The translations under genes and the position numbers were made by a program. This document shows positions 1 to 64,000 of a DNA stretch of 64,000 nucleotides, piece after piece. Numbering within the stretch: position 1 is the stretch's first letter; each line of letters begins with the position of its first letter. Origin of the DNA: Streptantibioticus cattleyicolor NRRL 8057 = DSM 46488. Its GTDB lineage: Bacteria; Actinomycetota; Actinomycetes; Streptomycetales; Streptomycetaceae. The notes beneath the pieces were generated by a model. That model was not told the origin of the DNA. It was given only the letters and a program-made list of their open reading frames with translations, and made no database searches. The stretch covers positions 3,286,001 through 3,350,000 of the forward strand of contig NC_017586.1 in the NCBI RefSeq assembly GCF_000240165.1. The letters are read 5' to 3'.

Positions 1-300
1 CCGTCCCTTCCGCCCACGGTGGCGGAGGGCGGCACCACGGACCCGCACACGGCGGGGGGGAGCCCTCCCCCGGCGCGTGCGGGTTTCGTCGTGAGCAAAG
101 CTGTGGGCGGCGCCGTCCAACGTAACCTGGTCAAGAGGCGTCTGCGGCATCTCGTCCGCGACCGCCTGCCGGACCTCCCGCCCGGTAGCCTGGTGGTGGT
201 ACGGGCACTGCCCGGCGCCGCCGCGGCGGACCAGGAAACCCTGGCCCGCGACCTGGACGCCGCCCTGCGGCGCCTGCTGGGCGGAGGTGTCGCGCGATGA
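1..300 (+). CDS. rnpA: Ribonuclease P protein component (5' end outside window)
   Basis: This is the protein subunit of RNase P, which helps the catalytic RNA bind and cleave the 5' leader of precursor tRNAs. The reading frame is open from base 1, so the start codon lies upstream. The visible part contains the family core [23 protein letters not shown] (first residues around 20-42 of the visible frame), in which the RNR-type basic motif that contacts the RNA appears as QRNLVKRR. The stop codon overlaps the yidD start (ATGA). The neighbours yidD, yidC and jag form the usual rpmH-rnpA cluster beside oriC. A GTG at base 19 is internal and not a plausible start, because it would remove the conserved N-terminal part of the fold. 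Confidence 0.93.
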
Positions 301-623
301 AATACCCGCTGCTGTGGCTGATCAAGCTCTACCAGTGGACCATCAGCCCGCTGCTCGGACCCGTCTGCAAGTACTACCCCTCCTGTTCCCACTACGGGTA
401 CGAGGCCATCGCGGTGCACGGAGCGGTCAAGGGGACGGCCCTGACCGCCTGGCGCATCCTGCGGTGCAACCCGTGGTCCCTCGGCGGTGTCGACCATGTG
501 CCGCCACGCAAACGCCCCCCGTGGCACGTCCGGCTGCGCCAAGCGCTGCGGAAGACCCCGGGGGCTCCCACCGCTGACGCCCACCGGGCCACCGAGACCC
601 AGCCCACTGCCCAAGGAGCCTGA
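297..623 (+). CDS. yidD: YidD, membrane protein insertion efficiency factor
   Basis: This small membrane-associated protein assists YidC-dependent insertion of inner-membrane proteins. The 108-residue product starts with the family signature: an amphipathic N-terminus (residues 1-25), then a Cys-rich segment with [14 protein letters not shown] (about 24-37) and RILRCNPW further on. The ATG overlaps the rnpA stop by four bases, so the two are translationally coupled. The C-terminal 30 residues are Thr/Ala/Pro-rich and longer than in enterobacterial homologues, which is common in actinobacteria. Confidence 0.94.
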
Positions 624-627
624 TTAA

Positions 628-1800
628 GTGGGAACGATCCTGAGTCCCCTCTACACCGCTGTTTCCTGGATCATCGTCCAGTTCCACTCGTTCTACAGCC
701 TGATCTTCAAGCCTGACAGCGGCTGGGCGTGGGGTCTGTCCATCGTCTCGCTGGTGATCGTGATCCGGATCTGCCTGATCCCGCTGTTCGTCAAGCAGAT
801 CAAGGCGACGCGGAACATGCAGGTGCTCCAGCCGAAGATGAAGGCGATCCAGGAGCGCTACAAGCACGACAAGCAGCGTCAGTCCGAAGAGATGATGAAG
901 CTGTACAAGGAGTCGGGCACCAACCCGCTCTCCAGCTGCTTGCCGATCCTTGTACAGTCCCCCTTCTTCATGTCGCTGTACGGCGTGCTGCACAACATCG
1001 CCACCGGCCACGAGGTCGGCGTCATCCACAGCCAGCTGCTGGACAGCGCCCGGCACGCGCACATCTTCGGTGCCCCGCTGTCGGTGACCTTCACCGACAG
1101 CGCCAACAAGATCGCCTCCCTCGGCGCCTCGGCGACCGATGTGCGGATCGTCACGGTCGTGATGATCGTCCTGATGTCGGCGTCGCAGTTCTACACGCAG
1201 CGCCAGCTGATGACGAAGAACGTCGACATGACGGTGAAGACGCCGTTCATGCAGCAGCAGAAGATGCTGATGTACGTCTTCCCGGTGATGTTCGCCGTCT
1301 TCGGCATCAACTTCCCGGTCGGTGTCCTCGTGTACTGGCTCACCACCAACGTGTGGACCATGGGTCAGCAGATGTTCGTCATCCGCCGCAACCCGACCCC
1401 GGGCAGCATCGCGTTCAAGGAGCGCCAGGAGCGGCTGCGCGCCAAGGGCAAGCTCGCCGAGGAGCCGGCCAAGGGTGCCGCCGCCAAGACCGCGGAGAGC
1501 GGCCAGCCGGTGCGCCGTCAGCAGCCCAAGCGGCAGTCCAAGTCCCAGCGGCAGACCGGCCCGGCCACGGCGAAGGGCGGCAAGGTCACGGGTACGGACG
1601 AGGAGCGGCCCGCCGAGAGCGGTGGCGCCGAGGCGTCCGACGAGGGCGCCGAGCAGCCGGCCAGGAGCGCCCAGGCCAAGCCGGGCCAGTCCGGGCAGCC
1701 GAAGTCCGGTCAGGGGAAGGGCGGCCAGGCCAAGGGCGGGCAGCCCAAGGCGGGCCAGCGCAAGGGCCCGCAGCGGTCCAAGTCTCCCTCGAAGAAGTAG
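628..1800 (+). CDS. yidC: Membrane protein insertase YidC/Oxa1 family
   Basis: YidC inserts and folds membrane proteins, alone or with SecYEG. The 390-residue product, GTG start five bases after yidD, has the short Gram-positive-type architecture: hydrophobic segments near residues 36-55, 105-125, 170-190 and 210-240, with the positively charged cytoplasmic loop after the second segment ([10 protein letters not shown]). The C-terminal 120 residues form a Lys/Gln/Gly-rich cytoplasmic tail with repeated GQ(P/A)K units, probably binding ribosomes or RNA by charge. No N-terminal periplasmic P1 domain is present, as expected outside Gram-negatives. Operon with rnpA and yidD. Confidence 0.95.
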
Positions 1801-1839
1801 CGCGAAGCGCACAGAGCGCACATGGATAGGAGTCCATCC

Positions 1840-2349
1840 GTGACGGAAGGCACCACCCCCGTTGTCGAGGGCGAGGACGCCCTGACCCGCCTCGAGCAGG
1901 AAGGGGAGATCGCCGCCGACTACCTTGAGGGTCTGCTGGACATCGCCGACCTCGACGGTGACATCGACATGGACGTCGAGGGCGACCGGGCCGCCGTCTC
2001 GATCGTCGCCGAGTCCTCCACCCGTGACCTGCAGAAGCTGATCGGCCGGGACGGCGAGGTGCTGGAGGCGCTCCAGGAGCTCACCCGGCTCGCGGTGCAC
2101 CGGGAGACCGGCGACCGCAGCCGGCTGATGCTGGACATCGGCGGCTACCGGGCGCGCAAGCGGGCGGAGCTGACCGAGCTGGGCGCCAAGGCCGCCGAGG
2201 AGGTCAAGGGCACCGGTCAACCGGTCAAGCTGCGCCCGATGACCCCGTTCGAGCGCAAGGTCGTGCACGACGCGGTGGCCGCCGCCGGGATGCGCAGCGA
2301 GTCCGAGGGCGAGGAGCCGCAGCGCCGGGTCGTCGTCCTTCCGGCCTGA
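1840..2349 (+). CDS. jag: Jag/KhpB family RNA-binding protein (KH plus R3H domains)
   Basis: This single-stranded nucleic-acid binding protein of the Jag/KhpB family is linked in Gram-positives to cell elongation and division and is always found near yidC. The product of about 169 residues has a KH domain (core LIGRDGEVLEALQ) and a C-terminal R3H domain with the R-x3-H motif in FERKVVHDAV. I chose GTG at 1840 because AGGAG lies seven bases before it; the in-frame ATG at 1822 would start ahead of that ribosome site. The N-terminal Jag-N domain of firmicutes is absent. Last gene of the rnpA-yidD-yidC run. Confidence 0.9.
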   Translation: MTEGTTPVVEGEDALTRLEQEGEIAADYLEGLLDIADLDGDIDMDVEGDRAAVSIVAESSTRDLQKLIGRDGEVLEALQELTRLAVHRETGDRSRLMLDIGGYRARKRAELTELGAKAAEEVKGTGQPVKLRPMTPFERKVVHDAVAAAGMRSESEGEEPQRRVVVLPA

Positions 2350-2389
2350 CGCCGGAACCGGCCCGTACCCGCCCGGTTCCACCTCGATG

Positions 2390-2447
2390 ATCGGCCCCGT
2401 CTGGGGCCCGCGGACGAGTTCCGGGGGCCGAAGCAGACGGGGCCGAT
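2390..2447 (+). terminator. Inverted repeat, probable terminator after jag
   Basis: The 13-base arm ATCGGCCCCGTCT (2390-2402) is matched perfectly by its complement at 2435-2447, with further G/C-rich pairing inside the 32-base interior. There is no T-run, which is usual for Streptomyces hairpin terminators. Confidence 0.6.
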
Positions 2448-2546
2448 AGCTGTCAGCCTGGTAATGAGCGCCGGATGCCGTTGCCGAGCAGCGCCGAAGG
2501 CCGTTGCCGAATGCTGAAGGCGGTCACCACTCAAGAGGGTCATGAC

Positions 2547-3308
2547 ATGACTGCAAGTGAAGGGACGGTCCCCGTGACGGAGGCAGCCGAGCTTCCCCCC
2601 GCGCCCGAGGAGGCGCGTGCCGTCTTCGGTGAGCGCTTCGCCGACGCGGTGCGTTACGCAGAGCTGCTCGCCGACGCCGGGGTGCGCCGTGGGCTGATCG
2701 GCCCCCGTGAGGTTCCCCGGCTGTGGGCACGGCACCTGCTGAACTGCGCCGTCCTGTCCGACGTGGTGCCCAAGGGCGTCTCGGTGTGTGACGTGGGCTC
2801 CGGTGCCGGGCTGCCCGGGATCCCGCTGGCGCTGGCCCGGCCGGATCTGCGGATCACCCTGCTCGAACCGCTGCTGCGCCGGACGACCTTCCTCCAGGAG
2901 GTCGTCGATCTGCTGGGGCTGGAGAATGTCACCGTGGTGCGCGGCCGGGCCGAGGAGATGATCGGCCACCTTCAGCCGGTGGACGTGGTGACCGCCCGCG
3001 CGGTCGCGCCGCTGGACCGGCTGGCCGGCTGGGGCCTTCCGCTGCTCCGCCCGCACGGCGAGATGCTGGCGCTCAAGGGCGACACGGCCGAGGAGGAGCT
3101 GACCCACGCCCGGGCCGCGCTCGACCGGCTCGGCGCGGTGGACACCTCCGTGGTCCAGGCGGGTGTCGGCCTGGTGGATCCGCCGTCCACGGTGGTACGG
3201 GTACTGGTGGGGGAGAGCCCCGGCGGGGTACGGGCGGCCGCCCGCAGGGCCCGGGTGGCTCGGGCCAACCGCCCGGTGCGCAGCGGCGGGGGACGTCGGC
3301 GCCGCTGA
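2547..3308 (+). CDS. rsmG: 16S rRNA (guanine-N7)-methyltransferase RsmG (GidB)
   Basis: RsmG methylates G527 (E. coli numbering) of 16S rRNA with S-adenosylmethionine. The SAM-binding motif [18 protein letters not shown] is clear, and the conserved RHLLNC and VTARAVAPL segments are also present. I chose ATG 2547 because AAGAGGG sits about 8 bases before it; the frame stays open upstream but without a good site. The Arg-rich C-terminus (RSGGGRRRR) probably contacts RNA. Loss of rsmG gives low-level streptomycin resistance in Streptomyces, which is family knowledge and not visible here. Its place between jag and parA is the conserved order. Confidence 0.94.
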
Positions 3309-3436
3309 GGCGGTTCGGGGGACGGCGGGGCGGTCGGCGTACGCCACGCGAGGTAGCCTCGTGTGCTCCATACAAACGGCCAAAACGACATATTTCGGAG
3401 TGTCGTGACCTCGGTGCACGGGCCGCTGTGCATCGT

Positions 3437-3450
3437 GTTTCACGTGAAAC
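3437..3450 (+). promoter_or_regulatory. parS site 1
   Basis: Exact GTTTCACGTGAAAC, the palindromic ParB-binding centromere sequence of Streptomyces. This copy lies in the leader between rsmG and parA, where bound ParB could also affect parAB transcription. Confidence 0.95.
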
Positions 3451-3533
3451 GTCGCTCCCTTCTGCCAGGAATCCTCAGCCGTGGCCGCGCAGCGGCCGAA
3501 GCGCGTGCACGTCGGCCCGCCCCCTCTGTGGCG

Positions 3534-3554
3534 TCATCCACAGGTTCATCCACA
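3534..3554 (+). promoter_or_regulatory. Pair of DnaA-box-like sequences upstream of parA
   Basis: TCATCCACA occurs twice, 12 bases apart (3534-3542 and 3546-3554). It differs by two bases from the Streptomyces DnaA box TTGTCCACA. The 3309-3638 leader holds these and parS site 1; I see no confident -35/-10 pair in it. Confidence 0.35.
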
Positions 3555-3638
3555 GGGGAGCGGGCCTCACTGGTTCATGACGCCGAAAGCATGGCAGGCT
3601 CTGAGCACTGTGAGCCTCCAGCCGAGGAGAGTGAATCC

Positions 3639-4682
3639 TTGCGTCCCGACGCCAGTACCGCGGGACCGATGACCGACCCGGTCCCCGGCCCCCGAAGTGA
3701 AACGACAGCGGAGGATGTTTCACGTGAAACACTGCCTCCCATGGACGACACCCCTATCGGCAGGGCCGCCCAGATGGCGGTGGAGGCCCTGGGGCGGGCA
3801 GGCGAGGGACTGCCCAGGCCCGAAGAGACCAGAGTCATCGTGGTCGCCAACCAGAAGGGCGGCGTGGGCAAGACCACGACCACGGTGAACATCGCCGCGT
3901 CACTCGCCCTGCACGGCGGACGGGTTCTCGTCGTCGACCTGGACCCGCAGGGCAACGCCTCCACCGCGCTGGGCATCGACCACCACGCCGAAGTCCCGTC
4001 CATCTACGACGTGTTGGTGGAGAGCAAACCACTCTCCGACGTGGTCCAGCCGGTACGGGACGTGGAGGGGCTCTTCTGCGCCCCGGCCACCATCGATCTG
4101 GCCGGTGCCGAGATCGAGCTGGTCTCGCTGGTGGCCCGGGAGAGCCGGCTGCAGCGCGCCATCGCCGCCTACGAGCAGCCGCTGGACTACATCCTCATCG
4201 ACTGCCCGCCGTCGCTGGGCCTGTTGACGGTGAACGCGCTCGTCGCCGGCGCCGAAGTGCTCATCCCGATCCAGTGCGAGTACTACGCCCTGGAGGGGCT
4301 GGGCCAACTGCTGCGCAACGTGGACCTGGTGCGCGGTCACCTCAACCCCAAGCTCCACGTCTCCACGATCCTGCTGACCATGTACGACGGCCGGACCCGG
4401 CTGGCCGCCCAGGTCGCGGACGAGGTGCGCAGCCACTTCGGCAAGGAGGTGCTGCGGACCAGCATTCCGCGCTCGGTCCGCATCTCCGAAGCCCCCAGCT
4501 ACGGGCAGACGGTGCTCACCTACGACCCGGGCTCCAGCGGGGCTCTCTCCTATCTGGAGGCGGCCCGGGAGATCGCGCTGCGGGGGGCCGGCATCTCCGT
4601 CGGCTATGAGGCGCAGGAAGCCCATATCGCTCGCCAGAACAATGAGTACGGCCAGCACACCATGTCGGAGGGGATCAAGTGA
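3639..4682 (+). CDS. parA: Chromosome partitioning ATPase ParA
   Basis: ParA is a Walker-type ATPase that positions ParB-parS complexes and, in Streptomyces, assembles along sporulating hyphae to segregate chromosomes. The deviant Walker A motif KGGVGKTT is at about residues 73-80, followed by [11 protein letters not shown] and the Walker B-like [11 protein letters not shown]. The start is uncertain: TTG 3639 follows GAGGAGAG by 8 bases and is preferred, ATG 3591 and ATG 3669 are alternatives, and the frame stays open to 3363. The first 60 residues are a variable tail encoded partly by an internal parS. The stop overlaps the parB start (GTGA), giving translational coupling. Confidence 0.95.
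3717..3730 (+). promoter_or_regulatory. parS site 2, inside parA
   Basis: Exact match within the parA coding sequence. In the parA frame it encodes Val-Ser-Arg-Glu-Thr in the variable N-terminal tail. Confidence 0.95.
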
Positions 4683-5815
4683 CCGAGCGACGCAGGGGGT
4701 TGGGCCGAGGTCTCGGTGCGTTGATCCCCGCCGCGCCCACCGGAGCGGAACCCGGCCCCGCTGTCGGGGCACCGGTGACCTCACCGTCCGCGGTGCCGGT
4801 GCTGACGGCGGAACGGGGGGTGGCCGCCGCCAAGGTGGCCGGGCTGACGGAGAGCGGCGTACGAACCGCCGATCCCGCACCGCAGATCCCTGTTTCACGT
4901 GAAACCGAGGCCCCGAGCCCCAAGAAGGCCGAGCCCGAGCCGGCGTTGAACGAGGTGGTCGGCGCCCACTTCGCGGAGATTCCGCTCGACGCGATCGTCC
5001 CCAACCCACGCCAGCCACGGGCCTACTTCGACGAGGACGCCCTGGACGAACTGGTCACCTCCATCAAGGAGGTCGGCCTCCTCCAGCCGGTCGTGGTCCG
5101 TGAGACAGGCCCCGGCTCCTACGAGCTGATCATGGGGGAGCGCCGCTGGCGGGCCTGCCGGGAGGCGGGGCTGAAGCGGATCCCGGCGATCGTCCGGGCC
5201 ACCGAGGACGAGAAGCTGCTGCTGGACGCCTTGCTGGAGAACCTCCACCGGGCCCAGCTCAACCCGCTGGAAGAGGCCGCCGCCTACGACCAGTTGCTCA
5301 AGGACTTCCGCTGCACCCATGAGGAACTGGCGGACCGGATTGGCCGCTCCCGCTCCCAGGTCTCCAACACCCTGCGGCTGCTGAAGCTCTCCGCGCCGGT
5401 GCAGAGCAAGGTCGCCGCCGGGGTGCTCTCGGCCGGCCACGCCAGGGCGCTGCTGGGCCTGGACGACGTGGAGGCGCAGGACCGGCTGGCCCGGCGGATC
5501 GTCGCCGAGGGGTTGTCGGTGCGCTCGGTCGAGGAGATCGTCAATGTGATGGCCTCGGCGGCCAAGTCCGCCAAGCGCTCCAAGGGGCCACGGGCCGGCA
5601 AGCGGCTCTCCCCCGCCCTCAGCGATCTCGCCTCCCGCCTCTCCGACCGCCTCGACACCAGGGTCAAGGTGGACCTGGGGCAGCGCAAGGGAAAGATCGT
5701 GGTGGAGTTCGCCTCGATAGAGGATCTGGAGCGCATCCTCGGCTCGATCGCCCCCGGGGAGGGCAAGGTTCTCCAGAAGGGACTGGCCGCGGAGACCGAG
5801 GACCCCGCGTCCTGA
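4679..5815 (+). CDS. parB: Chromosome partitioning protein ParB (parS-binding CTPase)
   Basis: ParB binds parS and spreads along DNA as a CTP-dependent clamp, recruiting ParA and condensin. In the 378-residue product the ParB/Srx domain starts near residue 98 ([16 protein letters not shown]) with the CTP-binding motif GERRWRAC at 153-160. The helix-turn-helix follows around 210-240 ([16 protein letters not shown]), and a C-terminal dimerisation domain ends the protein. GTG start overlaps the parA stop. The first 90 residues are low-complexity and contain a parS-encoded VSRET. Fifteen exact parS copies lie in this window, its targets. Confidence 0.96.
4892..4905 (+). promoter_or_regulatory. 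parS site 3, inside parB
   Basis: Exact match in the parB coding sequence. It encodes VSRET in the low-complexity N-terminal region, so ParB has a binding site within its own gene. Confidence 0.95.
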
Positions 5816-5845
5816 CCGGCGCCGCCGTCGGCACAGCACGGAAGA

Positions 5846-5886
5846 AGGCGGGTCGCGCCCCACCAGCACGGCGCGACCCGCCTTTG
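5846..5886 (+). terminator. Terminator after parB
   Basis: A 14-base perfect stem (AGGCGGGTCGCGCC at 5846-5859 with its complement at 5870-5883) and a 10-base loop, followed by a short T-rich run. Confidence 0.8.
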
Positions 5887-5965
5887 TCCTGTCTTCGGTA
5901 TCGGCCGGGTCTCGGCCCGGTTACGATGCGGGTGGGTATGGCGCATCCACGGTGAAGGGTAGCCC

Positions 5966-6142
5966 ATGCGATCGGTGATCCCCGGTGGGATGAAACACGA
6001 GTGGCGCCCAGCGGCGTTGGTGGCCGCCGGACTGGGCCTGGGGGCGATGGGGGGCTTCCTCGTCGGCCTGCTGCGGGACCGGGGAACGCTCAAGGACGCC
6101 GGGTTCTCGAAGAGCTGCATGGTCACGAAGGCGAGGGCCTGA
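5966..6142 (+). CDS. Small single-pass membrane protein, unknown function
   Basis: A 58-residue frame begins at ATG 5966 with AAGGG about seven bases before it. An internal ATG at 5990 (MKHEWRP) is an alternative start. It contains one hydrophobic, glycine-rich segment (about residues 16-37), flanked by an RDRG basic stretch and a short polar tail. It ends four bases before the acetyltransferase start, so the two are probably cotranscribed. I recognise no family. Codon use (G/C in third positions) fits a real gene. Confidence 0.55.
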   Translation: MRSVIPGGMKHEWRPAALVAAGLGLGAMGGFLVGLLRDRGTLKDAGFSKSCMVTKARA

Positions 6143-6146
6143 CTCC

Positions 6147-6764
6147 ATGGGCCGACGGCTGGTCCCGCTGACGCTGGACAACCTCCCCGACCTCCCCAAG
6201 CGGTGCCGGTCCTGCGTCTTCTGGGAGCTCGATCCGGTCAGCGGTGAGGCCGCCACCCAGGCCGGGAAGCCGGAGCTGGAGAAGGAGGCGTGGATCTCCG
6301 CGGTGCTGCTGGAGTGGGGTTCGTGCGGCAGGGTCGTCTACGTCGACGACGTACCGGCCGGCTTCGTGCTCTACGCGCCCCCCGCCTACGTCCCCCGCTC
6401 CACCGCCTTCCCCACCAGCCCGGTCTCCCCCGACGCCGTACAGCTGATGACCTCGCGGATCCTGCCCGGCTTCCAGGGGCAGGGGCTGGGCCGCGTACTG
6501 GTGCAGACGGTGGCCAAGGACCTGGTGCGCAGGGGGTTCAAGGCCATCGAGGCGTTCGGCGACGCCCACTGGGAGGAGCCGAGCTGCATCCTGCCCGCCG
6601 ACCATCTGACGGCGGTGGGCTTCAAGACGGTACGACCGCACCCGCGCTTCCCACGGCTGCGGCTGGTTCTGCGCTCCACGTTGTCGTGGCGGGAGGATGT
6701 GGAGATGGCGATCGACCGGCTGCTCGGAGCGGTGCAGAAGGAGCCGGCGCTGCGGCCGTTGTAG
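6147..6764 (+). CDS. GNAT-family N-acetyltransferase
   Basis: Probable acetyl-CoA-dependent acetyltransferase of unknown substrate. The central region has the GNAT core: a beta-rich stretch RVVYVDDVPAGFVLYAPP, then the acetyl-CoA P-loop ILPGFQGQGLGRVLVQ (Q-x-x-G-x-G type, about residues 105-120). The Cys-containing N-terminus (KRCRSCVFWELDP) is typical of a conserved Streptomyces protein found between parB and trxA. It runs toward trxA, and the genes converge on the hairpin at 6798-6833. Confidence 0.85.
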   Translation: MGRRLVPLTLDNLPDLPKRCRSCVFWELDPVSGEAATQAGKPELEKEAWISAVLLEWGSCGRVVYVDDVPAGFVLYAPPAYVPRSTAFPTSPVSPDAVQLMTSRILPGFQGQGLGRVLVQTVAKDLVRRGFKAIEAFGDAHWEEPSCILPADHLTAVGFKTVRPHPRFPRLRLVLRSTLSWREDVEMAIDRLLGAVQKEPALRPL

Positions 6765-6782
6765 GGCGACGGCTCCCTGGAG

Positions 6783-6796
6783 GTTTCACGTGAAAC
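6783..6796 (+). promoter_or_regulatory. parS site 4
   Basis: Exact match in the short gap between the acetyltransferase gene and the convergent terminator, ending one base before the terminator stem. Confidence 0.95.
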
Positions 6797-6797
6797 A

Positions 6798-6833
6798 CGA
6801 GGGCGGAACACCCGAACGGGTGCTCCGCCCTCG
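6798..6833. terminator. Bidirectional terminator between acetyltransferase gene and trxA
   Basis: Arms of 16 bases (CGAGGGCGGAACACCC at 6798-6813; complement at 6818-6833) pair with one mismatch around a GAAC loop, between convergent genes. Confidence 0.8.
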
Positions 6834-6856
6834 TCGTTCGCGCGGTGCGCCGCGGT

Positions 6857-7192
6857 TCAGCCCTTGGCGGCGAGGAAGTCGGCCAGGTCGCGCTCGATGG
6901 CGGCCTTCGGCTTGGCGCCGACGATGGTCTTGGCGACCTCGCCACCCTGGTAGACGTTCATCGTCGGGATCGACATGACGCCGTACTTGGTGGTGGTCTC
7001 GGGGTTCTGGTCGATGTTGAGCTTGGCGATCAGGATCTCGTCGTGCTCGGCCGCGATGGCCTCCAGCGAGGGGGCGACCTGACGGCACGGGCCGCACCAC
7101 TCGGCCCAGAAGTCCACGAGCACGGGCTTGTCGCTGTTGAGGACCTTCTCCTCGAAGTCGGCGTCGGTCACGGTGATGATGGCACCGGCCAT
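6857..7192 (-). CDS. trxA: Thioredoxin
   Basis: A 111-residue cytoplasmic disulfide reductase. The active site WCGPC is at residues 32-36, preceded by PVLVDFWAE, and the cis-proline motif SIPT is present. I chose ATG 7192 because AAGGAG sits 7 bases before it; the upstream TTG (7198) would overlap that spacing. It follows trxB on the same strand with a 49-base gap, so reductase and substrate are made together, as in other streptomycetes where the pair is under redox control. Confidence 0.96.
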   Translation of the reverse strand: MAGAIITVTDADFEEKVLNSDKPVLVDFWAEWCGPCRQVAPSLEAIAAEHDEILIAKLNIDQNPETTTKYGVMSIPTMNVYQGGEVAKTIVGAKPKAAIERDLADFLAAKG

Positions 7193-7241
7193 GGTCAATC
7201 TCCTTCAGCGGTGGGTCGGGGGAGAGGGAAAGGGGGGTGGG

Positions 7242-8222
7242 TCAGAGGGCGGCTGCGGCCTTCTCCGGCTCGGCGGTCTCCTCCGGGCGGTCGCTCAGCG
7301 CCGCCAGGTAGCGCTCGGCGTCCAGCGCGGCCGAGCAGCCGGTGCCGGCGGCGGTGATCGCCTGCCGGTAGGTGTGGTCGACGACGTCACCGGCGGCGAA
7401 GACACCCGCGAGGTTGGTGCGGGTGCTGGGCGCCTCCACCTTCAGGTAACCCTCCTCGTCGAGGTCGAGCTGGCCCTTGAAGAGCTCGGTCCGCGGGTCG
7501 TGGCCGATCGCGATGAACAGGCCGGTGACCGGGAGCTTGGAGGTGGCGCCGGTGCGCACGTTGCGCAGCGTGAGGCCGGACAGCTTGCCGTCGCCGTGGA
7601 TCTCGGAGACCTCGCTGTCCCAGATGAAGGAGATCTTCGGGTCGGCGAAGGCGCGCTCCTGCATCGCCTTGGAGGCACGCAGGGTGTCACGGCGGTGGAC
7701 GATCGTCACCGACTTGGCGAAGCGGGAGAGGAAGGTGGCCTCCTCCATGGCGGTGTCGCCGCCGCCCACCACGACGATGTCCTGGTCCTTGAAGAAGAAG
7801 CCGTCGCAGGTGGCGCACCACGAGACGCCACGGCCGGAGAAGGTGTCCTCGTTGGGGAGGCCCAGCTTGCGGTAGCCGGAGCCGGTGGCGACGATCACGG
7901 ACTTGGCGCGGTGCACGGTGCCGGCGGAGTCGGTGACCAGCTTGATGTCACCGGTGAGGTCGACCTCGACCACGTCGTCCGGGATCAGCTCGGCGCCGAA
8001 GCGTTCCGCCTGCGCGCGCATGTTGTCCATCAGGTCGGGGCCCATGATCCCGTCGCGGAACCCGGGGAAGTTCTCCACCTCGGTGGTGTTCATCAGCGCA
8101 CCGCCCGCGGTGACCGCGCCTTCGAACACCAGCGGCTTCAGGGAGGCACGGGCGGTGTAGAGCGCGGCCGTATAGCCCGACGGACCGGACCCGATGATGA
8201 TCACGTTGCGGACGTCGCTCAC
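7242..8222 (-). CDS. trxB: Thioredoxin-disulfide reductase
   Basis: NADPH- and FAD-dependent flavoenzyme that reduces TrxA. The 326-residue product has the FAD-binding [12 protein letters not shown] (residues 11-22), the redox pair CATC (C136 and C139), the NADPH-binding [12 protein letters not shown], and the C-terminal FAD motif [13 protein letters not shown] 8222 is preceded by GAGGA; a longer open frame to 8291 lacks a good ribosome site. The C-terminal [14 protein letters not shown] is an actinobacterial extension. Confidence 0.96.
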
Positions 8223-8436
8223 GACTACTTCCTCGTCTCTGCCGACTGTGTTGGTCCCTTGCGGGGATGGTGGCCCCTGGCGGGGGATCACCCGGCGGGA
8301 ATCTCACCCCGCCTAACGGATCCTACGGCCCTGGCATTCCCGCCCCTTCGGTTCGCGTGTCCCGCGGGGCGGCGGCCCATGCTTCGGCAAGCGCGTCCGC
8401 GCAGGCCACGACGGATTCACCGGGCGGGGGCGGGCT

Positions 8437-9315
8437 TCAGGAACGGTCGTACGTCTGCCGCGTGAGCACCGTGCCGGGGCCCGGCGACCCGGAGGAGACA
8501 CAGGAGGCGTCGACCACGTAGGCGTCCACTTTGGCGCCGTCGCCGGGGTGCGGGAACACCACCAGGTAGGAGGCGTGCCCCTGGTAGCTGCCCCCGGCCG
8601 AGGCGAGCGGTGCTTCACCGCGGCCGGTGCCCTTGAGCACGCAGCCCGGGACACCCGGCGCGACGTGTGCCGTAAAGGGCGTGTTGACGCCGGTGTGCGG
8701 GGCGGCGGTCCCGGCGCCCGTACCCGGGGTTCCGGCGAGCAGTTGGTGCACCCGTACCGGCAGCTCGGTGCCGGAGAAGGCGGCGGCCTGCCGCGAGGTA
8801 CCGGTGACCGCGGGGCCCGAGGTCAGGGAGTAGGTGAGGAGTCCACCGAAGGCGAGCACCGCGGCACCCGCCGCACCGGTGAGCGCCAGACGGGCCCGGC
8901 GCCGACGCGGCCGACCGCGCCCCGGACCCGTGGCGGCGGTGGGGTGCCCCTCGGGCCGACGTCCCGCCGTGGCCGCTGTTTCACGTGAAACAGCGCCCGC
9001 CGCCCCATCGGTTTCACGTGAAACAGGCTCGGTCGCGGGGGCTTCCGGGGCCGGGGTGGTGGCGCTGATCAGTGCCTCGGCGGCCAGCGCGGCGTCGATG
9101 CGGCCGGCGATCTCCTCGGGCATGCGCGGCGGACCGGGCAGGGTGCCGAGGAGGCCGCGGATCTCGTCGAGGGAGTCGCGGACCTCGGTGCACAGTACGC
9201 AGACGGCGAGGTGACCGCGGAGATCGGCGGAGCGCTCGGGCGGCAGGATGCCCTCGGCGAGCGCGGAGATCTCGGCCACCTCCGGGTGGCCGTTCGTGTC
9301 GGGCGGGGATGTCAC
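8437..9315 (-). CDS. Zinc-type anti-sigma factor, cognate to SigM
   Basis: Membrane-anchored regulator expected to bind and silence the ECF sigma factor encoded upstream. The cytoplasmic ZAS domain has the H-x3-C-x2-C motif (H35, C39, C42). A linker holding two parS-encoded VSRET units follows, then one transmembrane segment (about 142-165, after an Arg-rich stop) and an extracellular domain with two cysteines (about 230 and 275). Its GTG start overlaps the sigM stop (GTGA). In S. coelicolor the equivalent anti-sigma factor of SigM is RsmA; I leave the symbol blank because this product is longer and I could not compare directly. Confidence 0.82.
   Translation of the reverse strand: MTSPPDTNGHPEVAEISALAEGILPPERSADLRGHLAVCVLCTEVRDSLDEIRGLLGTLPGPPRMPEEIAGRIDAALAAEALISATTPAPEAPATEPVSRETDGAAGAVSRETAATAGRRPEGHPTAATGPGRGRPRRRRARLALTGAAGAAVLAFGGLLTYSLTSGPAVTGTSRQAAAFSGTELPVRVHQLLAGTPGTGAGTAAPHTGVNTPFTAHVAPGVPGCVLKGTGRGEAPLASAGGSYQGHASYLVVFPHPGDGAKVDAYVVDASCVSSGSPGPGTVLTRQTYDRS
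8978..8991 (+). promoter_or_regulatory. parS site 5, inside anti-sigma gene
   Basis: Exact match in the linker region of the anti-sigma factor gene; read on the minus strand it encodes VSRET. Confidence 0.95.
9011..9024 (+). promoter_or_regulatory. parS site 6, inside anti-sigma gene
   Basis: Exact match 33 bases from site 5 in the same coding sequence and the same reading phase, giving a second VSRET. Confidence 0.95.
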
Positions 9316-10001
9316 CGCTGCCCACCTCCGCCCTTCACGACGTCCTGGTCCTTGGCTGCCGTCTGTGGGACGGATGTCGCCTCCGCCCGGTTCCTTCCCC
9401 CCGGTGGGCTGCCGTTATCCCCTCGCCCGCTCCTCAAGTGGGTGAGGAGCGGCAGCAGCCTGGCCCGGCCACGGGCGCACCGGCTCTTGACGGTGCCCGG
9501 CGGCACCCCGAGCACCTCCGCGGCCTCGGCGACCGGGTAACCCTGCATGTCCACCAGCACCAGCGCGGCCCGCTGGTCGGGCGGGAGGGCGCCCAGGGCG
9601 CGGATCAGCTCGCGGTGGAGCTCGTCGCGTTCCGCGGGGGCCTCCGCGGACTCATGCGGTTCGAGGAGCGTGTCGAAGCGCTCCTCGTCGGGAACGGGTG
9701 CCGTGCGCCGGGCGGCGGACTTACGGGCGCGGTCCAGGCAGGCGTTGACGGTGATCCGGTGCAGCCACGTGGTGACCGCCGACTGCCCGCGGAAGGTGTG
9801 GGCCGCGCGGAACGCCGAGACCAGCGCGTCCTGCACCGCGTCCGCCGCCTCCTCCGGATCGCCGAGGGTGCGCAGCGCCACCGCCCACAACCGGTCCCGG
9901 TGGCGGCGCACCAGCTCACCGAAGGCATCCGGCTCCCCCGCGACATGGCGGGCCAGGAGTGCGGCGTCGTCGGCACTTTCCGTGGGGTTGCCCCGGGTCA
10001 C
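9312..10001 (-). CDS. sigM: ECF RNA polymerase sigma factor SigM
   Basis: Extracytoplasmic-function sigma factor. Region 2 is DAVQDALVSAFRAAHTFRGQSAVTTWLHRI (promoter -10 recognition and core binding). Region 4 is LPPDQRAALVLVDMQGYPVAEAAEVLGVPPGTVKSRCARGRARL, a clear -35-recognition helix-turn-helix. I chose GTG 10001, preceded by GGGAG at six bases; the frame stays open to 10046. A C-terminal Gly/Pro/Gln-rich tail follows region 4. The identification as SigM rests on the conserved position upstream of an anti-sigma factor and trxBA in Streptomyces. Confidence 0.88.
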   Translation of the reverse strand: MTRGNPTESADDAALLARHVAGEPDAFGELVRRHRDRLWAVALRTLGDPEEAADAVQDALVSAFRAAHTFRGQSAVTTWLHRITVNACLDRARKSAARRTAPVPDEERFDTLLEPHESAEAPAERDELHRELIRALGALPPDQRAALVLVDMQGYPVAEAAEVLGVPPGTVKSRCARGRARLLPLLTHLRSGRGDNGSPPGGRNRAEATSVPQTAAKDQDVVKGGGGQR

Positions 10002-10124
10002 GTCGTTCTCCCGCGCGAGGGTGGCCGCGGCCACCGTCCAAGCCATGGCGACCGGCCACCGTGGCGGCCGGTCGTGCCACCGTAGGCGTTCCGGGGCCCC
10101 GCCGTCACCGGGCCGTGCCGCTTG

Positions 10125-11846
10125 TCACTGACCGGTGAACGAGACCTCGGTGATGCCCTGCTTGTAACCGGGCTTGGAGTAGTTGTCCTGCCCGAAGTAG
10201 GGCATGGCGGTCAGCCAGATCACCAGGTAACGCGCCTGCGCCGGCTGACCGAGCTGGAACTTGGCCGTGTTGTCGCTGGTCTGGACGGTGCCCAGCTTCC
10301 GCATGGAGGACATCGACGCCGCGGAGGAGTATTCGTCGGAGGCGTAGAGCGACACCGTGGTGTGGTCGCCGCCGAACTTCAGGCCGATCTCCGCCCCGGT
10401 CACCTTCTGCGTGGAGCCGAGGTCGTAGATGAGGCCGACGCCCTTCTTGACCGAGGGCTGGAGCTCCGGGCCGTCGTCGAAGCTGTGGCTGTGCCAGTAG
10501 GTGTCCGGCTTGCCGTCGTAGGTGGCCCGGGCGTCGCCCTCGTCCTGGAAGGTGCCGTCCGGCGCGTACTCCAGGGCCCCCACGATCGGCAGCGGCTTGC
10601 CGGTGCGTTTGGCGGCGGTGCCGCCACCGCCGCTGTGCGTGGTGGGCTTCTGGTTCTGGGAGTTGGTGGTGGGCGCGCCGTTGTCGCGGTTCATCAGGGT
10701 GTCGGCGATCTGCCAACTCCCCAGCCCCAGCGCGGCGATGAGCAGCGCGGCCACCCCCCACTTCACGGCGGTGCCCGTGCGCCCGGGCAGGGCGGGCGGC
10801 GGCGGGGCCGCGGGAACCGGCCGGGCCTGCTGCGGCTGGGCCGGCCGCGCGGGCGGCTGACGGTAGCCGACCTGCGGGAACGGCGGGGCCTGCGGCTCCG
10901 GCGGCCGGATCTTGGGCAGCCCGGCGACCGCCTTGGCCAGCTCCTCCGGGGTGGTGACCGGCTTCTCCTGGCGCGACGGCGTCGCCCCGTCGTTGACCAG
11001 GGCGCGCATGGCGATGTCGGACAGGCCGCGGTGCACGCCCGCCCGTACCTGGTCGGGGGCGACCAGCCCGAGGCCCTTGGGGAGGCCGGTGAGCCCGTGG
11101 GCGTCGTCCGGATAGGGCCAGCGGGCGGTCAGCGCGGCGTAGAGCAGGGCGCCGATGGCCTCGGTGTCGGTGCGCTTGGGGCGGTCGGACTCCACGCCGC
11201 GCAGCGCGGCGGCGACCGCCAGGCCGCGGATGCGGTACTGGCCGGTCTCGGTGCGCAGCACGGCGCCCGGGTTGAGCCGCAGATGCGCCAGGCCCTCGCG
11301 GTGCGCCACCGCCATCGCCTGGGAGAGCTGGCTGACCAACTGGTAGGCCTCGTGCGGCTCCATCGGACCGGCGGCGAGCAGCGGGGTGAGTTCGGTGGCG
11401 TCGGGGAGCCATTCGTGGACGACGTAGACCAGGTCGTTCTCCTCGACCGCGTCGAGGACCTGGACGAAGCGGGGGTCGCCGAGGAGGGCCGCGGAACGGG
11501 CGGCGGCCAGCACGTTGCGGGCCCGGGGGCTGTCCGCGGGCATGACGTGGACGCCGACCGCGCGGCGCAGCTTCTCGTCGACGGCCCGCCAGCTGCTGAA
11601 GCCGGCGGCCTGGGTGAGACATTCCTCCAGCCGGTACCGCCGGGCGAGTTTGTGACCGCTGTGGAGCTCCGGCGGTTCGGTGGTGGGTGTGGCCTCGGCG
11701 CCCTCCTCGGGGTCGCTCCGGTCAGCGTCCTGCGCTCCGCTCTGGGCCGTCGCCCCGTCGACCGTGGCCCCGCCCGCGCCGGCGGTGAGCGGCGGCGCGC
11801 CGCTCTCGTTGGCCACGTCGACGGCAGCCGTGCTCCGCTCCGCCAC
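10125..11846 (-). CDS. Membrane-anchored pseudokinase with extracellular beta-sandwich domain
   Basis: This protein has a Ser/Thr-kinase-like cytoplasmic domain (about residues 60-290) without the catalytic residues: the HRDLKPxN loop reads AHLRLNPGAVL, DFG reads IRG, and the VAIK lysine is replaced in RRAVGVHVMP. It probably acts as a binding scaffold. A Pro-rich linker, one membrane segment (about 355-375, WGVAALLIAALGLGSWQIA) and a C-terminal region with a YDGKPDTYWHS motif typical of discoidin-like carbohydrate-binding folds follow. It lies directly downstream of murJ. In mycobacteria MviN is fused to a pseudokinase and an extracellular domain, so this looks like the split equivalent. GTG 11846 follows AGGAA by seven bases; the frame stays open to 11981. 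Confidence 0.85.
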   Translation of the reverse strand: MAERSTAAVDVANESGAPPLTAGAGGATVDGATAQSGAQDADRSDPEEGAEATPTTEPPELHSGHKLARRYRLEECLTQAAGFSSWRAVDEKLRRAVGVHVMPADSPRARNVLAAARSAALLGDPRFVQVLDAVEENDLVYVVHEWLPDATELTPLLAAGPMEPHEAYQLVSQLSQAMAVAHREGLAHLRLNPGAVLRTETGQYRIRGLAVAAALRGVESDRPKRTDTEAIGALLYAALTARWPYPDDAHGLTGLPKGLGLVAPDQVRAGVHRGLSDIAMRALVNDGATPSRQEKPVTTPEELAKAVAGLPKIRPPEPQAPPFPQVGYRQPPARPAQPQQARPVPAAPPPPALPGRTGTAVKWGVAALLIAALGLGSWQIADTLMNRDNGAPTTNSQNQKPTTHSGGGGTAAKRTGKPLPIVGALEYAPDGTFQDEGDARATYDGKPDTYWHSHSFDDGPELQPSVKKGVGLIYDLGSTQKVTGAEIGLKFGGDHTTVSLYASDEYSSAASMSSMRKLGTVQTSDNTAKFQLGQPAQARYLVIWLTAMPYFGQDNYSKPGYKQGITEVSFTGQ

Positions 11847-11994
11847 CGTCGTTCCTGCCTCCCCATCCGTTGCACCGCTCCGGCTTCGGAGAGCCGACTC
11901 CGAAGCCAAGGACAATTGTGCCCACAGTCCGCCGCTATGCACGACACGCAGCGAGCTGCGATGGTTGCCCGTGCCCCGCACGGGCGGCCGGAAA

Positions 11995-14172
11995 TCAGCG
12001 GCCGAGCCGGCCGCGCACCATACCCACCATCGCTGTCATCTCCTCGATCCGCATCCGCCGGGCCGCCACGTAGAAGACGACCAGCAGCACGATCCCGCCA
12101 CCGACCACCGACGCCAGCGAACCGACGGCCCCGTCGCCGAGCACCGCCGTGACCCCGTAGGAGGCCGCCCAGCCCAGCGCCGCGGCCGGCACGCTCGCCC
12201 CGATCAGCCGGGCGTAGGTGCGCCGGACCCGGGCCCCGTCGAGGTCGCCGCCGAGCCGCCGGCGCAGCCGCTTGACCGCCACCCCGACGCCGATCGCGTA
12301 CGCCAGACCGTACGAGGCGGCCATGCCGGTCACCGCCCAGCGGGCCGGCAGCACCACGTAGCACAGCGCCGAGGCGGAGGCGTTGACCGCGGCGACGATC
12401 ACCGTGTTGTAGAACGGCGTCCGGGTGTCCTCGTAGGCGTAGAAACCGCGCAGCACCACGTACTGGATGGAGAACGGGATCAGGCCGAGGGCGAACGCCA
12501 TCAGCACGTAGCCGATGTTGTGGGCGCCGGAGCCGGAGCCGGAGTACATCAGGGTGGACAGCGGGACGCCGAGCGCCAGGAAGGCGAAGGCGCACGGCAC
12601 GATGGCCACCGCCGAGGTGCGCAGGCCGTAGGAGATGTCGTCGCGGACGGCGGCGGCGTCACCGTCGGAGGCCGCCCGGGCGATCCGCGGCAGGACCGCG
12701 GTCATCACCGAGACGGTGATGATGGCCTGCGGCATCTGCCACAGCTGGAGCGAGTAGTTGTAGGCGGTGATGCCGGTGCCCAGGTGGCCCTGGGCGTTGG
12801 CGGTGACGCCCGCCGCGGTGGCCAGCCGGGTGACCACCAGCAGACCGGCCTGGTTGGCGAGGACGAACAGGAACGTCCACTTGGCGAGCTTGGCCGCGTG
12901 CCCCAGGCCATGGCCGCGCCAGTCGAACCGGGGCCGGATGCGCAGCCCCGACTCGCGCAGGTACGGGATCATCGCCAGCGCCTGCACCATCAGCCCCAGC
13001 AGGGTGCCGATGCCCAGCAGCCGGACGCCCTCCGGGGGGATGGACGCCGGGTCCATGCCGGAGCTGCGGGCGCTGCCGTAGACCCAGATGAACGCGCCGA
13101 AGGCGGCGATGATCACGACGTTGTTGAGGACCGGGGTCCACATCATCGCGCCGAAGCGGCCCCGGGCGTTGAGGATCTGCCCGATGACGACGTGCACGCC
13201 CATGAAGAACATGATCGGCAGGCAGTAACGGGTGAAGGCCACCGTGACGTTGATGGTCGCCGGGTCGGTGGCCCCCGACATCATCTTCACCAGGAGCGGC
13301 GCGGCGGCCACCATCACCGTGGTGACCGCGGCCAGGCCGACCACGACGAGGGTCAGCAGCCGGTTGGCGTACGCCTCGCCGCCGTCCTCGTCCTCCTTCA
13401 TGGACTTCACCAGCTGCGGGATGAAGACCGCGTTGAGCGCGCCGCCGCCGACGAGGATGTAGATCATCGTCGGCAGGGTGTTGGCCACCTGGTAGCTGTC
13501 GTTGAGGGTGGAGACGCCGATGGCGCCGGCCACCACCAGGTTGCGCAGGAAGCCGGTGATCCGGGAGACGAGGGTGCCGGCCGCCATCAGCGCGCTCGAC
13601 TTCAGCAGGGCGCTCGCCTTGCCGCCGGTGCGGGCCGCCGCGGGGGCCTCGGGCTCGGCCGGCTCGGGCTCCTCGGGCTGCTGGACGTACGGCTGCTGCG
13701 GGGGCGCGTACGGCTGCTCGGCGGCGTACGGCTCGGTCGACGGATCTCCGGGGTAGTCGTACCCCGGCGCGCGGGCGGCCGAGGCGGGTTCGTCGCGGAA
13801 GAAGTGGGCGTACGGGTCGTCGGCTGCCGGGGCACCGGGGACCGGCGGGAGGTACTGGGTGGCCGCGGCGTCCTCGCCCTCGGGGGCCACGGAGGCGTGC
13901 GGCAGGTACTGGGTGGCCGCGTCGTCGCCGTAGGGCTGCTGCGGGGCCGGATAGGCCGGCGCCCCGAATCCGCCGCCGTACCCCGGCTCCGCGGGCCGTC
14001 CCTGACCACCGTACGCGTCGTGCTGCTGGGCGTACGGGTCGTGGGCGTACGGCGATGCCGGGCGGGGCCCGGGGGTCGAGCGGGGCTCGGGCGGAGGCGG
14101 CGGGGAACCGGCGCGGGCGTCGTCGTAGGACGCCGCCCGGTCCTGCTCTCCGTCGTACGGCGCGTTCGTCAC
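11995..14172 (-). CDS. murJ: Lipid II flippase MurJ (MviN)
   Basis: MurJ moves lipid-linked peptidoglycan precursor across the membrane. The first 185 residues are a disordered cytoplasmic tail rich in Pro, Tyr and Gln (repeats of PYAQQ and ATQYLP types). The remaining 540 residues hold about fourteen hydrophobic helices of the MOP-superfamily fold, beginning LKSSALMAAGTLVSRITGFLRN. The GTG start has GGTGGGG close upstream. It is cotranscribed with the pseudokinase and probably with the DUF6049-type gene, suggesting a cell-wall assembly unit. Confidence 0.94.
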   Translation of the reverse strand: MTNAPYDGEQDRAASYDDARAGSPPPPPEPRSTPGPRPASPYAHDPYAQQHDAYGGQGRPAEPGYGGGFGAPAYPAPQQPYGDDAATQYLPHASVAPEGEDAAATQYLPPVPGAPAADDPYAHFFRDEPASAARAPGYDYPGDPSTEPYAAEQPYAPPQQPYVQQPEEPEPAEPEAPAAARTGGKASALLKSSALMAAGTLVSRITGFLRNLVVAGAIGVSTLNDSYQVANTLPTMIYILVGGGALNAVFIPQLVKSMKEDEDGGEAYANRLLTLVVVGLAAVTTVMVAAAPLLVKMMSGATDPATINVTVAFTRYCLPIMFFMGVHVVIGQILNARGRFGAMMWTPVLNNVVIIAAFGAFIWVYGSARSSGMDPASIPPEGVRLLGIGTLLGLMVQALAMIPYLRESGLRIRPRFDWRGHGLGHAAKLAKWTFLFVLANQAGLLVVTRLATAAGVTANAQGHLGTGITAYNYSLQLWQMPQAIITVSVMTAVLPRIARAASDGDAAAVRDDISYGLRTSAVAIVPCAFAFLALGVPLSTLMYSGSGSGAHNIGYVLMAFALGLIPFSIQYVVLRGFYAYEDTRTPFYNTVIVAAVNASASALCYVVLPARWAVTGMAASYGLAYAIGVGVAVKRLRRRLGGDLDGARVRRTYARLIGASVPAAALGWAASYGVTAVLGDGAVGSLASVVGGGIVLLVVFYVAARRMRIEEMTAMVGMVRGRLGR

Positions 14173-14212
14173 TGCCCCACCTTATTGTCCGCGGCCCAGG
14201 ACCTGCCCCTGG

Positions 14213-16633
14213 CTATCTGTCCACCTTCTCACCCGGCTCCGAGGGGCCGGCCTCACCGGCCGCGGTGTCCGGCGCCGGGTCACCCGGCTGCTCCGGCCGC
14301 GTCGGCTCGTCCCCCGCGGCGTCGTCCGGGGCCGGTGCCGGGGCGTCCCCGGTGGCCGGGGCGTCGCCGCCGCCCTCCTCCTCGGCCCGGCGCTGTGCCA
14401 GCCGCTTGCGCTGCCGGTACATCCGGACGCCGGCCAGCACCAGCAGCAGCAGGCCGCCGGCGATCACCAGCATCACGGTGTCGGTGATCGAGGTCACGTT
14501 CACCTGGAAGACCATGGCCTCGCCGTAGGGGGCGCCGTCCCTGGTGTACAGCTGGGCGGAGATCCACGCCTTGCCGTTGGCGCGGGCCGTGGTGGCGAAC
14601 TTCAGCGAACGGTTGTGGCCGCCGTCGATGTCCACGTTCTGCGGCTTGCCGACCGAGAGCCGGTTGGGCTGGGCGGAGGTCAGCCGCAGCTCCAGCCCGG
14701 TGACCTGCTGGGCCAGGCTGTTCTGCACGGTGACCGGGATTATGGCGCTGCGCCCGGAGAGGGTGATCGAGTCCTTGTCGCTGATGCGCACGTCCTGCCG
14801 CAGATCGCTCAGGTACGCCGAGACGTCGTTGCGGAACGCCGCCGCCTGCGCGCCCGCACCGCGCCACTGGGTGGACATCGCCCGCAGCACCGCGTTGCCG
14901 AACGGCGTGGTGACCCGGTCCTTGCGGGAGAGGATCACCTCGAAGCCGTCCAGGGACTCCTGGACGGACTGGATCTGCTGGAAGGCGTCGGTGCCCAGCT
15001 CCTGGCCGCGCAGCGCGCCGGGGTAGGAGTCGCCGCCGGGCACCGAGCGGTTGGCACCGGGGTCGGGGGTGGCCGCGGCGGCGGCGCCGAGGCCGGCCGG
15101 CTCCACCCAGGTGCCCGAGCGCAGCGCGCCGATGGCCGCCGCCATCGCCTGGGCCTGGCCGGTGGTGGGCATGCGCTGCGGGGCGACCACGATGCTGCGC
15201 TGCCGCTGCGGCTCCTGCTCGGTGATCATCAGCGACTGGGCGAGGAACCGCTGCACGGCCGAGGTGACCGAGCCGGCACGCGTCATATCACCGGTGAACG
15301 CCTTGGACAGTCCGGCGTCGGCCACGACCGCGGTGGTGCCGCCGCCGATCGGCCGGGCGGCGGTCGGGGTGTAGTTGAGCTCCGTCTCGTGCAGGCTGTC
15401 GCTGCGGGCGATCACCTTGTCGGCGCCGGCCGCGGTCGCCACCCCGATGATCGAGGGGTCCACGGCGCCCTCCGCCGGCCAGGCGAAGTCGGTACGCGGG
15501 GTCACCCCCAGCACGGTCTGCACCGTCACCGAGGCGAGGTCCGTGGCGGCCTTGAGGTGGCCGATGGTGCCGGAGACGTCCTTGCCGTGGTGGGCGATGG
15601 CGGCGATGTCGGGGTCGCCGAAGGGGAGCGCCACCACCTCGTGGCCCTTGACCGCGGTCTGCAGCTCGTCCAGCCAGCGCTTGGCGTAGTCGCTGCCGGT
15701 GCCGGGCGTGGTCCGCTTGGGGTCGCCGTCCGCACCGAGCACCCGGTAGGGCTTGGTCATGGCGTCCACCGAGGCCAGCAGGTCGGGGTCGACCACCCAG
15801 GTGACCGGGAGGTCCTTGCCGAGCGAGACCAGCTCGTCCAGCCGTCCGCCGGGGGCCAGCTCCGAGGCGAGGTCGTCGTCGCGGAAGAGCGGCGCCTGCT
15901 GGTTGTCGCCGGGCGGGCGGATGTCCAGGTGCGGCCGGTCGATCAGCGGCCACAGGAAGGCTGTGCCGGTCTTCTGGCCGCCGCCTTGCGCGTACCAGGG
16001 CAGGAAGGTGCGCTCGATGCCGAGGACGTGGTCGTAGCCGGTGTCCCGGGTGGTCCCGGAGGCGGTGACGCCGAGCTGGTAGACACCGTCGCTCCCCAGC
16101 CCGAGCGCGCTCACCGGCACCGAGAGGGTGAACGGGACGCTGACGCCGGCCGGGATGTCGGCCAGCTTCGTGGTGTGTCCGGACACCTCGGGGCCGTCGG
16201 CGCCGGGGTTGAAGTCGTCGTCGGAGGAGGTGTCGGTGATGGCGCTGCGGCTGCCGAGCGGCCCCCCGCCGCCGACCCGGACGCCCACGTGGCCGCCGGT
16301 GATGGTCTCGTCGCCGGTGTTGGCGACGGTGCCGGAGATCTGGAGGGTGTCGCTCTTGCCCGGAACGGCGGGGGCGAGGGAGTCGATGGAGACGGCCGCC
16401 GCCGAGCCGTGGGCGGACTCGGTGCGCGACGGCGCCGCCTGCGCCCGGGAGGCGCCCGGGAGCTGCGCCGGCAGGGCCAGCAGGGCGGCCCCGAGCAGGA
16501 GCGCGGCGACCCGGCGCAGCCGACCACGGCGGACCGGCGGACGGGGGGCCGGGCCGGAGCGGGCGGCGGTGTTACCGGCGGGCAGGCAGGCGGGGAGAGA
16601 AGTGGTTCCCGGGTGCTTCGCCGCATCGCGCAC
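14213..16633 (-). CDS. Large secreted/membrane-anchored DUF6049-type protein
   Basis: A product of about 800 residues with an Arg-rich N-terminus followed by a signal-like hydrophobic stretch (VAALLLGAALLALPAQLPGA). It continues as a long extracellular region with Ig-like CARDB-type strands at its start (SLAPAVPGKSDTLQISGTV). One C-terminal membrane segment (MLVIAGGLLLLVLAGVRMYR) precedes an acidic Pro/Ala-rich tail. It is found next to murJ throughout actinobacteria, suggesting an envelope role; no catalytic motif is visible. The start is uncertain: the frame is open to 16732 and I chose GTG 16633 as the one placing the signal segment nearest the N-terminus. Confidence 0.8.
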   Translation of the reverse strand: MRDAAKHPGTTSLPACLPAGNTAARSGPAPRPPVRRGRLRRVAALLLGAALLALPAQLPGASRAQAAPSRTESAHGSAAAVSIDSLAPAVPGKSDTLQISGTVANTGDETITGGHVGVRVGGGGPLGSRSAITDTSSDDDFNPGADGPEVSGHTTKLADIPAGVSVPFTLSVPVSALGLGSDGVYQLGVTASGTTRDTGYDHVLGIERTFLPWYAQGGGQKTGTAFLWPLIDRPHLDIRPPGDNQQAPLFRDDDLASELAPGGRLDELVSLGKDLPVTWVVDPDLLASVDAMTKPYRVLGADGDPKRTTPGTGSDYAKRWLDELQTAVKGHEVVALPFGDPDIAAIAHHGKDVSGTIGHLKAATDLASVTVQTVLGVTPRTDFAWPAEGAVDPSIIGVATAAGADKVIARSDSLHETELNYTPTAARPIGGGTTAVVADAGLSKAFTGDMTRAGSVTSAVQRFLAQSLMITEQEPQRQRSIVVAPQRMPTTGQAQAMAAAIGALRSGTWVEPAGLGAAAAATPDPGANRSVPGGDSYPGALRGQELGTDAFQQIQSVQESLDGFEVILSRKDRVTTPFGNAVLRAMSTQWRGAGAQAAAFRNDVSAYLSDLRQDVRISDKDSITLSGRSAIIPVTVQNSLAQQVTGLELRLTSAQPNRLSVGKPQNVDIDGGHNRSLKFATTARANGKAWISAQLYTRDGAPYGEAMVFQVNVTSITDTVMLVIAGGLLLLVLAGVRMYRQRKRLAQRRAEEEGGGDAPATGDAPAPAPDDAAGDEPTRPEQPGDPAPDTAAGEAGPSEPGEKVDR

Positions 16634-16836
16634 GCGCTCGTCCGTCCGTCCCTCGTCGCCATCGGAAACTGCGTCCTGGCATGGTAACGATGGGCGCTGG
16701 GGCAAAGTGCTGCGGAGCCGGTACAAGATCACATCGGCGGTCGCCGTACGGGACGGCCGCCGCGGGCCCCCCGGGGGCGGCCCCTCGGGACGCAGTCGCG
16801 CGCCGGCGCGCCAGGGGCCACGTATTCTGTTCTGTT

Positions 16837-18315
16837 GTGCCGAACCCCACCAATGACCAGCAGACCGTGGCCCCCGCCGAAGCGAGCGCGCTCAACCAGG
16901 TGCAGCGCCGTGCCGTCGGCGAGCTGCTGAGAGTCTCGCCCGTCGCCGACGACCTGGGCCGCCGCTTCGAGCAGGCCGGCTTCCGGCTCGCGCTGGTGGG
17001 CGGCTCGGTACGCGACGCGCTGCTGGGCCGGCTCGGCAACGACCTGGACTTCACCACCGACGCCCGCCCCGAGCAGGTCCTGAAGATCCTACGGGGCTGG
17101 GCGGACGCGGTCTGGGAGGTCGGCATCGCGTTCGGCACCGTGGGCTGCCGCAAGGCCGACGCGGCCGGCAACGACTTCCAGATCGAGGTGACCACCTACC
17201 GCTCGGAGGCGTACGACCGCGACTCCCGCAAGCCCGAGGTCTCCTACGGCGACACCATCGAGGAAGACCTGGTGCGCCGGGACTTCACGGTCAACGCGAT
17301 GGCCGTCTCGCTCCCCGGGATTGAGTTCGTGGACCCCCACAACGGTCTCGAGGACCTGGCCCGCCGGGTGCTGCGGACCCCGGGCACCCCGCAGGAGTCC
17401 TTCTCCGACGACCCGCTGCGCATGATGCGCGCCGCCCGCTTCGCCGCCCAGCTCGACTTCGACGTGGCCCCCGAGGTGGTGGCCGCGATGACCGAGATGG
17501 CTGACCGGATCTCGATCGTGTCGGCCGAACGGGTCCGCGACGAGCTGAACAAGCTGGTCTGCGGCGCCTACCCGCGCAAGGGCCTTCAGCTCCTGGTCGA
17601 CACCGGGCTGGCCGACCGCGTCCTGCCCGAGCTGCCCGCGCTGCGTCTGGAACGCGACGAGCACCACCGGCACAAGGACGTCTACGAGCACACCCTGACC
17701 GTCCTGGAGCAGGCGATCGCGCTGGAGGAGTCCGGCCCCGACCCGGTGCTGCGGCTGGCCGCGCTGCTGCACGACATCGGCAAGCCCAAGACCCGGCGTT
17801 TCGAGCCGGACGGCCGGGTCTCCTTCCATCACCACGAGGTGGTGGGCGCCAAGCTGACCAAGGCGCGGATGACCAAGCTCAAGTACCCCAACGACGAGGT
17901 CAAGGCCGTCTCCCGGTTGGTCGAGCTGCATCTGCGGTTCCACGGGTACGGCAGCGGCGAGTGGACCGACTCGGCGGTGCGCCGTTACGTACGCGACGCC
18001 GGCCCGCTCCTGGAGCGGCTGCACAAGCTCACCCGCTCCGACTGCACCACCCGCAACAAGAAGAAGGCCGCGGCGCTGGCCCGTACCTACGACTCCCTGG
18101 AAGCGCGCATCGCGCAGCTGAAGGAGCAGGAGGAGCTGGACGCCATCCGTCCCGACCTCGACGGCAACGAGATCATGGAGATCCTCGGCGTCCCGGCCGG
18201 CCCCGTCGTCGGCAAGGCCTACAAGCACCTGCTGGAACTGCGCCTGGAGAACGGTCCGATGGCGCACGACGAGGCGGTGGCGGCGCTCAAGGAGTGGTGG
18301 GCCGGCCAGCGGTAG
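16837..18315 (+). CDS. cca: CCA-adding tRNA nucleotidyltransferase with HD domain
   Basis: Adds or repairs the 3' CCA end of tRNAs. The N-terminal nucleotidyltransferase domain has LVGGSVRDALLGRLGNDLDFTT (G-G-S/x-R-D and D-x-D metal ligands, about residues 46-67) and RRDFTVNAMAV. The HD domain is seen in LAALLHDIGKPKT. The GTG at 16837 lies only 8 bases after a TATTCT -10-like hexamer (16823-16828), with no ribosome site, so the transcript may be leaderless. Divergent from the DUF6049-type gene, conserved next to murJ. 492 residues. Confidence 0.93.
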   Translation: MPNPTNDQQTVAPAEASALNQVQRRAVGELLRVSPVADDLGRRFEQAGFRLALVGGSVRDALLGRLGNDLDFTTDARPEQVLKILRGWADAVWEVGIAFGTVGCRKADAAGNDFQIEVTTYRSEAYDRDSRKPEVSYGDTIEEDLVRRDFTVNAMAVSLPGIEFVDPHNGLEDLARRVLRTPGTPQESFSDDPLRMMRAARFAAQLDFDVAPEVVAAMTEMADRISIVSAERVRDELNKLVCGAYPRKGLQLLVDTGLADRVLPELPALRLERDEHHRHKDVYEHTLTVLEQAIALEESGPDPVLRLAALLHDIGKPKTRRFEPDGRVSFHHHEVVGAKLTKARMTKLKYPNDEVKAVSRLVELHLRFHGYGSGEWTDSAVRRYVRDAGPLLERLHKLTRSDCTTRNKKKAAALARTYDSLEARIAQLKEQEELDAIRPDLDGNEIMEILGVPAGPVVGKAYKHLLELRLENGPMAHDEAVAALKEWWAGQR

Positions 18316-18322
18316 GCGGCCG

Positions 18323-18358
18323 GACGCTGCCGTGTTTCACGTGAAACACGGCAGCGTC
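18323..18358. terminator. Perfect 36-bp palindrome between convergent genes, centred on parS
   Basis: Bases 18323-18340 are the exact reverse complement of 18341-18358, with parS site 7 at the centre. As RNA it would form an 18-bp hairpin on either strand, so it could end transcription of both the CCA gene and the MFS gene while also binding ParB. Confidence 0.75.
18334..18347 (+). promoter_or_regulatory. parS site 7
   Basis: Exact match at the centre of the 36-bp palindrome; first of three parS copies within 76 bases. Confidence 0.95.
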
Positions 18359-18361
18359 GCC

Positions 18362-18375
18362 GTTTCACGTGAAAC
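18362..18375 (+). promoter_or_regulatory. parS site 8
   Basis: Exact match 14 bases after site 7, between the CCA gene and the MFS gene. Confidence 0.95.
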
Positions 18376-18395
18376 AGCGCGGGGAGATGGCGGCG

Positions 18396-18409
18396 GTTTC
18401 ACGTGAAAC
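18396..18409 (+). promoter_or_regulatory. parS site 9
   Basis: Exact match five bases beyond the MFS gene stop codon. With sites 7 and 8 it makes the densest parS cluster in the window. Confidence 0.95.
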
Positions 18410-18414
18410 ACACC

Positions 18415-19755
18415 TCACCCGGCCCGCTCCTCCGGCTCCCACTCGGCCTGCCGCGGCTCCGCCTCCGGCGCGGCCCGCCGGGCGCCCTGCCGGACGAAGC
18501 GGGCCATGGTCACCGCCACGGCCACGTAGACGGCCGCCACCAGCAGCAGCAGCGCGGGTGAGCGGCCGTCCGGGGGGAGCAGCAGGGCGGCCAGCGCGGC
18601 GGCGGCGACGAAGGCGGCGTTGAAGGTGACGTCGTACAGGGCGAAGACCCGGCCGCGGAAGGCGTCGTCCACCTCGGCCTGGAGCACCGTGTCGGTGGCG
18701 ATCTTGGCGCCCTGGGTGGCGGCGCCCAGCAGGAAGGCGGCGACGAGCATCGGCGCCGGTTCGAAGGGGAGGCCGAGACAGGGCTCCAGCACGGCCGCCG
18801 CCGCGGCGCACACCGTAATCCACCCGGTGGTGCCGCACCGTGTGGTGGCCCACGGGGTGATCACCGCCGCCGCGAAGAACCCGGCCCCCGAGACCCCCAC
18901 CGCCAGCCCCAGCAGCGCCAGCCCGCCCGAGGCGTTCCCCGGCGGGCTCCAGGCGTTGCGGGCCAGCATCAGCAGCGTGACGAACAGCGCGCCGTAGGCG
19001 AACCGCAGCACCGTCATGGCGGCCAGCGCCCGGGCGGCCTGCGGACGGGCGGCGAGATGACGCAGCCCCGCGACGAGTCCGCGGACGGTGCCGGCCACCG
19101 CGCCGGCCAGCCGGGGCCGCAGCAGCTCGGGGTCGGGGCCGAGCCGGTCGGGGTCGAGCGCCCGGGCGGAGAGGCCGGCGAACAGGTAGATCACGGCCGC
19201 GAGGACCACCACGGCGGCGTCCGAACCGGGGCCGGGACGCAGCACCAGATGGACCGCGAACGCCGCCGCACCGCCGACCGTGGCCGCGATGGTGCCGACC
19301 GTCGGGCACAGCGAGTTGGCGACCACCAGCCGGTCGCCGTCGACCACCCGGGGGAGCGCCGCGGAGAGCCCGGCGAGCACGAAGCGGTTGACTGCGGTGA
19401 CCGAGAGGGCCGACAGGTAGAAGAAGACGTCGGGGACGTGGACGAGGACCAGCACCGCGGTGCCGGCCGCGAGCACCGAGCGCAGCAGATTGCCGTGGAG
19501 GAGCACCTGCCGGCGGCGCCAGCGGTCCAGCAGCACACCGGTGAACGGCCCGAGCAGCGAGTACGGCAGCAGCAGCACCGCCATGGCGGCGGCGATGGCG
19601 CCCGGGGACGCCTGCTTCTCCGGGGAGAAGACCACGTACGCGGCGAGCGCCACCTGGTAGACGCCGTCGGCGAGCTGGGAGAGCAGCCGGGCCGCGAGCA
19701 GCCGCCGGAAGTCGGGAAACCGCAGCAGCGCGCGGAGATCTTCTATGACGGCCAT
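18415..19755 (-). CDS. MFS-type membrane transporter
   Basis: A 446-residue integral membrane protein of the major facilitator superfamily, of the MFS_3/enterobactin-exporter-like type. Hydrophobic helices number about ten to twelve, and the loop after helix 2-3 carries the family motif GVLLDRWRRRQVLL. Substrate unknown. I chose ATG 19755, preceded by GAGG; a GTG six bases upstream is possible. It lies convergent with the CCA gene, separated only by the three-parS spacer. Confidence 0.85.
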   Translation of the reverse strand: MAVIEDLRALLRFPDFRRLLAARLLSQLADGVYQVALAAYVVFSPEKQASPGAIAAAMAVLLLPYSLLGPFTGVLLDRWRRRQVLLHGNLLRSVLAAGTAVLVLVHVPDVFFYLSALSVTAVNRFVLAGLSAALPRVVDGDRLVVANSLCPTVGTIAATVGGAAAFAVHLVLRPGPGSDAAVVVLAAVIYLFAGLSARALDPDRLGPDPELLRPRLAGAVAGTVRGLVAGLRHLAARPQAARALAAMTVLRFAYGALFVTLLMLARNAWSPPGNASGGLALLGLAVGVSGAGFFAAAVITPWATTRCGTTGWITVCAAAAAVLEPCLGLPFEPAPMLVAAFLLGAATQGAKIATDTVLQAEVDDAFRGRVFALYDVTFNAAFVAAAALAALLLPPDGRSPALLLLVAAVYVAVAVTMARFVRQGARRAAPEAEPRQAEWEPEERAG

Positions 19756-19777
19756 GCGCACAGCCTCACACACGCCT

Positions 19778-19809
19778 CAGGCCCCCGGGGTGGAATTCCC
19801 GGGGGCCTG
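19778..19809 (-). terminator. Terminator downstream of ino1
   Basis: A 12-base perfect stem (CAGGCCCCCGGG at 19778-19789; complement at 19798-19809) with an 8-base loop, between the ino1 stop and the MFS gene start on the same strand. Confidence 0.65.
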
Positions 19810-19948
19810 GACGGTCCATGCCGTCGACGGCGGCGGGCTACGGCGCCCTCGTCATGGGTTCAGCGGCCTCCCCGGCCACGCTGGACCCTGTCGGGACACC
19901 GGTCCCGGCCGTTTACGCCGACCGTGGGTCGGACGTCGCCGGCCGAGG

Positions 19949-21031
19949 TCAGCGCTCGACCTCGCCGCGGATGAACTTCTCGACGTTCTCGCGGGCCTCG
20001 TCGTCGAAGTACTGCACCGGCGGGGACTTCATGAAGTACGAGGAGGCGGAGAGCACCGGGCCGCCGATGCCGCGGTCCTTGGCGATCTTCGCGGCACGCA
20101 GGGCGTCGATGATGACACCGGCGGAGTTCGGGGAGTCCCAGACCTCCAGCTTGTACTCCAGGTTCAGCGGGACGTCACCGAAGGCGCGGCCCTCGAGACG
20201 CACGTAGGCCCACTTGCGGTCGTCCAGCCAGGCCACGTAGTCGGACGGGCCGATGTGGACGTTCTTCGCGCCCAGGTCCCGGTCGGGGATCTGGGAGGTG
20301 ACGGCCTGGGTCTTGGAGATCTTCTTGGACTCCAGCCGGTCGCGCTCCAGCATGTTCTTGAAGTCCATGTTGCCGCCGACGTTGAGCTGCATCGTGCGGT
20401 CCAGGACGACGCCCCGGTCCTCGAAGAGCTTGGCCATCACACGGTGCGTGATGGTGGCGCCGACCTGGGACTTGATGTCGTCACCGACGATCGGCACGCC
20501 CGCCTCGGTGAACTTGTCGGCCCACTCCTTGGTACCGGCGATGAAGACCGGCAGCGCGTTGACGAAGGCGACCTTGGCGTCGATGGCGCACTGGGCGTAG
20601 AACTTGGCGGCCTCCTCGGAGCCCACCGGCAGGTAGCAGACCAGGACGTCGACCTGGCGGTCCTTGAGGATCTGCACCACGTCGACCGGCTCCTCGGCCG
20701 ACTCCTCGATGGTCTCCCGGTAGTACCGGCCCAGACCGTCGAGGGTGTGACCGCGCTGGACGGTGACGCCGGACGGCGGCACGTCGCAGATCTTGATGGT
20801 GTTGTTCTCGCTGGCGCCGATGGCGTCCGCGAGGTCGAGGCCGACCTTCTTCGCGTCGACGTCGAACGCCGCGACGAACTCGACGTCCCGGACGTGGTAA
20901 TCGCCGAACTGCACGTGCATCAGGCCGGGCACGCGGCTGTCCGGGTCGGCGTCCTTGTAGTACTCGACGCCCTGCACCAGCGACGCGGCGCAGTTGCCCA
21001 CGCCCACGATGGCTACGCGAACCGAACCCAT
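19949..21031 (-). CDS. ino1: Inositol-3-phosphate synthase (actinobacterial type)
   Basis: NAD-dependent conversion of glucose 6-phosphate to 1L-myo-inositol 1-phosphate, the first step toward mycothiol and inositol lipids. The 360-residue product begins with the Rossmann motif [16 protein letters not shown] and includes the family segments [23 protein letters not shown] and NVGGNMDF. The gene lies 53 bases after a padR-type regulator on the same strand, so its expression is probably controlled by that repressor through the operator at 21812-21832. Confidence 0.95.
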
Positions 21032-21084
21032 TCCGGTTGCTCCCTGTGTACTCGGTTACTCTGCGGCCCTGCCGGAGCCGGGCC

Positions 21085-21714
21085 TCAATTGGTGGTGTCG
21101 GTCGGATCCGTGTCGTCGCGACCTTGGTCGTCGGCGGGGCGGCCCTTGGCGCGGTCACGACCCGCCCGCTCCGTCTCGATCAGCTCGTTGAGCCAGCGGA
21201 CTTCACGTTCCACCGACTCCATGCCGTGCCGCTGCAGTTCGAGGGTGTAGTCGTCGAGCCGCTCGCGGGTGCGCGCCAGTGAGGCACGCATCTTCTCCAG
21301 GCGTTCCTCCAGGCGGCTGCGGCGTCCTTCCAGGACCCGCATCCGTACGTCCCGTTCGGTGTGTCCGAAGAAGGCGAAGCGGACTCCGAACTGCTCGTCC
21401 TCCCAGGCCTCGGGGCCGGTCTGGGCGAGCAGGTTCTCGAAGTGTTCCTTGCCCGCCGCGGTCAGCCGGTAGACGATCTTCGCCCGTCGGCCGGCCAGCG
21501 GCGCCGCGGTCCCCGGCTCGTCAGCGGGGGGCTCCTCCACCAGCCAGCCCTGGGAGACCAGGGCCTTCAGGCAGGGGTACAGCGTCCCGTAGCTGAAGGC
21601 ACGGAAGACGCCGAGCGAGGTGTTGAGCCGCTTGCGCAGCTCGTAACCGTGCATCGGTGACTCGCGGAGCAGACCCAGTACGGCGAATTCGAGCACGCCG
21701 GAACGCCTGCTCAT
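21085..21714 (-). CDS. PadR-family transcriptional regulator
   Basis: A 209-residue repressor. The N-terminal winged helix is typical (LEFAVLGLLRESPMHGYELRKRLN ... SYGTLYPCLKAL), followed by a long C-terminal helical region with many Arg/Glu pairs (about 115-185) for dimerisation. ATG 21714 is preceded by GAGGAGGCGAGG. It heads a two-gene unit with ino1. The inverted repeat about 100 bases upstream has the ATGT...ACAT ends characteristic of PadR operators, so autoregulation is likely. Confidence 0.92.
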   Translation of the reverse strand: MSRRSGVLEFAVLGLLRESPMHGYELRKRLNTSLGVFRAFSYGTLYPCLKALVSQGWLVEEPPADEPGTAAPLAGRRAKIVYRLTAAGKEHFENLLAQTGPEAWEDEQFGVRFAFFGHTERDVRMRVLEGRRSRLEERLEKMRASLARTRERLDDYTLELQRHGMESVEREVRWLNELIETERAGRDRAKGRPADDQGRDDTDPTDTTN

Positions 21715-21811
21715 CCTCGCCTCCTCGGGTCCCGGACTGCCCTGTGCACTTCGCCTTGCCTTCCGGGGGTGAGTGGGGCTCCCCGGGAAGACACGGCACT
21801 TATGTCGTTCT

Positions 21812-21832
21812 GATGTATCGATTCGATACATC
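21812..21832. promoter_or_regulatory. Probable PadR operator
   Basis: A 21-base near-perfect palindrome, GATGTATCGA-T-TCGATACATC, lies between the PadR gene and the divergent penicillin-binding protein gene. The ATGT/ACAT spacing matches known PadR operators. The remaining intergenic DNA (21715-22117) holds a short leaderless frame and no other clear signal. Confidence 0.7.
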
Positions 21833-21974
21833 GCGACGATAGAACGGCAGTCTGCATCTCGCAAGGCGGCGAGCGGTGAACGGCATCACATCCGGTGACC
21901 CCCGGGCGTCAACTGTCCGTTATGCGTAGATCGTTGGCGGACCGTGCCGTGACGCGGTGCGTACTCTGTTCGCC

Positions 21975-22109
21975 ATGCATACCGACGGGAACCATGAGCC
22001 GCCCGCGCGCGTCATGGTCCTGGGTGCCGTGTGGCCCGGCGGGGCCGCAATCCGGGGGGACCGGAAGTCAACTGCCGCCTTCAGGCCGTGCCGCCTGACC
22101 GAGGAGTAG
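21975..22109 (+). CDS. Possible 44-residue leaderless small protein upstream of the PBP gene
   Basis: ATG 21975 lies 8 bases after TACTCT, a -10-like hexamer, so it could be the first codon of the transcript. The frame (MHTDGNHEPPARVMVLGAVW...) ends at TAG 22109, nine bases before the PBP start and overlapping its GAGGAG ribosome site, which would couple the two. I recognise no family; it may be a leader peptide or chance. Confidence 0.3.
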   Translation: MHTDGNHEPPARVMVLGAVWPGGAAIRGDRKSTAAFRPCRLTEE

Positions 22110-22117
22110 ATGGAAGC

Positions 22118-24985
22118 ATGAGCGAGCACCGCCGAAAGCCGCCGCAGCCGAACGGCAGCGGACGCGCCGCAGACCGGCGCGGAGCGCCGCCGCCAGGGAA
22201 CGGCCACCGCGGCGCACCGCCCGGCCGGGGCGCGGACGGATACGGGACGGGCGCGCCGTCCGGGCCGGACCGCTCCTACGGCAGCGCCCCCTCCCCTGGA
22301 TCCGGCCCGTCCTACGGCGGCGGTTCCCCGTACGGCTCGGCCCCGGGCGGGGAGGGCCGGGCGGCCAGACGCCGGGCCGCCGGTTCCGAGGCCGGAACGG
22401 CGAGCGAAGGGGTACCGGAACGTCCGTACGGCGGACGCGCGGAGGCCCGGCGGGCCGCCAAGGGCGGACGCCGGGCGGCGGGCGGCGCGGGTTCCCGTGG
22501 CGGCGGCGGCCGGCGGGGCACCGGTGGCGGCGGGTCCGGGCCGGGTGGACAAGGGCCGGGCGGCCAGCGTCCCAAGCGCTTCATCGACTACCCGCGGTGG
22601 GGCAAGACCGGCTGGCGCCGCTGGATGCCGTCCTGGAAGCAGGTCAGCGCGATCTGCGTCGCCTTCCTCGGCACCCTCGTCGGGCTCGTCGGCATCGCCT
22701 ACGCGATGGTGGACGTCCCCAACCCCAACGCCGCCGCCAAGCAGCAGAAGAACGTCTACTACTGGGCCGACGGCTCCCGGATGGTGGTGGCCGGCGGCGG
22801 CGACTACAACCGGCAGATCGTTCCGCTGGACAAGATCTCGATCCACATGCAGAACGCGGTGATCTCCATGGAGAACGCCTCGTTCTACCACGACGCGGGC
22901 GTCGACCCACAGGGCATCCTCCGCGCCATCCTGCGCATGGCCCAGGGCGGTGAGACCCAGAGCGGTTCGACCATCACCCAGCAGTACGTGAAGAACACCT
23001 ACCTCGACCAGTCGCAGACCCTGACCCGTAAGTTCAAGGAACTGCTCATCTCGGTCAAGGTCGGCGCGACGGTGGACAAGAAGGACATCCTCGCCGGCTA
23101 CCTCAACACCGCGTTCTACGGCCGCGGGGCGTACGGCATCCAGGCCGCCTCGCAGGCGTACTACGGCGTGGACGCCGACAAGCTCAAGCCCGACCAGGCG
23201 GCCTTCCTCGCCGCGGTGCTCAACGGCCCCAACCTCTACGACCCGGCCGGCGGCATCGGCGACGGCGCCACCCCCGAGGAGAACACCAAGCGGGCCGTCC
23301 AGCGGTGGAACGAGGTGCTCGACCGCGAGGTCAAGACCGGCGACATGACCCAGCAGGAACGGGCGAAGTACACCAAGTTCCCGATGCCGCAGAAGCCGAA
23401 GCGCTCCACCGACAAGGCGGGCCAGATCGGCTACCTGACCGACCTGGCCAACAAGTACATCCTCAACAACACCAACATCAGCCAGCACAACCTGGACAAC
23501 GGCGGCTACCAGATCCACACCACGTTCGACAAGAACAAGGTGCGCGCCCTCCAGCAGGCCGTGGACTCGGTGCGCAAGAAGAACCTCAAGCCCGACGTCC
23601 GGTCCGCCGACAAGTACGTGCAGTTCGGCGGGGCCTCGGTGGTGCCCGGGGACGGGGCGATCGTCGCCATCTACGGCGGTGAGGACTACCTGAAGCACTT
23701 CACCGACAACGCCGACTACACCGGCGCCCAGGTCGGCTCCACCTTCAAGCCGTTCGTGCTGGCGGCGGCGATGCAGGACGGGGTGCGCAACCCCTCCCTC
23801 GGCCCCGACCAGGGTCCCTCGGAGCGGACCAAGGTGTCGCTGAAGAGCATGTACACCGGCCTGAACAAGTGGAAGGTGCTCAACTACAACCGCACCGTCT
23901 GGCAGGACCCGGACGGCAAGGAGTGGTTGCAGGTCAACGACGACAACGAGTCGATCCCCACGGTGGACCTGAAGACCGCGATGGCCCAGTCGCTCAACTC
24001 CACCTACGCCCAGCTCGGCATGGACGTCGGCATGGACAAGGTGCGGCAGGCGGCGATCACCGCCGGGCTCCAGGACGACCAGAGCATGGTGTCCACCAAC
24101 GGCCCCTCGTTCTCGCTCGGTGTCTCCTCGCCCAGCGCGATCCGGATGGCCGACGCCTACGGCACCTTCGCCCACGGCGGCGTCCAGGCCGACCCGTACT
24201 CGGTCACCCGGGTGGAGTACCAGGGGACGGTCAAGTACCAGCACGAGACCAAGACCAAGCAGGCGTTCGACCCGGCCATCGCCGGCAACGTCACCGACGC
24301 GCTGCAGGCCGTGGTCCAGGAGGGCACCGGCACCGCGGCCAAGGCGCTCGGCCGGCCGGCCGCGGGCAAGACCGGCACCACCGACGACAACAAGTCGGCG
24401 TGGTTCACCGGCTACACCCCGGAGCTCGCCACCTCCATCGGCATGTACCGGATGGACGACCACGCCACCAACCCGACATTCCTGAAGATGTACGGAGTCG
24501 GCGGTCTGGACAAGATCTACGGTGCTTCGTTCCCGACCCAGATCTGGACCGAGTACATGAAGGACGCGCTGGCCGGAAAGCCGGTGCAGGACTTCCCGCC
24601 GGCGTCCGCCTACGGCACCGTGGTGCACGGCCCGGGGGCCACCGAGTCGGCGCCGCCGTCCGCGCCGCCGTCCAACTCGCCGTCGGTGACCCCGAGCGCA
24701 CCGCCGTCGAAGTCCCCGTCGCACTCGCCGTCCCCGTCCATCACGCCGACCCCGACCCACTCCTCCTGCGGTCTGTTCGGCTGTGAGCCGGGCGGCACCA
24801 CCACCGGGACGGGCAGCAACAACGGGAACGAGAACGGCGGCCCCGGCAGCAACACCGGGACCACCAACGGAGCCGGGAACGCCGGCACCACCAGCGGCAC
24901 CGGAAGCAGCCGCGGCAACGGCAACGGCGGTCCGGGCGGCAACGGCAACGGCAACGGAAACGGAGGGGGAGGCATCTTCGGCTGA
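22118..24985 (+). CDS. Class A penicillin-binding protein (transglycosylase/transpeptidase)
   Basis: Bifunctional peptidoglycan synthase of 955 residues. A disordered cytoplasmic N-terminus rich in Gly, Pro and Arg (1-165) leads to a membrane anchor (about 176-198) and a GT51 transglycosylase domain with the catalytic Glu in MENASFYHDAGVD (E252). The penicillin-binding transpeptidase domain has STFK (S541, K544), SLN (S625-N627) and KTG (K751-G753). The last 120 residues are a Ser/Pro then Asn/Gly low-complexity tail outside the membrane. GAGGAG lies about 11 bases before the ATG. Confidence 0.94.
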   Translation: MSEHRRKPPQPNGSGRAADRRGAPPPGNGHRGAPPGRGADGYGTGAPSGPDRSYGSAPSPGSGPSYGGGSPYGSAPGGEGRAARRRAAGSEAGTASEGVPERPYGGRAEARRAAKGGRRAAGGAGSRGGGGRRGTGGGGSGPGGQGPGGQRPKRFIDYPRWGKTGWRRWMPSWKQVSAICVAFLGTLVGLVGIAYAMVDVPNPNAAAKQQKNVYYWADGSRMVVAGGGDYNRQIVPLDKISIHMQNAVISMENASFYHDAGVDPQGILRAILRMAQGGETQSGSTITQQYVKNTYLDQSQTLTRKFKELLISVKVGATVDKKDILAGYLNTAFYGRGAYGIQAASQAYYGVDADKLKPDQAAFLAAVLNGPNLYDPAGGIGDGATPEENTKRAVQRWNEVLDREVKTGDMTQQERAKYTKFPMPQKPKRSTDKAGQIGYLTDLANKYILNNTNISQHNLDNGGYQIHTTFDKNKVRALQQAVDSVRKKNLKPDVRSADKYVQFGGASVVPGDGAIVAIYGGEDYLKHFTDNADYTGAQVGSTFKPFVLAAAMQDGVRNPSLGPDQGPSERTKVSLKSMYTGLNKWKVLNYNRTVWQDPDGKEWLQVNDDNESIPTVDLKTAMAQSLNSTYAQLGMDVGMDKVRQAAITAGLQDDQSMVSTNGPSFSLGVSSPSAIRMADAYGTFAHGGVQADPYSVTRVEYQGTVKYQHETKTKQAFDPAIAGNVTDALQAVVQEGTGTAAKALGRPAAGKTGTTDDNKSAWFTGYTPELATSIGMYRMDDHATNPTFLKMYGVGGLDKIYGASFPTQIWTEYMKDALAGKPVQDFPPASAYGTVVHGPGATESAPPSAPPSNSPSVTPSAPPSKSPSHSPSPSITPTPTHSSCGLFGCEPGGTTTGTGSNNGNENGGPGSNTGTTNGAGNAGTTSGTGSSRGNGNGGPGGNGNGNGNGGGGIFG

Positions 24986-25020
24986 CCCGGTCCACCGGTG
25001 AGCCACCGATGACCTGACGA

Positions 25021-25065
25021 CCCGTGGCCGCGAAGGGCGTACGTCCCTTCGCGGCCACGGGTTTT
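25021..25065 (+). terminator. Strong rho-independent terminator after the PBP gene
   Basis: Perfect 17-base stem (25021-25037 with 25045-25061), 7-base loop, then TTTT. The best intrinsic terminator in the window. Confidence 0.9.
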
Positions 25066-25090
25066 CCACAGGCACGACGGGTTTTCCACA
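25062..25090 (+). promoter_or_regulatory. Two DnaA-box-like TTTTCCACA copies
   Basis: TTTTCCACA at 25062-25070 and 25082-25090, 20 bases apart. It fits the general TTWTNCACA DnaA-box pattern but departs from the Streptomyces preference, and the first copy shares its T-run with the terminator. Confidence 0.3.
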
Positions 25091-25134
25091 CCGCGCCCGG
25101 CGGCCTGACAGTCCGGTACGGCAGGATGTCCGCC

Positions 25135-26649
25135 ATGACGACCGCGCGTAAGAACGCCGAGAGCGCAGCGGCAGCCCCGAGCACGCCGCCCACCTGGGAC
25201 GACCCGGTCGCCCGGGCGGGCAGCGAACTGCTCGGCGGCCCCGCCGGGCGGCGGATGGGTGCGGTGGCCGGCCGGTGGTGGAATCCGCTGCGCGTGATCG
25301 TGCTGGCCGCCGTCGGACTGTTCGCCCTGGGCATGGTGCAGAAGCTGCCGTGCTACGACAGCGGCTGGTTCTTCGGGGCCAACGACCAGTACACGCACGC
25401 CTGCTACTCGGACATCCCGCACCTGTTCTACGCCCGTGGCTTCGCCGACGACGTGGTGCCGTACTTCGGCCACATCCCGGACAAGGTCTCGGGCGGCATG
25501 CCGTACCTGGAGTACCCGGTGCTCACCGGGCTCTTCATGGAGATCGCCTCGTGGTTCACCCCGCACGGCGCGGACCTGATACGGCGTGAGCAGATCTACT
25601 GGCTGGTCAACTCCGGGATGCTGCTGGTCTGCGCGGTCGTCACGGTGGTCGCGGTGGCCCGCACCCACCGCCGCCGTCCCTGGGACGGGCTGCTGGTCGC
25701 CCTCGCCCCCGCCGCCGCGCTCACCGCGACCGTCAACTGGGACCTGCTGGCGCTCGCCCTGACCGCCGTCGGCATGCTGCTGTGGGCCCGCCGCCGCCCG
25801 GTCGCCTCCGGGGTGCTGATCGGGCTGGCCACCGCCGCCAAGCTCTACCCGGCGCTGCTGCTCGGGCCGCTGCTGCTGCTGTGCCTGCGGGCGGGACGCA
25901 TGCGGGCGTTCACCAAGGCGCTGGCCGGTGCGGTGGTCGCCTGGCTGGTGGTCAACGTGCCGGTGATGCTGGCGCACGACGCCACCGGCTTCCACATCCG
26001 CCCCGGCTGGGCCCAGTTCTACAGCTACAGCCAGACCAGGCCGGTGGACTTCGGCTCGCTATGGCTGCTGATCTCCCAGCAGACCGGCAACCCGCTGCCG
26101 GACGCCAACACCTACGCCATCGTGCTCATGCTGCTGCTGTGCGCCGGTCTGGCCTGGCTGGTGCTGTACGCGCCGCGCCGGCCCCGGTTCGCCCAGACCG
26201 CGTTCCTGGTGGTCGCCGCGTTCGTGCTGACCAACAAGGTCTACTCACCGCAGTACGTGCTGTGGCTGGTGCCGCTGGCCGCGCTGGCCCGGCCGCGCTG
26301 GCGGGACTTCCTGGTGTGGCAGGCCGGCGAGGTCATGTACTTCCTGGGCATCTGGATGTACCTGGCGTTCACCACCGGCGGCAACAACAAGGGGCTGCCC
26401 GAGGGCGGCTACGACCTGGCGATCGCGCTGCACCTGCTGGCCACCGGCTACCTGTGCGCCTGCGTGGTGCGCGACATCCTGCGGGCCGAGCACGACCCGG
26501 TACGGCAGGACGGCTCCGACGACCCCTCCGGCGGCGTGCTCGACGGCGCCCCCGACGTCTTCGTGCTCGGCACGGCGGGCGCCCGCCACGCCGCCCGTTC
26601 CTCCGGCACCGCGGTGCGCTGGGGCACCCCGCCGGACCAGGCGGCCTAG
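25135..26649 (+). CDS. Polytopic membrane glycosyltransferase, GT87/DUF2029-like
   Basis: A product of about 504 residues with ten or more hydrophobic helices of the GT-C type, similar to actinobacterial polyprenyl-phosphomannose-dependent mannosyltransferases. Acidic and aromatic residues cluster in the first large external loop (YDSGWFFGANDQYTHACYSDIP, abbreviated here), and conserved-looking AAKLYPALLLGPLLLL and NKVYSPQYVLWL segments follow. ATG 25135 has AGG at nine bases; ATG 25126 is possible. The stop codon TAG falls within the CTAG duplication of the MITE immediately downstream. Confidence 0.82.
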   Translation: MTTARKNAESAAAAPSTPPTWDDPVARAGSELLGGPAGRRMGAVAGRWWNPLRVIVLAAVGLFALGMVQKLPCYDSGWFFGANDQYTHACYSDIPHLFYARGFADDVVPYFGHIPDKVSGGMPYLEYPVLTGLFMEIASWFTPHGADLIRREQIYWLVNSGMLLVCAVVTVVAVARTHRRRPWDGLLVALAPAAALTATVNWDLLALALTAVGMLLWARRRPVASGVLIGLATAAKLYPALLLGPLLLLCLRAGRMRAFTKALAGAVVAWLVVNVPVMLAHDATGFHIRPGWAQFYSYSQTRPVDFGSLWLLISQQTGNPLPDANTYAIVLMLLLCAGLAWLVLYAPRRPRFAQTAFLVVAAFVLTNKVYSPQYVLWLVPLAALARPRWRDFLVWQAGEVMYFLGIWMYLAFTTGGNNKGLPEGGYDLAIALHLLATGYLCACVVRDILRAEHDPVRQDGSDDPSGGVLDGAPDVFVLGTAGARHAARSSGTAVRWGTPPDQAA

Positions 26650-26820
26650 GCCCTGTCGTCAAAATCTCGCCTGCCCCGCGGCGCCTGGCACGCGCGCTCG
26701 CGGCGTTTTCGGTCGTCGGCGCAGCCCGCTGCGCTCTCCTCCCTCCGCCTTGCGATCACACGCCCCAGACGCCGCGGGGCACCGCCCTCCGGACGGCCGG
26801 CGACCTTTTGACGACAAGGC
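26650..26820. mobile_element. 171-bp MITE-like element with CTAG duplications
   Basis: The terminal inverted repeats (GCCCTGTCGTCAAAATCTCGCC at the left, abbreviated GCCCTGTCGTCAAAA; 26650-26671 against 26799-26820) match at 19 of 22 positions. CTAG flanks both ends (26646-26649 and 26821-26824). There is no coding capacity. It fills the space between two convergent genes, and each CTAG supplies the TAG stop of a neighbour. Confidence 0.75.
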
Positions 26821-27852
26821 CTAGCGGTCGACCATGCGGTCCGGTTGGGTGGTGGTGTGCCGCAGGTGGGCGACGAGTTCCTCCCCCATCTGCGGCGGGG
26901 CCACGTCGCCGGGGAGGAAGAGGATGGAGACCTGCATGTGCGGCGGCTCGGCGAACCACCGCTGCTTGCCCGCCCACACGAACGGCGACAGGTTGCGGTT
27001 GACGGTCGCCAGCCCGGCCCGCGCCACGCCCTTGGCCCGCGGCATGACGCCGTGCACGGCCTTGGGCGACTCCAGGCCCACGCCGTGCGAGGTGCCGCCG
27101 GCGACGACCACCAGGTGGCCCTCGCCGGCCGCCTTCTGCTGCCGGTATCCGTAGCGCTCGCCCTTGCCGACCCGGGTGACGTCCAGCACCGCGCCGCGGT
27201 ACTCCGTCGCCTGGTGGTCGCCGAGCCACAGCCGGGTGCCGATCCGGGTGCGGAACCGGGTCTGCGGGAACTGCCGCTGGAGATGGACCAGTTCGTCGGC
27301 CTTCAGATGGCTGACGAACATGGTGTGCAGCGGGAGCCCCGCCGCCCGCAGCCGCTCCATCCAGCCGTGGACCTCCTGCACCCCGTCCGAGCCGTCGGTG
27401 CGGTCCAGCGGCAGATGGATCGCGAACCCCTCCAGGCGCACGTCCTCGATGGCGCCGCGCAGCCGGCCCAGCTCCTCCGGGAGCACCCCGTGGCGCCGCA
27501 TCGAGCTCATCACCTCGACGATCACCCGGGCGCCGACCAGGCCGCGCACCCCCTCCACCGAGGAGACCGAGCGGATCGCCCGGTCCGGCAGCGGCACCGG
27601 CTCCTCGCCCAGCCGGTACGGGGTGAGCACCAGCAGGTCCCCGCCGAACAGGTCCTTCATCCGGGCGGCCTCGTACGTCGTACCGACCGCGATCATGTCG
27701 GCGCCGAGCCGGGCGGTCTCCTCCGCCAGCCGCTCGTGCCCGAAGCCGTATCCGTTGCCCTTGCAGACCGGGATGATGCCGGGGAACTGGTCCACCACCG
27801 TCTTGTGGTGGGCACGCCAGCGCGCGGTGTCGACGTACAGGGTGAGCGCCAT
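26821..27852 (-). CDS. Alanine-racemase-like PLP enzyme
   Basis: A 343-residue protein of the alanine racemase N-terminal-domain family (fold type III PLP). The cofactor lysine is K31 in IPVCKGNGYGFGHE, corresponding to VKANAYGHG of Alr. The C-terminal beta domain includes RIGTRLWLGD. Next to femX it probably serves cell-wall amino-acid metabolism, but it is divergent from housekeeping Alr and the substrate is not certain. ATG 27852 gives the family N-terminus; a longer open frame upstream runs through femX. The stop TAG is made by the MITE duplication. Confidence 0.82.
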   Translation of the reverse strand: MALTLYVDTARWRAHHKTVVDQFPGIIPVCKGNGYGFGHERLAEETARLGADMIAVGTTYEAARMKDLFGGDLLVLTPYRLGEEPVPLPDRAIRSVSSVEGVRGLVGARVIVEVMSSMRRHGVLPEELGRLRGAIEDVRLEGFAIHLPLDRTDGSDGVQEVHGWMERLRAAGLPLHTMFVSHLKADELVHLQRQFPQTRFRTRIGTRLWLGDHQATEYRGAVLDVTRVGKGERYGYRQQKAAGEGHLVVVAGGTSHGVGLESPKAVHGVMPRAKGVARAGLATVNRNLSPFVWAGKQRWFAEPPHMQVSILFLPGDVAPPQMGEELVAHLRHTTTQPDRMVDR

Positions 27853-27908
27853 GGGCCGGTCAGGACCTTTCCGTGGATCAGGGGGAACGGTAACGGGAAC
27901 GGGTCGGC

Positions 27909-29027
27909 TCAGCGGCGGGACATGTAGATGTCGAGCGCCTTGTGCAGCAGCTTGTTGAGCGGGAAGTCCCACTCGCCGAGGTACTCCGCGGCCTGGCCGC
28001 CGGTGCCCACCTTGAACTGGATCAGCCCGAAGAGGTGGTCGTTCTCGTCCAGCGAGTCGCTGATGCCGCGCAGGTCGTAGACGGTGGCGCCGAGCGCGTA
28101 GGCGTCGCGCAGCATCCGCCACTGCATGGCGTTGCTCGGCCGCACCTCACGCTTGTGGTTGGCCGAGGCGCCGTAGGAGTACCAGACGTGGCCGCCGACG
28201 ACCAGCATGGTGGCCGCCGCCACCGCCTCGCCCTCGTGCACGGCGAAGTAGAGCCGCATGCGGTTGGGGTCCTCGGAGTTGAGGGCGGTCCACATGCGCT
28301 GGAAGTACGACAGCGGGCGCGGGCGGAAGTGGTCGCGCTCGGCGGTGATCTCGTAGAGCTGCTGCCAGATCGGGAGCTGCTCGTAGGTGCCCTGGACGAC
28401 CTCGACGCCCGCCTTCTCGGCCTTCTTGATGTTGCGGCGCCACAGCTGGTTGAAGCCCTTGTGGACGTCCTCCAGGGTGCGCCCCTCCAGCGGCACCTGG
28501 AAGACGTAGCGCGGCTGGACGTCACCGAAGCCGGCGCCGCCGTCCTCGCCCTGCTGCCACCCCATCTTCCGCAGCCGGTCGGCGACCTCGAAGGCGCGCG
28601 GCTCGATGAAGGTGGCCTCGACGTCCCGCAGCCGCTTGGCGTCCGGGTCGGCGATGCCGTTCTTCACCGCGGCGGCGTCCCAGCGCCGGATGACCACCGG
28701 CGGCCCCATCTTCACCGAGAAGGCGCCCTGCCGCTTGAGGTGGGCCAGCATCGGCTGGAGCCATTCCTCCAGGTTGGGCGCGTACCAGTTGATGACCGGG
28801 CCCTCGGGGAGGTAGGCGAGGTACCGCTTGATCTTGGGCAGCTGGCGGTAGAGCACCAGACCCACGCCGACGAGCTCGCCGTTCTTGTCGAACCAGCCCA
28901 GGTTCTCCGAACGCCACTCGGCCTTCACGTCGGCCCAAGCGGGAACCTGCATGTGGCTCGCCGAGGGCAGGCTCTGGATGTAGGCCAGATGCTGCTCACG
29001 GCTGATGGTCCTCAGGGTCAGGCTCAT
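27909..29027 (-). CDS. femX: FemX-type peptidyltransferase (lipid II glycine/amino-acid transferase)
   Basis: FemAB-family enzyme that uses aminoacyl-tRNA to add the first branch residue to the lysine or LL-DAP side chain of lipid II. The 372-residue product has two GNAT-like halves; SYGASANHKREVRPSNAMQWRMLRDA and YDLRGI are hallmark segments of the second half, and GPVINWY of the first. In Streptomyces femX is essential for cell-wall glycine bridge formation. It is followed by the alanine-racemase-like gene on the same strand (56-base gap), so they are likely cotranscribed. Confidence 0.92.
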   Translation of the reverse strand: MSLTLRTISREQHLAYIQSLPSASHMQVPAWADVKAEWRSENLGWFDKNGELVGVGLVLYRQLPKIKRYLAYLPEGPVINWYAPNLEEWLQPMLAHLKRQGAFSVKMGPPVVIRRWDAAAVKNGIADPDAKRLRDVEATFIEPRAFEVADRLRKMGWQQGEDGGAGFGDVQPRYVFQVPLEGRTLEDVHKGFNQLWRRNIKKAEKAGVEVVQGTYEQLPIWQQLYEITAERDHFRPRPLSYFQRMWTALNSEDPNRMRLYFAVHEGEAVAAATMLVVGGHVWYSYGASANHKREVRPSNAMQWRMLRDAYALGATVYDLRGISDSLDENDHLFGLIQFKVGTGGQAAEYLGEWDFPLNKLLHKALDIYMSRR

Positions 29028-29146
29028 TCGGGGCGCTCCCCATCGCTGCGGGTTCTACCGGACTTCCCGGCGAACTCTACTGCGACCGGGCGCCGGGGCG
29101 GCCTGAAGCCCTGCGCCGTGAACCCCGCCGAGCGCCGCTCCGCGCG

Positions 29147-29464
29147 CTACACGACGCCGCCGAACAGGCCGCCGTGGGCCATGCCGATGAAGAACCCCAC
29201 GGCTGCCGCGCCGAGCCCGATGACCAGCAGGAAGCGCTCGGCGGTGGTCGCCGAGATGTACTGGCCGTAGGCGCCGGAGACGATGCCGAGCAACCCGGTC
29301 CACGAACTGACCAGGTGCAGGCCGCGGGAGAGCGAGGTGAGAGCGGCGACGGCACCGAGCACCACGGTGATCACGGTGAGGGTGTTCTCCACCGGGTGCG
29401 GCCGGCCGTCGGTGTTGAGGGTCAGAACGTGACGCTGCCGGAATTGCCGGAATGTCTGTGCCAT
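29147..29464 (-). CDS. Small integral membrane protein, unknown function
   Basis: A 105-residue product whose ATG 29464 follows GGAGGTG at a good distance. The cytoplasmic N-terminus MAQTFRQFRQRHVLTLNTDGRPHPVENTL is followed by three hydrophobic helices (about 32-50, 56-74, 80-103). I recognise it as a conserved Streptomyces protein between femX and rpsF, with no assigned function. Confidence 0.75.
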   Translation of the reverse strand: MAQTFRQFRQRHVLTLNTDGRPHPVENTLTVITVVLGAVAALTSLSRGLHLVSSWTGLLGIVSGAYGQYISATTAERFLLVIGLGAAAVGFFIGMAHGGLFGGVV

Positions 29465-29725
29465 GGGGCACCTCCGTGAGCCGACGCGGTAGCGCGCCGT
29501 AGCCTCGTGCACACCCTTGGATACAGATTGTCCCGGTTCTTCGGCGGATTTCAAGCGGGGGGACGAGTCCGGGTAGTCTGTACCGTCTGCACCGGTGTCT
29601 GCCCTTCACCCGTCGGCCGTTCCCGGCCGGATGTCAGTGGGCGGCGATACCGTTGCGACGCAATGCATGACCCTCCTGCCACGGAAACGCCGTGGCCGCT
29701 GAGTCCAAAGGAGGTGGGTTCCATA

Positions 29726-30016
29726 ATGCGTCACTACGAGGTGATGGTCATCCTCGACCCCGATCTGGAGGAGCGCGCTGTCTCCCCCCTGATCGAGACG
29801 TTCCTCGCCGTGGTCCGTAACGGCGGCGGCAAGGTCGAGAAGGTCGACACCTGGGGCCGTCGTCGTCTCTCCTACGAGATCAACAAGAAGCCCGAGGGCA
29901 TCTACTCGGTCATCGACATCAACGCCACGCCCGATGTCGTCAAGGAGCTCGACCGTCAGCTCAACCTGAACGAGTCGGTTCTGCGGACCAAGGTCCTTCG
30001 TCCGGAAACGCACTGA
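29726..30016 (+). CDS. rpsF: 30S ribosomal protein S6
   Basis: 96 residues, starting [19 protein letters not shown] and containing [13 protein letters not shown], both standard for S6. The AAAGGAGGTGG ribosome site is nearly perfect. It heads the rpsF-ssb-rpsR-rplI operon. The 260-base leader (29465-29725) includes a TAGTCT -10-like hexamer around 29574 but no convincing -35, so I do not call a promoter. Confidence 0.97.
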
Positions 30017-30091
30017 CGCGTTAAGCGTCGGAGCTGAGTACGGCTACCGAGCAGCCAGCAGCACAGCACACCCGCCGAGAGGTCACCCACC

Positions 30092-30658
30092 ATGGCAGGC
30101 GAGACCGTCATCACGGTCGTCGGCAACCTTGTCGACGATCCCGAGCTGCGCTTCACCCCTTCCGGTGCGGCGGTCGCGAAGTTCCGCGTCGCGTCCACCC
30201 CGCGCACCTTCGACCGGCAGACCAACGAGTGGAAGGACGGCGAGAGCCTCTTCCTGACCTGCTCGGTCTGGCGGCAGGCGGCCGAGAACGTGGCCGAGTC
30301 TCTTCAGCGCGGCATGCGCGTCATCGTGCAGGGTCGGCTGAAGCAGCGTTCCTACGAAGACCGTGAGGGCGTCAAGCGGACGGTCTACGAACTCGACGTC
30401 GACGAGGTCGGCGCCTCGCTCCGCAACGCCACGGCCAAGGTCACCAAGACCAGCGGCGGCCGGGGCGGCCAGGGCTACGGTGGTGGTCCGGGCGGCGGCC
30501 AGGGTGGCAACTGGGGCGGCCCGCAGGGCGGCTCCGGCGGCGGTGCCCCGGCCGACGACCCGTGGGCGACCGGTGCCCCGGCCGGCGGCGGCCAGGGTGG
30601 CGGTGGCGGCTGGGGCGGAAGCTCCGGCGGCGGCTACTCGGACGAGCCGCCCTTCTAA
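30092..30658 (+). CDS. ssb: Single-stranded DNA-binding protein
   Basis: 188 residues. The OB-fold occupies residues 1-115 ([42 protein letters not shown]). A Gly/Gln-rich flexible linker follows, and the acidic C-terminal tip DEPPF contacts partner proteins. This is the essential operon copy, protecting single strands during replication. It lies between rpsF and rpsR as in most bacteria. Confidence 0.97.
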
Positions 30659-30701
30659 GGGCGGCAAGCGACACACTTCTTGATCACACTGGAGTACAAC
30701 C

Positions 30702-30938
30702 ATGGCGAAGCCGCCCCCGCGCAAGCCGAAGAAGAAGGTCTGCGCTTTCTGCAAGGACAAGGTCACCTACGTCGACTACAAGGACACCAACCTGCTGCGG
30801 AAGTTCATCTCCGACCGCGGCAAGATCCGTGCCCGTCGCGTGACCGGCAACTGCACGCAGCACCAGCGTGACGTCGCCACCGCCGTGAAGAACAGCCGCG
30901 AGATGGCGCTGCTGCCCTACACCTCGACTGCTCGCTGA
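30702..30938 (+). CDS. rpsR: 30S ribosomal protein S18
   Basis: 78 residues. It has the S18 core [24 protein letters not shown] and two cysteines near the start ([11 protein letters not shown]), making it a Cys-containing type that may bind zinc with the later Cys/His. Fourth-base spacing and strand place it in the rpsF operon. Confidence 0.96.
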
Positions 30939-30955
30939 GAGAGGGTGACCGAAGC

Positions 30956-31402
30956 ATGAAGATCATCCTCACCAACGAGGTCAGCGGCCTCGGTGCCGCC
31001 GGCGACGTCGTGGACGTCAAGGACGGCTACGCTCGCAACTACCTGATCCCGCGGAGCTTTGCCATCCGCTGGACCAAGGGCGGCGAGAAGGACGTCGAGC
31101 AGATCCGCCGTGCGCGCCGGATCCGCGAGATCGCCACGCTGGAGCAGGCCAACGAGATCAAGGCCCAGCTGGAGAACGTCAAGGTCAAGCTGGCCACCCG
31201 GGCCGGCGAGGCCGGGCGCCTCTTCGGTTCGGTCACCCCGGCCGACATCGCTTCGGCGATCAAGGAGGCCGGTGGCCCGGCGGTCGACAAGCGTCGTGTC
31301 GCCGTCGTGTCGCCGATCAAGACCGTCGGCTCGCACCAGGTGACCGTCAACCTCCACCCGGAGGTCTCGGCCAAGCTGGACGTCGAGGTCGTCGCGGCCT
31401 GA
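30956..31402 (+). CDS. rplI: 50S ribosomal protein L9
   Basis: 148 residues. The N-terminal L9 domain [33 protein letters not shown] is abbreviated here as the [11 protein letters not shown] signature, followed by a long connecting helix (about 40-75) and the C-terminal RNA-binding domain. GAGAGGG precedes the ATG. Last gene of the operon, before a 17-bp hairpin. Confidence 0.97.
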
Positions 31403-31428
31403 CGCCTGCCGCTCAGCCGGTAAGCCTG

Positions 31429-31466
31429 GGAAGGGCCGGTACCCCGCAGGGGGTACCGGCCCTTCC
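31429..31466 (+). terminator. Terminator after rplI
   Basis: A perfect 17-base stem (31429-31445 with 31450-31466) and a 4-base loop; no T-run. Placed between convergent rplI and the MATE gene. Confidence 0.8.
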
Positions 31467-31484
31467 GGCATGCCGCACGTGCGT

Positions 31485-31498
31485 GTTTCACGTGAAAC
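31485..31498 (+). promoter_or_regulatory. parS site 10
   Basis: Exact match between the rplI terminator and the convergent MATE gene. Confidence 0.95.
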
Positions 31499-31519
31499 GG
31501 GCGGCGGGGGCTGGTGGCC

Positions 31520-31533
31520 GTTTCACGTGAAAC
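31520..31533 (+). promoter_or_regulatory. parS site 11
   Basis: Exact match, 35 bases from site 10 (start to start) and 17 bases from the MATE stop codon. Confidence 0.95.
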
Positions 31534-31549
31534 AGCCGTCGGCCGGGGG

Positions 31550-32971
31550 TCAGCCGCCGCGGACCGCGCCGGTCACCACCCAGTGTCCGGAGCGGGCCCG
31601 TGCCCACAGGAACGCCATCCGCGACACCATGAACAGGGCCATGGCCCACCACAGCACCGTCAGCCCGCCGCCGATCGCGGGGACGGCGAGCGCGGCCGGG
31701 ACGAAGACGGCCAGCGTGCCCAGCATCGCCCAGGCCAGATAGCGGCCGTCACCGGCGCCCATCAGTACGCCGTCCAGGATGAAGACCACCCCGGAGACCG
31801 GCTGGGTGACCGCCACCACCAGCAGCGCGGTCATCAGCTGGGCGCGGACCGCCGGATCGCCGGTGAACAGCGGGATGAACCACGGCCGGGCGACGGCGAC
31901 CAGGGCGCCGAGGACCACCCCGGAGGCGATCCCCCACTGCACCATGCGCCGGCACGCCGCCCGGGCGCCCGCCGCGTCCTCCGCGCCCAGGTAACGGCCG
32001 ATGATCGCCTGGCCCGCGATGGCTATGGCGTCCAGCGCGAAGGCGAGCAGGCTCCACAGGGTGAGGAGCACCTGGTGGGCGGCGATCTCGGTGTCGCCGA
32101 GGCGGGCCGCGACCGCGGTGGCGACCATCAGGATCGCGCGCAGGCTGAGGGTGCGGACCAGCAGCGGTACGCCCGCGGTGGCGCAGGCCCGGATACCGGC
32201 CGCGTCGGGGCGCAGCCGGGCGCCATGGCGTCGCGCGCCGCGCACCACGACGGTCAGGTACGCCGCCGCCATGGCCCACTGGGCGATCACGGTGCCCCAG
32301 GCTGAACCGGCGATGCCGAGCCCGGCGCCGTACACCAGGCCCACGTTGAGTCCGGCGTTGGCGGCGAATCCGGCGACCGCCACCACCAGCGGGGTGCGGG
32401 TGTCCTGGAGGCCGCGCAGCACGCCGGTGGCGGCCAGCACGACGAGCATCGCGGGGATGCCGAGCGCGCTGATCCGCAGATACGTCACGGCGTACCCGGT
32501 CGCCCGGCCGGAGGCACCGAAGAGCTCGGCGAGCGGTCCGGCCCCGGGCACCACCACGGCGACCACGACGGCGCTGAGCAGCAGGGCGAGCCAGATGCCG
32601 TCCATGCCCTGGCGGATGGCGGCCTGCCGGTCACCGGCGCCGATCCGGCGGGCGACGGCCGCGGTGGTGGCGTAGGCGAGGAAGACGAAGACGTTGACCG
32701 CGGTTGTCAGCAGGGAGGCGGCGACACCGAGTCCGGCGAGTTGCCGGGTACCCAGGTGGCCGACGATGGCGCTGTCGGCCATGACGAAGAGCGGTTCGGC
32801 GACCAGGGCTCCGAAGGCCGGGACGGCGAGCGCCAGGATCTCCCGGTCGTGGCGGCGCCGGACCTCCCGGGGCAGCCGTGGGGAACCCTGGGAGCGGTTG
32901 CGGGCGGGGGCCGAGGACACCCGCTTAGGATAATCGTCCACAGGTAAGGGATGCAATGGCAAAGTGGCCAT
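31550..32971 (-). CDS. MATE-family efflux transporter
   Basis: A 473-residue exporter of the MATE (DinF-like) branch of the MOP superfamily, with about twelve hydrophobic helices. The family segments PLFVMADSAIVGHLGTRQLAGLGVA and IIGRYLGAEDA are present. Substrate unknown; MATE proteins typically export cationic drugs using Na+ or H+ gradients. I chose ATG 32971; the frame stays open to 33028. Divergent from dnaB across a 420-base spacer. Confidence 0.9.
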   Translation of the reverse strand: MATLPLHPLPVDDYPKRVSSAPARNRSQGSPRLPREVRRRHDREILALAVPAFGALVAEPLFVMADSAIVGHLGTRQLAGLGVAASLLTTAVNVFVFLAYATTAAVARRIGAGDRQAAIRQGMDGIWLALLLSAVVVAVVVPGAGPLAELFGASGRATGYAVTYLRISALGIPAMLVVLAATGVLRGLQDTRTPLVVAVAGFAANAGLNVGLVYGAGLGIAGSAWGTVIAQWAMAAAYLTVVVRGARRHGARLRPDAAGIRACATAGVPLLVRTLSLRAILMVATAVAARLGDTEIAAHQVLLTLWSLLAFALDAIAIAGQAIIGRYLGAEDAAGARAACRRMVQWGIASGVVLGALVAVARPWFIPLFTGDPAVRAQLMTALLVVAVTQPVSGVVFILDGVLMGAGDGRYLAWAMLGTLAVFVPAALAVPAIGGGLTVLWWAMALFMVSRMAFLWARARSGHWVVTGAVRGG

Positions 32972-33107
32972 TACATTCCGTGGCGCTGAGTGATCGTCTC
33001 CGCGCCGTTTGTCGCGATCTCGCGCCAAGCGGGAAAGTTTTTCTCCTACACAGCCAGTGGATGATGAAATCGCAGGTCAGGGCGGTTTCCCCAGGGTGAC
33101 TGTGGCG

Positions 33108-33196
33108 TTGTCCACAGCGCTGTCCCCCGCACTGTGCACAGGTTTGGCGGGCTTCTCCACAGGCTGGGGGCCGTCATCCACATGGCCTGTGGATAA
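33108..33196. promoter_or_regulatory. DnaA-box cluster upstream of dnaB
   Basis: TTGTCCACA (33108-33116, the Streptomyces consensus) and TTATCCACA on the minus strand (33188-33196, the E. coli consensus) flank TTCTCCACA (33153-33161) and TCATCCACA (33174-33182). The 420-base gap between the MATE gene and dnaB (32972-33391) also holds the promoters of both genes, which I cannot place exactly. Confidence 0.6.
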
Positions 33197-33391
33197 CCAT
33201 CTTGGCTGACGGCGCCGCCGGCCCTACCGTTGACCGGCACCCGCGCTGTCCTCCGGCTTCCCCGGAGCCGTCAACCGGTCCCGTCCTCGACGCGCCGGAA
33301 ACTCGGCGGGGTGCCGTCCAGGTGTCAGAGGCGTGCCGTAGGAATGTGGCACGGAACCGGGGGTCCGCAGGACCGGGAGGAGGTGCGGGGG

Positions 33392-35548
33392 GTGAGCCAG
33401 CCCGAGCCCGTCGACGGCCACTGGAGCGAGGCTCCGCCGGCCGAGCCGCCCTTCCCCGACGGCCCCGGCGACCGGCTGCCGCCCCCTCGCTTCCGGCGCG
33501 GCGGCGACCAGCAGCGCGGCGGACGCGACCACGGCGGCCGTGACCGGGACGGCTGGGACGAGGGAGCCCGGGAGCGCGGCTGGGGCGATTCCGGCTTCGA
33601 GCGGGTCCCGCCGCAGGACATCGACGCCGAGCAGTCCGTGCTCGGCGGCATGCTGCTGTCGAAGGACGCCATCGCCGACGTGGTCGAGGTGCTCAAGGCC
33701 GGTGACTTCTACCGCCCCGCGCACGAGACCGTCTACAACGCCATCCTCGACCTCTACGCCCGTGGCGAGCCGGCCGACCCCATCACCGTCGCCGCCGAGC
33801 TGACCAAGCGCGGCGAGATCACCCGGGTCGGCGGCGCGGCCTATCTGCACACTCTCGTCAACGCCGTCCCCACGGCGGCCAACGCCGAGTACTACGCCGA
33901 GATCGTCCACGAGCGCGCGGTCCTGCGCCGCCTGGTCGAGGCCGGCACCCGCATCACCCAGATGGGTTATGCCGCCGACGGTGACGTGGACGAGATCGTC
34001 AACTCGGCGCAGGCCGAGATCTACGCGGTCACCGAGCAGCGCACCTCCGAGGACTACCTTCCGCTCAGCGAGATCATGGAGGGCGCCCTCGACGAGATCG
34101 AGGCGATCGGCTCGCGCAGCGGCCAGATGACCGGCGTGCCCACCGGCTTCACCGACCTCGACGCGCTCACCAACGGCCTCCACCCCGGCCAGATGGTCGT
34201 CATCGCGGCGCGTCCGGCGATGGGCAAGTGCCTGGCGGCCGGCAGCCGGGTGCTGGAGGCCCGCTCGGGGGAGTGGATCACCGTCGAGGAGTTCGTCCGG
34301 CGTGGCACGGCCGGCGAGGACCTCCAGGTGCTCACGCTCGGCGGCGACTGGAAGCTGCGCGCGGCCCGTCCGTCGGCGTACCACCACAACGGGGTCAAGC
34401 CGGTGCGGAAGCTGCGCACCGCGGACGGCGCCACGCTGCGGGCCACCGGCAACCATCCGATGCTCACGCTGCGCGGCTGGGTTCCGCTGGAGCGGCTGCG
34501 CCCCGGCGACCACGTCGCGGCCCCCGGCGGGCCGTCCGGCGCGGAGGGGCGGCCGGTCCCGGAGCCGGTGTGGGAGCTGATCGAGGCCGAGAAGGCCGGG
34601 CTGACCTGGGCCGAGGTCAACGAACGGGCCGGGCTGCCGGCCGGTCACGACTGGCGGCCCGGGAACCCCGTCGACCGGGCCCGCCTGCTCGACCTGGCCA
34701 AGGCGCTCGACTCGCGGGCGCTGGTGGACCTCGCCGAGTCCGACGTGCGCTGGGACCGGGTGGTCTCCAACGAGCCGGACGGCACCGAGGCGGTCTACGA
34801 CCTGACGGTCGAGGGCACGCACAGCTTCGTCGCCGAGGGCCTGGTCGTCCACAACTCCACGCTCGCCCTGGACTTCGCCCGCTCCGCGTCGATCGCGCAC
34901 GGCCTACCGAGCGTCTTCTTCTCGCTGGAGATGGGGCGCAACGAGATCGCCATGCGCCTGCTGTCGGCCGAGGCACGGGTGGCCCTGCACCACATGCGGT
35001 CGGGCAACATGACGGACGACGACTGGACGCGGCTGGCCCGCCGGATGCCCGAGGTCTCCGCCGGTCCCCTCTACATCGACGACTCGCCCAACCTGTCGAT
35101 GATGGAGATCCGTGCCAAGTGCCGCCGCCTCAAGCAGCGCAACGACCTGCGGCTGGTCGTCATCGACTACCTCCAGCTGATGCAGTCGGGCGGCTCCCGG
35201 CGCCCCGAGAGCCGCCAGCAGGAGGTCTCGGAGATGTCCCGTAACCTCAAGCTGCTCGCCAAGGAGCTGGAAGTCCCCGTCATCGCACTCTCCCAGCTCA
35301 ACCGTGGCCCCGAGCAGCGCACCGACAAGAAGCCCATGGTCTCCGACCTGCGCGAATCCGGCTCCATCGAGCAGGACGCCGACATGGTGATCCTGCTGCA
35401 CCGCGAGGACGCCTACGAGAAGGAGTCCCCCCGGGCCGGCGAGGCCGACCTCATCGTCGCCAAGCACCGCAACGGCCCCACCGCCACCATCACGGTGGCC
35501 TTCCAGGGGCACTACTCCCGCTTCGTGGACATGGCCGGAAACGTCTGA
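33392..35548 (+). CDS. dnaB: Replicative DNA helicase DnaB containing an intein
   Basis: DnaB is the hexameric 5'-3' helicase that unwinds DNA at the fork. A 718-residue precursor is expected, 509 after splicing. GTG 33392 begins MSQPEPVDG after GGGAGGAGG. The N-terminal DnaB domain (PPQDIDAEQSVLGGMLLS) starts near residue 70. The ATPase domain begins at about 235, and its P-loop AARPAMGK/STLALDF is split by an intein between Lys and Ser. Walker B (LVVIDYLQLM) and the H4 motif (ALSQLNRG) are intact. The Tn7-like transposon duplication begins two bases after the stop codon. Confidence 0.96.
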   Translation: MSQPEPVDGHWSEAPPAEPPFPDGPGDRLPPPRFRRGGDQQRGGRDHGGRDRDGWDEGARERGWGDSGFERVPPQDIDAEQSVLGGMLLSKDAIADVVEVLKAGDFYRPAHETVYNAILDLYARGEPADPITVAAELTKRGEITRVGGAAYLHTLVNAVPTAANAEYYAEIVHERAVLRRLVEAGTRITQMGYAADGDVDEIVNSAQAEIYAVTEQRTSEDYLPLSEIMEGALDEIEAIGSRSGQMTGVPTGFTDLDALTNGLHPGQMVVIAARPAMGKCLAAGSRVLEARSGEWITVEEFVRRGTAGEDLQVLTLGGDWKLRAARPSAYHHNGVKPVRKLRTADGATLRATGNHPMLTLRGWVPLERLRPGDHVAAPGGPSGAEGRPVPEPVWELIEAEKAGLTWAEVNERAGLPAGHDWRPGNPVDRARLLDLAKALDSRALVDLAESDVRWDRVVSNEPDGTEAVYDLTVEGTHSFVAEGLVVHNSTLALDFARSASIAHGLPSVFFSLEMGRNEIAMRLLSAEARVALHHMRSGNMTDDDWTRLARRMPEVSAGPLYIDDSPNLSMMEIRAKCRRLKQRNDLRLVVIDYLQLMQSGGSRRPESRQQEVSEMSRNLKLLAKELEVPVIALSQLNRGPEQRTDKKPMVSDLRESGSIEQDADMVILLHREDAYEKESPRAGEADLIVAKHRNGPTATITVAFQGHYSRFVDMAGNV
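34229..34855 (+). mobile_element. DnaB mini-intein (209 residues)
   Basis: In-frame protein-splicing element at residues 280-488 of the precursor. It starts with the nucleophile Cys (block A, CLAAGSRVLEA), has block B with T-x-N-H (ATGNHPMLT), and block F/G ends VYDLTVEGTHSF...VVHN. The +1 residue is Ser of the P-loop. Between blocks B and F lie about 70 residues without LAGLIDADG or HNH motifs, so there is no active homing endonuclease. Splicing is needed to rebuild the Walker A motif, so dnaB activity depends on it. Confidence 0.93.
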
Positions 35549-35550
35549 CC

Positions 35551-35555
35551 GGAGC
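35551..35555. repeat. Left target-site duplication GGAGC
   Basis: GGAGC immediately before the transposon end; the second copy is at 53988-53992. Five-base duplications are typical of Tn7-like transposition. Confidence 0.9.
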
Positions 35556-35600
35556 TGTAGGTTCCCATTTCTTGTGTCCCATTCTCATTCTCTGTGTCCC
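35556..35600 (+). repeat. dnaB-proximal transposon end with TnsB-site-like repeats
   Basis: Terminal 29 bases TGTAGG-N13-TGTCCCATTC, then a second TGTGTCCC 20 bases after the first (35573-35580 and 35593-35600). Spaced short repeats like these are where TnsB binds in Tn7-family ends. Confidence 0.8.
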
Positions 35601-35705
35601 GTGTCTGGCCCGTAGGACATGTAGATGAGACGTACTGGTCGAGGTGACTGAGTAGTCCGCCATCTTCCACGCGATGGCAACTGAAGAATCTAGAAAGGAG
35701 CAGGA

Positions 35706-36263
35706 ATGGGAGTCGATGGAGTGAACGTCGAGACCGGTAGTGCCTCTCACACCCCCTCGGGGTCGCACTGGATCACAGATGAGGAGACTCAGAGGATCGC
35801 CGAGACGTTTGTGGCTGCTTCTCCCTATCTCGGTGATATCGCTTGGTCTCAAGCTCCGGTCGGGGAGAATGCGGCGTACCTGTACGGCTTTTCAGGAGAG
35901 CTGCCGGAGGACCTTGAACCAGGTGATCCGCTTCCCGAAGGCTGCCGGTGGAGCTGGCAGCTTTCCCTCACTGATCCGTCTGGGCGAGACTTCCGCCTCC
36001 ACCACAACCAAGTCGTGTCAGCCATCACGAAGGTGGTGTACGAGGGAGACGGTCGGCAGGACAGCATGCGGGCTCTCCGGCTGGGGTGCATCGAGCAGTG
36101 GTACACCGAGCCGGCTGACTCCCGTCGTGCTCTGAAACTGGGCCCCGAGGCGGCTGTCACTATTTGTCAGATTGCCTTGTGGGAAAAGGTCGCCTTCCCG
36201 TACGAGGACGCGAACGGTCCGTTCGGGACGGGGCGCATGGACTTCTTCGAGGAACAGCGTTGA
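35706..36263 (+). CDS. Unknown cargo protein ahead of tnsAB
   Basis: A 185-residue soluble acidic protein; AAAGGAG lies 8 bases before the ATG. No signal peptide or membrane segment is visible. Residues 30-90 are Trp/Tyr-rich (ETFVAASPYLGDIAWSQAP, CRWSWQLSLTD) and an FxLHHNQV stretch follows. I recognise no family. Its position between the transposon end and tnsAB is unusual because Tn7-like cargo is normally on the other side of the tns genes. Confidence 0.7.
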   Translation: MGVDGVNVETGSASHTPSGSHWITDEETQRIAETFVAASPYLGDIAWSQAPVGENAAYLYGFSGELPEDLEPGDPLPEGCRWSWQLSLTDPSGRDFRLHHNQVVSAITKVVYEGDGRQDSMRALRLGCIEQWYTEPADSRRALKLGPEAAVTICQIALWEKVAFPYEDANGPFGTGRMDFFEEQR

Positions 36264-36426
36264 TGGGCCCTGCCTGGCTCGCGCATAGTTTCGATGGTTC
36301 ATGCGGAGGGGGCGCGTCGGCATGCCCATCGCTCCCAGTGGGCACTTCTGTGTGGGGCAGGGGCACGGTAGTTAGCGATCTCTAGTCTGATCCCGTCATC
36401 GCTCGTCCCCGCTGTTGGGGGTGGGT

Positions 36427-39024
36427 ATGCCGCGTGTGCTTGGCGAACTCTCGATGAGCCTTCGCTATTCGGACGGGCAGGTCGACGAGGACCGGCTCTG
36501 GCCGACGACAGGCATCGATATCTTCGAGTCATCGGTGCCGTGGCGTACGTTCCGTTGGCGGCACGGCCAGAAGCACTACTCGGGTGCCTACTGGTCCTCC
36601 ACGATGCGTGACCACGTTGTCTACGAGTCGCGGCTTGAGCTGACGCGCCTGCTGTACGCCGACTTCGACCGGGATGTGACGGCGGTCTTCGCCCAGCCGT
36701 TCCTTCTCTCCACCACGGTGGACGAGCGACTGCGGCGCCACGTGCCGGACTTCCTCGTTCTGCGGGAGAGGGACGTACCGCTGGTCGTCGACGTAAAGCC
36801 GCGGCACCTGCTCAGCCGGACGAAGGTGAACTTCGCGCTCGGCTGGGCCCGCGAGGTCGTTCTGAGTCGCGGCTGGGACTTCGAGGTGTGGTGTGAGCCT
36901 CCGGAGACGGAGCTGGCGAATCTGCGCTTCCTCGCCGGGTACCGGCGCGACTGGTTCTTCAACGAGGACCTGCTTGCGGAGATCCGGGAGGCAGATTTGT
37001 ACGGGGCCTCGCTCGGCGAGGCGTTCCGTGCCTTTCCGCACCATCCGGAATGGAGGGTCCGGGCGGCTGTCCTGCGGCTGCTGTGGTGCCAGCACTTCGT
37101 GACGGATCTTGCTGTGCCTCTGTCCGAGCGACACGAGCTTCGGCAGGGGACGGCTGCCGTGACGGGCTCCGGCAGGTACGAACTTCCCCCGGTCGTCGTG
37201 GACGGTGAGCAGGGCATCGACGCCTCGGAGAGCGAAACGACGGTTTATGGGCGGGAGCCTCGCTCGGGAGGTCGGGTGAACGAGTCCGCGGTACGTGTCG
37301 GCGTGGGCACGAGGCTGAAGTACAACGGCGAAGTCGTCACGGTGGAGGAGATGTTCGCCTCCCCGGCCGGCAACGAGGTCCTGGTGCGCGACGGTCGGGG
37401 CCGCCGACTCCGGTTGTCACTACGGGAGGCACTCGCCTCCGGACGCGCCGGGATCATCCCGGAAGGGCCGGGGCCCGGGGCCGATGAGCCACGCGAGGCG
37501 GCCTCTGTGGTGCTGGCACAGCTCACCGACGAGGAGTTGCAGGCAGTGCGTGAGCGCGCCGCCCACATCAACGAGGTCCTCTACGGCTTCCGGTCGGGGA
37601 ACGCCGAGTTCCCAGAGGAGGGGGAACCGAGAGCGCCGTACGCGGCGACAGTTCCCAAGCTGCAGCGGTACGCGGCCAAGGCCGACGAACTCGGGGTGAG
37701 CGTACGCACCATCAAACGGTGGGTTCGGGCCTTCCGGGCAGATCGGGAAGCCGGTCTCGTTCATAACAGGCCAGATCATGGTGACGGCACCATGGGCGGG
37801 CTGGGGCGGGCCGATCCGCGGTGGGTGGAGATGGCCCTGGAGATCATGGCCGAGCATGAGAAGGACTCACAGCCGACCCGGGCCAAGGTCATCCGTACCA
37901 TCGGACCCCGGCTTGCCGCCCGCTATGGCGGCGGCGAGGTGAAGCTGCCGACTCGTGCGACGGCGTATCGCTGGCTCGAGGAGCTGGAGCGGCGCAAGCC
38001 GACCTTCAGGCTGAGCACGAAACGCAACCGGGACATCGCCGCAAGGCCGACGGGTGCGTACGGGAAGCTGCGGCCGACGAGGCCGGGCGAGTACCTGCTG
38101 ATGGACACCACGCGGCTGGACGTCTTCGCGATGGACCCGATCACGCTGAAGTGGGTGCAGGCTGAGTTGACGGTTGCGATGGACTGGTACGACAGGTGTG
38201 TCACGGGGATCAGGGTGACCCCGGTTTCCACGCAGTCCATCGACGTCGCGGCGGTGTTGTTCCAGACCTACCGTCCCCGTCCGGCGGGCAAGGACTGGCC
38301 TGCATCGGCGGTCTGGCCCGATCACGGCATTCCCCGCACGGTCTTCGTGGAGCGTGAAGCTCTCGAAGCAGGCGGCGGAGACGATAAGGCCGGCGGAGAG
38401 AGGGGTGTCGCGGGGCCGGCCATCGTGCCGGAGACCATCGTGGTCGACCACGGCAAGCCGTTCATCAGCGAGCACGTCACTTCGGTCTGCCAGCGTCTCG
38501 GCCTGTCGATCCAACCGGCCCGTCTGCGAACGGGCCGGGACAAGGGTCCGATCGAGAGATTCTTCAAGACCCTGCGCGAAGGTCTGCTGGAGTCACTGCC
38601 CGGCTACAAGGGACCGGATGTGTTCTCGCGCGGAGAACGGCCGGAAGAGCAGGCGTTCTTCTTCCTCCACGAGCTGGAGGCGATCATCCGCGAGTGGGTG
38701 GCCTGCGTGTATCACGCGAGGCCCCACGACGGGTTGCTCGATACGTACGTGCCGGGGCTACGGCTGTCGCCGTCCGCGATGTTCGAACACGGGATCGCTC
38801 GCGCCGGATACATCGAGGTGCCGCGCGACCCGGCGCTTGGCTTCGAGTTCCTGAAGACCGAGTGGAAGCCGATCCACCACTACGGCGTCGAGATCCGCAA
38901 ATGCCGGTACAACGGGGAGGGCCTTGACGGCTATCGCGGTGAGACGAGCCCGTACACGGGGGCGAAGGCCAAGGGAATGTGGCCCATCCATGTCGACCCC
39001 GACAACATCAACTACCGGCGATGA
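36427..39024 (+). CDS. TnsA-TnsB fusion transposase
   Basis: One polypeptide (865 residues from ATG 36427; TTG 36415 and GTG 36421 are alternative starts) joins both catalytic subunits of Tn7-type cut-and-paste transposition. Residues 55-180 form the TnsA-like endonuclease, with E67, PDF (D108) and VVDVKP (D122, K124) as the E-D-(x)-x-K site that cuts 5' strands. A linker, a helix-turn-helix region (VRTIKRWVRAF) and the DDE (rve) core follow: D560 in LLMDTTRLD, D674 in IVVDHGKPF, E710 in GPIERFFKTL, then a Mu-type C-terminal beta domain. All catalytic residues look intact. Its stop overlaps the next start (ATGA). Confidence 0.92.
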   Translation: MPRVLGELSMSLRYSDGQVDEDRLWPTTGIDIFESSVPWRTFRWRHGQKHYSGAYWSSTMRDHVVYESRLELTRLLYADFDRDVTAVFAQPFLLSTTVDERLRRHVPDFLVLRERDVPLVVDVKPRHLLSRTKVNFALGWAREVVLSRGWDFEVWCEPPETELANLRFLAGYRRDWFFNEDLLAEIREADLYGASLGEAFRAFPHHPEWRVRAAVLRLLWCQHFVTDLAVPLSERHELRQGTAAVTGSGRYELPPVVVDGEQGIDASESETTVYGREPRSGGRVNESAVRVGVGTRLKYNGEVVTVEEMFASPAGNEVLVRDGRGRRLRLSLREALASGRAGIIPEGPGPGADEPREAASVVLAQLTDEELQAVRERAAHINEVLYGFRSGNAEFPEEGEPRAPYAATVPKLQRYAAKADELGVSVRTIKRWVRAFRADREAGLVHNRPDHGDGTMGGLGRADPRWVEMALEIMAEHEKDSQPTRAKVIRTIGPRLAARYGGGEVKLPTRATAYRWLEELERRKPTFRLSTKRNRDIAARPTGAYGKLRPTRPGEYLLMDTTRLDVFAMDPITLKWVQAELTVAMDWYDRCVTGIRVTPVSTQSIDVAAVLFQTYRPRPAGKDWPASAVWPDHGIPRTVFVEREALEAGGGDDKAGGERGVAGPAIVPETIVVDHGKPFISEHVTSVCQRLGLSIQPARLRTGRDKGPIERFFKTLREGLLESLPGYKGPDVFSRGERPEEQAFFFLHELEAIIREWVACVYHARPHDGLLDTYVPGLRLSPSAMFEHGIARAGYIEVPRDPALGFEFLKTEWKPIHHYGVEIRKCRYNGEGLDGYRGETSPYTGAKAKGMWPIHVDPDNINYRR

Positions 39025-39425
39025 AGTTCCCGATCAGCGGTCAGGCGATCGAGCTCGCCCGGAAGCTAGCGGGTAAAAAGTACCGCTTTCCCGACGACGA
39101 GACCGCCGTCGCCGAGCTTCTGGAACGCTGGCACCTCGGCCTGGGACTGACCATGGCCGAGCGGCGCATCGCCCTGCGACAGGCCCGCGAACAGTCCGTC
39201 TTCGACCTGCCCGCCACCGAGGACGACGACATTCGCACGCTGCCGTCGGTCGCCCGGATCTTCGCCGACGCCCGCGCCCTCGACGAGGAGACCGTCGAGG
39301 GCGCGGGCGTTGACGAGGCCGAGCCCTACGAAGGCCTCGCGCCCAGCGATGACGACGAGGAGGACGAACTTGACGGCCCGGATGCGGCCGATGACTTCTA
39401 CGCCGACGCCCTGGAGGACGCATGA
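39021..39425 (+). CDS. Small acidic protein between tnsAB and tnsC
   Basis: 134 residues; the ATG overlaps the tnsAB stop and the stop overlaps the tnsC start, so it is translated as part of the transposition operon. The N-terminal 60 residues are basic and helical (ARKLAGKKYRFPDDETAVAELLERW). The C-terminal 60 are strongly acidic (SDDDEEDELDGPDAADDF). I recognise no family. The position suggests an accessory factor linking transposase and TnsC, but that is inference. Confidence 0.8.
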   Translation: MKFPISGQAIELARKLAGKKYRFPDDETAVAELLERWHLGLGLTMAERRIALRQAREQSVFDLPATEDDDIRTLPSVARIFADARALDEETVEGAGVDEAEPYEGLAPSDDDEEDELDGPDAADDFYADALEDA

Positions 39426-39892
39426 TGCCGCCCTGTCCCACCGAGCCGGCCGAAGGTACGCGTCCCCGGCTGGACAACCTCACGCTCTCCCGCAAGGAGG
39501 GGCTGAGGGCCCTGGCCGAGGCACCCCGCCGCGTCCAACCGGAGATCTTGACCCCCAAGCAGATCGCTGCCCTCGGCGAGGCGGCGCGGCTGGAGTACGA
39601 CCACCTCCGCAGCGTCTGGCACGCCAACCTCGGCCCGCTCAAGACGCCGCAGCTCGAAGCACTGCATGAGGACCTGTGGGACATCATCGCCAGCAATCAG
39701 CAGGACGGAGACAAGGCCAAGGGAGCCGTCGCGGTGGACGCGTTCCCCGGACTCGGGAAGACCACGGCAGTACTGGACTTCGCCCTGAAATACCACCAGA
39801 AGGAGATCGCCCGGGCCGGAGCCTTCACCGCCTCCGGGCACGAACGGTGGCCCGTCTGCCGAGTCGGCCTCACCAGCAACATCGGCATGAAG
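39422..39892 (+). pseudogene. tnsC 5' part (AAA+ ATPase, interrupted by an IS3-family element)
   Basis: First 157 codons of the regulator that assembles on DNA, links target selection to the transposase and hydrolyses ATP. Walker A is FPGLGKTTA (about residues 108-116). Translation as found stops at TGA on entering the insertion sequence (residues NIGMK then stop). The C-terminal part resumes at 41199 in the same frame once the element and one AAG copy are removed, giving an intact 386-residue TnsC. Confidence 0.9.
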
Positions 39893-39963
39893 TGAGCTGC
39901 ACTGATCTTCGTGGAGTCCTTGAAGCCTGGGTTACGATCCAGGCGTAAGGAGAACCACCTGCA

Positions 39964-40275
39964 GTGCCAGCACCACGTAAGTACCCCGATGAACTCCGCG
40001 AGCGCGCCGTCCGCGAGGTCCGCTCGACCGGCCGCCCAGTGACGCATGTCGCCCGCGACCTCGGCATCCACAAGGAGGCCCTGCGGTCATGGGTTCGCCA
40101 GGCCGAGGCCGACGCCGGCGAGCGCGACGACCGCCTGACCAGCTCCGAGCTGGAGGAGCTGAAGCAACTCCGGAAAGAGAATGCCGAGTTGAGGCGGGCC
40201 AACGAGATTCTCAAGGCCGCCAGCGTGTTTTTTGCCCAGGAGATCGACCGTCCCCGGACGAGGCCGAGCAGGTGA
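39964..40275 (+). CDS. IS3-family transposase OrfA
   Basis: 103 residues: a helix-turn-helix (RPVTHVARDLGIHKEALRSW, about residues 25-45) and a leucine-zipper-like segment (ELEELKQLRKENAELRRANEIL). GTG start after AAGGAG. A T6 run (40228-40233, GTG TTT TTT GCC) near the 3' end is the probable -1 frameshift site producing OrfAB. Confidence 0.93.
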   Translation: MPAPRKYPDELRERAVREVRSTGRPVTHVARDLGIHKEALRSWVRQAEADAGERDDRLTSSELEELKQLRKENAELRRANEILKAASVFFAQEIDRPRTRPSR

Positions 40276-41156
40276 TCGACCACCTGCGAGACAAGGGCCT
40301 CGGGGTCGATCCCGTCTGCCGGGTGCTGGGCTTGTCTCCCTCGACGTACTTCGCGCGCAAGACGCGACCGAAGTCCGCCCGCCGGTTGCGTGATGAAGAG
40401 CTGATTCCGCTGGTCACAGCCGCGTGGGAGGACTCCGGCCGCACCTACGGCGCCCGCCGGGTCACCCGCGCGCTGGTCCGCGCCGGCCACGCGGTGGCCC
40501 GCTGCACGGTCGAGCGGCTGATGCGGGAGCTCGGGATCGAGGGCGTCATCCGCGGGCAACGTCGTCGCACCACGGTCCCCGAGCCGACCGCGCCGCGTCC
40601 GCCGGATCTGGTCAACCGGCGGTTCACCGCCGAGCGGCCGAACCAGCTGTGGTTGGCGGACCTGACCTACATCCGCACGTGGTCGGGCTGGGTCTACGTG
40701 GCGTTCGTCCTGGACGCGTACTCCCGCCGGATCGTGGGCTGGCAGGCCGCCACCCACATGCGCACGGACCTGCCGCTGGACGCACTGGAGATGGCGCTGT
40801 GGCGGCAGCAGATCAAGAAGGACGCCGGCCTCATTCATCACAGCGACCGCGGGTCGCAATACGTGTCCATTCGCTATACGGAGCGATTGGCCGAGGCCGG
40901 CGCCTCCGCGTCCGTGGGCTCCGTCGCCGATTCGTACGACAACGCGATGGCCGAGGCCTTGAATGGCACATTCAAGGCCGAACTGATCGAGCATCAGGGC
41001 CCGTGGCGGGACTTCGACGAAGTCGAGCGGGCCGTCTTCCAGTGGGTCGCGTGGTACAACGGTGAACGACTCCACTCCGCCCTCGGCTACCTGCCACCCG
41101 ACGAGTACGAACAGGCGTACTGGGCGAGACCGGAGCAAGTCCCACAGACCGCTTGA
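40272..41156 (+). CDS. IS3-family transposase OrfB (DDE integrase core)
   Basis: Frame -1 to OrfA, expressed mainly as the OrfAB fusion after slipping on the T6 run; GTG 40272 is the internal start. The N-terminal HTH_21-type region is followed by the DDE core: LWLADLTYIRTWSGW (first D), IHHSDRGSQYVS (second D), DNAMAEALNGTFKAELI (E). It looks intact, so the element may still be mobile. Confidence 0.93.
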   Translation: MIDHLRDKGLGVDPVCRVLGLSPSTYFARKTRPKSARRLRDEELIPLVTAAWEDSGRTYGARRVTRALVRAGHAVARCTVERLMRELGIEGVIRGQRRRTTVPEPTAPRPPDLVNRRFTAERPNQLWLADLTYIRTWSGWVYVAFVLDAYSRRIVGWQAATHMRTDLPLDALEMALWRQQIKKDAGLIHHSDRGSQYVSIRYTERLAEAGASASVGSVADSYDNAMAEALNGTFKAELIEHQGPWRDFDEVERAVFQWVAWYNGERLHSALGYLPPDEYEQAYWARPEQVPQTA

Positions 41157-41198
41157 TCACACGATCGCGGACTCTACGAAAGTCGGGGCAGCTCAAAG

Positions 41199-41888
41199 GA
41201 CTTCAACCGAGCCCTGCTGGAGTTCTTCGCACACCCCGGCCGCAAGAGCGGCACGGCCGCGCTGTTCGTCCAGCGTGCCCTGGACTGCGTCCTGGAATGC
41301 GAGACCAAACTACTGATCATCGACGACCTGCACTTCCTCAAGTGGCAGGACAAAAACGGCAAGGAGGTCAGCAACCACTTCAAGTACATCGCCAACGAGT
41401 TCCCGGTCACCCTCATCTTCATCGGCGTCGAACTGGGCAACCGAGGCCTGTACTCCGAGTCCGACGCCCGCGGCGACATCACCCTCGCCCAGACCGCGCG
41501 CCGCACCACCCCGCTGACCATGGACGCCTACTCGGTGCGCAACGACAAGGAACGACGACAGTGGCGCAAGCTCATGCTGGGGCTCGAACAGCGCCTCGTC
41601 CTGGCCCGAAAATATCCCGGCATGCTCGCTGACGACCTGACTGACTACCTCTACACCCGCACCACCGGCCACATCGGCTCGTTGATGACGCTCATCAACC
41701 GCGGCTGCCAGAGAGCAGCCCGCACCGGCGCCGAACTCCTTGACGAGGACCTGTTGGATCAGGTGAAACTCGATGCCGGGGCGGAGCGGGCGCGCAAGGC
41801 GCTGCAGAAGAAGTTCGAGCGCAAGCGGATGACGACCAAGCCCCGCTCCCGCACCGCGAAGACCGCGTCGGCCAAGAACTTGGCATGA
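41199..41888 (+). pseudogene. tnsC 3' part
   Basis: The 229 codons that complete TnsC. The frame runs DFNRALLEFF, then Walker B LLIIDDLHFL and sensor region TLIFIGVELGNRG, then the helical C-terminal part with a Lys/Arg-rich tail (KKFERKRMTTKPRSRTAK). It has no start of its own, although ATG 41520 opens a 122-residue downstream part that could be translated. The last four bases overlap the tniQ start (ATGA). Confidence 0.9.
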
Positions 41889-42961
41889 GCCCCGTCCGTA
41901 CGCTGCCGCTGCGTCAGGCCCCGCTCGCCGGGGAGGCCCTGGACTCCTGGATCGAGGCTCTCTCCGTGAGGCTTCGGACACCGCTGGGTGAAGTGATGCA
42001 GAGTGTAGGTCTGCCACTTCTGCGGAAGACCGGCAACCAGCTGCTCGGCATTCCGCCGGACTGGACGATCCTGTTGGGCTCGCAACAGACCGCCGCCTTG
42101 TCCGTGGCGACGGGCCTGGACGCGGCCCGACTCCGTGAAATGACGCTGCTCCACTACGACCAGCGGGCCCTGGAGATCAACCACGAGCGTCACTTCGTGA
42201 ACCGCCGGGTGCTCTGGGGACGGGGCGGCGGCTCCCGCTTCTGTCCCGACTGCTTGGCGGAATCCGACGGGCGCTGGATGCTGTCCTGGCGGCTGGGCTG
42301 GTCCTTCGCCTGTCTACGCCATCGCCGGCTGCTGGCGGACAACTGTCCAGGCTGCGGGCGCGTCCCTCGTCTGCGACCCCGAAGCTCGCAATGCATTCCC
42401 AGGCCCCGGTACTGCGGGAACGCGCCCGCAATATCGGACGGTTCCTTCACCAGCGGTTGTGGCCTCGACCTCGCGCAGACGCTCACCCTCCGTCTGCCCG
42501 TCGGCCATCCGGCTATGGCCGCGCAGAGCCGCATCACGGACATCGTCGAGAGCGGCACCTCTACCTTCGGCGTCTACGCCCTCATGCCGCAGCCGGCGCC
42601 GGGCGCACTCAGCGACATCCGTGCCCTCTGCGGACGCGTGCTGTCCGACCTCTCCGCCGAGGACCTCATCCGCCGGGCCCCGTACGACATCGCCGGAGCT
42701 CACCTCCGTCCCGATGCAGGCTGCACGCTCGCCGGCCGGGCGGGGGATCGACCCGGCTTCATGGCCCCGGCCAGAGCCGTGAGCGTGGCGAGCGCCGTCA
42801 CCGTCGCGCTGGGCATCCTCGACCAGCCGGACATTCACCAGGCCGGCGAGGCGATGCGGGACCTGCTCACGGATCTGCACGACGACCTTTCCGAGGTCAG
42901 CATCGGCCAGCTCAAGAACTGGGGGACCCGAGTGACCCCCGTTTTCACTGGCATCCAGCTA
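41885..42961 (+). pseudogene. tniQ 5' part (interrupted by tandem IS630)
   Basis: First 359 codons of the target-selection protein. The TniQ domain is clear: PLAGEALDSWIEALSVRL near the N-terminus and the zinc-binding CPDCLAESDGRWMLSWRL ... FACLRHRRLLADNCPGCG (four Cys plus His, about residues 120-160). The frame enters the first IS630 copy at TA 42960-42961 and stops at once. With one TA kept and both copies removed, codons continue at 45224. Confidence 0.9.
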
Positions 42962-44047
42962 GTGTCCTGAGTCGTTAATTCGTGTGCAGTATGCGGCGAG
43001 AGTGCCGAGGATGTCGTCGGCGGTCTTCGTCCAGACGAGCGGCTTGGGGTTCTTGTTCCATTCGTTGATCCAGCCGCGGATGTCCCGTTCGAGTTCGACG
43101 ACGCTGTGGTGGGCCGAGCGGCGGAGTTTGCGGCAGGTCAGCTCGGCGAACCAGCGCTCGACGAGGTTGAGCCAGGACGCCGAGGTGGGGGTGAAGTGCA
43201 GGTGGAAGCGGGGGTGCCGGAGCAGCCACTTCTTGACCGGCTCGGTCTTGTGGGTGGCGTAGTTGTCCAGGACCAGGTGCAGGTCCAGGTCCTTGGGTAC
43301 GGCGGCGTCGATGGTCTTCAGGAAGCGGAGGAACTCCTGGTGGCGATGGCGTCGGTAGTGCTGGGCTATGACCGAGCCGGACGCGATGTCCAAGGCGGCG
43401 AACAGGCTGGTCGTGCCGTGCCGGACGTAGTCGTGCGTCATCTTCGCCGGCGTGGCCGGCGCCATCGGCAGCACCGGCTGGGTCCGGTCCAGGGCCTGTA
43501 TCTGCGACTTCTCGTCCACTGCCAGGACCAGGGCGTTCTGCGGCGGGGACAGGTAAATGCCCACCACGTCGCGGACCTTGGTCACGAACTGCGGGTCGGT
43601 CGACAGCTTCCAGGTCTCCACGATGTGCGGCTTGAGGCCGAACGCCCGCCAGATCCGGGAGACAGCCGACTGCGACATCCCCACCGCCTCGGCCATCGAA
43701 CGCGTCGACCAATGCGAATCTCCTGTCGGCGGCGCCTGACCGAGCGTCCTGGCGACCAGGGCCTCGACCTGCTCGTCCGTAATCTTCCGCGGCGCCCCCG
43801 AACGCGGCCGGTCCACCAGGCCCTCCAGCCGGTCCGCGGCAAACCGGGACCGCCACTTGCGCACCGTCTCCCTCGAGACACCCAGGTCATCCGCGACCTG
43901 CGCGTTCGGCCGGCCCTCCGCGCACGCCAACACGATCCTCGACCGCAGCACCAGCGCCTGAGAGGCGGTCTGCTTGCGCATCCAACCCCGCAGCACCCGG
44001 CGTTCGTGATCGGACAACTCCAGCGGCAACGGCTTCGGACCAGGCAC
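42959..44047 (-). CDS. IS630-family transposase, copy 1
   Basis: 362 residues. N-terminal HTH (NAQVADDLGVSRETVRKWRSRF), then the DDE core: LVLAVDEKSQIQ (D), LVLDNYATHKT (D), SWLNLVERWFAEL (E). The TAG stop is completed by the flanking TA and the next target base, so it exists only after insertion. It differs from copy 2 by one residue (Leu where copy 2 has Phe near the C-terminus). Confidence 0.94.
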   Translation of the reverse strand: MPGPKPLPLELSDHERRVLRGWMRKQTASQALVLRSRIVLACAEGRPNAQVADDLGVSRETVRKWRSRFAADRLEGLVDRPRSGAPRKITDEQVEALVARTLGQAPPTGDSHWSTRSMAEAVGMSQSAVSRIWRAFGLKPHIVETWKLSTDPQFVTKVRDVVGIYLSPPQNALVLAVDEKSQIQALDRTQPVLPMAPATPAKMTHDYVRHGTTSLFAALDIASGSVIAQHYRRHRHQEFLRFLKTIDAAVPKDLDLHLVLDNYATHKTEPVKKWLLRHPRFHLHFTPTSASWLNLVERWFAELTCRKLRRSAHHSVVELERDIRGWINEWNKNPKPLVWTKTADDILGTLAAYCTRINDSGH

Positions 44048-44090
44048 CGCCCCACCCTACAACTGCAAGGGAACTAACGACTCGGGACAC
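42962..44090 (-). mobile_element. IS630-family element, copy 1 (1129 bp)
   Basis: Terminal repeats GTGTCCTGAGTCGTTA (42962-42977) and GTGTCCCGAGTCGTTA (complement of 44075-44090), 15 of 16 matching. Flanked by TA at 42960-42961 and 44091-44092, the usual IS630/Tc1 target. Confidence 0.94.
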
Positions 44091-45178
44091 TAGTGTCCTG
44101 AGTCGTTAATTCGTGTGCAGTATGCGGCGAGAGTGCCGAGGATGTCGTCGGCGGTCTTCGTCCAGACGAACGGCTTGGGGTTCTTGTTCCATTCGTTGAT
44201 CCAGCCGCGGATGTCCCGTTCGAGTTCGACGACGCTGTGGTGGGCCGAGCGGCGGAGTTTGCGGCAGGTCAGCTCGGCGAACCAGCGCTCGACGAGGTTG
44301 AGCCAGGACGCCGAGGTGGGGGTGAAGTGCAGGTGGAAGCGGGGGTGCCGGAGCAGCCACTTCTTGACCGGCTCGGTCTTGTGGGTGGCGTAGTTGTCCA
44401 GGACCAGGTGCAGGTCCAGGTCCTTGGGTACGGCGGCGTCGATGGTCTTCAGGAAGCGGAGGAACTCCTGGTGGCGATGGCGTCGGTAGTGCTGGGCTAT
44501 GACCGAGCCGGACGCGATGTCCAAGGCGGCGAACAGGCTGGTCGTGCCGTGCCGGACGTAGTCGTGCGTCATCTTCGCCGGCGTGGCCGGCGCCATCGGC
44601 AGCACCGGCTGGGTCCGGTCCAGGGCCTGTATCTGCGACTTCTCGTCCACTGCCAGGACCAGGGCGTTCTGCGGCGGGGACAGGTAAATGCCCACCACGT
44701 CGCGGACCTTGGTCACGAACTGCGGGTCGGTCGACAGCTTCCAGGTCTCCACGATGTGCGGCTTGAGGCCGAACGCCCGCCAGATCCGGGAGACAGCCGA
44801 CTGCGACATCCCCACCGCCTCGGCCATCGAACGCGTCGACCAATGCGAATCTCCTGTCGGCGGCGCCTGACCGAGCGTCCTGGCGACCAGGGCCTCGACC
44901 TGCTCGTCCGTAATCTTCCGCGGCGCCCCCGAACGCGGCCGGTCCACCAGGCCCTCCAGCCGGTCCGCGGCAAACCGGGACCGCCACTTGCGCACCGTCT
45001 CCCTCGAGACACCCAGGTCATCCGCGACCTGCGCGTTCGGCCGGCCCTCCGCGCACGCCAACACGATCCTCGACCGCAGCACCAGCGCCTGAGAGGCGGT
45101 CTGCTTGCGCATCCAACCCCGCAGCACCCGGCGTTCGTGATCGGACAACTCCAGCGGCAACGGCTTCGGACCAGGCAC
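44090..45178 (-). CDS. IS630-family transposase, copy 2
   Basis: Same 362-residue protein with all DDE residues present; residue difference L to F from the 44170 base change. Head-to-tail copies allow the inner pair of ends to act as a strong junction, so the array may be unstable. Confidence 0.94.
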   Translation of the reverse strand: MPGPKPLPLELSDHERRVLRGWMRKQTASQALVLRSRIVLACAEGRPNAQVADDLGVSRETVRKWRSRFAADRLEGLVDRPRSGAPRKITDEQVEALVARTLGQAPPTGDSHWSTRSMAEAVGMSQSAVSRIWRAFGLKPHIVETWKLSTDPQFVTKVRDVVGIYLSPPQNALVLAVDEKSQIQALDRTQPVLPMAPATPAKMTHDYVRHGTTSLFAALDIASGSVIAQHYRRHRHQEFLRFLKTIDAAVPKDLDLHLVLDNYATHKTEPVKKWLLRHPRFHLHFTPTSASWLNLVERWFAELTCRKLRRSAHHSVVELERDIRGWINEWNKNPKPFVWTKTADDILGTLAAYCTRINDSGH

Positions 45179-45221
45179 CGCCCCACCCTACAACTGCAAG
45201 GGAACTAACGACTCGGGACAC
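44093..45221 (-). mobile_element. IS630-family element, copy 2 (1129 bp)
   Basis: Directly repeated with copy 1, the two sharing the central TA (44091-44092); its outer TA is 45222-45223. The one base difference I noticed is at 44170 (A) against 43039 (G). Confidence 0.94.
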
Positions 45222-45223
45222 TA

Positions 45224-46807
45224 GCCGCGGCAAAAGGCGGCCTGCGTCCCGCCAACTATCTGCGGCATCGCATGACGTCACCGGTGCCAAGGCGACCGAT
45301 GGCGAACAGCGAGGACATCACACGGCGGAGCCGGAAGGTACCCAGTACCTTCTGGAACCTGTGGACCCTGCGGCTCACCCCGCCCGACGGCACCGTCCCG
45401 CGCATCCTGGCTCCCGCCCTGGCCGCCGCCCTGCTGACCGTCGACAGCCGCACCGACTTCGACACCGCCACGGAACTCATGGGATCGGTGGCCGACCGTA
45501 TGGACGTCTCCCACGCCCTTCAGCGCTTGGACGATCAGCCGCAGTGGCCCCACATCGCCACCGCCCTGACCAGGCTGGCCGACTACCTCGACACCTCGGA
45601 CGTCCCCATCGACTACGCGCGGCGACGCAGTCTCGACTACACCACACTGCTGCCGCCGGGACGCTGGGGTGAGATCTGCCGCCGCACCGGCACACACCCC
45701 GGAGGCGAGCGCCGAGAACAGATCATCCGCTGCCACCTCTTCCAGCGCATCAGCGGATTCCCGCCCGAATTCGCGCCTGGCGCCCCGACCCTTGGTGCGG
45801 CGTTGTTCCGTACGGAATACTTCCGCTTCCTCGCCCTGCAGAGCCCGCAGTTGGCGGAGGCACTCGATGTCGAGGCGCAGGCCTTCCTCGCCACCCGGCA
45901 CATCCACGACGAGCCGGTCGCCTGGCAACCGCCCAAGGCCCTCCTGGACGGACTCGCCCTCCCCGGCCTCGACCCAGACCAAGTCGACCTACCACAACTG
46001 CATCGCCTCATCCGCCAGCGCAGGCACGCTGTCCAGTACGCGGCCGACGTCCTCGGCACTTCCGTCGAAGCCGTCCGGTACCTCCTGGGAGGACATCCCG
46101 CCCGACTGCCCCCGCCGACGACATCCCAGGGCACGGCCAGGGAAGACTACGCCAGGGCCATGCAGACCCTGCCGAAGGAACGCATGGCCCGTCTGTACCT
46201 CGACGAGCACCGTTCTCTGTCGCAGATCTCCGAGCTCACCGGCTTCTCCTACAGGGTGCTGACCCGTCTCGCCCGTGAGTACGCGATCCCGATGCGCAGG
46301 CGCGAGGATTACAAGAAGCATGCACCGGTCGAACGGGACTGGCTCTACGACCAGTACGTCGTGCACCGTCGGCTCTTGTCCGATCTCGCTCGCGAGAGGG
46401 GCATGCACACGAAGACCATGGCCGACTGGGCGCGTCACCACGAGATTCCACTTCGCCATGGCGGAGCACCCCCGGCTGCGTATCGCGCGCCGGACTGGGC
46501 TGCCCGTGTTCCGGCGGCCGTGCGGGACGCTCTGACCGCCCCCTACGCCTGGAAATGGTTGGAGATCGTCGTTGCCGCACTGCCGTACGCCACGATGAGG
46601 GAGGCAGCCCAGGCCCTCGGTGTCCACCCTTCCACGCTGATCAAGAAGATCAACGAATTCGAAAGGGAGCTGGGCCACGCCCTGATCGAACGTGCTGAAC
46701 GTGGCCGAGGGATGCGACCGACCCCGTTTGGTGCCGAGGTAGCGCAGGCCGTTAGGACGGCCATCACAGGCTCCAACAGAGCGGGGCCGCTCAGTTCCCC
46801 TGCATGA
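45224..46807 (+). pseudogene. tniQ 3' part with three helix-turn-helix regions
   Basis: The 527 codons completing an 886-residue TniQ/TnsD-like protein. They continue the frame broken at 42961 (LAAAKGGLRPANYL). Two sequence-similar HTH units follow (LSQISELTGFSYRVLTRL and LSDLARERGMHTKTMADW). The end is a winged helix like that of LysR regulators (TMREAAQALGVHPSTLIKKI ... ELGHALIERA ... MRPTPFG, reconstructed residues about 813-870). ATG 45272 could start a truncated 511-residue product. The extended DNA-binding part is what would recognise the dnaB-end target. Confidence 0.85.
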
Positions 46808-46825
46808 GGCTCGTCTAGGCCGTTT

Positions 46826-47320
46826 ATCAAAAGTGGATCTTGGGTTCTGAATGATCACGCTTGATGGGAAGGGGGCGAAGGCGGGGTGGCCGCCCGTCTG
46901 GCCTCGGCGGCGGCTGATCGACGGCATACGGTTTCGAGTCCGGACCGGTGTTCCCTGGCGGGATGTGCCCATCGAGTGGGGGCCGTGGGGCCGGGTCTAC
47001 GACCTGTTTCGCCGGTGGCCGGGTGACGCCCCGTACGCCGGAGGCGGCCCCTGCCGGGATGGCTGGGCTGGCGTCACGACGTACATCACCGGAACACACC
47101 TGCACGGGCCGGCCGCAGTCCGGCTGCCGCACGCGGCGGCGGGGTTTGACCACTGCACGACTACGGACGGATGGTGCGGGAGAGCGCGACAGGCTGCAGC
47201 CCTCTCGCCAAGACGACCTGCATGCCTGGAGCGTGACCCGCAGGTTTCGCGCGATGGCCGTGCTGCGCGGTGGACCGAATTTGAGAGTACGTTCCACTTC
47301 TTGATCAGACGAGGACCGTT
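46826..47320 (+). pseudogene. IS5-family transposase remnant
   Basis: Residual frame with IDGIRFRVRTGVPWRDVP and VYDLFRRWPGD, the N-terminal DUF4096 signature of IS5-type transposases, followed by scrambled sequence. Faint inverted ends (ATCAAAAGTGGATC near 46828 and TTCCACTTCTTGATCAG near 47298) suggest an internally deleted element. The rest of 46808-47399 has no gene; the GTG of the defence operon follows. Confidence 0.75.
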
Positions 47321-47399
47321 GGATACGCTCCACCGATACGGTGTGTGACGCTCAGGGAACATCCGGTGTGCAGCCACCGGTGCAGGGGGTGGGTGGGCT

Positions 47400-48374
47400 G
47401 TGCCTGACTCGATAGCCGTGCCGACGGGTGTCCAACCAATTAGCTTCGACGTGCACGCAGTCCGCGGGGGAAGTCCCGGCGGAGCCCGCGACGACTTCGA
47501 AACGATGATCGCTCAGCTTGCCGCCGCGACGACCCCAAACGTACGGTCCATCGCTGCCAACCCGGGCGACTGGGGTATCGACGCCTTCGCCGGAAACCTC
47601 GGCGGGGCGATCACAGTGTGGCAGTCCAAGTACTTCATGCCGGTCACCACCAAGAAGCACGTACAGCAGGTCAAAGACTCGCTCGACAACGTGCTGAAGG
47701 CAGCCGTCAAGAACGGCCACACCATCGCCAGCTGGATTCTGTGCATCCCCTCCAGCATGGACGGCCCCATGACGGCATGGTGGGACACGTGGACGAAGGC
47801 GAGGGAGAAGGAACACAGCCTCGTCATCCAACTCTGGGACGAGACCGCCCTCCGGAAGAAGCTGCTTAGCCCCGAGGGCGACGACGTGCGTCGCGGCTTC
47901 TACGAGACGTACGCTCAGGCCGTCCCTGCCCCCGTGGAGCAGCTTCGGCTGGTACTCGAAGTCGAGGACGACAAGGCAGCCGCCCTTGGCTCCGCCTTGT
48001 TCATTCGGCAGATGACTGAGGCCGGCCACGTGGAGCTGGACTCGGCCAAGAGGCAGTTTTTCAATGCCGATCTGGTGGCTCGAGAGATCGCGCACAAGGA
48101 TGTTCCGGCGGAGGTGGCGGCGCTCAGTTCCGCCGATGCGACGCTCCACGGTCTATGGGAGATGCAGTTCAACGAATGCGTGGCCGAGGACGCGCTTCGG
48201 GTTCTCCATACCCGTGTCTGGCGGGACGTACGCAACGAGCACGACAAACTGCCGAAGTCGCTCCGCCTGGAGCTGGTGCACAGCTGGGGGCTGGTCCACC
48301 GGCTCGTGGACAACCGCAAAGCGGGCTGGGTCAAACACTGGCGGCAGATCGCCGCCGAGCACTCCGACGGCTGA
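47400..48374 (+). CDS. Predicted PD-(D/E)xK-type effector of an ABC-3C-like defence operon
   Basis: 324 residues. The N-terminal half resembles Mrr/restriction-endonuclease-like folds: DDFE (E34), GDWGIDAFAG (D61) and AITVWQSKYF (Q75, K77), the E/D/QxK arrangement, followed by a helix that starts TTKKHVQQVKDSL. The C-terminal half is helical and unidentified. It is the first gene before a middle-component-like protein and a DUF3732-type ATPase, which is how nuclease effectors of ABC three-component systems are placed. The role as invading-DNA nuclease is inference. Confidence 0.75.
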   Translation: MPDSIAVPTGVQPISFDVHAVRGGSPGGARDDFETMIAQLAAATTPNVRSIAANPGDWGIDAFAGNLGGAITVWQSKYFMPVTTKKHVQQVKDSLDNVLKAAVKNGHTIASWILCIPSSMDGPMTAWWDTWTKAREKEHSLVIQLWDETALRKKLLSPEGDDVRRGFYETYAQAVPAPVEQLRLVLEVEDDKAAALGSALFIRQMTEAGHVELDSAKRQFFNADLVAREIAHKDVPAEVAALSSADATLHGLWEMQFNECVAEDALRVLHTRVWRDVRNEHDKLPKSLRLELVHSWGLVHRLVDNRKAGWVKHWRQIAAEHSDG

Positions 48375-48415
48375 CACGCCGTCTCCTGTCCTGTCAGACC
48401 TACGAGGAGTTCGCT

Positions 48416-48994
48416 GTGGAAGCACACCGGCCGGTGATGATGCCGGAGGACGAGGTGACCTTCCGGCTGGCGCAGCTGCTGCTTCTTCTCGACGCTGTCG
48501 CCGAACAGGACGTGAACGGGGCGAGCCTGGAGCGCATCGGGTACTACGACTTCCTGTCGGCGAATCCCTTCCTCGTCGTTGATTCCGACGGTCGGGAGGG
48601 CAATATGCTCAGGCTGGCCGGGTTCGATCCGCGGGTGCTCTCGTACGCGTCATCCTCGCAGCGCTTCACTAGTCGACGCGAGCGCATCCAGCACGATCTC
48701 GGACTGCTCGTGGCTTACGGGTGTTGCGAGGTCCACAACCGCAACGGCGCCTTCGCCTATTCGATCAGCAACCGCGGTCGGGAAATCGGGGCTCGCTTCA
48801 CCGCCACCTACGCCGCGTCGTTCACCACTGCGGCGTCCATCGTCGTGCGTCGCCTCCGCAAGCTCAGTGACAAGGCGCTGCGGGAACAGACCGCACGGTG
48901 GCTGCGACCGGATGGAGAGGGCGGGCCAGGTGCCGCGCTCCTCAGCGTGCTGGGGCCGGGACCGCAGGCACGTGACATGCCCTGGGAGGGATGA
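48416..48994 (+). CDS. ABC-3C-like middle component
   Basis: 192 residues from GTG 48416 with AGGAG seven bases before it. A small helical/winged protein: LAQLLLLLDAVAEQDVNGASLERIGYYDFLSANP is the typical start of middle components (the stretch LERIGYYDFLSANP is diagnostic), then SRRERIQHDLGLLVAYGCCEV and a helical C-terminal part. In this class it bridges effector and ATPase. The stop overlaps the ATPase start (ATGA). Confidence 0.78.
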   Translation: MEAHRPVMMPEDEVTFRLAQLLLLLDAVAEQDVNGASLERIGYYDFLSANPFLVVDSDGREGNMLRLAGFDPRVLSYASSSQRFTSRRERIQHDLGLLVAYGCCEVHNRNGAFAYSISNRGREIGARFTATYAASFTTAASIVVRRLRKLSDKALREQTARWLRPDGEGGPGAALLSVLGPGPQARDMPWEG

Positions 48995-51006
48995 CCACCA
49001 TGCAGCCTCTGCCTGGCATCCGGATCCGGCGACTGCGCCTTGCTGGCGTCAGCCGGAATTATGACGTCGATTTCACGCAGGACCAGCGGGTGCGGGACCT
49101 GTCCGTGGTGGCCGGAGCATTTAGTTCGGGTAAGACCGCGGTGCTGGAGTTCATCGCCTACGGCCTCGGTGGGAAGCGCCATCCACGGCATCCTGAGGTG
49201 CTGCGAAAGGTCCGTTCCTGCCTTCTGGAAGTCGAGCTGTCCGGCGAACCGCACGTCATCGAGCGTCCGGTCGGGGAGCCATCGAAGGTCGCCTACGTAC
49301 GCCGGGGGACGCTGGACAGTCCGCCGCTCTCCAAGCCTGAGAGCAGGACCATCGAGCCGGCGGGAGCGCCCGAGAGCCTCTCCGCTCTGCTGCTGGGGCA
49401 CTGCAAGCTCGAAGGTGTCCAACTGCGGGAGGCCCCCTCCAGCCGTGAGTCCCGGACCGACCCCCTGAGCATCCGCGACCTCATGAACCTTGCGTTCTTG
49501 CCCAACGAGCGCATCGCCTCCAAGAACTTCCTGTTTGAGAACGAGTACATGAAGAAGCACAAGCTGAAGCAGGTGGTCGACGTCGTCTTTGGCGTTCACG
49601 ACGACCGTGCTGTCGAGCTTGGGCAACGCATCAAGGAACTGGGCACCCGACTCACCCAGGCACGCTCCGAACTCGCCGCAGCACGGGCGTTCGTCGATGA
49701 GCAGGACGTTCCCACGGTCGGCGCGCTGACCGCTGAGCAATACCAAGGCGAGCTGCGGGAGCTGACCGAGCAGCTACGGGCCCTCGATGAGGCAGCGCAA
49801 GCCGGCACCACCTTCGCTGGGCGTCTGCGCCGCGAGCACCAGGAAGCTGCCCAGCGCGCCCGGCGAGCCGCTGGCGTGGTACGTGACTGCGAGACGCAAC
49901 TCACCCGGATGATGCCACTACGGGCGCAGTACGCGGACGACCTTGTCAAGCTCAATATGCTGGCCGAAGCGCAGCGCCTGTTTGACCCCCTCAGCGTCAC
50001 GACCTGCCCGGCGTGCCTGAATCGGCTGCCCGCCCCCCCGTCGGTCGAGAACGGCTCGTGCAGTCTGTGCAGCCACGAGCTACCCCACGGCGACGAGCAC
50101 CTGACGCTCGGCACCGCCACAGCCGAGCACTCGTCGGATGAAGGGCGGTTGGATGTCGCGGCCGAGATCAGGGCCACCAAGGCCCGTTTGCAGGAGATCA
50201 CTGCCTACGTTGAGGGCCTGGACAGCTCGCTCGCCACGTTGAAGCTCCAGGCGGAAGACGCCGCCATCGACGAAGAACGTGCCGCGGCCGCTGTCGACGA
50301 AGCCACTTCGCCCACCGTCACCCCGTTCCTCGCCGCTCGCGACAACCTCCAGCGCCGGCGCGAGGAAGTCCTCCGTCATCTCCAGCACGCCGAGAACGCG
50401 ACGAAGCTTCAGGCTGGCCTGGAGAAGCGTGCCGCGCTCGTGGAGCGGCAGGAGGCACAGATCGAACGCCTGCGGGAGGAACGCGACCGGCTGGGAGATG
50501 CCGCACAGGACCGGGACCTGGCCGTCGGCCGAATCAGCGGCCGGTACGGCGAACTCCTGCGGCAGTGGCGCTACCCGAAACTCAGCCAGCCGGTGATTGA
50601 CACGAACCTGGTTCCTCACGTACGCGGCGACTCCTACCGCGAGGCATCATCCGGCGCCCGAACGCTCCTGACCTTGGCCTGGCAGCTGGCCGTCTTCGAG
50701 GTGGCCGTCGAAACATCGGCCGCCCACCCCGGCTTCCTCATGATCGACAGCCCGCAGAAGAACCTGGGCCACGGCGCCACCCGGGACGCGGTAATCGCGG
50801 ACGCGATCGCCATCGACGACTTCTACCGCCACCTGACCAGATGGCTGGGTGAAAAGGGCGCCGGTGCCCAGGTGATCATCGTCGACAACAGTCCGCCCAT
50901 GCTCGTGGAGGAGAACGTCGTGGTCCGGTACAGCCGCAATGAGGACCTGCCCCCCTACGGGCTGATCGACGACGAGACCACTACAGACGAAAGCCGCCCC
51001 GAATAA
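48991..51006 (+). CDS. SMC-like ATPase, DUF3732 type, of ABC-3C-like system
   Basis: 671 residues. Walker A GAFSSGKT (42-49) opens the N-terminal ATPase lobe. Two coiled-coil arms flank a zinc-hook-like pair CPAC (C339, C342) and CSLC (C357, C360). The C-terminal lobe has the signature-like SSGARTLLTLAWQL and Walker B FLMIDSPQKN (D586). The coils are short, so it is nearer to Rad50/DUF3732 ATPases than to SMC. It probably senses a DNA or nucleoprotein feature and releases the effector; that is known for the class only by comparison. Confidence 0.88.
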   Translation: MTTMQPLPGIRIRRLRLAGVSRNYDVDFTQDQRVRDLSVVAGAFSSGKTAVLEFIAYGLGGKRHPRHPEVLRKVRSCLLEVELSGEPHVIERPVGEPSKVAYVRRGTLDSPPLSKPESRTIEPAGAPESLSALLLGHCKLEGVQLREAPSSRESRTDPLSIRDLMNLAFLPNERIASKNFLFENEYMKKHKLKQVVDVVFGVHDDRAVELGQRIKELGTRLTQARSELAAARAFVDEQDVPTVGALTAEQYQGELRELTEQLRALDEAAQAGTTFAGRLRREHQEAAQRARRAAGVVRDCETQLTRMMPLRAQYADDLVKLNMLAEAQRLFDPLSVTTCPACLNRLPAPPSVENGSCSLCSHELPHGDEHLTLGTATAEHSSDEGRLDVAAEIRATKARLQEITAYVEGLDSSLATLKLQAEDAAIDEERAAAAVDEATSPTVTPFLAARDNLQRRREEVLRHLQHAENATKLQAGLEKRAALVERQEAQIERLREERDRLGDAAQDRDLAVGRISGRYGELLRQWRYPKLSQPVIDTNLVPHVRGDSYREASSGARTLLTLAWQLAVFEVAVETSAAHPGFLMIDSPQKNLGHGATRDAVIADAIAIDDFYRHLTRWLGEKGAGAQVIIVDNSPPMLVEENVVVRYSRNEDLPPYGLIDDETTTDESRPE

Positions 51007-51310
51007 CCTCCTCACCCCGTCGAAGCCATTCGCCTACCCGCCCCTGCGTCTGCCGCGGCGTTGGAGATCGGCCGCCAGTAGTCTCGGGGCGCGCCCGCGC
51101 GCCCTGGTGGTGTTGTGGTCATTTGGTTGTGGATCGTCGGGTTCGCCGGCGCTGACGGTCAGTAGTCGGAAGATCAGGTAACTGAGCCCTTTCAGCTGCC
51201 ACTCGACGATCCCAAGGCCTGCTTTTGATGCACGCCTAGCAGTCCCAACTCCTGTATTGAATAGTTCAGTTTGGAACGGTCGGAAACCCTGAAGACTGCC
51301 GGAGTGTGGG
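51007..51310. other. Intergenic stretch, no gene seen
   Basis: 304 bases between convergent ends of the ATPase gene and the specificity-like gene. I see no open frame with good codon use, no terminal repeats and no strong hairpin. The right half is less GC-rich (about 51170-51300) than the surroundings. Confidence 0.6.
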
Positions 51311-52772
51311 CTAGATCAAGCCGACCGCGGACAACGAAGCGCCCACAGCGGCATCGGGCAGAGTGTGACTATGGTCAAGGCTTTTCAGGACAGCCCCGCT
51401 GCGAGGAACTTGATCAACATGAAAAGTTGACCAGTTCCGGCACTTTGGGCACGGGCGGCCAATCAGAAACGGACGTAGGAGATGCAGTCCGTGCTCGCGA
51501 TCAATCAGATACAGGCTGTCGGGCTCAAGGTCGTTGCGGCTGCTCGACATGGTGTTGGTCGGGACTACCGGGTGGTCGCCCATCATGCTCCGATAGTCCA
51601 CAGTCGCAGACCCTAGCAACTGGTCCCATCGCACGTCCGTGAAGTGCGCCAGGCGTAGGTCGGCGAGAAAGCGTGCCCGGCCCAACAGCTTGAATAGATC
51701 AGCATGAGCGCTGCTCAGGGCAGCAGGAAGTTCTACCTGATCGGGGCCACGGTGGTGTGCAACGGCATTGCGCTGATCGTAGAGCCGCTTGCGCGCTGCT
51801 ACGGTCTCGGAACCTGCGAGCAGGGAACCGAACTCTTGGAGAGGGTGTTCTGCAGGTAGCGTCCTCCGCTTACGCCCGCTGACGATCTCCTCAAGAACCG
51901 CAACCCATTCCCCGAACCCGGGACCTGTGCGCCCCCCTGCCAATTTCTCCCGGATAGCGCGAACGGAGCTGAGTTCAATGCCCGCCTCACGGGCGAGCGC
52001 CGAGACTATCAGGGCACTGTAGCCGCACAGGATCTCAGCCGTGGCAAGTACCGCCTCATATGCCTCCTTCGGTTCGCCGGCACTCATCCGTACTTCTACT
52101 TCTCGCCAACGCGCGGCAATCGGAAATGGGAAACGTGTACGAATCGTGTAGCTGAACTCATCCAGCTGCGTGGCAGCTTCGACTCGCAGCCGCAGTGTCT
52201 GTCCAGAAGCGATGATCCGCTCACGCGCCTGAACGACGTTGCGGTCGCGGAACGCCGACTGCAGTAGCTGAGTCGCGGCACGTTGCCAATCGCTCATCCG
52301 CTCTCGGACGATGGCCAGATCGTCCAGGGCCGCAGCTAGAGCGTCGTCCAGAAGTGGAATTTCGAGGTTGACCAGCTCGCTCCGCTTCACACGGACAAGC
52401 CCGACTGTTCCGATGGCGATCGCCCGGAGGTCCGACGAGCGCAAGAAGGCGAGAATCCACCGCACATACCCGGGATCGAGTGGCGCGCGGGCGCGCAGTA
52501 CCAGCACGTTGTCACTCGCAACAGCTGGTAGGTCTGCCTCTGTAGCCACTGCGGCCCTGATACTGCCGTCCGCAGCGAGAATCTCAGTCGCGATCACGTC
52601 ACCGACCTCGAGCCGCGGGAGGCTATCCGGAGGCACCACCCAACTGCTCGTCGGATCGGGGGCGGCAAGTGAACCGTCGTGTCCGATGTCGCGGGGCACC
52701 ACGATGCGAATCGCTCCTGACGTGCCCGCAGGGACTTTTTCGCGTTTGAATCGGAGCCCCCCCACTTGGCTA
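51311..52772 (-). pseudogene. Type I specificity-like / HEPN-like protein, main part
   Basis: C-terminal 486 codons of a 507-residue protein split by an IS5-family element. The start resembles a type I restriction S-subunit recognition domain (VGGLRFKREKVPAG ... LEVGDVIATEIL ... DPGYVRWILAFLRS ... LVNLEIPLL). The middle is helical and ends with KRLYDQRNAVAHHRG, an R-x4-H motif of HEPN-type proteins. A CPKCRNW pair lies near the C-terminus. No methylase (HsdM) or translocase (HsdR) gene is in the transposon, so it is orphan. A chimaeric frame from the element (start 52837) could still be translated. Confidence 0.72.
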
Positions 52773-53641
52773 AGGGCTGTCCCGTAAATGATCTCTGACG
52801 GGTCTGGTGGCCTGCTGGTTTCTGCGTCACCCGGCAAGGACGAGGTTGTGCAGGCGGGCGATGCCGAGCATGGCGTGCTGGACGCCGTCGCCCTTCAGCC
52901 GGCAGTCGCGAAGGATCTTCCAGCCCTTCATCCGGGCGAAGACGTGCTCTACACGGGCGCGGACTTTGCGGTGGGAGGCGTTGTGCTCCTCCTTCCATTC
53001 CGGGAGTTCGGTCTGGCCCTTCTCGCGGCGGTGCGGGATGACCAGGCCGGTGCCCCGGTAGCCGCCATCTGCGATGACCGTGGTCTTGCCGACGGCGTCT
53101 TTCGCGCCGGACAGCTCCCACGCCTTGCAGTCGTTGCGGTTGCCTGCGACTGGTCGGCCGACCGCGACGACGAGCCGGGTGTCGGCGTCGATGACGACCT
53201 GGTGGTTGGTGGAGTACCGGTAGTTCTTGGACTGCTCGGCGATGGTGTGGTCACGGGTGGGAACGAGGGTGCCGTCCACGATGAGCACGGTGTCCTTGCG
53301 GAACCGCTTGCGCTGCTGGAGCGCGAGCGCGGGCCCGAGGTGGTCGATGATGCGGTCGGCCGCCGACTTGGACACCCCGAACAGCGGGGCCAGTTGGCGC
53401 AGGGTCAGGTTCGTCCGCCAGTACGCGGCGATCAGGAGCACGCGGTCCTCCAGCGGCAGGCTCCATGGCCGACCCTTGCGCACCGGGTCCACACCCTCAC
53501 GCCGGAGCGCGGTGATCAGCTTGCCGAACTGGCGCGGGCTCAGCCCAGTGAACGGGGCTATCCAGGAGGGCTCAGACGCCGTGATCACACCAGACACAGC
53601 CAGATCATCTCACCCGTGACCAGCAGTTACGGGACAGCCCT
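52773..53641 (-). mobile_element. IS5-family element in the specificity-like gene (869 bp)
   Basis: Inverted termini AGGGCTGTCCCGTAA and complement (about 52773-52787 and 53627-53641), flanked by TA (52771-52772 and 53642-53643). Removing it plus one TA joins LFSQVGGL in frame. Confidence 0.88.
52827..53597 (-). CDS. IS5-family transposase (DDE_Tnp_4 type)
   Basis: 256 residues from GTG 53597. N-terminal HTH_Tnp_4-like region (LTLRQLAPLFGVSKSAADRII), then the DDE core: VLIVDGTLVPT (D), TVIADGGYRGTG (D), RARVEHVFARMKGW (E). It appears complete, so the element may still be active. Confidence 0.93.
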   Translation of the reverse strand: MSGVITASEPSWIAPFTGLSPRQFGKLITALRREGVDPVRKGRPWSLPLEDRVLLIAAYWRTNLTLRQLAPLFGVSKSAADRIIDHLGPALALQQRKRFRKDTVLIVDGTLVPTRDHTIAEQSKNYRYSTNHQVVIDADTRLVVAVGRPVAGNRNDCKAWELSGAKDAVGKTTVIADGGYRGTGLVIPHRREKGQTELPEWKEEHNASHRKVRARVEHVFARMKGWKILRDCRLKGDGVQHAMLGIARLHNLVLAG

Positions 53642-53705
53642 TAAATAGCGAGCCCAGCGGAGTTCCGCTGGCCTGAACGACTCCACCTGAGTCACTGCTC
53701 TGCAC
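53642..53705 (-). pseudogene. 5' stub of the specificity-like gene
   Basis: GTG 53705 starts V-Q-S-S-D-S-G-G-V-V-Q-A-S-G-T-P-L-G-S-L-F; the 22nd codon is interrupted by the IS5-family element. An in-frame TAG upstream limits the start. It rejoins the frame at 52770. Confidence 0.65.
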
Positions 53706-53958
53706 GGTGCCCCCGACATCTCGCCCTACCTACGGCCAGCCTATTCCAGTTGATCGCCGAGCAGGATCAATATGCCCGTGAAGCTAGGTCTGGCCAACGC
53801 CTGGGAGGACCTGGAGACGATCCCACTCCGCACGGTGTAGAGGGACCCTGCCTCTGTGTAGTCCCTGCTCCCTCGACCCCGAGCAGGGACAAGATCCTGA
53901 GACAGGACGCCATGGCCCCTGAATGAGACGTGCTGAGAATGCGCAGGTCGCTACAACG

Positions 53959-53987
53959 GAATGGGACATTCCGATTGAGGGCCTACA
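53959..53987 (-). repeat. Distal transposon end
   Basis: Read inward: TGTAGG-N13-TGTCCCATTC, the same spacing as the other end. Followed by the second GGAGC (53988-53992). Near 53918-53934 AATGAGACGT repeats a motif found at about 35623 in the proximal end. Confidence 0.88.
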
Positions 53988-54016
53988 GGAGCCGACGCGG
54001 CGCGGGGAAGGTGTGA

Positions 54017-54048
54017 GGTACCGCTGTTTCACGTGAAACAGCGGTACC
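54017..54048. terminator. Perfect 32-bp palindrome with central parS
   Basis: Bases 54017-54032 are the exact reverse complement of 54033-54048. Before the transposon inserted, it lay about 31 bases after the dnaB stop codon, so it probably served as the dnaB terminator and a ParB site. Confidence 0.7.
54026..54039 (+). promoter_or_regulatory. parS site 12
   Basis: Exact match at the centre of the 32-bp palindrome, 39 bases beyond the transposon end. Confidence 0.95.
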
Positions 54049-54053
54049 GGACC

Positions 54054-54067
54054 GTTTCACGTGAAAC
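54054..54067 (+). promoter_or_regulatory. parS site 13
   Basis: Exact match 28 bases after site 12, between the palindrome and the MerR-type promoter. Confidence 0.95.
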
Positions 54068-54120
54068 ACCGCTCGCTCCGGCGGAAACCGGCTGGCAGCC
54101 GCCGGTCGAGGGGCCGTCGG

Positions 54121-54151
54121 TTGACCTTCAAGCGACCTGAAGCCCCACAAT
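54121..54151 (+). promoter_or_regulatory. MerR-type promoter with 19-bp spacer and dyad
   Basis: TTGACC (54121-54126) and CACAAT (54146-54151) are separated by 19 bases, the overlong spacer of MerR-activated promoters. It contains the dyad CTTCAAG-CGA-CCTGAAG (54126-54142). The ATG lies 8 bases after the -10 with no ribosome site, so the transcript is probably leaderless. Confidence 0.65.
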
Positions 54152-54158
54152 CGCCGCC

Positions 54159-55274
54159 ATGGACGACACGGGAGCACTCTTCGCCATCGGTGCCTTCGCC
54201 CGGCGGGTGGGGCTCACCCCCAGCGCGCTGCGGTTCTACGACGACTGCGGGGTGCTGCGCCCCGCCGAGGTGGACGCGGTGACCGGGTACCGCTATTACG
54301 CCGCCGAGCAGGAGCCGAGGGCGGTTCTGGTGCGGCGGCTGCGGGAGGCCGGGGTGCCGCTGGTGGACGCGGCCGTGGTGCTCGACGGCCCGGCCGAGCG
54401 TGCCCGCGACGTGCTCCACGCCCATCTGCGGCGCACCCGGGAGAGCGCCGCCACCACGCAGTCGGCGATCGAGACCGTGCTGCGCGAGCTGTCCGGCGAC
54501 GGCGCCCCCGGCACCCTGGTCCGGCTCGGCGGGGCCGAACTGGCGCGAGCGGTACGGCAGGTGACACCGGCGGCGGCCACGGGCGCGGCACGAGAGGGGT
54601 TTCCGGTGCTGGGCCACGTACTGCTCGACGCCGGGTACGACGAGGTGTGCCTGGTGGCCACCGACCGCTACCGGCTGGCGGTCCGCGCGCTGCGGCCCGT
54701 CTCGTTCGAGGGAGAGCCGGTGCGGCTGCTGCTCGACGCGGACCGCTTGCGTCAGATGGCGGCCTGGGCGCTGCCGCTGACCGAGGTCGTGGTCGGCACG
54801 GACGGGCGGACCGTACGGTTCGGCGGCGCCGGTGAGGAGCGCGAACTGCGCGCCGGGGAGGGAGAGTTCCCCGACTACCGGCTGGTGCTCGACGCCACGG
54901 CGCCACCACGGCACCGGGTCGTGGCCGACCGCCGAGCGCTGTGCGAAGCGCTGGTCGGCGCCGGCCGCGTGCCCGGTGCGCCGGTGACTTTGCGCGCCGG
55001 AGCCTCGGGGCTGGTGGTCGCGGGGGCGCCCGGTACCCCGGCGATCGACGTGGCGGCCGTGCGTACCGGTCCCGTCCCGTCGGTCGCCTTCGACCCTCGG
55101 GTGCTGCTCCCCGCCCTGGAGGCGAGCGTCGGCCCCGACGTCCTGCTGGAGGTCTCCACCGCCGATCAGCCCGTCGTCGTACGCTCCGCCGACCAGGGCG
55201 GCTTCACCACGCTGGTGATGCCGGTCCGCCCGGCGCCCGTCGGTGGCCCCGGCGGGTCGGCCCCCACGGCTTGA
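54159..55274 (+). CDS. MerR-type regulator fused to a DNA clamp (DnaN-like) domain
   Basis: 371 residues. The N-terminal MerR helix-turn-helix (FAIGAFARRVGLTPSALRFYDDCGVLRPAEVD, residues 7-38) is followed by a coiled linker (about 75-115). The rest resembles DNA polymerase III beta clamp domains: ATDRYRLAVRAL, GEFPDYRLVLD and a C-terminal PVVVRSADQGGFTTLVMPVR as in DnaN. It could therefore combine DNA-element binding with clamp-like dimerisation or ligand sensing. Own promoter has the MerR-type spacer. 3' end overlaps the convergent membrane-protein gene by 71 bases. Confidence 0.82.
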   Translation: MDDTGALFAIGAFARRVGLTPSALRFYDDCGVLRPAEVDAVTGYRYYAAEQEPRAVLVRRLREAGVPLVDAAVVLDGPAERARDVLHAHLRRTRESAATTQSAIETVLRELSGDGAPGTLVRLGGAELARAVRQVTPAAATGAAREGFPVLGHVLLDAGYDEVCLVATDRYRLAVRALRPVSFEGEPVRLLLDADRLRQMAAWALPLTEVVVGTDGRTVRFGGAGEERELRAGEGEFPDYRLVLDATAPPRHRVVADRRALCEALVGAGRVPGAPVTLRAGASGLVVAGAPGTPAIDVAAVRTGPVPSVAFDPRVLLPALEASVGPDVLLEVSTADQPVVVRSADQGGFTTLVMPVRPAPVGGPGGSAPTA

Positions 55275-55722
55275 GCACCGAGACCGCGGTGAGGAACGTG
55301 TACAGGCACAGCGCCACCGAGGGCGCCGCGAGCAGGGTGCGCGCGGTGGACCCGACCGGCTTCCCGGCGGTCACCGCGTCCGCGGCCTCCCCGATGACCA
55401 GGCGCAGCGCCAACGCCGACGCCGCGGTTGCCGCGAGGGTGAGCCAGAACTTCACCACCACCCAGCGGTGCCTGGCCAGCCCCCAGCGCGTACCCAGCGC
55501 CAGCGCCACCCCGCTGACCAGCGACGACACGCTCACCACCGGCAGCAACCAGTCGGCGACGACCCGCATGGCACGGTAGGCGGCGGCCACCGTCGCCGGA
55601 TCCCGCGCGGTGGCCCCGGCGATCGCCAGCGTGAGCAGGGTCAGCGTCGTCCCCAGCCAGCCGACGGAGACCACGACGTGGGCCACGAGCAGGGCGCGGC
55701 GCACCGGACGCGTGAAAGTCAT
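55204..55722 (-). CDS. DUF2269-like integral membrane protein
   Basis: 172 residues with four hydrophobic helices (about 9-34, 52-75, 88-112, 130-150), of the DUF2269-like family. His-containing helices (AHVVVSVGWLG) resemble small membrane cytochrome b-type proteins, but haem binding is not established. ATG 55722 chosen; a GTG nine bases upstream is possible. Overlaps the clamp-MerR gene tail to tail. Confidence 0.75.
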   Translation of the reverse strand: MTFTRPVRRALLVAHVVVSVGWLGTTLTLLTLAIAGATARDPATVAAAYRAMRVVADWLLPVVSVSSLVSGVALALGTRWGLARHRWVVVKFWLTLAATAASALALRLVIGEAADAVTAGKPVGSTARTLLAAPSVALCLYTFLTAVSVLKPWGPTRRGHRRAPGGPASPAW

Positions 55723-55808
55723 GGCGTCCACGGTCGCCCGCCACGGCGTCCGGCGCGTCGCATCCGTGGAGTATCCCCCGGGCCTCCGCCGGGAGCAGCG
55801 TCGGGCCG

Positions 55809-55822
55809 GTTTCACGTGGAAC
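55809..55822 (+). promoter_or_regulatory. Degenerate parS-like site
   Basis: GTTTCACGTGGAAC, one mismatch from parS, in the spacer between the divergent membrane-protein and HAD genes. Confidence 0.5.
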
Positions 55823-55893
55823 CAAGGAGCCACCGTGCGCCACGGCCCGGTAGGTTGCCAGTCCGGCGAGGCGCGTATGACAGGGAGGGGCCG

Positions 55894-56523
55894 GTGGCAC
55901 GGCTGCATCTGTTCGACATGGACGGCACCCTGTTGTACGGGTCGTCGGCCAACGTGGAACTCGCTCGGCAACTGGACCTGGTGGCGGACTTCGAGGCGCT
56001 GGACGCGGATTTCTCCGGCGGACTCATCGATACGGTCGAGTACGCACGGCAGGCATATCGGATGTGGCGGGATCTCACGGCGAACCAGGTCGAAATGGCG
56101 TTCGACGCCGCCCCGTGGCTGACGGGGATACGCGAGGTCTGGGCGGATATCCGCGCCCGTGGCGAATACTGTGCGGTCATCTCCCTGTCGCCGGACTTCT
56201 TCGTGTCGCGCCTGATGGGATGGGGTGCGCATGCCGCGTTCGGCGGGAGATTCCCGGAACTGCCGTTCCGCGGCAAGCCGTTGGACCCCGCCGGACTTCT
56301 CGACCCGGCGGCCAAGGTGCGCATCGCGGACGAGCTGTGCGAACGCTATGGACTGACCCGTGACGACTGCGTGGCCTACGGCGACTCGTCCTCGGACACC
56401 GCGCTGTTCAAGGCCGTTCCGGTGTCCGTCGCGGTCAACGGCGACCGGCACGTCGAGGCGCTGGCGTCCTTCCGTTATGCCGGCCGTGATCTCCGTGGGG
56501 CCTACGAACTCGCGCTCGATTGA
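55894..56523 (+). CDS. HAD-superfamily hydrolase, phosphoserine-phosphatase-like
   Basis: 209 residues from GTG 55894 after GGGAGGGG. Motif I LHLFDMDGTLLYG (D-x-D, residues 4-16), motif II VISLSPDF and the C-terminal CVAYGDSSSDTALF for Mg2+ binding are present. The cap region is of the C1 type seen in SerB-like phosphatases. Substrate not predictable; annotation as phosphoserine phosphatase would be over-specific. Confidence 0.88.
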   Translation: MARLHLFDMDGTLLYGSSANVELARQLDLVADFEALDADFSGGLIDTVEYARQAYRMWRDLTANQVEMAFDAAPWLTGIREVWADIRARGEYCAVISLSPDFFVSRLMGWGAHAAFGGRFPELPFRGKPLDPAGLLDPAAKVRIADELCERYGLTRDDCVAYGDSSSDTALFKAVPVSVAVNGDRHVEALASFRYAGRDLRGAYELALD

Positions 56524-56885
56524 ATGCTTTACGGGGGTTGTGTATTTCGCGGTGCCCGGTATGGTCGGGGGCGATCGTTGTCCGTCGGCCCGTCAGGTGG
56601 AAACGCATGCCTATCCGGTCCAGTTCCGAAGCCGTGCGCCGATCCACCGTGACGTGAACGGGTCTGCCCCTGCCCGGCTTTCCGGTTGTCCGTCCGAAGC
56701 GTCCGTGCCCTGTGCCACGCTTTCATCCCTCCGGTGCCCGGCGAGGAACGGAAAGGCAGATCGTCCCCGCGGCGCGGAACTCGCGTATCGCGACCGTCCC
56801 GTCCCGCGGATAGCGCGGAAGAGCGGGCCTGCCATGACACGGACGCGGGGAAACCGACCGGGAGATGTGCGAGGCGAGGCAGGCG
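56524..56885. other. Intergenic stretch, no gene seen
   Basis: 362 bases between the HAD gene and the flavohaemoglobin-type gene. Open frames on either strand have poor codon use; no strong hairpin or repeat was found. It presumably holds the promoter of the downstream gene. Confidence 0.6.
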
Positions 56886-58535
56886 ATGGACGCTCTGACC
56901 ACCAGACCGGCCGACCGGGAGACCGGGTCCGGCGAGGGCCGTTCCGCACCGGCGGCCCCTCCGGCGCACCGGGGCGCCGGCCCCGGCCGCGACGAGCCGG
57001 GTGACGCGGGCGGCTGGAGCTGGTTCAGCCCCGCCCGGCCGACCGGCGCCAAGCCGGAGCCGGCCGACGGCGACGGGACCGGGCCGGAGCCGATGACCGG
57101 CGGGGAGGGTGAACCCGAGGGCGTACAGGGAGGGTCACCGGGCAGCGGGCCGCACGCCCCGGGCCGTGGCGCCACCGGTGCCTCCTGGTTCGGCGCGGCC
57201 CCCGCCAACCCGGCCGCAGCGACCCGGACGTCCGCGACCACGGTCTCGTCGGCCGCGGCCTTCTCCTCGGCCGCCCGCTCGGCCACCGCCCCGCCGCCTC
57301 CGACCCGGCCCCCGACCGCGGCCCCACCGGCCCCGGCCCCGGCTCCGTCCCGCCCGGCCACCGCGCGGGAAGACACCGACGCCGACCTCATCCGCCGCAC
57401 CATGGCCGTCGTCGAGCCCATCGCCGACCGCACGACCTCGCACTTCTATGCCCTGTTGTTCCTGTCCCACCCCGAGATACGCGAGCTGTTCCCGGCCGCG
57501 ATGGACGTGCAGCGGGACCGGTTGTTCACCGCGCTGGTCACCGCAGCCCGCCTGGCCGACCAGCCGCAACGGCTCACCGAATACCTCTCCCAACTCGGCC
57601 GCGGCCACCGCAAGTACGGCACCCGGCCCGAGCACTACCCGGCGGTGGGCGAAGCGCTCATCGGGGCGCTCTCCCGGTACGCCGCCGAGATGTGGAACGA
57701 GGAGGTGGAGGCCGCCTGGGTACGGGCGTACACCACCATCTCGCAGATCATGATCGACGCCGCGGCCCGCGACGAGCGCACCGCACCGGCCTGGTGGCAG
57801 GCCGAGGTGGTCGGCCACGAACTGCGTACCCCGCAGATCGCGGTGATCACCGTCCGCCCCGACCAGCCGTACCCGTTCCGGGCCGGACAGTACGTCGCCG
57901 TGGAGACGCCGTGGTGGCCCCGGGTGTGGCGGCACTACTCACCGGCCTCCGCGCCCCGCCCCGACGGGCTGCTGACCTTCCACGTCAAGGCGGTGCCGGC
58001 CGGCTGGGTCAGCACCGCGCTGGTGCACCACGCCCGGCCCGGCGACGTGATCCGGCTGGGGCCGCCGGCCGGCTCGATGGTGGTGGACCACACCAGCGAC
58101 GACGGGCTGCTCTGCCTCGGCGGCGGCACCGGCATCGCACCGATCAAGGCGCTGGTGGAGGACGTGGCCGAACACGGCCGCGCCCGCCCGGTGGAGGTCT
58201 TCTACGGCGCCCGGCACGACGACGACCTCTACGACCTGGACACGATGGTCCGGCTGGCGCAGCGGCACCGCTGGCTCTCGGTGCGTCCGGTGGTCTCCGC
58301 GGGCGGGGCCGGGCTCGTCGGCGACCTGCCGGACATGGTGCGCAGACACGGACCGTGGCCCTCCTACGTCGCCTATCTGTCCGGGCCGCCGGGGATGATC
58401 CGCGGCGGCGTGGACGCCCTGGTCGCCACCGGGATGCCCACCGAGCGCATCCGCCACGACGCGCTCGACGAACTGGTCACCGGCCGAGGCCCGGGCCTGC
58501 CAGGATCACCACTCGGGAGAGAAGTTGACCCCTGA
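56886..58535 (+). CDS. Flavohaemoglobin-type protein (globin, FAD and NAD domains)
   Basis: 549 residues: a disordered Ala/Pro-rich N-terminus (1-160), then a globin domain (about 163-290, proximal His H250 in RPEHYPAVG), a ferredoxin-reductase-type FAD domain (RHYSPAS, R349) and an NAD domain (GGGTGIAPIKAL, 412 on). The family oxidises nitric oxide to nitrate. The long N-terminal extension is unusual but is known in Streptomyces globin proteins. ATG 56886 follows GAGG by six bases. Ends 11 bases inside the next gene. Confidence 0.88.
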   Translation: MDALTTRPADRETGSGEGRSAPAAPPAHRGAGPGRDEPGDAGGWSWFSPARPTGAKPEPADGDGTGPEPMTGGEGEPEGVQGGSPGSGPHAPGRGATGASWFGAAPANPAAATRTSATTVSSAAAFSSAARSATAPPPPTRPPTAAPPAPAPAPSRPATAREDTDADLIRRTMAVVEPIADRTTSHFYALLFLSHPEIRELFPAAMDVQRDRLFTALVTAARLADQPQRLTEYLSQLGRGHRKYGTRPEHYPAVGEALIGALSRYAAEMWNEEVEAAWVRAYTTISQIMIDAAARDERTAPAWWQAEVVGHELRTPQIAVITVRPDQPYPFRAGQYVAVETPWWPRVWRHYSPASAPRPDGLLTFHVKAVPAGWVSTALVHHARPGDVIRLGPPAGSMVVDHTSDDGLLCLGGGTGIAPIKALVEDVAEHGRARPVEVFYGARHDDDLYDLDTMVRLAQRHRWLSVRPVVSAGGAGLVGDLPDMVRRHGPWPSYVAYLSGPPGMIRGGVDALVATGMPTERIRHDALDELVTGRGPGLPGSPLGREVDP

Positions 58536-59382
58536 CCCATACCACCCGGGCCTCCGGCCGGACCGCCCTGGCAGCGACGGGGAACACCTGGTGCAGCGGG
58601 AACTGGGCACCGTGGACCGGGCCGACCGGTTCTACCAGGACCAGGTGCGCGACCGGCTCAACGCGCGGATGCGGGAGTTCATCGGGGCCCAGGAGATGTT
58701 CTTCCTGTCCACGGCCGACCGCAACGGCGAGTGCGACTCCTCGTTCCGGGCCGGTCCCGCGGGCTTCCTGCGGGTGCTGGACGACAAGACGCTGATGTAC
58801 CCCGAGTACCGCGGCAACGGCGTGATGGCCTCGCTCGGCAACATCCGGGAGAACCCGCACGTCGGCATGTTGCTCATCGACTTCGCCCGGGACCGCGTCG
58901 GGCTGCACGTCAACGGCCGCGCCCAGGTGGTCTCCGACGAGGCCGCGCGCTGCCTCCACCCCGACCTGCCGGTGGACCCGGTGCCCGGCCGCCGGGCCCG
59001 GGTGTGGGTGCGGGTCGAGGTGCTGGAGGCGTACATCCACTGCTCCAAGCACATCCCGCGGCTGGTCAAGGCGCCGCTGCGGGAGGACCCCGGGCGGACG
59101 CGGACCCCGCCCGACGGCGAGCGGGCGTGGGGCACCGACGACGTCCGACGCAAGGGCGGTGACTACTTCGGCGCGGCGGCCGAGGCCCGGGCGGAACGGG
59201 AGCGCACGGCGGCGTACCGGGCGATGTCCCTGCCCCCGCAGGCGCCGCTCCCGGACCGGCACGTCTGGCGGCGCGAGGCGGAACGGGCGCTCGCGCGGGC
59301 CTGGCAGCGGGCCCGCCCCGGCCGGCGGGACGCCGACGGACCCGGCGACGAGGACGGCGGGTTCCGCGGCTGGTTCGGCTGA
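58525..59382 (+). CDS. Pyridoxamine 5'-phosphate oxidase (PPOX) family protein
   Basis: 285 residues, TTG start overlapping the upstream stop by 11 bases with GGAGAGAAG before it. The split-barrel flavin-binding fold is recognised in MREFIGAQEMFFLSTADRNGECDSSFRAG and GNGVMASLGNIRENPHVGML. The C-terminal 90 residues are Arg/Glu-rich. Overlap with a globin-reductase gene suggests a shared redox or NO role. It is not PdxH itself. Confidence 0.84.
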   Translation: MTPDPYHPGLRPDRPGSDGEHLVQRELGTVDRADRFYQDQVRDRLNARMREFIGAQEMFFLSTADRNGECDSSFRAGPAGFLRVLDDKTLMYPEYRGNGVMASLGNIRENPHVGMLLIDFARDRVGLHVNGRAQVVSDEAARCLHPDLPVDPVPGRRARVWVRVEVLEAYIHCSKHIPRLVKAPLREDPGRTRTPPDGERAWGTDDVRRKGGDYFGAAAEARAERERTAAYRAMSLPPQAPLPDRHVWRREAERALARAWQRARPGRRDADGPGDEDGGFRGWFG

Positions 59383-59404
59383 CCCCGGGGCGGACGGGGC
59401 CGGC

Positions 59405-59905
59405 TCAGCCGAGGTCGCCGGCGAGCAGCGCCCGTACCCCCTCGATGTTGGCGTCGAGGTAGGACCGCAGCGACGGCGGCACGACCTCGACCGAGGCCAC
59501 CCCGGCACGGGTGAAGGGCACCCGGACCACCTCGTACTCCCCGCTGGGCTCGTCGACCTCGGGGCCGTGGCGGCGGCTGAGGTCCATCGACTCCAGGCGG
59601 CACACGAAGAAGTGCTGGACCTTCACCCCGCAGGCGCCGTCCTCGCGGACGTGCTCGACGGTGTCGACGAAGGCCGGTACGACGTCGGTGACCTTGGCGC
59701 CCAGTTCCTCGTCCACCTCGCGGTGGAGCGCGTCAACGACGGTGGCGTCCTCCGGTTCGACGCCGCCGCCGGGGGTGATCCAGTACGGGGGCTGGCCGGG
59801 CTTGGTGCGTTTGATCAGCAGCAGGTCGGCGCTGTCGAGCAGGATCGCGCGGGCGGTCCGTTTGACCACCGGCCGTGTGGTGTGGCCCCGCAGATCGGCT
59901 GGCAT
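59405..59905 (-). CDS. Nudix hydrolase
   Basis: 166 residues. The Nudix box G-x5-E-x7-R-E-x2-E-E-x-G is seen in GGVEPEDATVVDALHREVDEELGA (residues about 47-70, abbreviated GGVEPED ... REVDEELG). The preceding IKRTKPGQPPYWITPGGG is the typical substrate loop. The ATG at 59905 gives the expected length; substrate unknown. Neighbouring LysR gene is on the same strand. Confidence 0.86.
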   Translation of the reverse strand: MPADLRGHTTRPVVKRTARAILLDSADLLLIKRTKPGQPPYWITPGGGVEPEDATVVDALHREVDEELGAKVTDVVPAFVDTVEHVREDGACGVKVQHFFVCRLESMDLSRRHGPEVDEPSGEYEVVRVPFTRAGVASVEVVPPSLRSYLDANIEGVRALLAGDLG

Positions 59906-60015
59906 GCAGGGACCATGCCGCGACGCGGCCCTGGTGAAACGCGGTGGCGGGGGGCAATCGGAACACGGCCGTCCAGCCGGTGGGCGGGGCGCTCCGGCGT
60001 ACGCCACCGAAGCGT

Positions 60016-60900
60016 TCACCACGTGGCGGCGGCGTCCAGCAACTGCCGGTGGGCCCGGTACAGATGCGGCAACGCCAGCGTGCCGGCCCGTACCACCAGG
60101 TAGTACGTGCGCAGCGGGGGCAACGCGGGCTCCACCAGCGTGGTGATCTCCCCGGCCGCCAGCGCGTCGTGGCACAGGTAGCGCGGCAGCACGGCCATGC
60201 CCGCCCCGGCGCGGACGCACTCCAGCACCCCGCGCTGATCGGGGACGATGACGGTGGCCACCGCGCTGGGGGCGCTGCCGAAGACCTCCGTCCAGTAGCC
60301 GACGAGCATCGGCAGCTCCTCCTCGTGGCCGACCACCGGGATGCCGTCCAGCTCGCCGGGTTCGCCGCGCGGGGAGCCGATGCGTCCGGCCCAGGAGGGC
60401 GCGGCCACCAGCACCTGCTCCTCGTCCCACAGCGGGGTGGCGTGCAGCAGCCGGGCGCGGGGGCGGATGGTGGCCACGGCCAGGTCGTGACGGCCGTCGG
60501 CCAGCCCGGCCAGGGCTTCGTCGCCGCCGCCGAGCGCCACGCGTAACGCCAGGCCCGGGCCGGTGAGCGGGGCGAGGGCGGGCACGATCCGCGTGGTGAG
60601 GAACTCCGGGGGGCCGGCCAGGTGCAAGGTGCGTTCCGGTGAGGCGCCGTCCAGCTCGTTCTCGGTGATCCGGTGGAGGGCGTCGAGGTGCGGGGCCACC
60701 TTGTGGGCGAGTTCGTCGGCGACCGTGGTGGCGGTGACGCCGCGCGGCAGCCGCTGGAAGAGCTGGCGGCCGAGCTGGCGTTCCAGGTTGCGTATCTGCC
60801 CGGTGACGGCGGGCTGGGAGAGGCCGAGAAGCTGAGCGGCCCTGGTGAAAGAGCCGGCCCGGTGCACCGCCAGAAAGGTGCGCAGCAGGGCCAGATCCAT
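60016..60900 (-). CDS. LysR-family transcriptional regulator
   Basis: 294 residues. Winged helix MDLALLRTFLAVHRAGSFTRAAQLLGLSQPAVTGQIRNLERQLG (residues 1-44), then an effector-binding domain of the periplasmic-binding-protein type. I chose ATG 60900, which follows GGAGGGGAACC; the frame extends to 61002. The 60901-61113 region likely carries its promoter. It lies beside a PLP enzyme gene on the same strand. Confidence 0.88.
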   Translation of the reverse strand: MDLALLRTFLAVHRAGSFTRAAQLLGLSQPAVTGQIRNLERQLGRQLFQRLPRGVTATTVADELAHKVAPHLDALHRITENELDGASPERTLHLAGPPEFLTTRIVPALAPLTGPGLALRVALGGGDEALAGLADGRHDLAVATIRPRARLLHATPLWDEEQVLVAAPSWAGRIGSPRGEPGELDGIPVVGHEEELPMLVGYWTEVFGSAPSAVATVIVPDQRGVLECVRAGAGMAVLPRYLCHDALAAGEITTLVEPALPPLRTYYLVVRAGTLALPHLYRAHRQLLDAAATW

Positions 60901-61113
60901 GGGTTCCCCTCCTTCGGGCACGCGTCGTCCGGTGGCGATTGCCCTGAGCAACACCACGTATAAATATGCCGATAGCTCGTCGGTCCAACTGTGATTGGAC
61001 ACTGACGCAGAGTCAACTAGCCTTGTTCATCGCGTCGCTTGCGTACGCGACCGGTGGTCGGAGCCACGAGGGGGGAGGCTCCGGCCACCGTCTTTCGGTG
61101 TTCCGGGACGGTG

Positions 61114-62247
61114 TCACCGCGCTTCGTCCAGCGCGCGGAGCACGTCGGCCACGATGTCCTCGGCGTCCTCCACGCCCACCGAGAAGCGGATGAACCCCGG
61201 CGACACGGCGTCCCCGCCCCAGCGGGCACGGCGTTCGGCGGTGCTGGTGACCGAGCCGAAGCTGGTGGCCTCGGCGGTCAGCCGCAGCGCGGCCAGGAAG
61301 CGTTCGGCGTGCGCCTGGTCGGGCAGCGTGAAGGAGACCACCGAGCCGAACCGGCGCATCTGCGCCGCGGCGATCCGGTGCGCCGGGTCGTCGGGCAGGC
61401 CGGGGTGGCGCAGGCCGGTGACCTCGGGGCGCTCCCGCAGCGCCGCCGCGAGGGCGAGCGCGTTGGCCGCCTGCCGGTCCACCCGGAGCTGGAGGGTGGC
61501 CAGCGAACGGTGGGCCAGCCACGCCTCCATCGGCCCGGGGACGGCGCCCACGGTCTTGCGCCACAGCCGTACCGAGTCCGCCAGCTCGGGATCGCGCGCC
61601 GTGACGTAACCGAGCAGCAGGTCCCCGTGGCCGGTGAGCGCCTTGGTGCCGCTGGCCACCGAGAAGTCGGCGCCGAGGTCGAGCGGGCGCTGCCCGAGCG
61701 GGGTGGCCAGGGTGTTGTCGACGGCGACGAGGGCCCCGGCCGCGTGTGCCGCGTCGGCGAGCCGGCGGATGTCGCACACGTCGAGCCCGGGGTTGGAGGG
61801 GGTCTCGATCCACAGCAGCCGGGCCCCGTCCAACGCGGTCAGCTGGGCGTCCCCGGCGGTCGCGGCGAGCCGCACGGTGACCCCGTAGGACTCCAGGCGC
61901 CCCTGGAGCGAACGGGTCGCCTGGTAGCAGTCGGAGGGGAGCACCACGGTGTCGCCGGAGCGGACCTGGGAGAGCAGCACCGCGGCGACCGCCGCCATGC
62001 CGGAGGCGAAGCTCACGGTCGACGCGGGGCGTTCCGGGGACTCCAGCGCGGAGACGGCCTCCTCCAGCAGGGTCCAGGTCGGGTTGTCGTCCCGCCCGTA
62101 GCCGTAGGGCGCGAGGACGTCGCCGGGCAGGTGGTAGTGGGAGACGAAGGTGGGACCGGGGAGCGAGGGCATGTGTGCCTCGGCGGGCGGCCGGCCCGCG
62201 TGCACGCTGCGGGTGCCGTCTCCTGCCGACGCCTGCGGTCCGGTCAT
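61114..62247 (-). CDS. PLP-dependent Cys/Met metabolism enzyme (cystathionine gamma-lyase/synthase type)
   Basis: 377 residues, PLP fold type I. The cofactor lysine is K202 in ASGTKALTGHGD. Other family features are YGYGRDDNPTWTLLE (48-62), FASGMAAVAAV and VDNTLATPLGQRPL. ATG 62247 follows GAGGAGGCAGC. Whether it is gamma-lyase or gamma-synthase cannot be decided from motifs. A parS-containing spacer (62248-62363) precedes it. Confidence 0.88.
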   Translation of the reverse strand: MTGPQASAGDGTRSVHAGRPPAEAHMPSLPGPTFVSHYHLPGDVLAPYGYGRDDNPTWTLLEEAVSALESPERPASTVSFASGMAAVAAVLLSQVRSGDTVVLPSDCYQATRSLQGRLESYGVTVRLAATAGDAQLTALDGARLLWIETPSNPGLDVCDIRRLADAAHAAGALVAVDNTLATPLGQRPLDLGADFSVASGTKALTGHGDLLLGYVTARDPELADSVRLWRKTVGAVPGPMEAWLAHRSLATLQLRVDRQAANALALAAALRERPEVTGLRHPGLPDDPAHRIAAAQMRRFGSVVSFTLPDQAHAERFLAALRLTAEATSFGSVTSTAERRARWGGDAVSPGFIRFSVGVEDAEDIVADVLRALDEAR

Positions 62248-62270
62248 CGCTGCCTCCTCGGGGCGGTCGT

Positions 62271-62284
62271 GTTTCACGTGAAAC
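62271..62284 (+). promoter_or_regulatory. parS site 14
   Basis: Exact match about 24 bases upstream of the PLP-enzyme gene start, within its leader. Confidence 0.95.
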
Positions 62285-62314
62285 ACCGGTCGGGGCCGGG
62301 GTGGCCCGTGCGGT

Positions 62315-62328
62315 GTTTCACGTGAAAC
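62315..62328 (+). promoter_or_regulatory. parS site 15
   Basis: Exact match 44 bases after site 14 (start to start), between the PLP-enzyme gene and the holin-like gene. Confidence 0.95.
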
Positions 62329-62363
62329 CTTGCCCTACGCCGCCGTGCGGGGCGGAGGGGGCG

Positions 62364-62744
62364 TCAGTCGTCCTCGTCGGGCAGCACCATGTGCATCGCC
62401 CAGGCGACCACGCTGACGATCAGGCCGCCGATGAGCGCCGCCCAGAACCCGCTCACATGGAAGGCGAGGTGGAGCCGGCCCGCCAGCCAGGAGGTCAGCA
62501 GCAGCATCAAGGCGTTCACCACCAGCGTGAACAGCCCGAGGGTGAGGACGAACAGCGGGAAGGAGAGCACCTTCACGATCGGCTTGACCAGCCAGTTCAC
62601 CACCCCGAAGACGAGCGCGACGAGCACCAGGGTGAGGACCTTGCGGCCGGTGCTCGTCCCGGTCAGGGTGATCCCGCTGATGAGCCAGACCGCCACCCCC
62701 AGCGCCACGGCGTTGGCCAGCGTCTTGACTACGAATCGCTTCAT
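62364..62744 (-). CDS. Phage-holin-like (DUF360) small membrane protein
   Basis: 126 residues with four hydrophobic helices, beginning MKRFVVKTLANAVALGVAVWLISGI; the segment FGVVNWLVKPIVKVLSFPL is typical of the Phage_holin_4_2 family. Chromosomal copies are widespread in actinobacteria with no known lysis role. ATG 62744 chosen over upstream starts. Confidence 0.85.
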   Translation of the reverse strand: MKRFVVKTLANAVALGVAVWLISGITLTGTSTGRKVLTLVLVALVFGVVNWLVKPIVKVLSFPLFVLTLGLFTLVVNALMLLLTSWLAGRLHLAFHVSGFWAALIGGLIVSVVAWAMHMVLPDEDD

Positions 62745-62812
62745 GCTGGGATGGTCGCAGAAGCGACCCCGGTGACAAGGCACCGGGCGGGAGAAGGCGA
62801 GGTAGCGGGCGC

Positions 62813-63130
62813 ATGAAGGTGTTCCGGCTGGACGATCTTGACGCCGAGCGAGCCGCGAACGACGGTGCTTACCTGCGCTTCCTGCGCGAGCGGAACATGT
62901 CGGCGGGGCTGTACGCGCTGCCGGCCGGCGGCACCGACCCGCAGGGCCCGCACGCCCAGGACGAGATCTACCTGGTGGTGAGCGGCCGGGCGTCGATCAC
63001 GGTCGGTGAGGAGACCACCCACGTGGCGCGCGGCAGCGTCGTCTACGTACCGGCGAACACCCCGCACCGTTTCCATCACATCACCGAGGATCTGCGGGTT
63101 CTCGTGGTCTTCTCGCCACCCGAGGGGTGA
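62813..63130 (+). CDS. Cupin-domain protein
   Basis: 105 residues. Cupin motif 1 G-x5-HxH-x3-E-like segment reads TDPQGPHAQDEIYLVVSGRAS and motif 2 VYVPANTPHRF, so a small metal-binding beta-barrel is likely. No enzymatic activity can be assigned. Confidence 0.86.
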   Translation: MKVFRLDDLDAERAANDGAYLRFLRERNMSAGLYALPAGGTDPQGPHAQDEIYLVVSGRASITVGEETTHVARGSVVYVPANTPHRFHHITEDLRVLVVFSPPEG

Positions 63131-63278
63131 CCCGCGGCGGCCCGCCGCCAGGGACGCGGACGCCGGTCCCTTAAGGGTCCGATCAGGGGGCTATGGGGTC
63201 CGCGGAACCTCCGCGGCGGGCGGTGCCGACCGTAAGCTCGACGACAGGGAAGCCCGCAGGGGGCGGAGGGAGTCGGAC

Positions 63279-63506
63279 ATGAGCGGCAAGGGCAACGGGA
63301 ACGGGTTCTTCGACGGCGTGCCGTGGTGGGTGAAGTGGATCGCGGTGCCGGTCATCGCGGTCATCGTCTTCGGCGGGCTGATCGCCAGCCTGATCGGCTT
63401 CGTCTTCGGCCTGCTGTTCAAGGTGGTGCTCTTCGCTGCCCTCGTCGGCGGCCTGGTCTACCTGGTCAAGCGCTTCACGTCGTCGTCCTCGTCCCGGGAC
63501 TGGTAG
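63279..63506 (+). CDS. DUF5326-type small membrane protein
   Basis: 75 residues; GGAGGGAG precedes ATG 63279. Gly/Asn-rich N-terminus, two hydrophobic helices (about 19-45 and 47-64), Ser-rich tail. A conserved Streptomyces protein in this neighbourhood. Confidence 0.78.
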   Translation: MSGKGNGNGFFDGVPWWVKWIAVPVIAVIVFGGLIASLIGFVFGLLFKVVLFAALVGGLVYLVKRFTSSSSSRDW

Positions 63507-63577
63507 CCGCCGCCGGGACCGGCGGCGGGACGACCGTGACGGCCGTCCCGCCGTGGCCGGCAGACCGGCCGTACGGG

Positions 63578-64000
63578 TCACACGGTGCCGGCGTCGTCCT
63601 GGAGCGGCACCCGTTCGGCGCGCGCCGGCCTTCCGTTGGGCCTGGTCGCCGGGGTGACCGCGGTGCCCGCACCGGCGGTCTTCCCGGCGTCCTTCGCCGG
63701 GCCGGCCGCCGCGGTGTCGCCCGGGGCGTTCATCGCGGCGATCAGCTGACGGGCGAGGCCCAGTCCAGTGCCGCCCATGGTGAGCGCCTTGGCGAACATG
63801 TCCGCCATCCCGTCGGCGCCGTTGAGCAGCACCATGTGGTCCACGTTGCCGAAGGCGGCGGCGCCGGCCTTGACGATCTCCGGCCATTTCTCGGCGAGTT
63901 GCTGGGCCACCACGGCGTCCTGGTTCTCCGCCAGCGCCGTCGCCCGCGCCTTGATCGCGTCGGCCTCCGCCAGACCCTTCGCCCTGGCCGCCTCCGCCTC
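63578..64000 (-). CDS. Flotillin/SPFH-family protein, C-terminal part (5' end outside window)
   Basis: Reading frame open to base 64000. The visible part has the Ala/Glu-rich coiled coil of flotillins (EAEAARAKGLAEADAIKARA), then the conserved AQQLAEKWPEIVKAGAAAFGNVDHMVLLNGADGM region and a low-complexity tail. GTG 63913 is internal. Flotillins organise membrane microdomains. Confidence 0.85.
   Translation of the reverse strand, partial: EAEAARAKGLAEADAIKARATALAENQDAVVAQQLAEKWPEIVKAGAAAFGNVDHMVLLNGADGMADMFAKALTMGGTGLGLARQLIAAMNAPGDTAAAGPAKDAGKTAGAGTAVTPATRPNGRPARAERVPLQDDAGTV

Follow-up and report, generated by a model that had tools for sequence, protein, structure and literature searches.

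Which part of a TniQ/TnsD protein reads the chromosomal site of its transposon is the question raised by this locus. In the window (the whole stretch of 64,000 nucleotides that was analysed) a frame open from 45224 to 46804 encodes 527 amino acids, here called P0002, the C-terminal part of such a protein. The original prediction held that it ends in a LysR-like winged helix and that, if this is the target-recognition module, a regulator-type domain had been captured to read the chromosomal target. The evidence given below upholds the domain and turns against the role.

The gene belongs to a Tn7-like element of 18,432 nt (18.4-kb), delimited in the sequence by TGTAGG...CCTACA termini and by a GGAGC duplication at both ends (Table 1). 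The tniQ/tnsD gene is encoded together with tnsA/tnsB and tnsC inside these TGT/ACA termini, and the 5-bp duplication is present. The location at the 3' end of dnaB had been predicted correctly, as TGTAGG lies 7 nt past the dnaB stop codon. A Lamassu-type defence operon is placed between tniQ and the right end. The transposase genes were assigned with the help of relatives, the TnsA-like N and rve Pfam matches of the window being both below the curated cut-off. The tniQ copy is broken because the gene is interrupted by a DDE insertion sequence present twice in tandem, the last few codons of the 5' frame already lying inside the insertion sequence; long tniQ relatives without interruption exist, and the frame of L137 is one that is unbroken. 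The zinc-finger TniQ domain that had been expected ahead of the HTH units is indeed encoded (88.7 bits), but it lies outside 45224-46807, in 41885-42967. Since insertion sequences split both tnsC and tniQ, the element in this genome is probably immobile with its own proteins. The two copies inside tniQ (42959-45220) are near-identical and directly in tandem. In a related locus (L034, 1-3621) the dnaB matches are distributed in a way that suggests two inteins.

Table 1. Features of the Tn7-like element behind dnaB and of its TniQ C-terminal part (positions in the window).
Feature	Position	Strand	Residues of P0002	Evidence or remark
dnaB (host target gene), intein within helicase domain	33230..35548	+		Pfam DnaB_C, DnaB, Intein_splicing
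Target-site duplication GGAGC, 5-bp, left copy	35551..35555			sequence
Element left terminus TGTAGG	35556..35561	+		same terminus behind dnaB of relatives
TnsA-TnsB fusion (transposase)	36415..39024	+		Pfam TnsA-like N and rve; neighbours tnsC, tniQ in relatives
tnsC/tniB 5' piece, broken thereafter	39422..39895	+		kept in relatives
Transposase of tnsC-splitting insertion sequence	40089..41156	+		Pfam rve, HTH_21
tnsC/tniB 3' piece	41166..41888	+		Pfam TniB 32.1 bits, cut-off 22.4
tniQ/tnsD 5' part, TniQ zinc-finger domain	41885..42970	+		Pfam TniQ (PF06527) 88.7 bits, cut-off 27
Insertion sequence copy 1 (DDE_3 transposase) splitting tniQ	42959..44089	-		direct repeat, spacing 1131; Pfam DDE_3
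Insertion sequence copy 2, tandem	44090..45220	-		direct repeat; Pfam DDE_3
tniQ/tnsD 3' part: helical region, HTH-A, HTH-B, HTH-C, LysR-type winged helix	45224..46807	+		
HTH-A	45977..46105	+	252-294	model, profile-profile comparison
HTH-B	46163..46303	+	314-360	model, profile-profile comparison
HTH-C, proposed dnaB reader	46319..46459	+	366-412	recognition helix about 46400-46438
LysR-type winged helix and part of linker helix	46532..46774	+	437-517	Pfam, model, structure match
Lamassu-type defence cargo lmuA, lmuC, lmuB	47400..51006	+		PADLOC 346, 214, 776 bits
Element right terminus CCTACA	53982..53987	+		
Target-site duplication GGAGC, 5-bp, right copy	53988..53992			sequence

The C-terminal part contains three tri-helical HTH units that are mutually similar (profile-profile probability 95.8 for A-B, 98.3 for B-C and 77.3 for A-C), so that the similarity described in the original prediction stands while its count of two does not. 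They are followed by the winged helix, in which residues 443-503 score 44.7 bits with Pfam HTH_1 (LysR; profile positions 1-59 of 60), the cut-off being 26.6. The structure of P0002 was modelled from 28 aligned sequences with a mean pLDDT of 85.6, and the values for successive blocks of 10 residues between 441 and 510 were 85, 90, 90, 91, 87, 72 and 91. With Foldseek the C-terminal end of the model matched LysR DNA-binding domains with a probability of 1.00, although no E-value passes 0.001. VIA-align gave Z scores up to 10.2 over 84 residues (BenM DNA-binding domain), and its first 39 rows were all LysR-type proteins. Moreover, the profile of the relatives matched MetR (3.6e-10) and BenM (2.3e-08) among PDB sequences, its top match being 8vd6 'CAP REPEAT' (2.5e-10) on the HTH region. 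With HTH_1 over its cut-off and the LysR winged-helix fold in the model, the winged helix is a genuine LysR-type DNA-binding domain by both sequence and structure, and the LysR relationship claimed for this long C-terminus is borne out. The resemblance to regulators such as BenM, CbnR and OxyR covers the winged helix and the start of the linker helix. Unlike them, P0002 has no effector-binding domain and ends 24 residues past the HTH_1 match, so it is not a whole LysR-type regulator, and it bears the module at the C-terminus whereas theirs occupies residues 1 to about 86. When a 412-residue model was compared with the PDB, no TnsD chain was among the matches listed, only HTH pieces, an absence that proves nothing.

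The position of the insertions relative to dnaB was compared over 26 dnaB insertions, which are related rows. Six duplicate records were left out, together with L050, where the transposon end was not located, L068, which has another type of end and a distance of 33 nt, and L151, L155, L166 and L169 (motif GACATG absent or terminus TGTAGA). The distance from the ATG of the FVDM motif to the transposon end is 19-23 nt (mean 21.15, sd 1.16), whereas that from the dnaB stop is 2-11 nt (sd 2.04). A longer DnaB tail goes with a shorter stop distance (rho -0.64, p 0.0005, again over related rows; tails of 12 nt in 22 rows, 15 in three and 18 in one). As the ATG distance is tight and the stop distance variable, the distance ruler seems, from these distances, to lie inside the dnaB coding sequence and not at the stop. 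A ruler in coding sequence is likewise used by Tn7 TnsD on glmS (PMC2918618). Mycobacterial insertions measured by eye gave 19 nt (L151), 20 nt (L169) and 19 nt (L166). Two dnaB insertions are off the usual spacing, L155 with 16 nt (by eye) and L068 with 33 nt, and these were counted against the main reading set out below. In genome G153 two different Tn7-like elements (L041 and L045) stand in series behind dnaB, the terminus of the second touching the right end of the first; their termini and flanks suggest that the two inserted at one and the same position. Six loci fetched as possible empty dnaB sites (L108, L110, L112, L120, L122 and L123) have by eye a transposon-end-like sequence just past the stop, and therefore the dnaB site looks heavily used.

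The first scan of genome contigs with P0002 as sole query confirmed no relative. Matches to P0002 were found in 61 of 394 genomes of the family and in three of 396 genomes of a phylum sample, the window's own being included in both, and an alignment search gave 52 loci, among them Mycobacterium, Mycolicibacterium, Nocardia, Rhodococcus and Actinospica. The TniQ Pfam domain is present in all 32 aligned relatives, HTH_1 in 25 and PadR in five (E 0.01). Two likely PadR-bearing members scanned singly gave 30.9 and 24.7 bits for LysR, the latter below the cut-off, and PadR below its cut-off in both. In the subclade of L056, L058, L059, L060 and L062 a PadR-like winged helix seems, by eye, to come after the LysR-like one.

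A tree was made from 68 TniQ frames and the window after 21 of 89 frames had been dropped as duplicate records or fragments; several of the rows kept are near-identical. The LysR module was scored at a threshold of 12 bits with a home-made profile, built from 30 regulators encoded in the genome that contains the window. It is found in 54 of the 68 rows, the weakest of which scored 12.0 to 13.2 bits, and in 55 of 69 with the window, which was scored positive on its Pfam match. The module is present on both main branches of the tree, at dnaB and at other sites, and where it is in frame the wing and the start of the linker helix are conserved. A recent capture of LysR for dnaB was ruled out by this presence on both main branches and at different sites. 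Among other TniQ frames of the same bacterial family none of the 42 sampled from 83 TniQ matches listed carried LysR (best score 3.0 bits); at least four of this background (G020, G029, G037 and G065) adjoin fragments of the present subfamily and are themselves parts of its broken genes. Being common in the subfamily and found in 0 of the 42 frames sampled, the LysR arrangement therefore belongs to one TniQ subfamily. Judged by these profiles it is old there and is not general among TniQ proteins.

A site was counted as other than dnaB when the sequence fetched next to the tnsAB end contained no dnaB. L068 was placed in this class despite having, about 4 kb upstream of tnsAB, a dnaB that is followed by an end-like sequence. 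Based only on the reading frame adjoining the tnsAB end, the candidate targets are genes of the OmpA family (L048, and L047, whose unscanned frame ends alike), NlpC/P60 (L056 and L060, and L058, whose unscanned frame resembles that of L056), a PucR-type protein (L061), glyceraldehyde-3-phosphate dehydrogenase (L063) and an ABC transporter (L070 and L071), while L049 and L051 gave no clear answer. Transfer RNA genes were considered as targets at loci without an evident gene and were rejected, with none found in the 13 loci scanned. The element of L049 resembles that of the window closely in TnsAB (87% identity) and much less in its TniQ pieces (42% and 37%), and it has no dnaB next to it. This apparent natural swap agrees with TniQ setting the insertion site.

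If the LysR domain were the reader of dnaB it should follow the target, and in several cases it does not. It is absent or broken in four dnaB-inserted tree members (L046, L052, L155 and L166) and in L181, a fragment that is off the tree. L046, L052 and L181 are nevertheless inserted 20, 19 and 22 nt from the ATG, and L166 and L155 at the 19 and 16 nt estimated by eye. With tblastn a LysR remnant was detected behind the frame in L052, L165 and L067, and none downstream of L046, L155, L166 and L181. On the tree LysR changes at least ten times and the target class five times, and of five independent pairs differing in LysR 4.5 on average have the same target class, too few pairs to reach significance.

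Exchanges of the module point in the same direction. L035 and L139, both at dnaB, are 90% identical over P0002 residues 6-400 and 52% in the LysR part; similarly, L041 and L040, also at dnaB, have strongly different LysR parts in otherwise very similar TniQs. Conversely, L047 (beside an OmpA-like gene, as L048) and L144 (at dnaB) share 70% of the LysR part and 37% of the rest. In L039 and L038 HTH-C and LysR are 80-95% identical (57% in the last window) and the rest 42-70%. The breakpoint of the L035/L139 exchange lies in the linker after HTH-C. In L035/L139 and L041/L040 similarity is not recovered after the stop and the exchanged stretch continues into the DNA behind tniQ; the LysR exchange may therefore be a by-product of an exchange of the right arm. 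A link between LysR type and transposon-end sequence was ruled out, since within each of the pairs L040/L041 and L035/L139 the left ends are almost alike over the part displayed and the modules differ. The elements without LysR might be inactive relics. LysR has been lost in some lineages and swapped near the linker in others, with the element still at dnaB, and the domain looks dispensable for site choice. A module that is present whatever the target, missing or broken in four dnaB members and exchanged between dnaB TniQs gives no support to the capture proposed in the original prediction.

A better candidate for the reader was obtained by scanning 499 windows, each 11 residues long, over which seven Streptomyces-side and four Mycobacterium/Nocardia dnaB targeters were compared with six other-target rows. 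Residues 393-403, in the recognition helix of HTH-C, ranked first of 499, with an identity of 0.69 between the dnaB clades against 0.26 to the other-target rows, in a contrast that is post hoc and drawn from 11 and 6 rows that are related. Across the 499 windows the difference averages 0.035 (sd 0.087). At the recognition helices of HTH-B, LysR and HTH-A the highest-placed windows ranked 25, 149 and 309. Among pairs of like divergence the identity of the HTH-C helix is 0.49 for 76 dnaB-dnaB pairs and 0.16 for 148 dnaB-other pairs, compared with 0.52 (35 pairs) and 0.43 (87 pairs) for the LysR helix and 0.40 and 0.34 for the whole core. Moreover L045 and L055, which are both at dnaB and belong to different clades, have GMSDTxLxRRAR in common in the HTH-C helix, and this motif is absent in the NlpC/P60-side sister clade of L055. 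Two observations on LysR were counted against the main reading. The LysR helix of L055 is somewhat closer to dnaB targeters (identity 0.54 and 0.56) than to the sister clade (0.41), with 0.53 to other-target rows. LysR residues 450-460 came within the top ten of the scan (0.49 against 0.34) and, when L162 was the contrast, took third rank (0.49 against 0.18). The recognition helix of HTH-C follows the target better than that of LysR.

We consider it somewhat probable (about 0.58) that this is a TniQ/TnsD in which dnaB is read by HTH-C together with HTH-B and the LysR winged helix forms an accessory module, ancestral and open to exchange. The protein would act as target selector for a Tn7-like element that carries a TnsA-TnsB fusion and inserts directly behind dnaB in actinobacteria. 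By analogy with Tn7, the N-terminal TniQ domain would pass the target to TnsC, and the three tandem HTH units of the C-terminal part are predicted to bind DNA. From the covariation described above HTH-C, helped by HTH-B, may read conserved dnaB codons near the 3' end, which would direct insertion to the observed 19-23 nt past the FVDM ATG. The LysR winged helix would then be an old accessory DNA-binding module placed after a poorly ordered linker, which probably adds affinity, a contact further upstream or pairing via the linker helix, and would not choose the target. Its long conservation argues for some function, and the main reading leaves that function vague.

The reading in which LysR is itself the main reader, captured for dnaB, has in its favour a bona fide DNA-binding fold at the extreme C-terminus, some target signal at residues 450-460 and the fact that C-terminal truncations of Tn7 TnsD, even short ones, all abolish DNA binding (PMC2918618). 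Nevertheless the module is present at several unrelated sites and lacking or broken in the four dnaB members and in L181, modules of 52% identity go with the same target and more similar ones with different targets, and the recognition helix has little target signal (rank 149 of 499). We regard this reading as quite unlikely; dnaB is probably read by a part other than the LysR domain. TniQ could also bind its own promoter or the transposon ends through LysR and control transposition, as CvkR does in the V-K CAST. LysR domains are regulatory by origin, the module type is independent of the target, and the stand-alone MerR protein CvkR is a published parallel (PMC9938897), but the different module types on elements with nearly identical left ends (L040/L041 and L035/L139) and the lack of an effector domain make such control unlikely.

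It can also be argued that the module is nearly without function and hitchhikes with the exchanged right arm and the cargo. This would agree with the at least ten changes of state on the tree, with the remnants that L052, L165 and L067 have after the frame and with the similarity not regained past the stop in L035/L139 and L041/L040. However, a module kept in frame in 55 of 69 tree members, with the wing and the start of the linker helix conserved, makes this very improbable in our view. A more speculative proposal, which we hold as possible but doubtful, is that actinobacterial Tn7-like TniQs have a swappable second DNA-reading channel, LysR (sometimes with a PadR-like domain), shuffled at the conserved linker while HTH-C keeps the attachment site. 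The module would then read other DNA, for instance that of its own element, of a competitor element occupying the attachment site or of plasmid targets.

Compared with known systems, the TniQ described here, with its HTH-C as preferred reader, can be set beside TnsD of Tn7, which has a 36-bp site in glmS and directs insertion about 20 bp past the stop (PMC2918618). Alike are the N-terminal TniQ/zinc-finger domain, the long DNA-binding C-terminus and the fixed distance from a conserved 3' coding end (PMC2918618). Unlike TnsD, the present protein targets dnaB, has three HTH repeats and a LysR-type winged helix, and its relatives are inserted 2-11 nt past the stop (n=26). The C-termini of TniQ/TnsD proteins were described in a survey as long, diverse and HTH-bearing (PMC10293859), in the main text of which the words 'lysr', 'winged' and 'actinobact' are absent. 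The legend to figure 4 of a 2024 review reports AcrR, XRE and CI domains fused to TniQ (PMC11406308). These too are regulator-type DNA-binding domains fused in modular fashion; LysR and PadR are unnamed in that passage of the legend, and the LysR of the window type does not track the target. In the work of Benler (2021) the actinobacteria-dominated clade 2 of Tn7-like transposons is given as not experimentally characterised, and Tn7-like elements with defence genes as cargo are reported (PMC8649781). The actinobacterial hosts and the defence cargo are points of likeness with the window element; neither 'dnaB' nor 'Streptomyces' occurs in the main text of that work. In the literature searched, mostly open papers and their main texts, no description was found of a TniQ with a LysR or winged-helix fusion or of dnaB as a Tn7-like attachment site. 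The statement that the arrangement had not been seen described thus holds within that scope, and the LysR fusion appears to be unreported there. Modular TniQ/TnsD C-termini are already established and the LysR fusion is an added variant of that modularity.

Tn7-like target selectors are of interest as natural insertion tools. Here one site (dnaB) is served by many natural selectors with and without LysR, and a candidate helix is available in HTH-C, which makes the question of which domain reads the site testable by domain swaps. The finding suggests that a regulator-type domain on a TniQ need not be the target reader.
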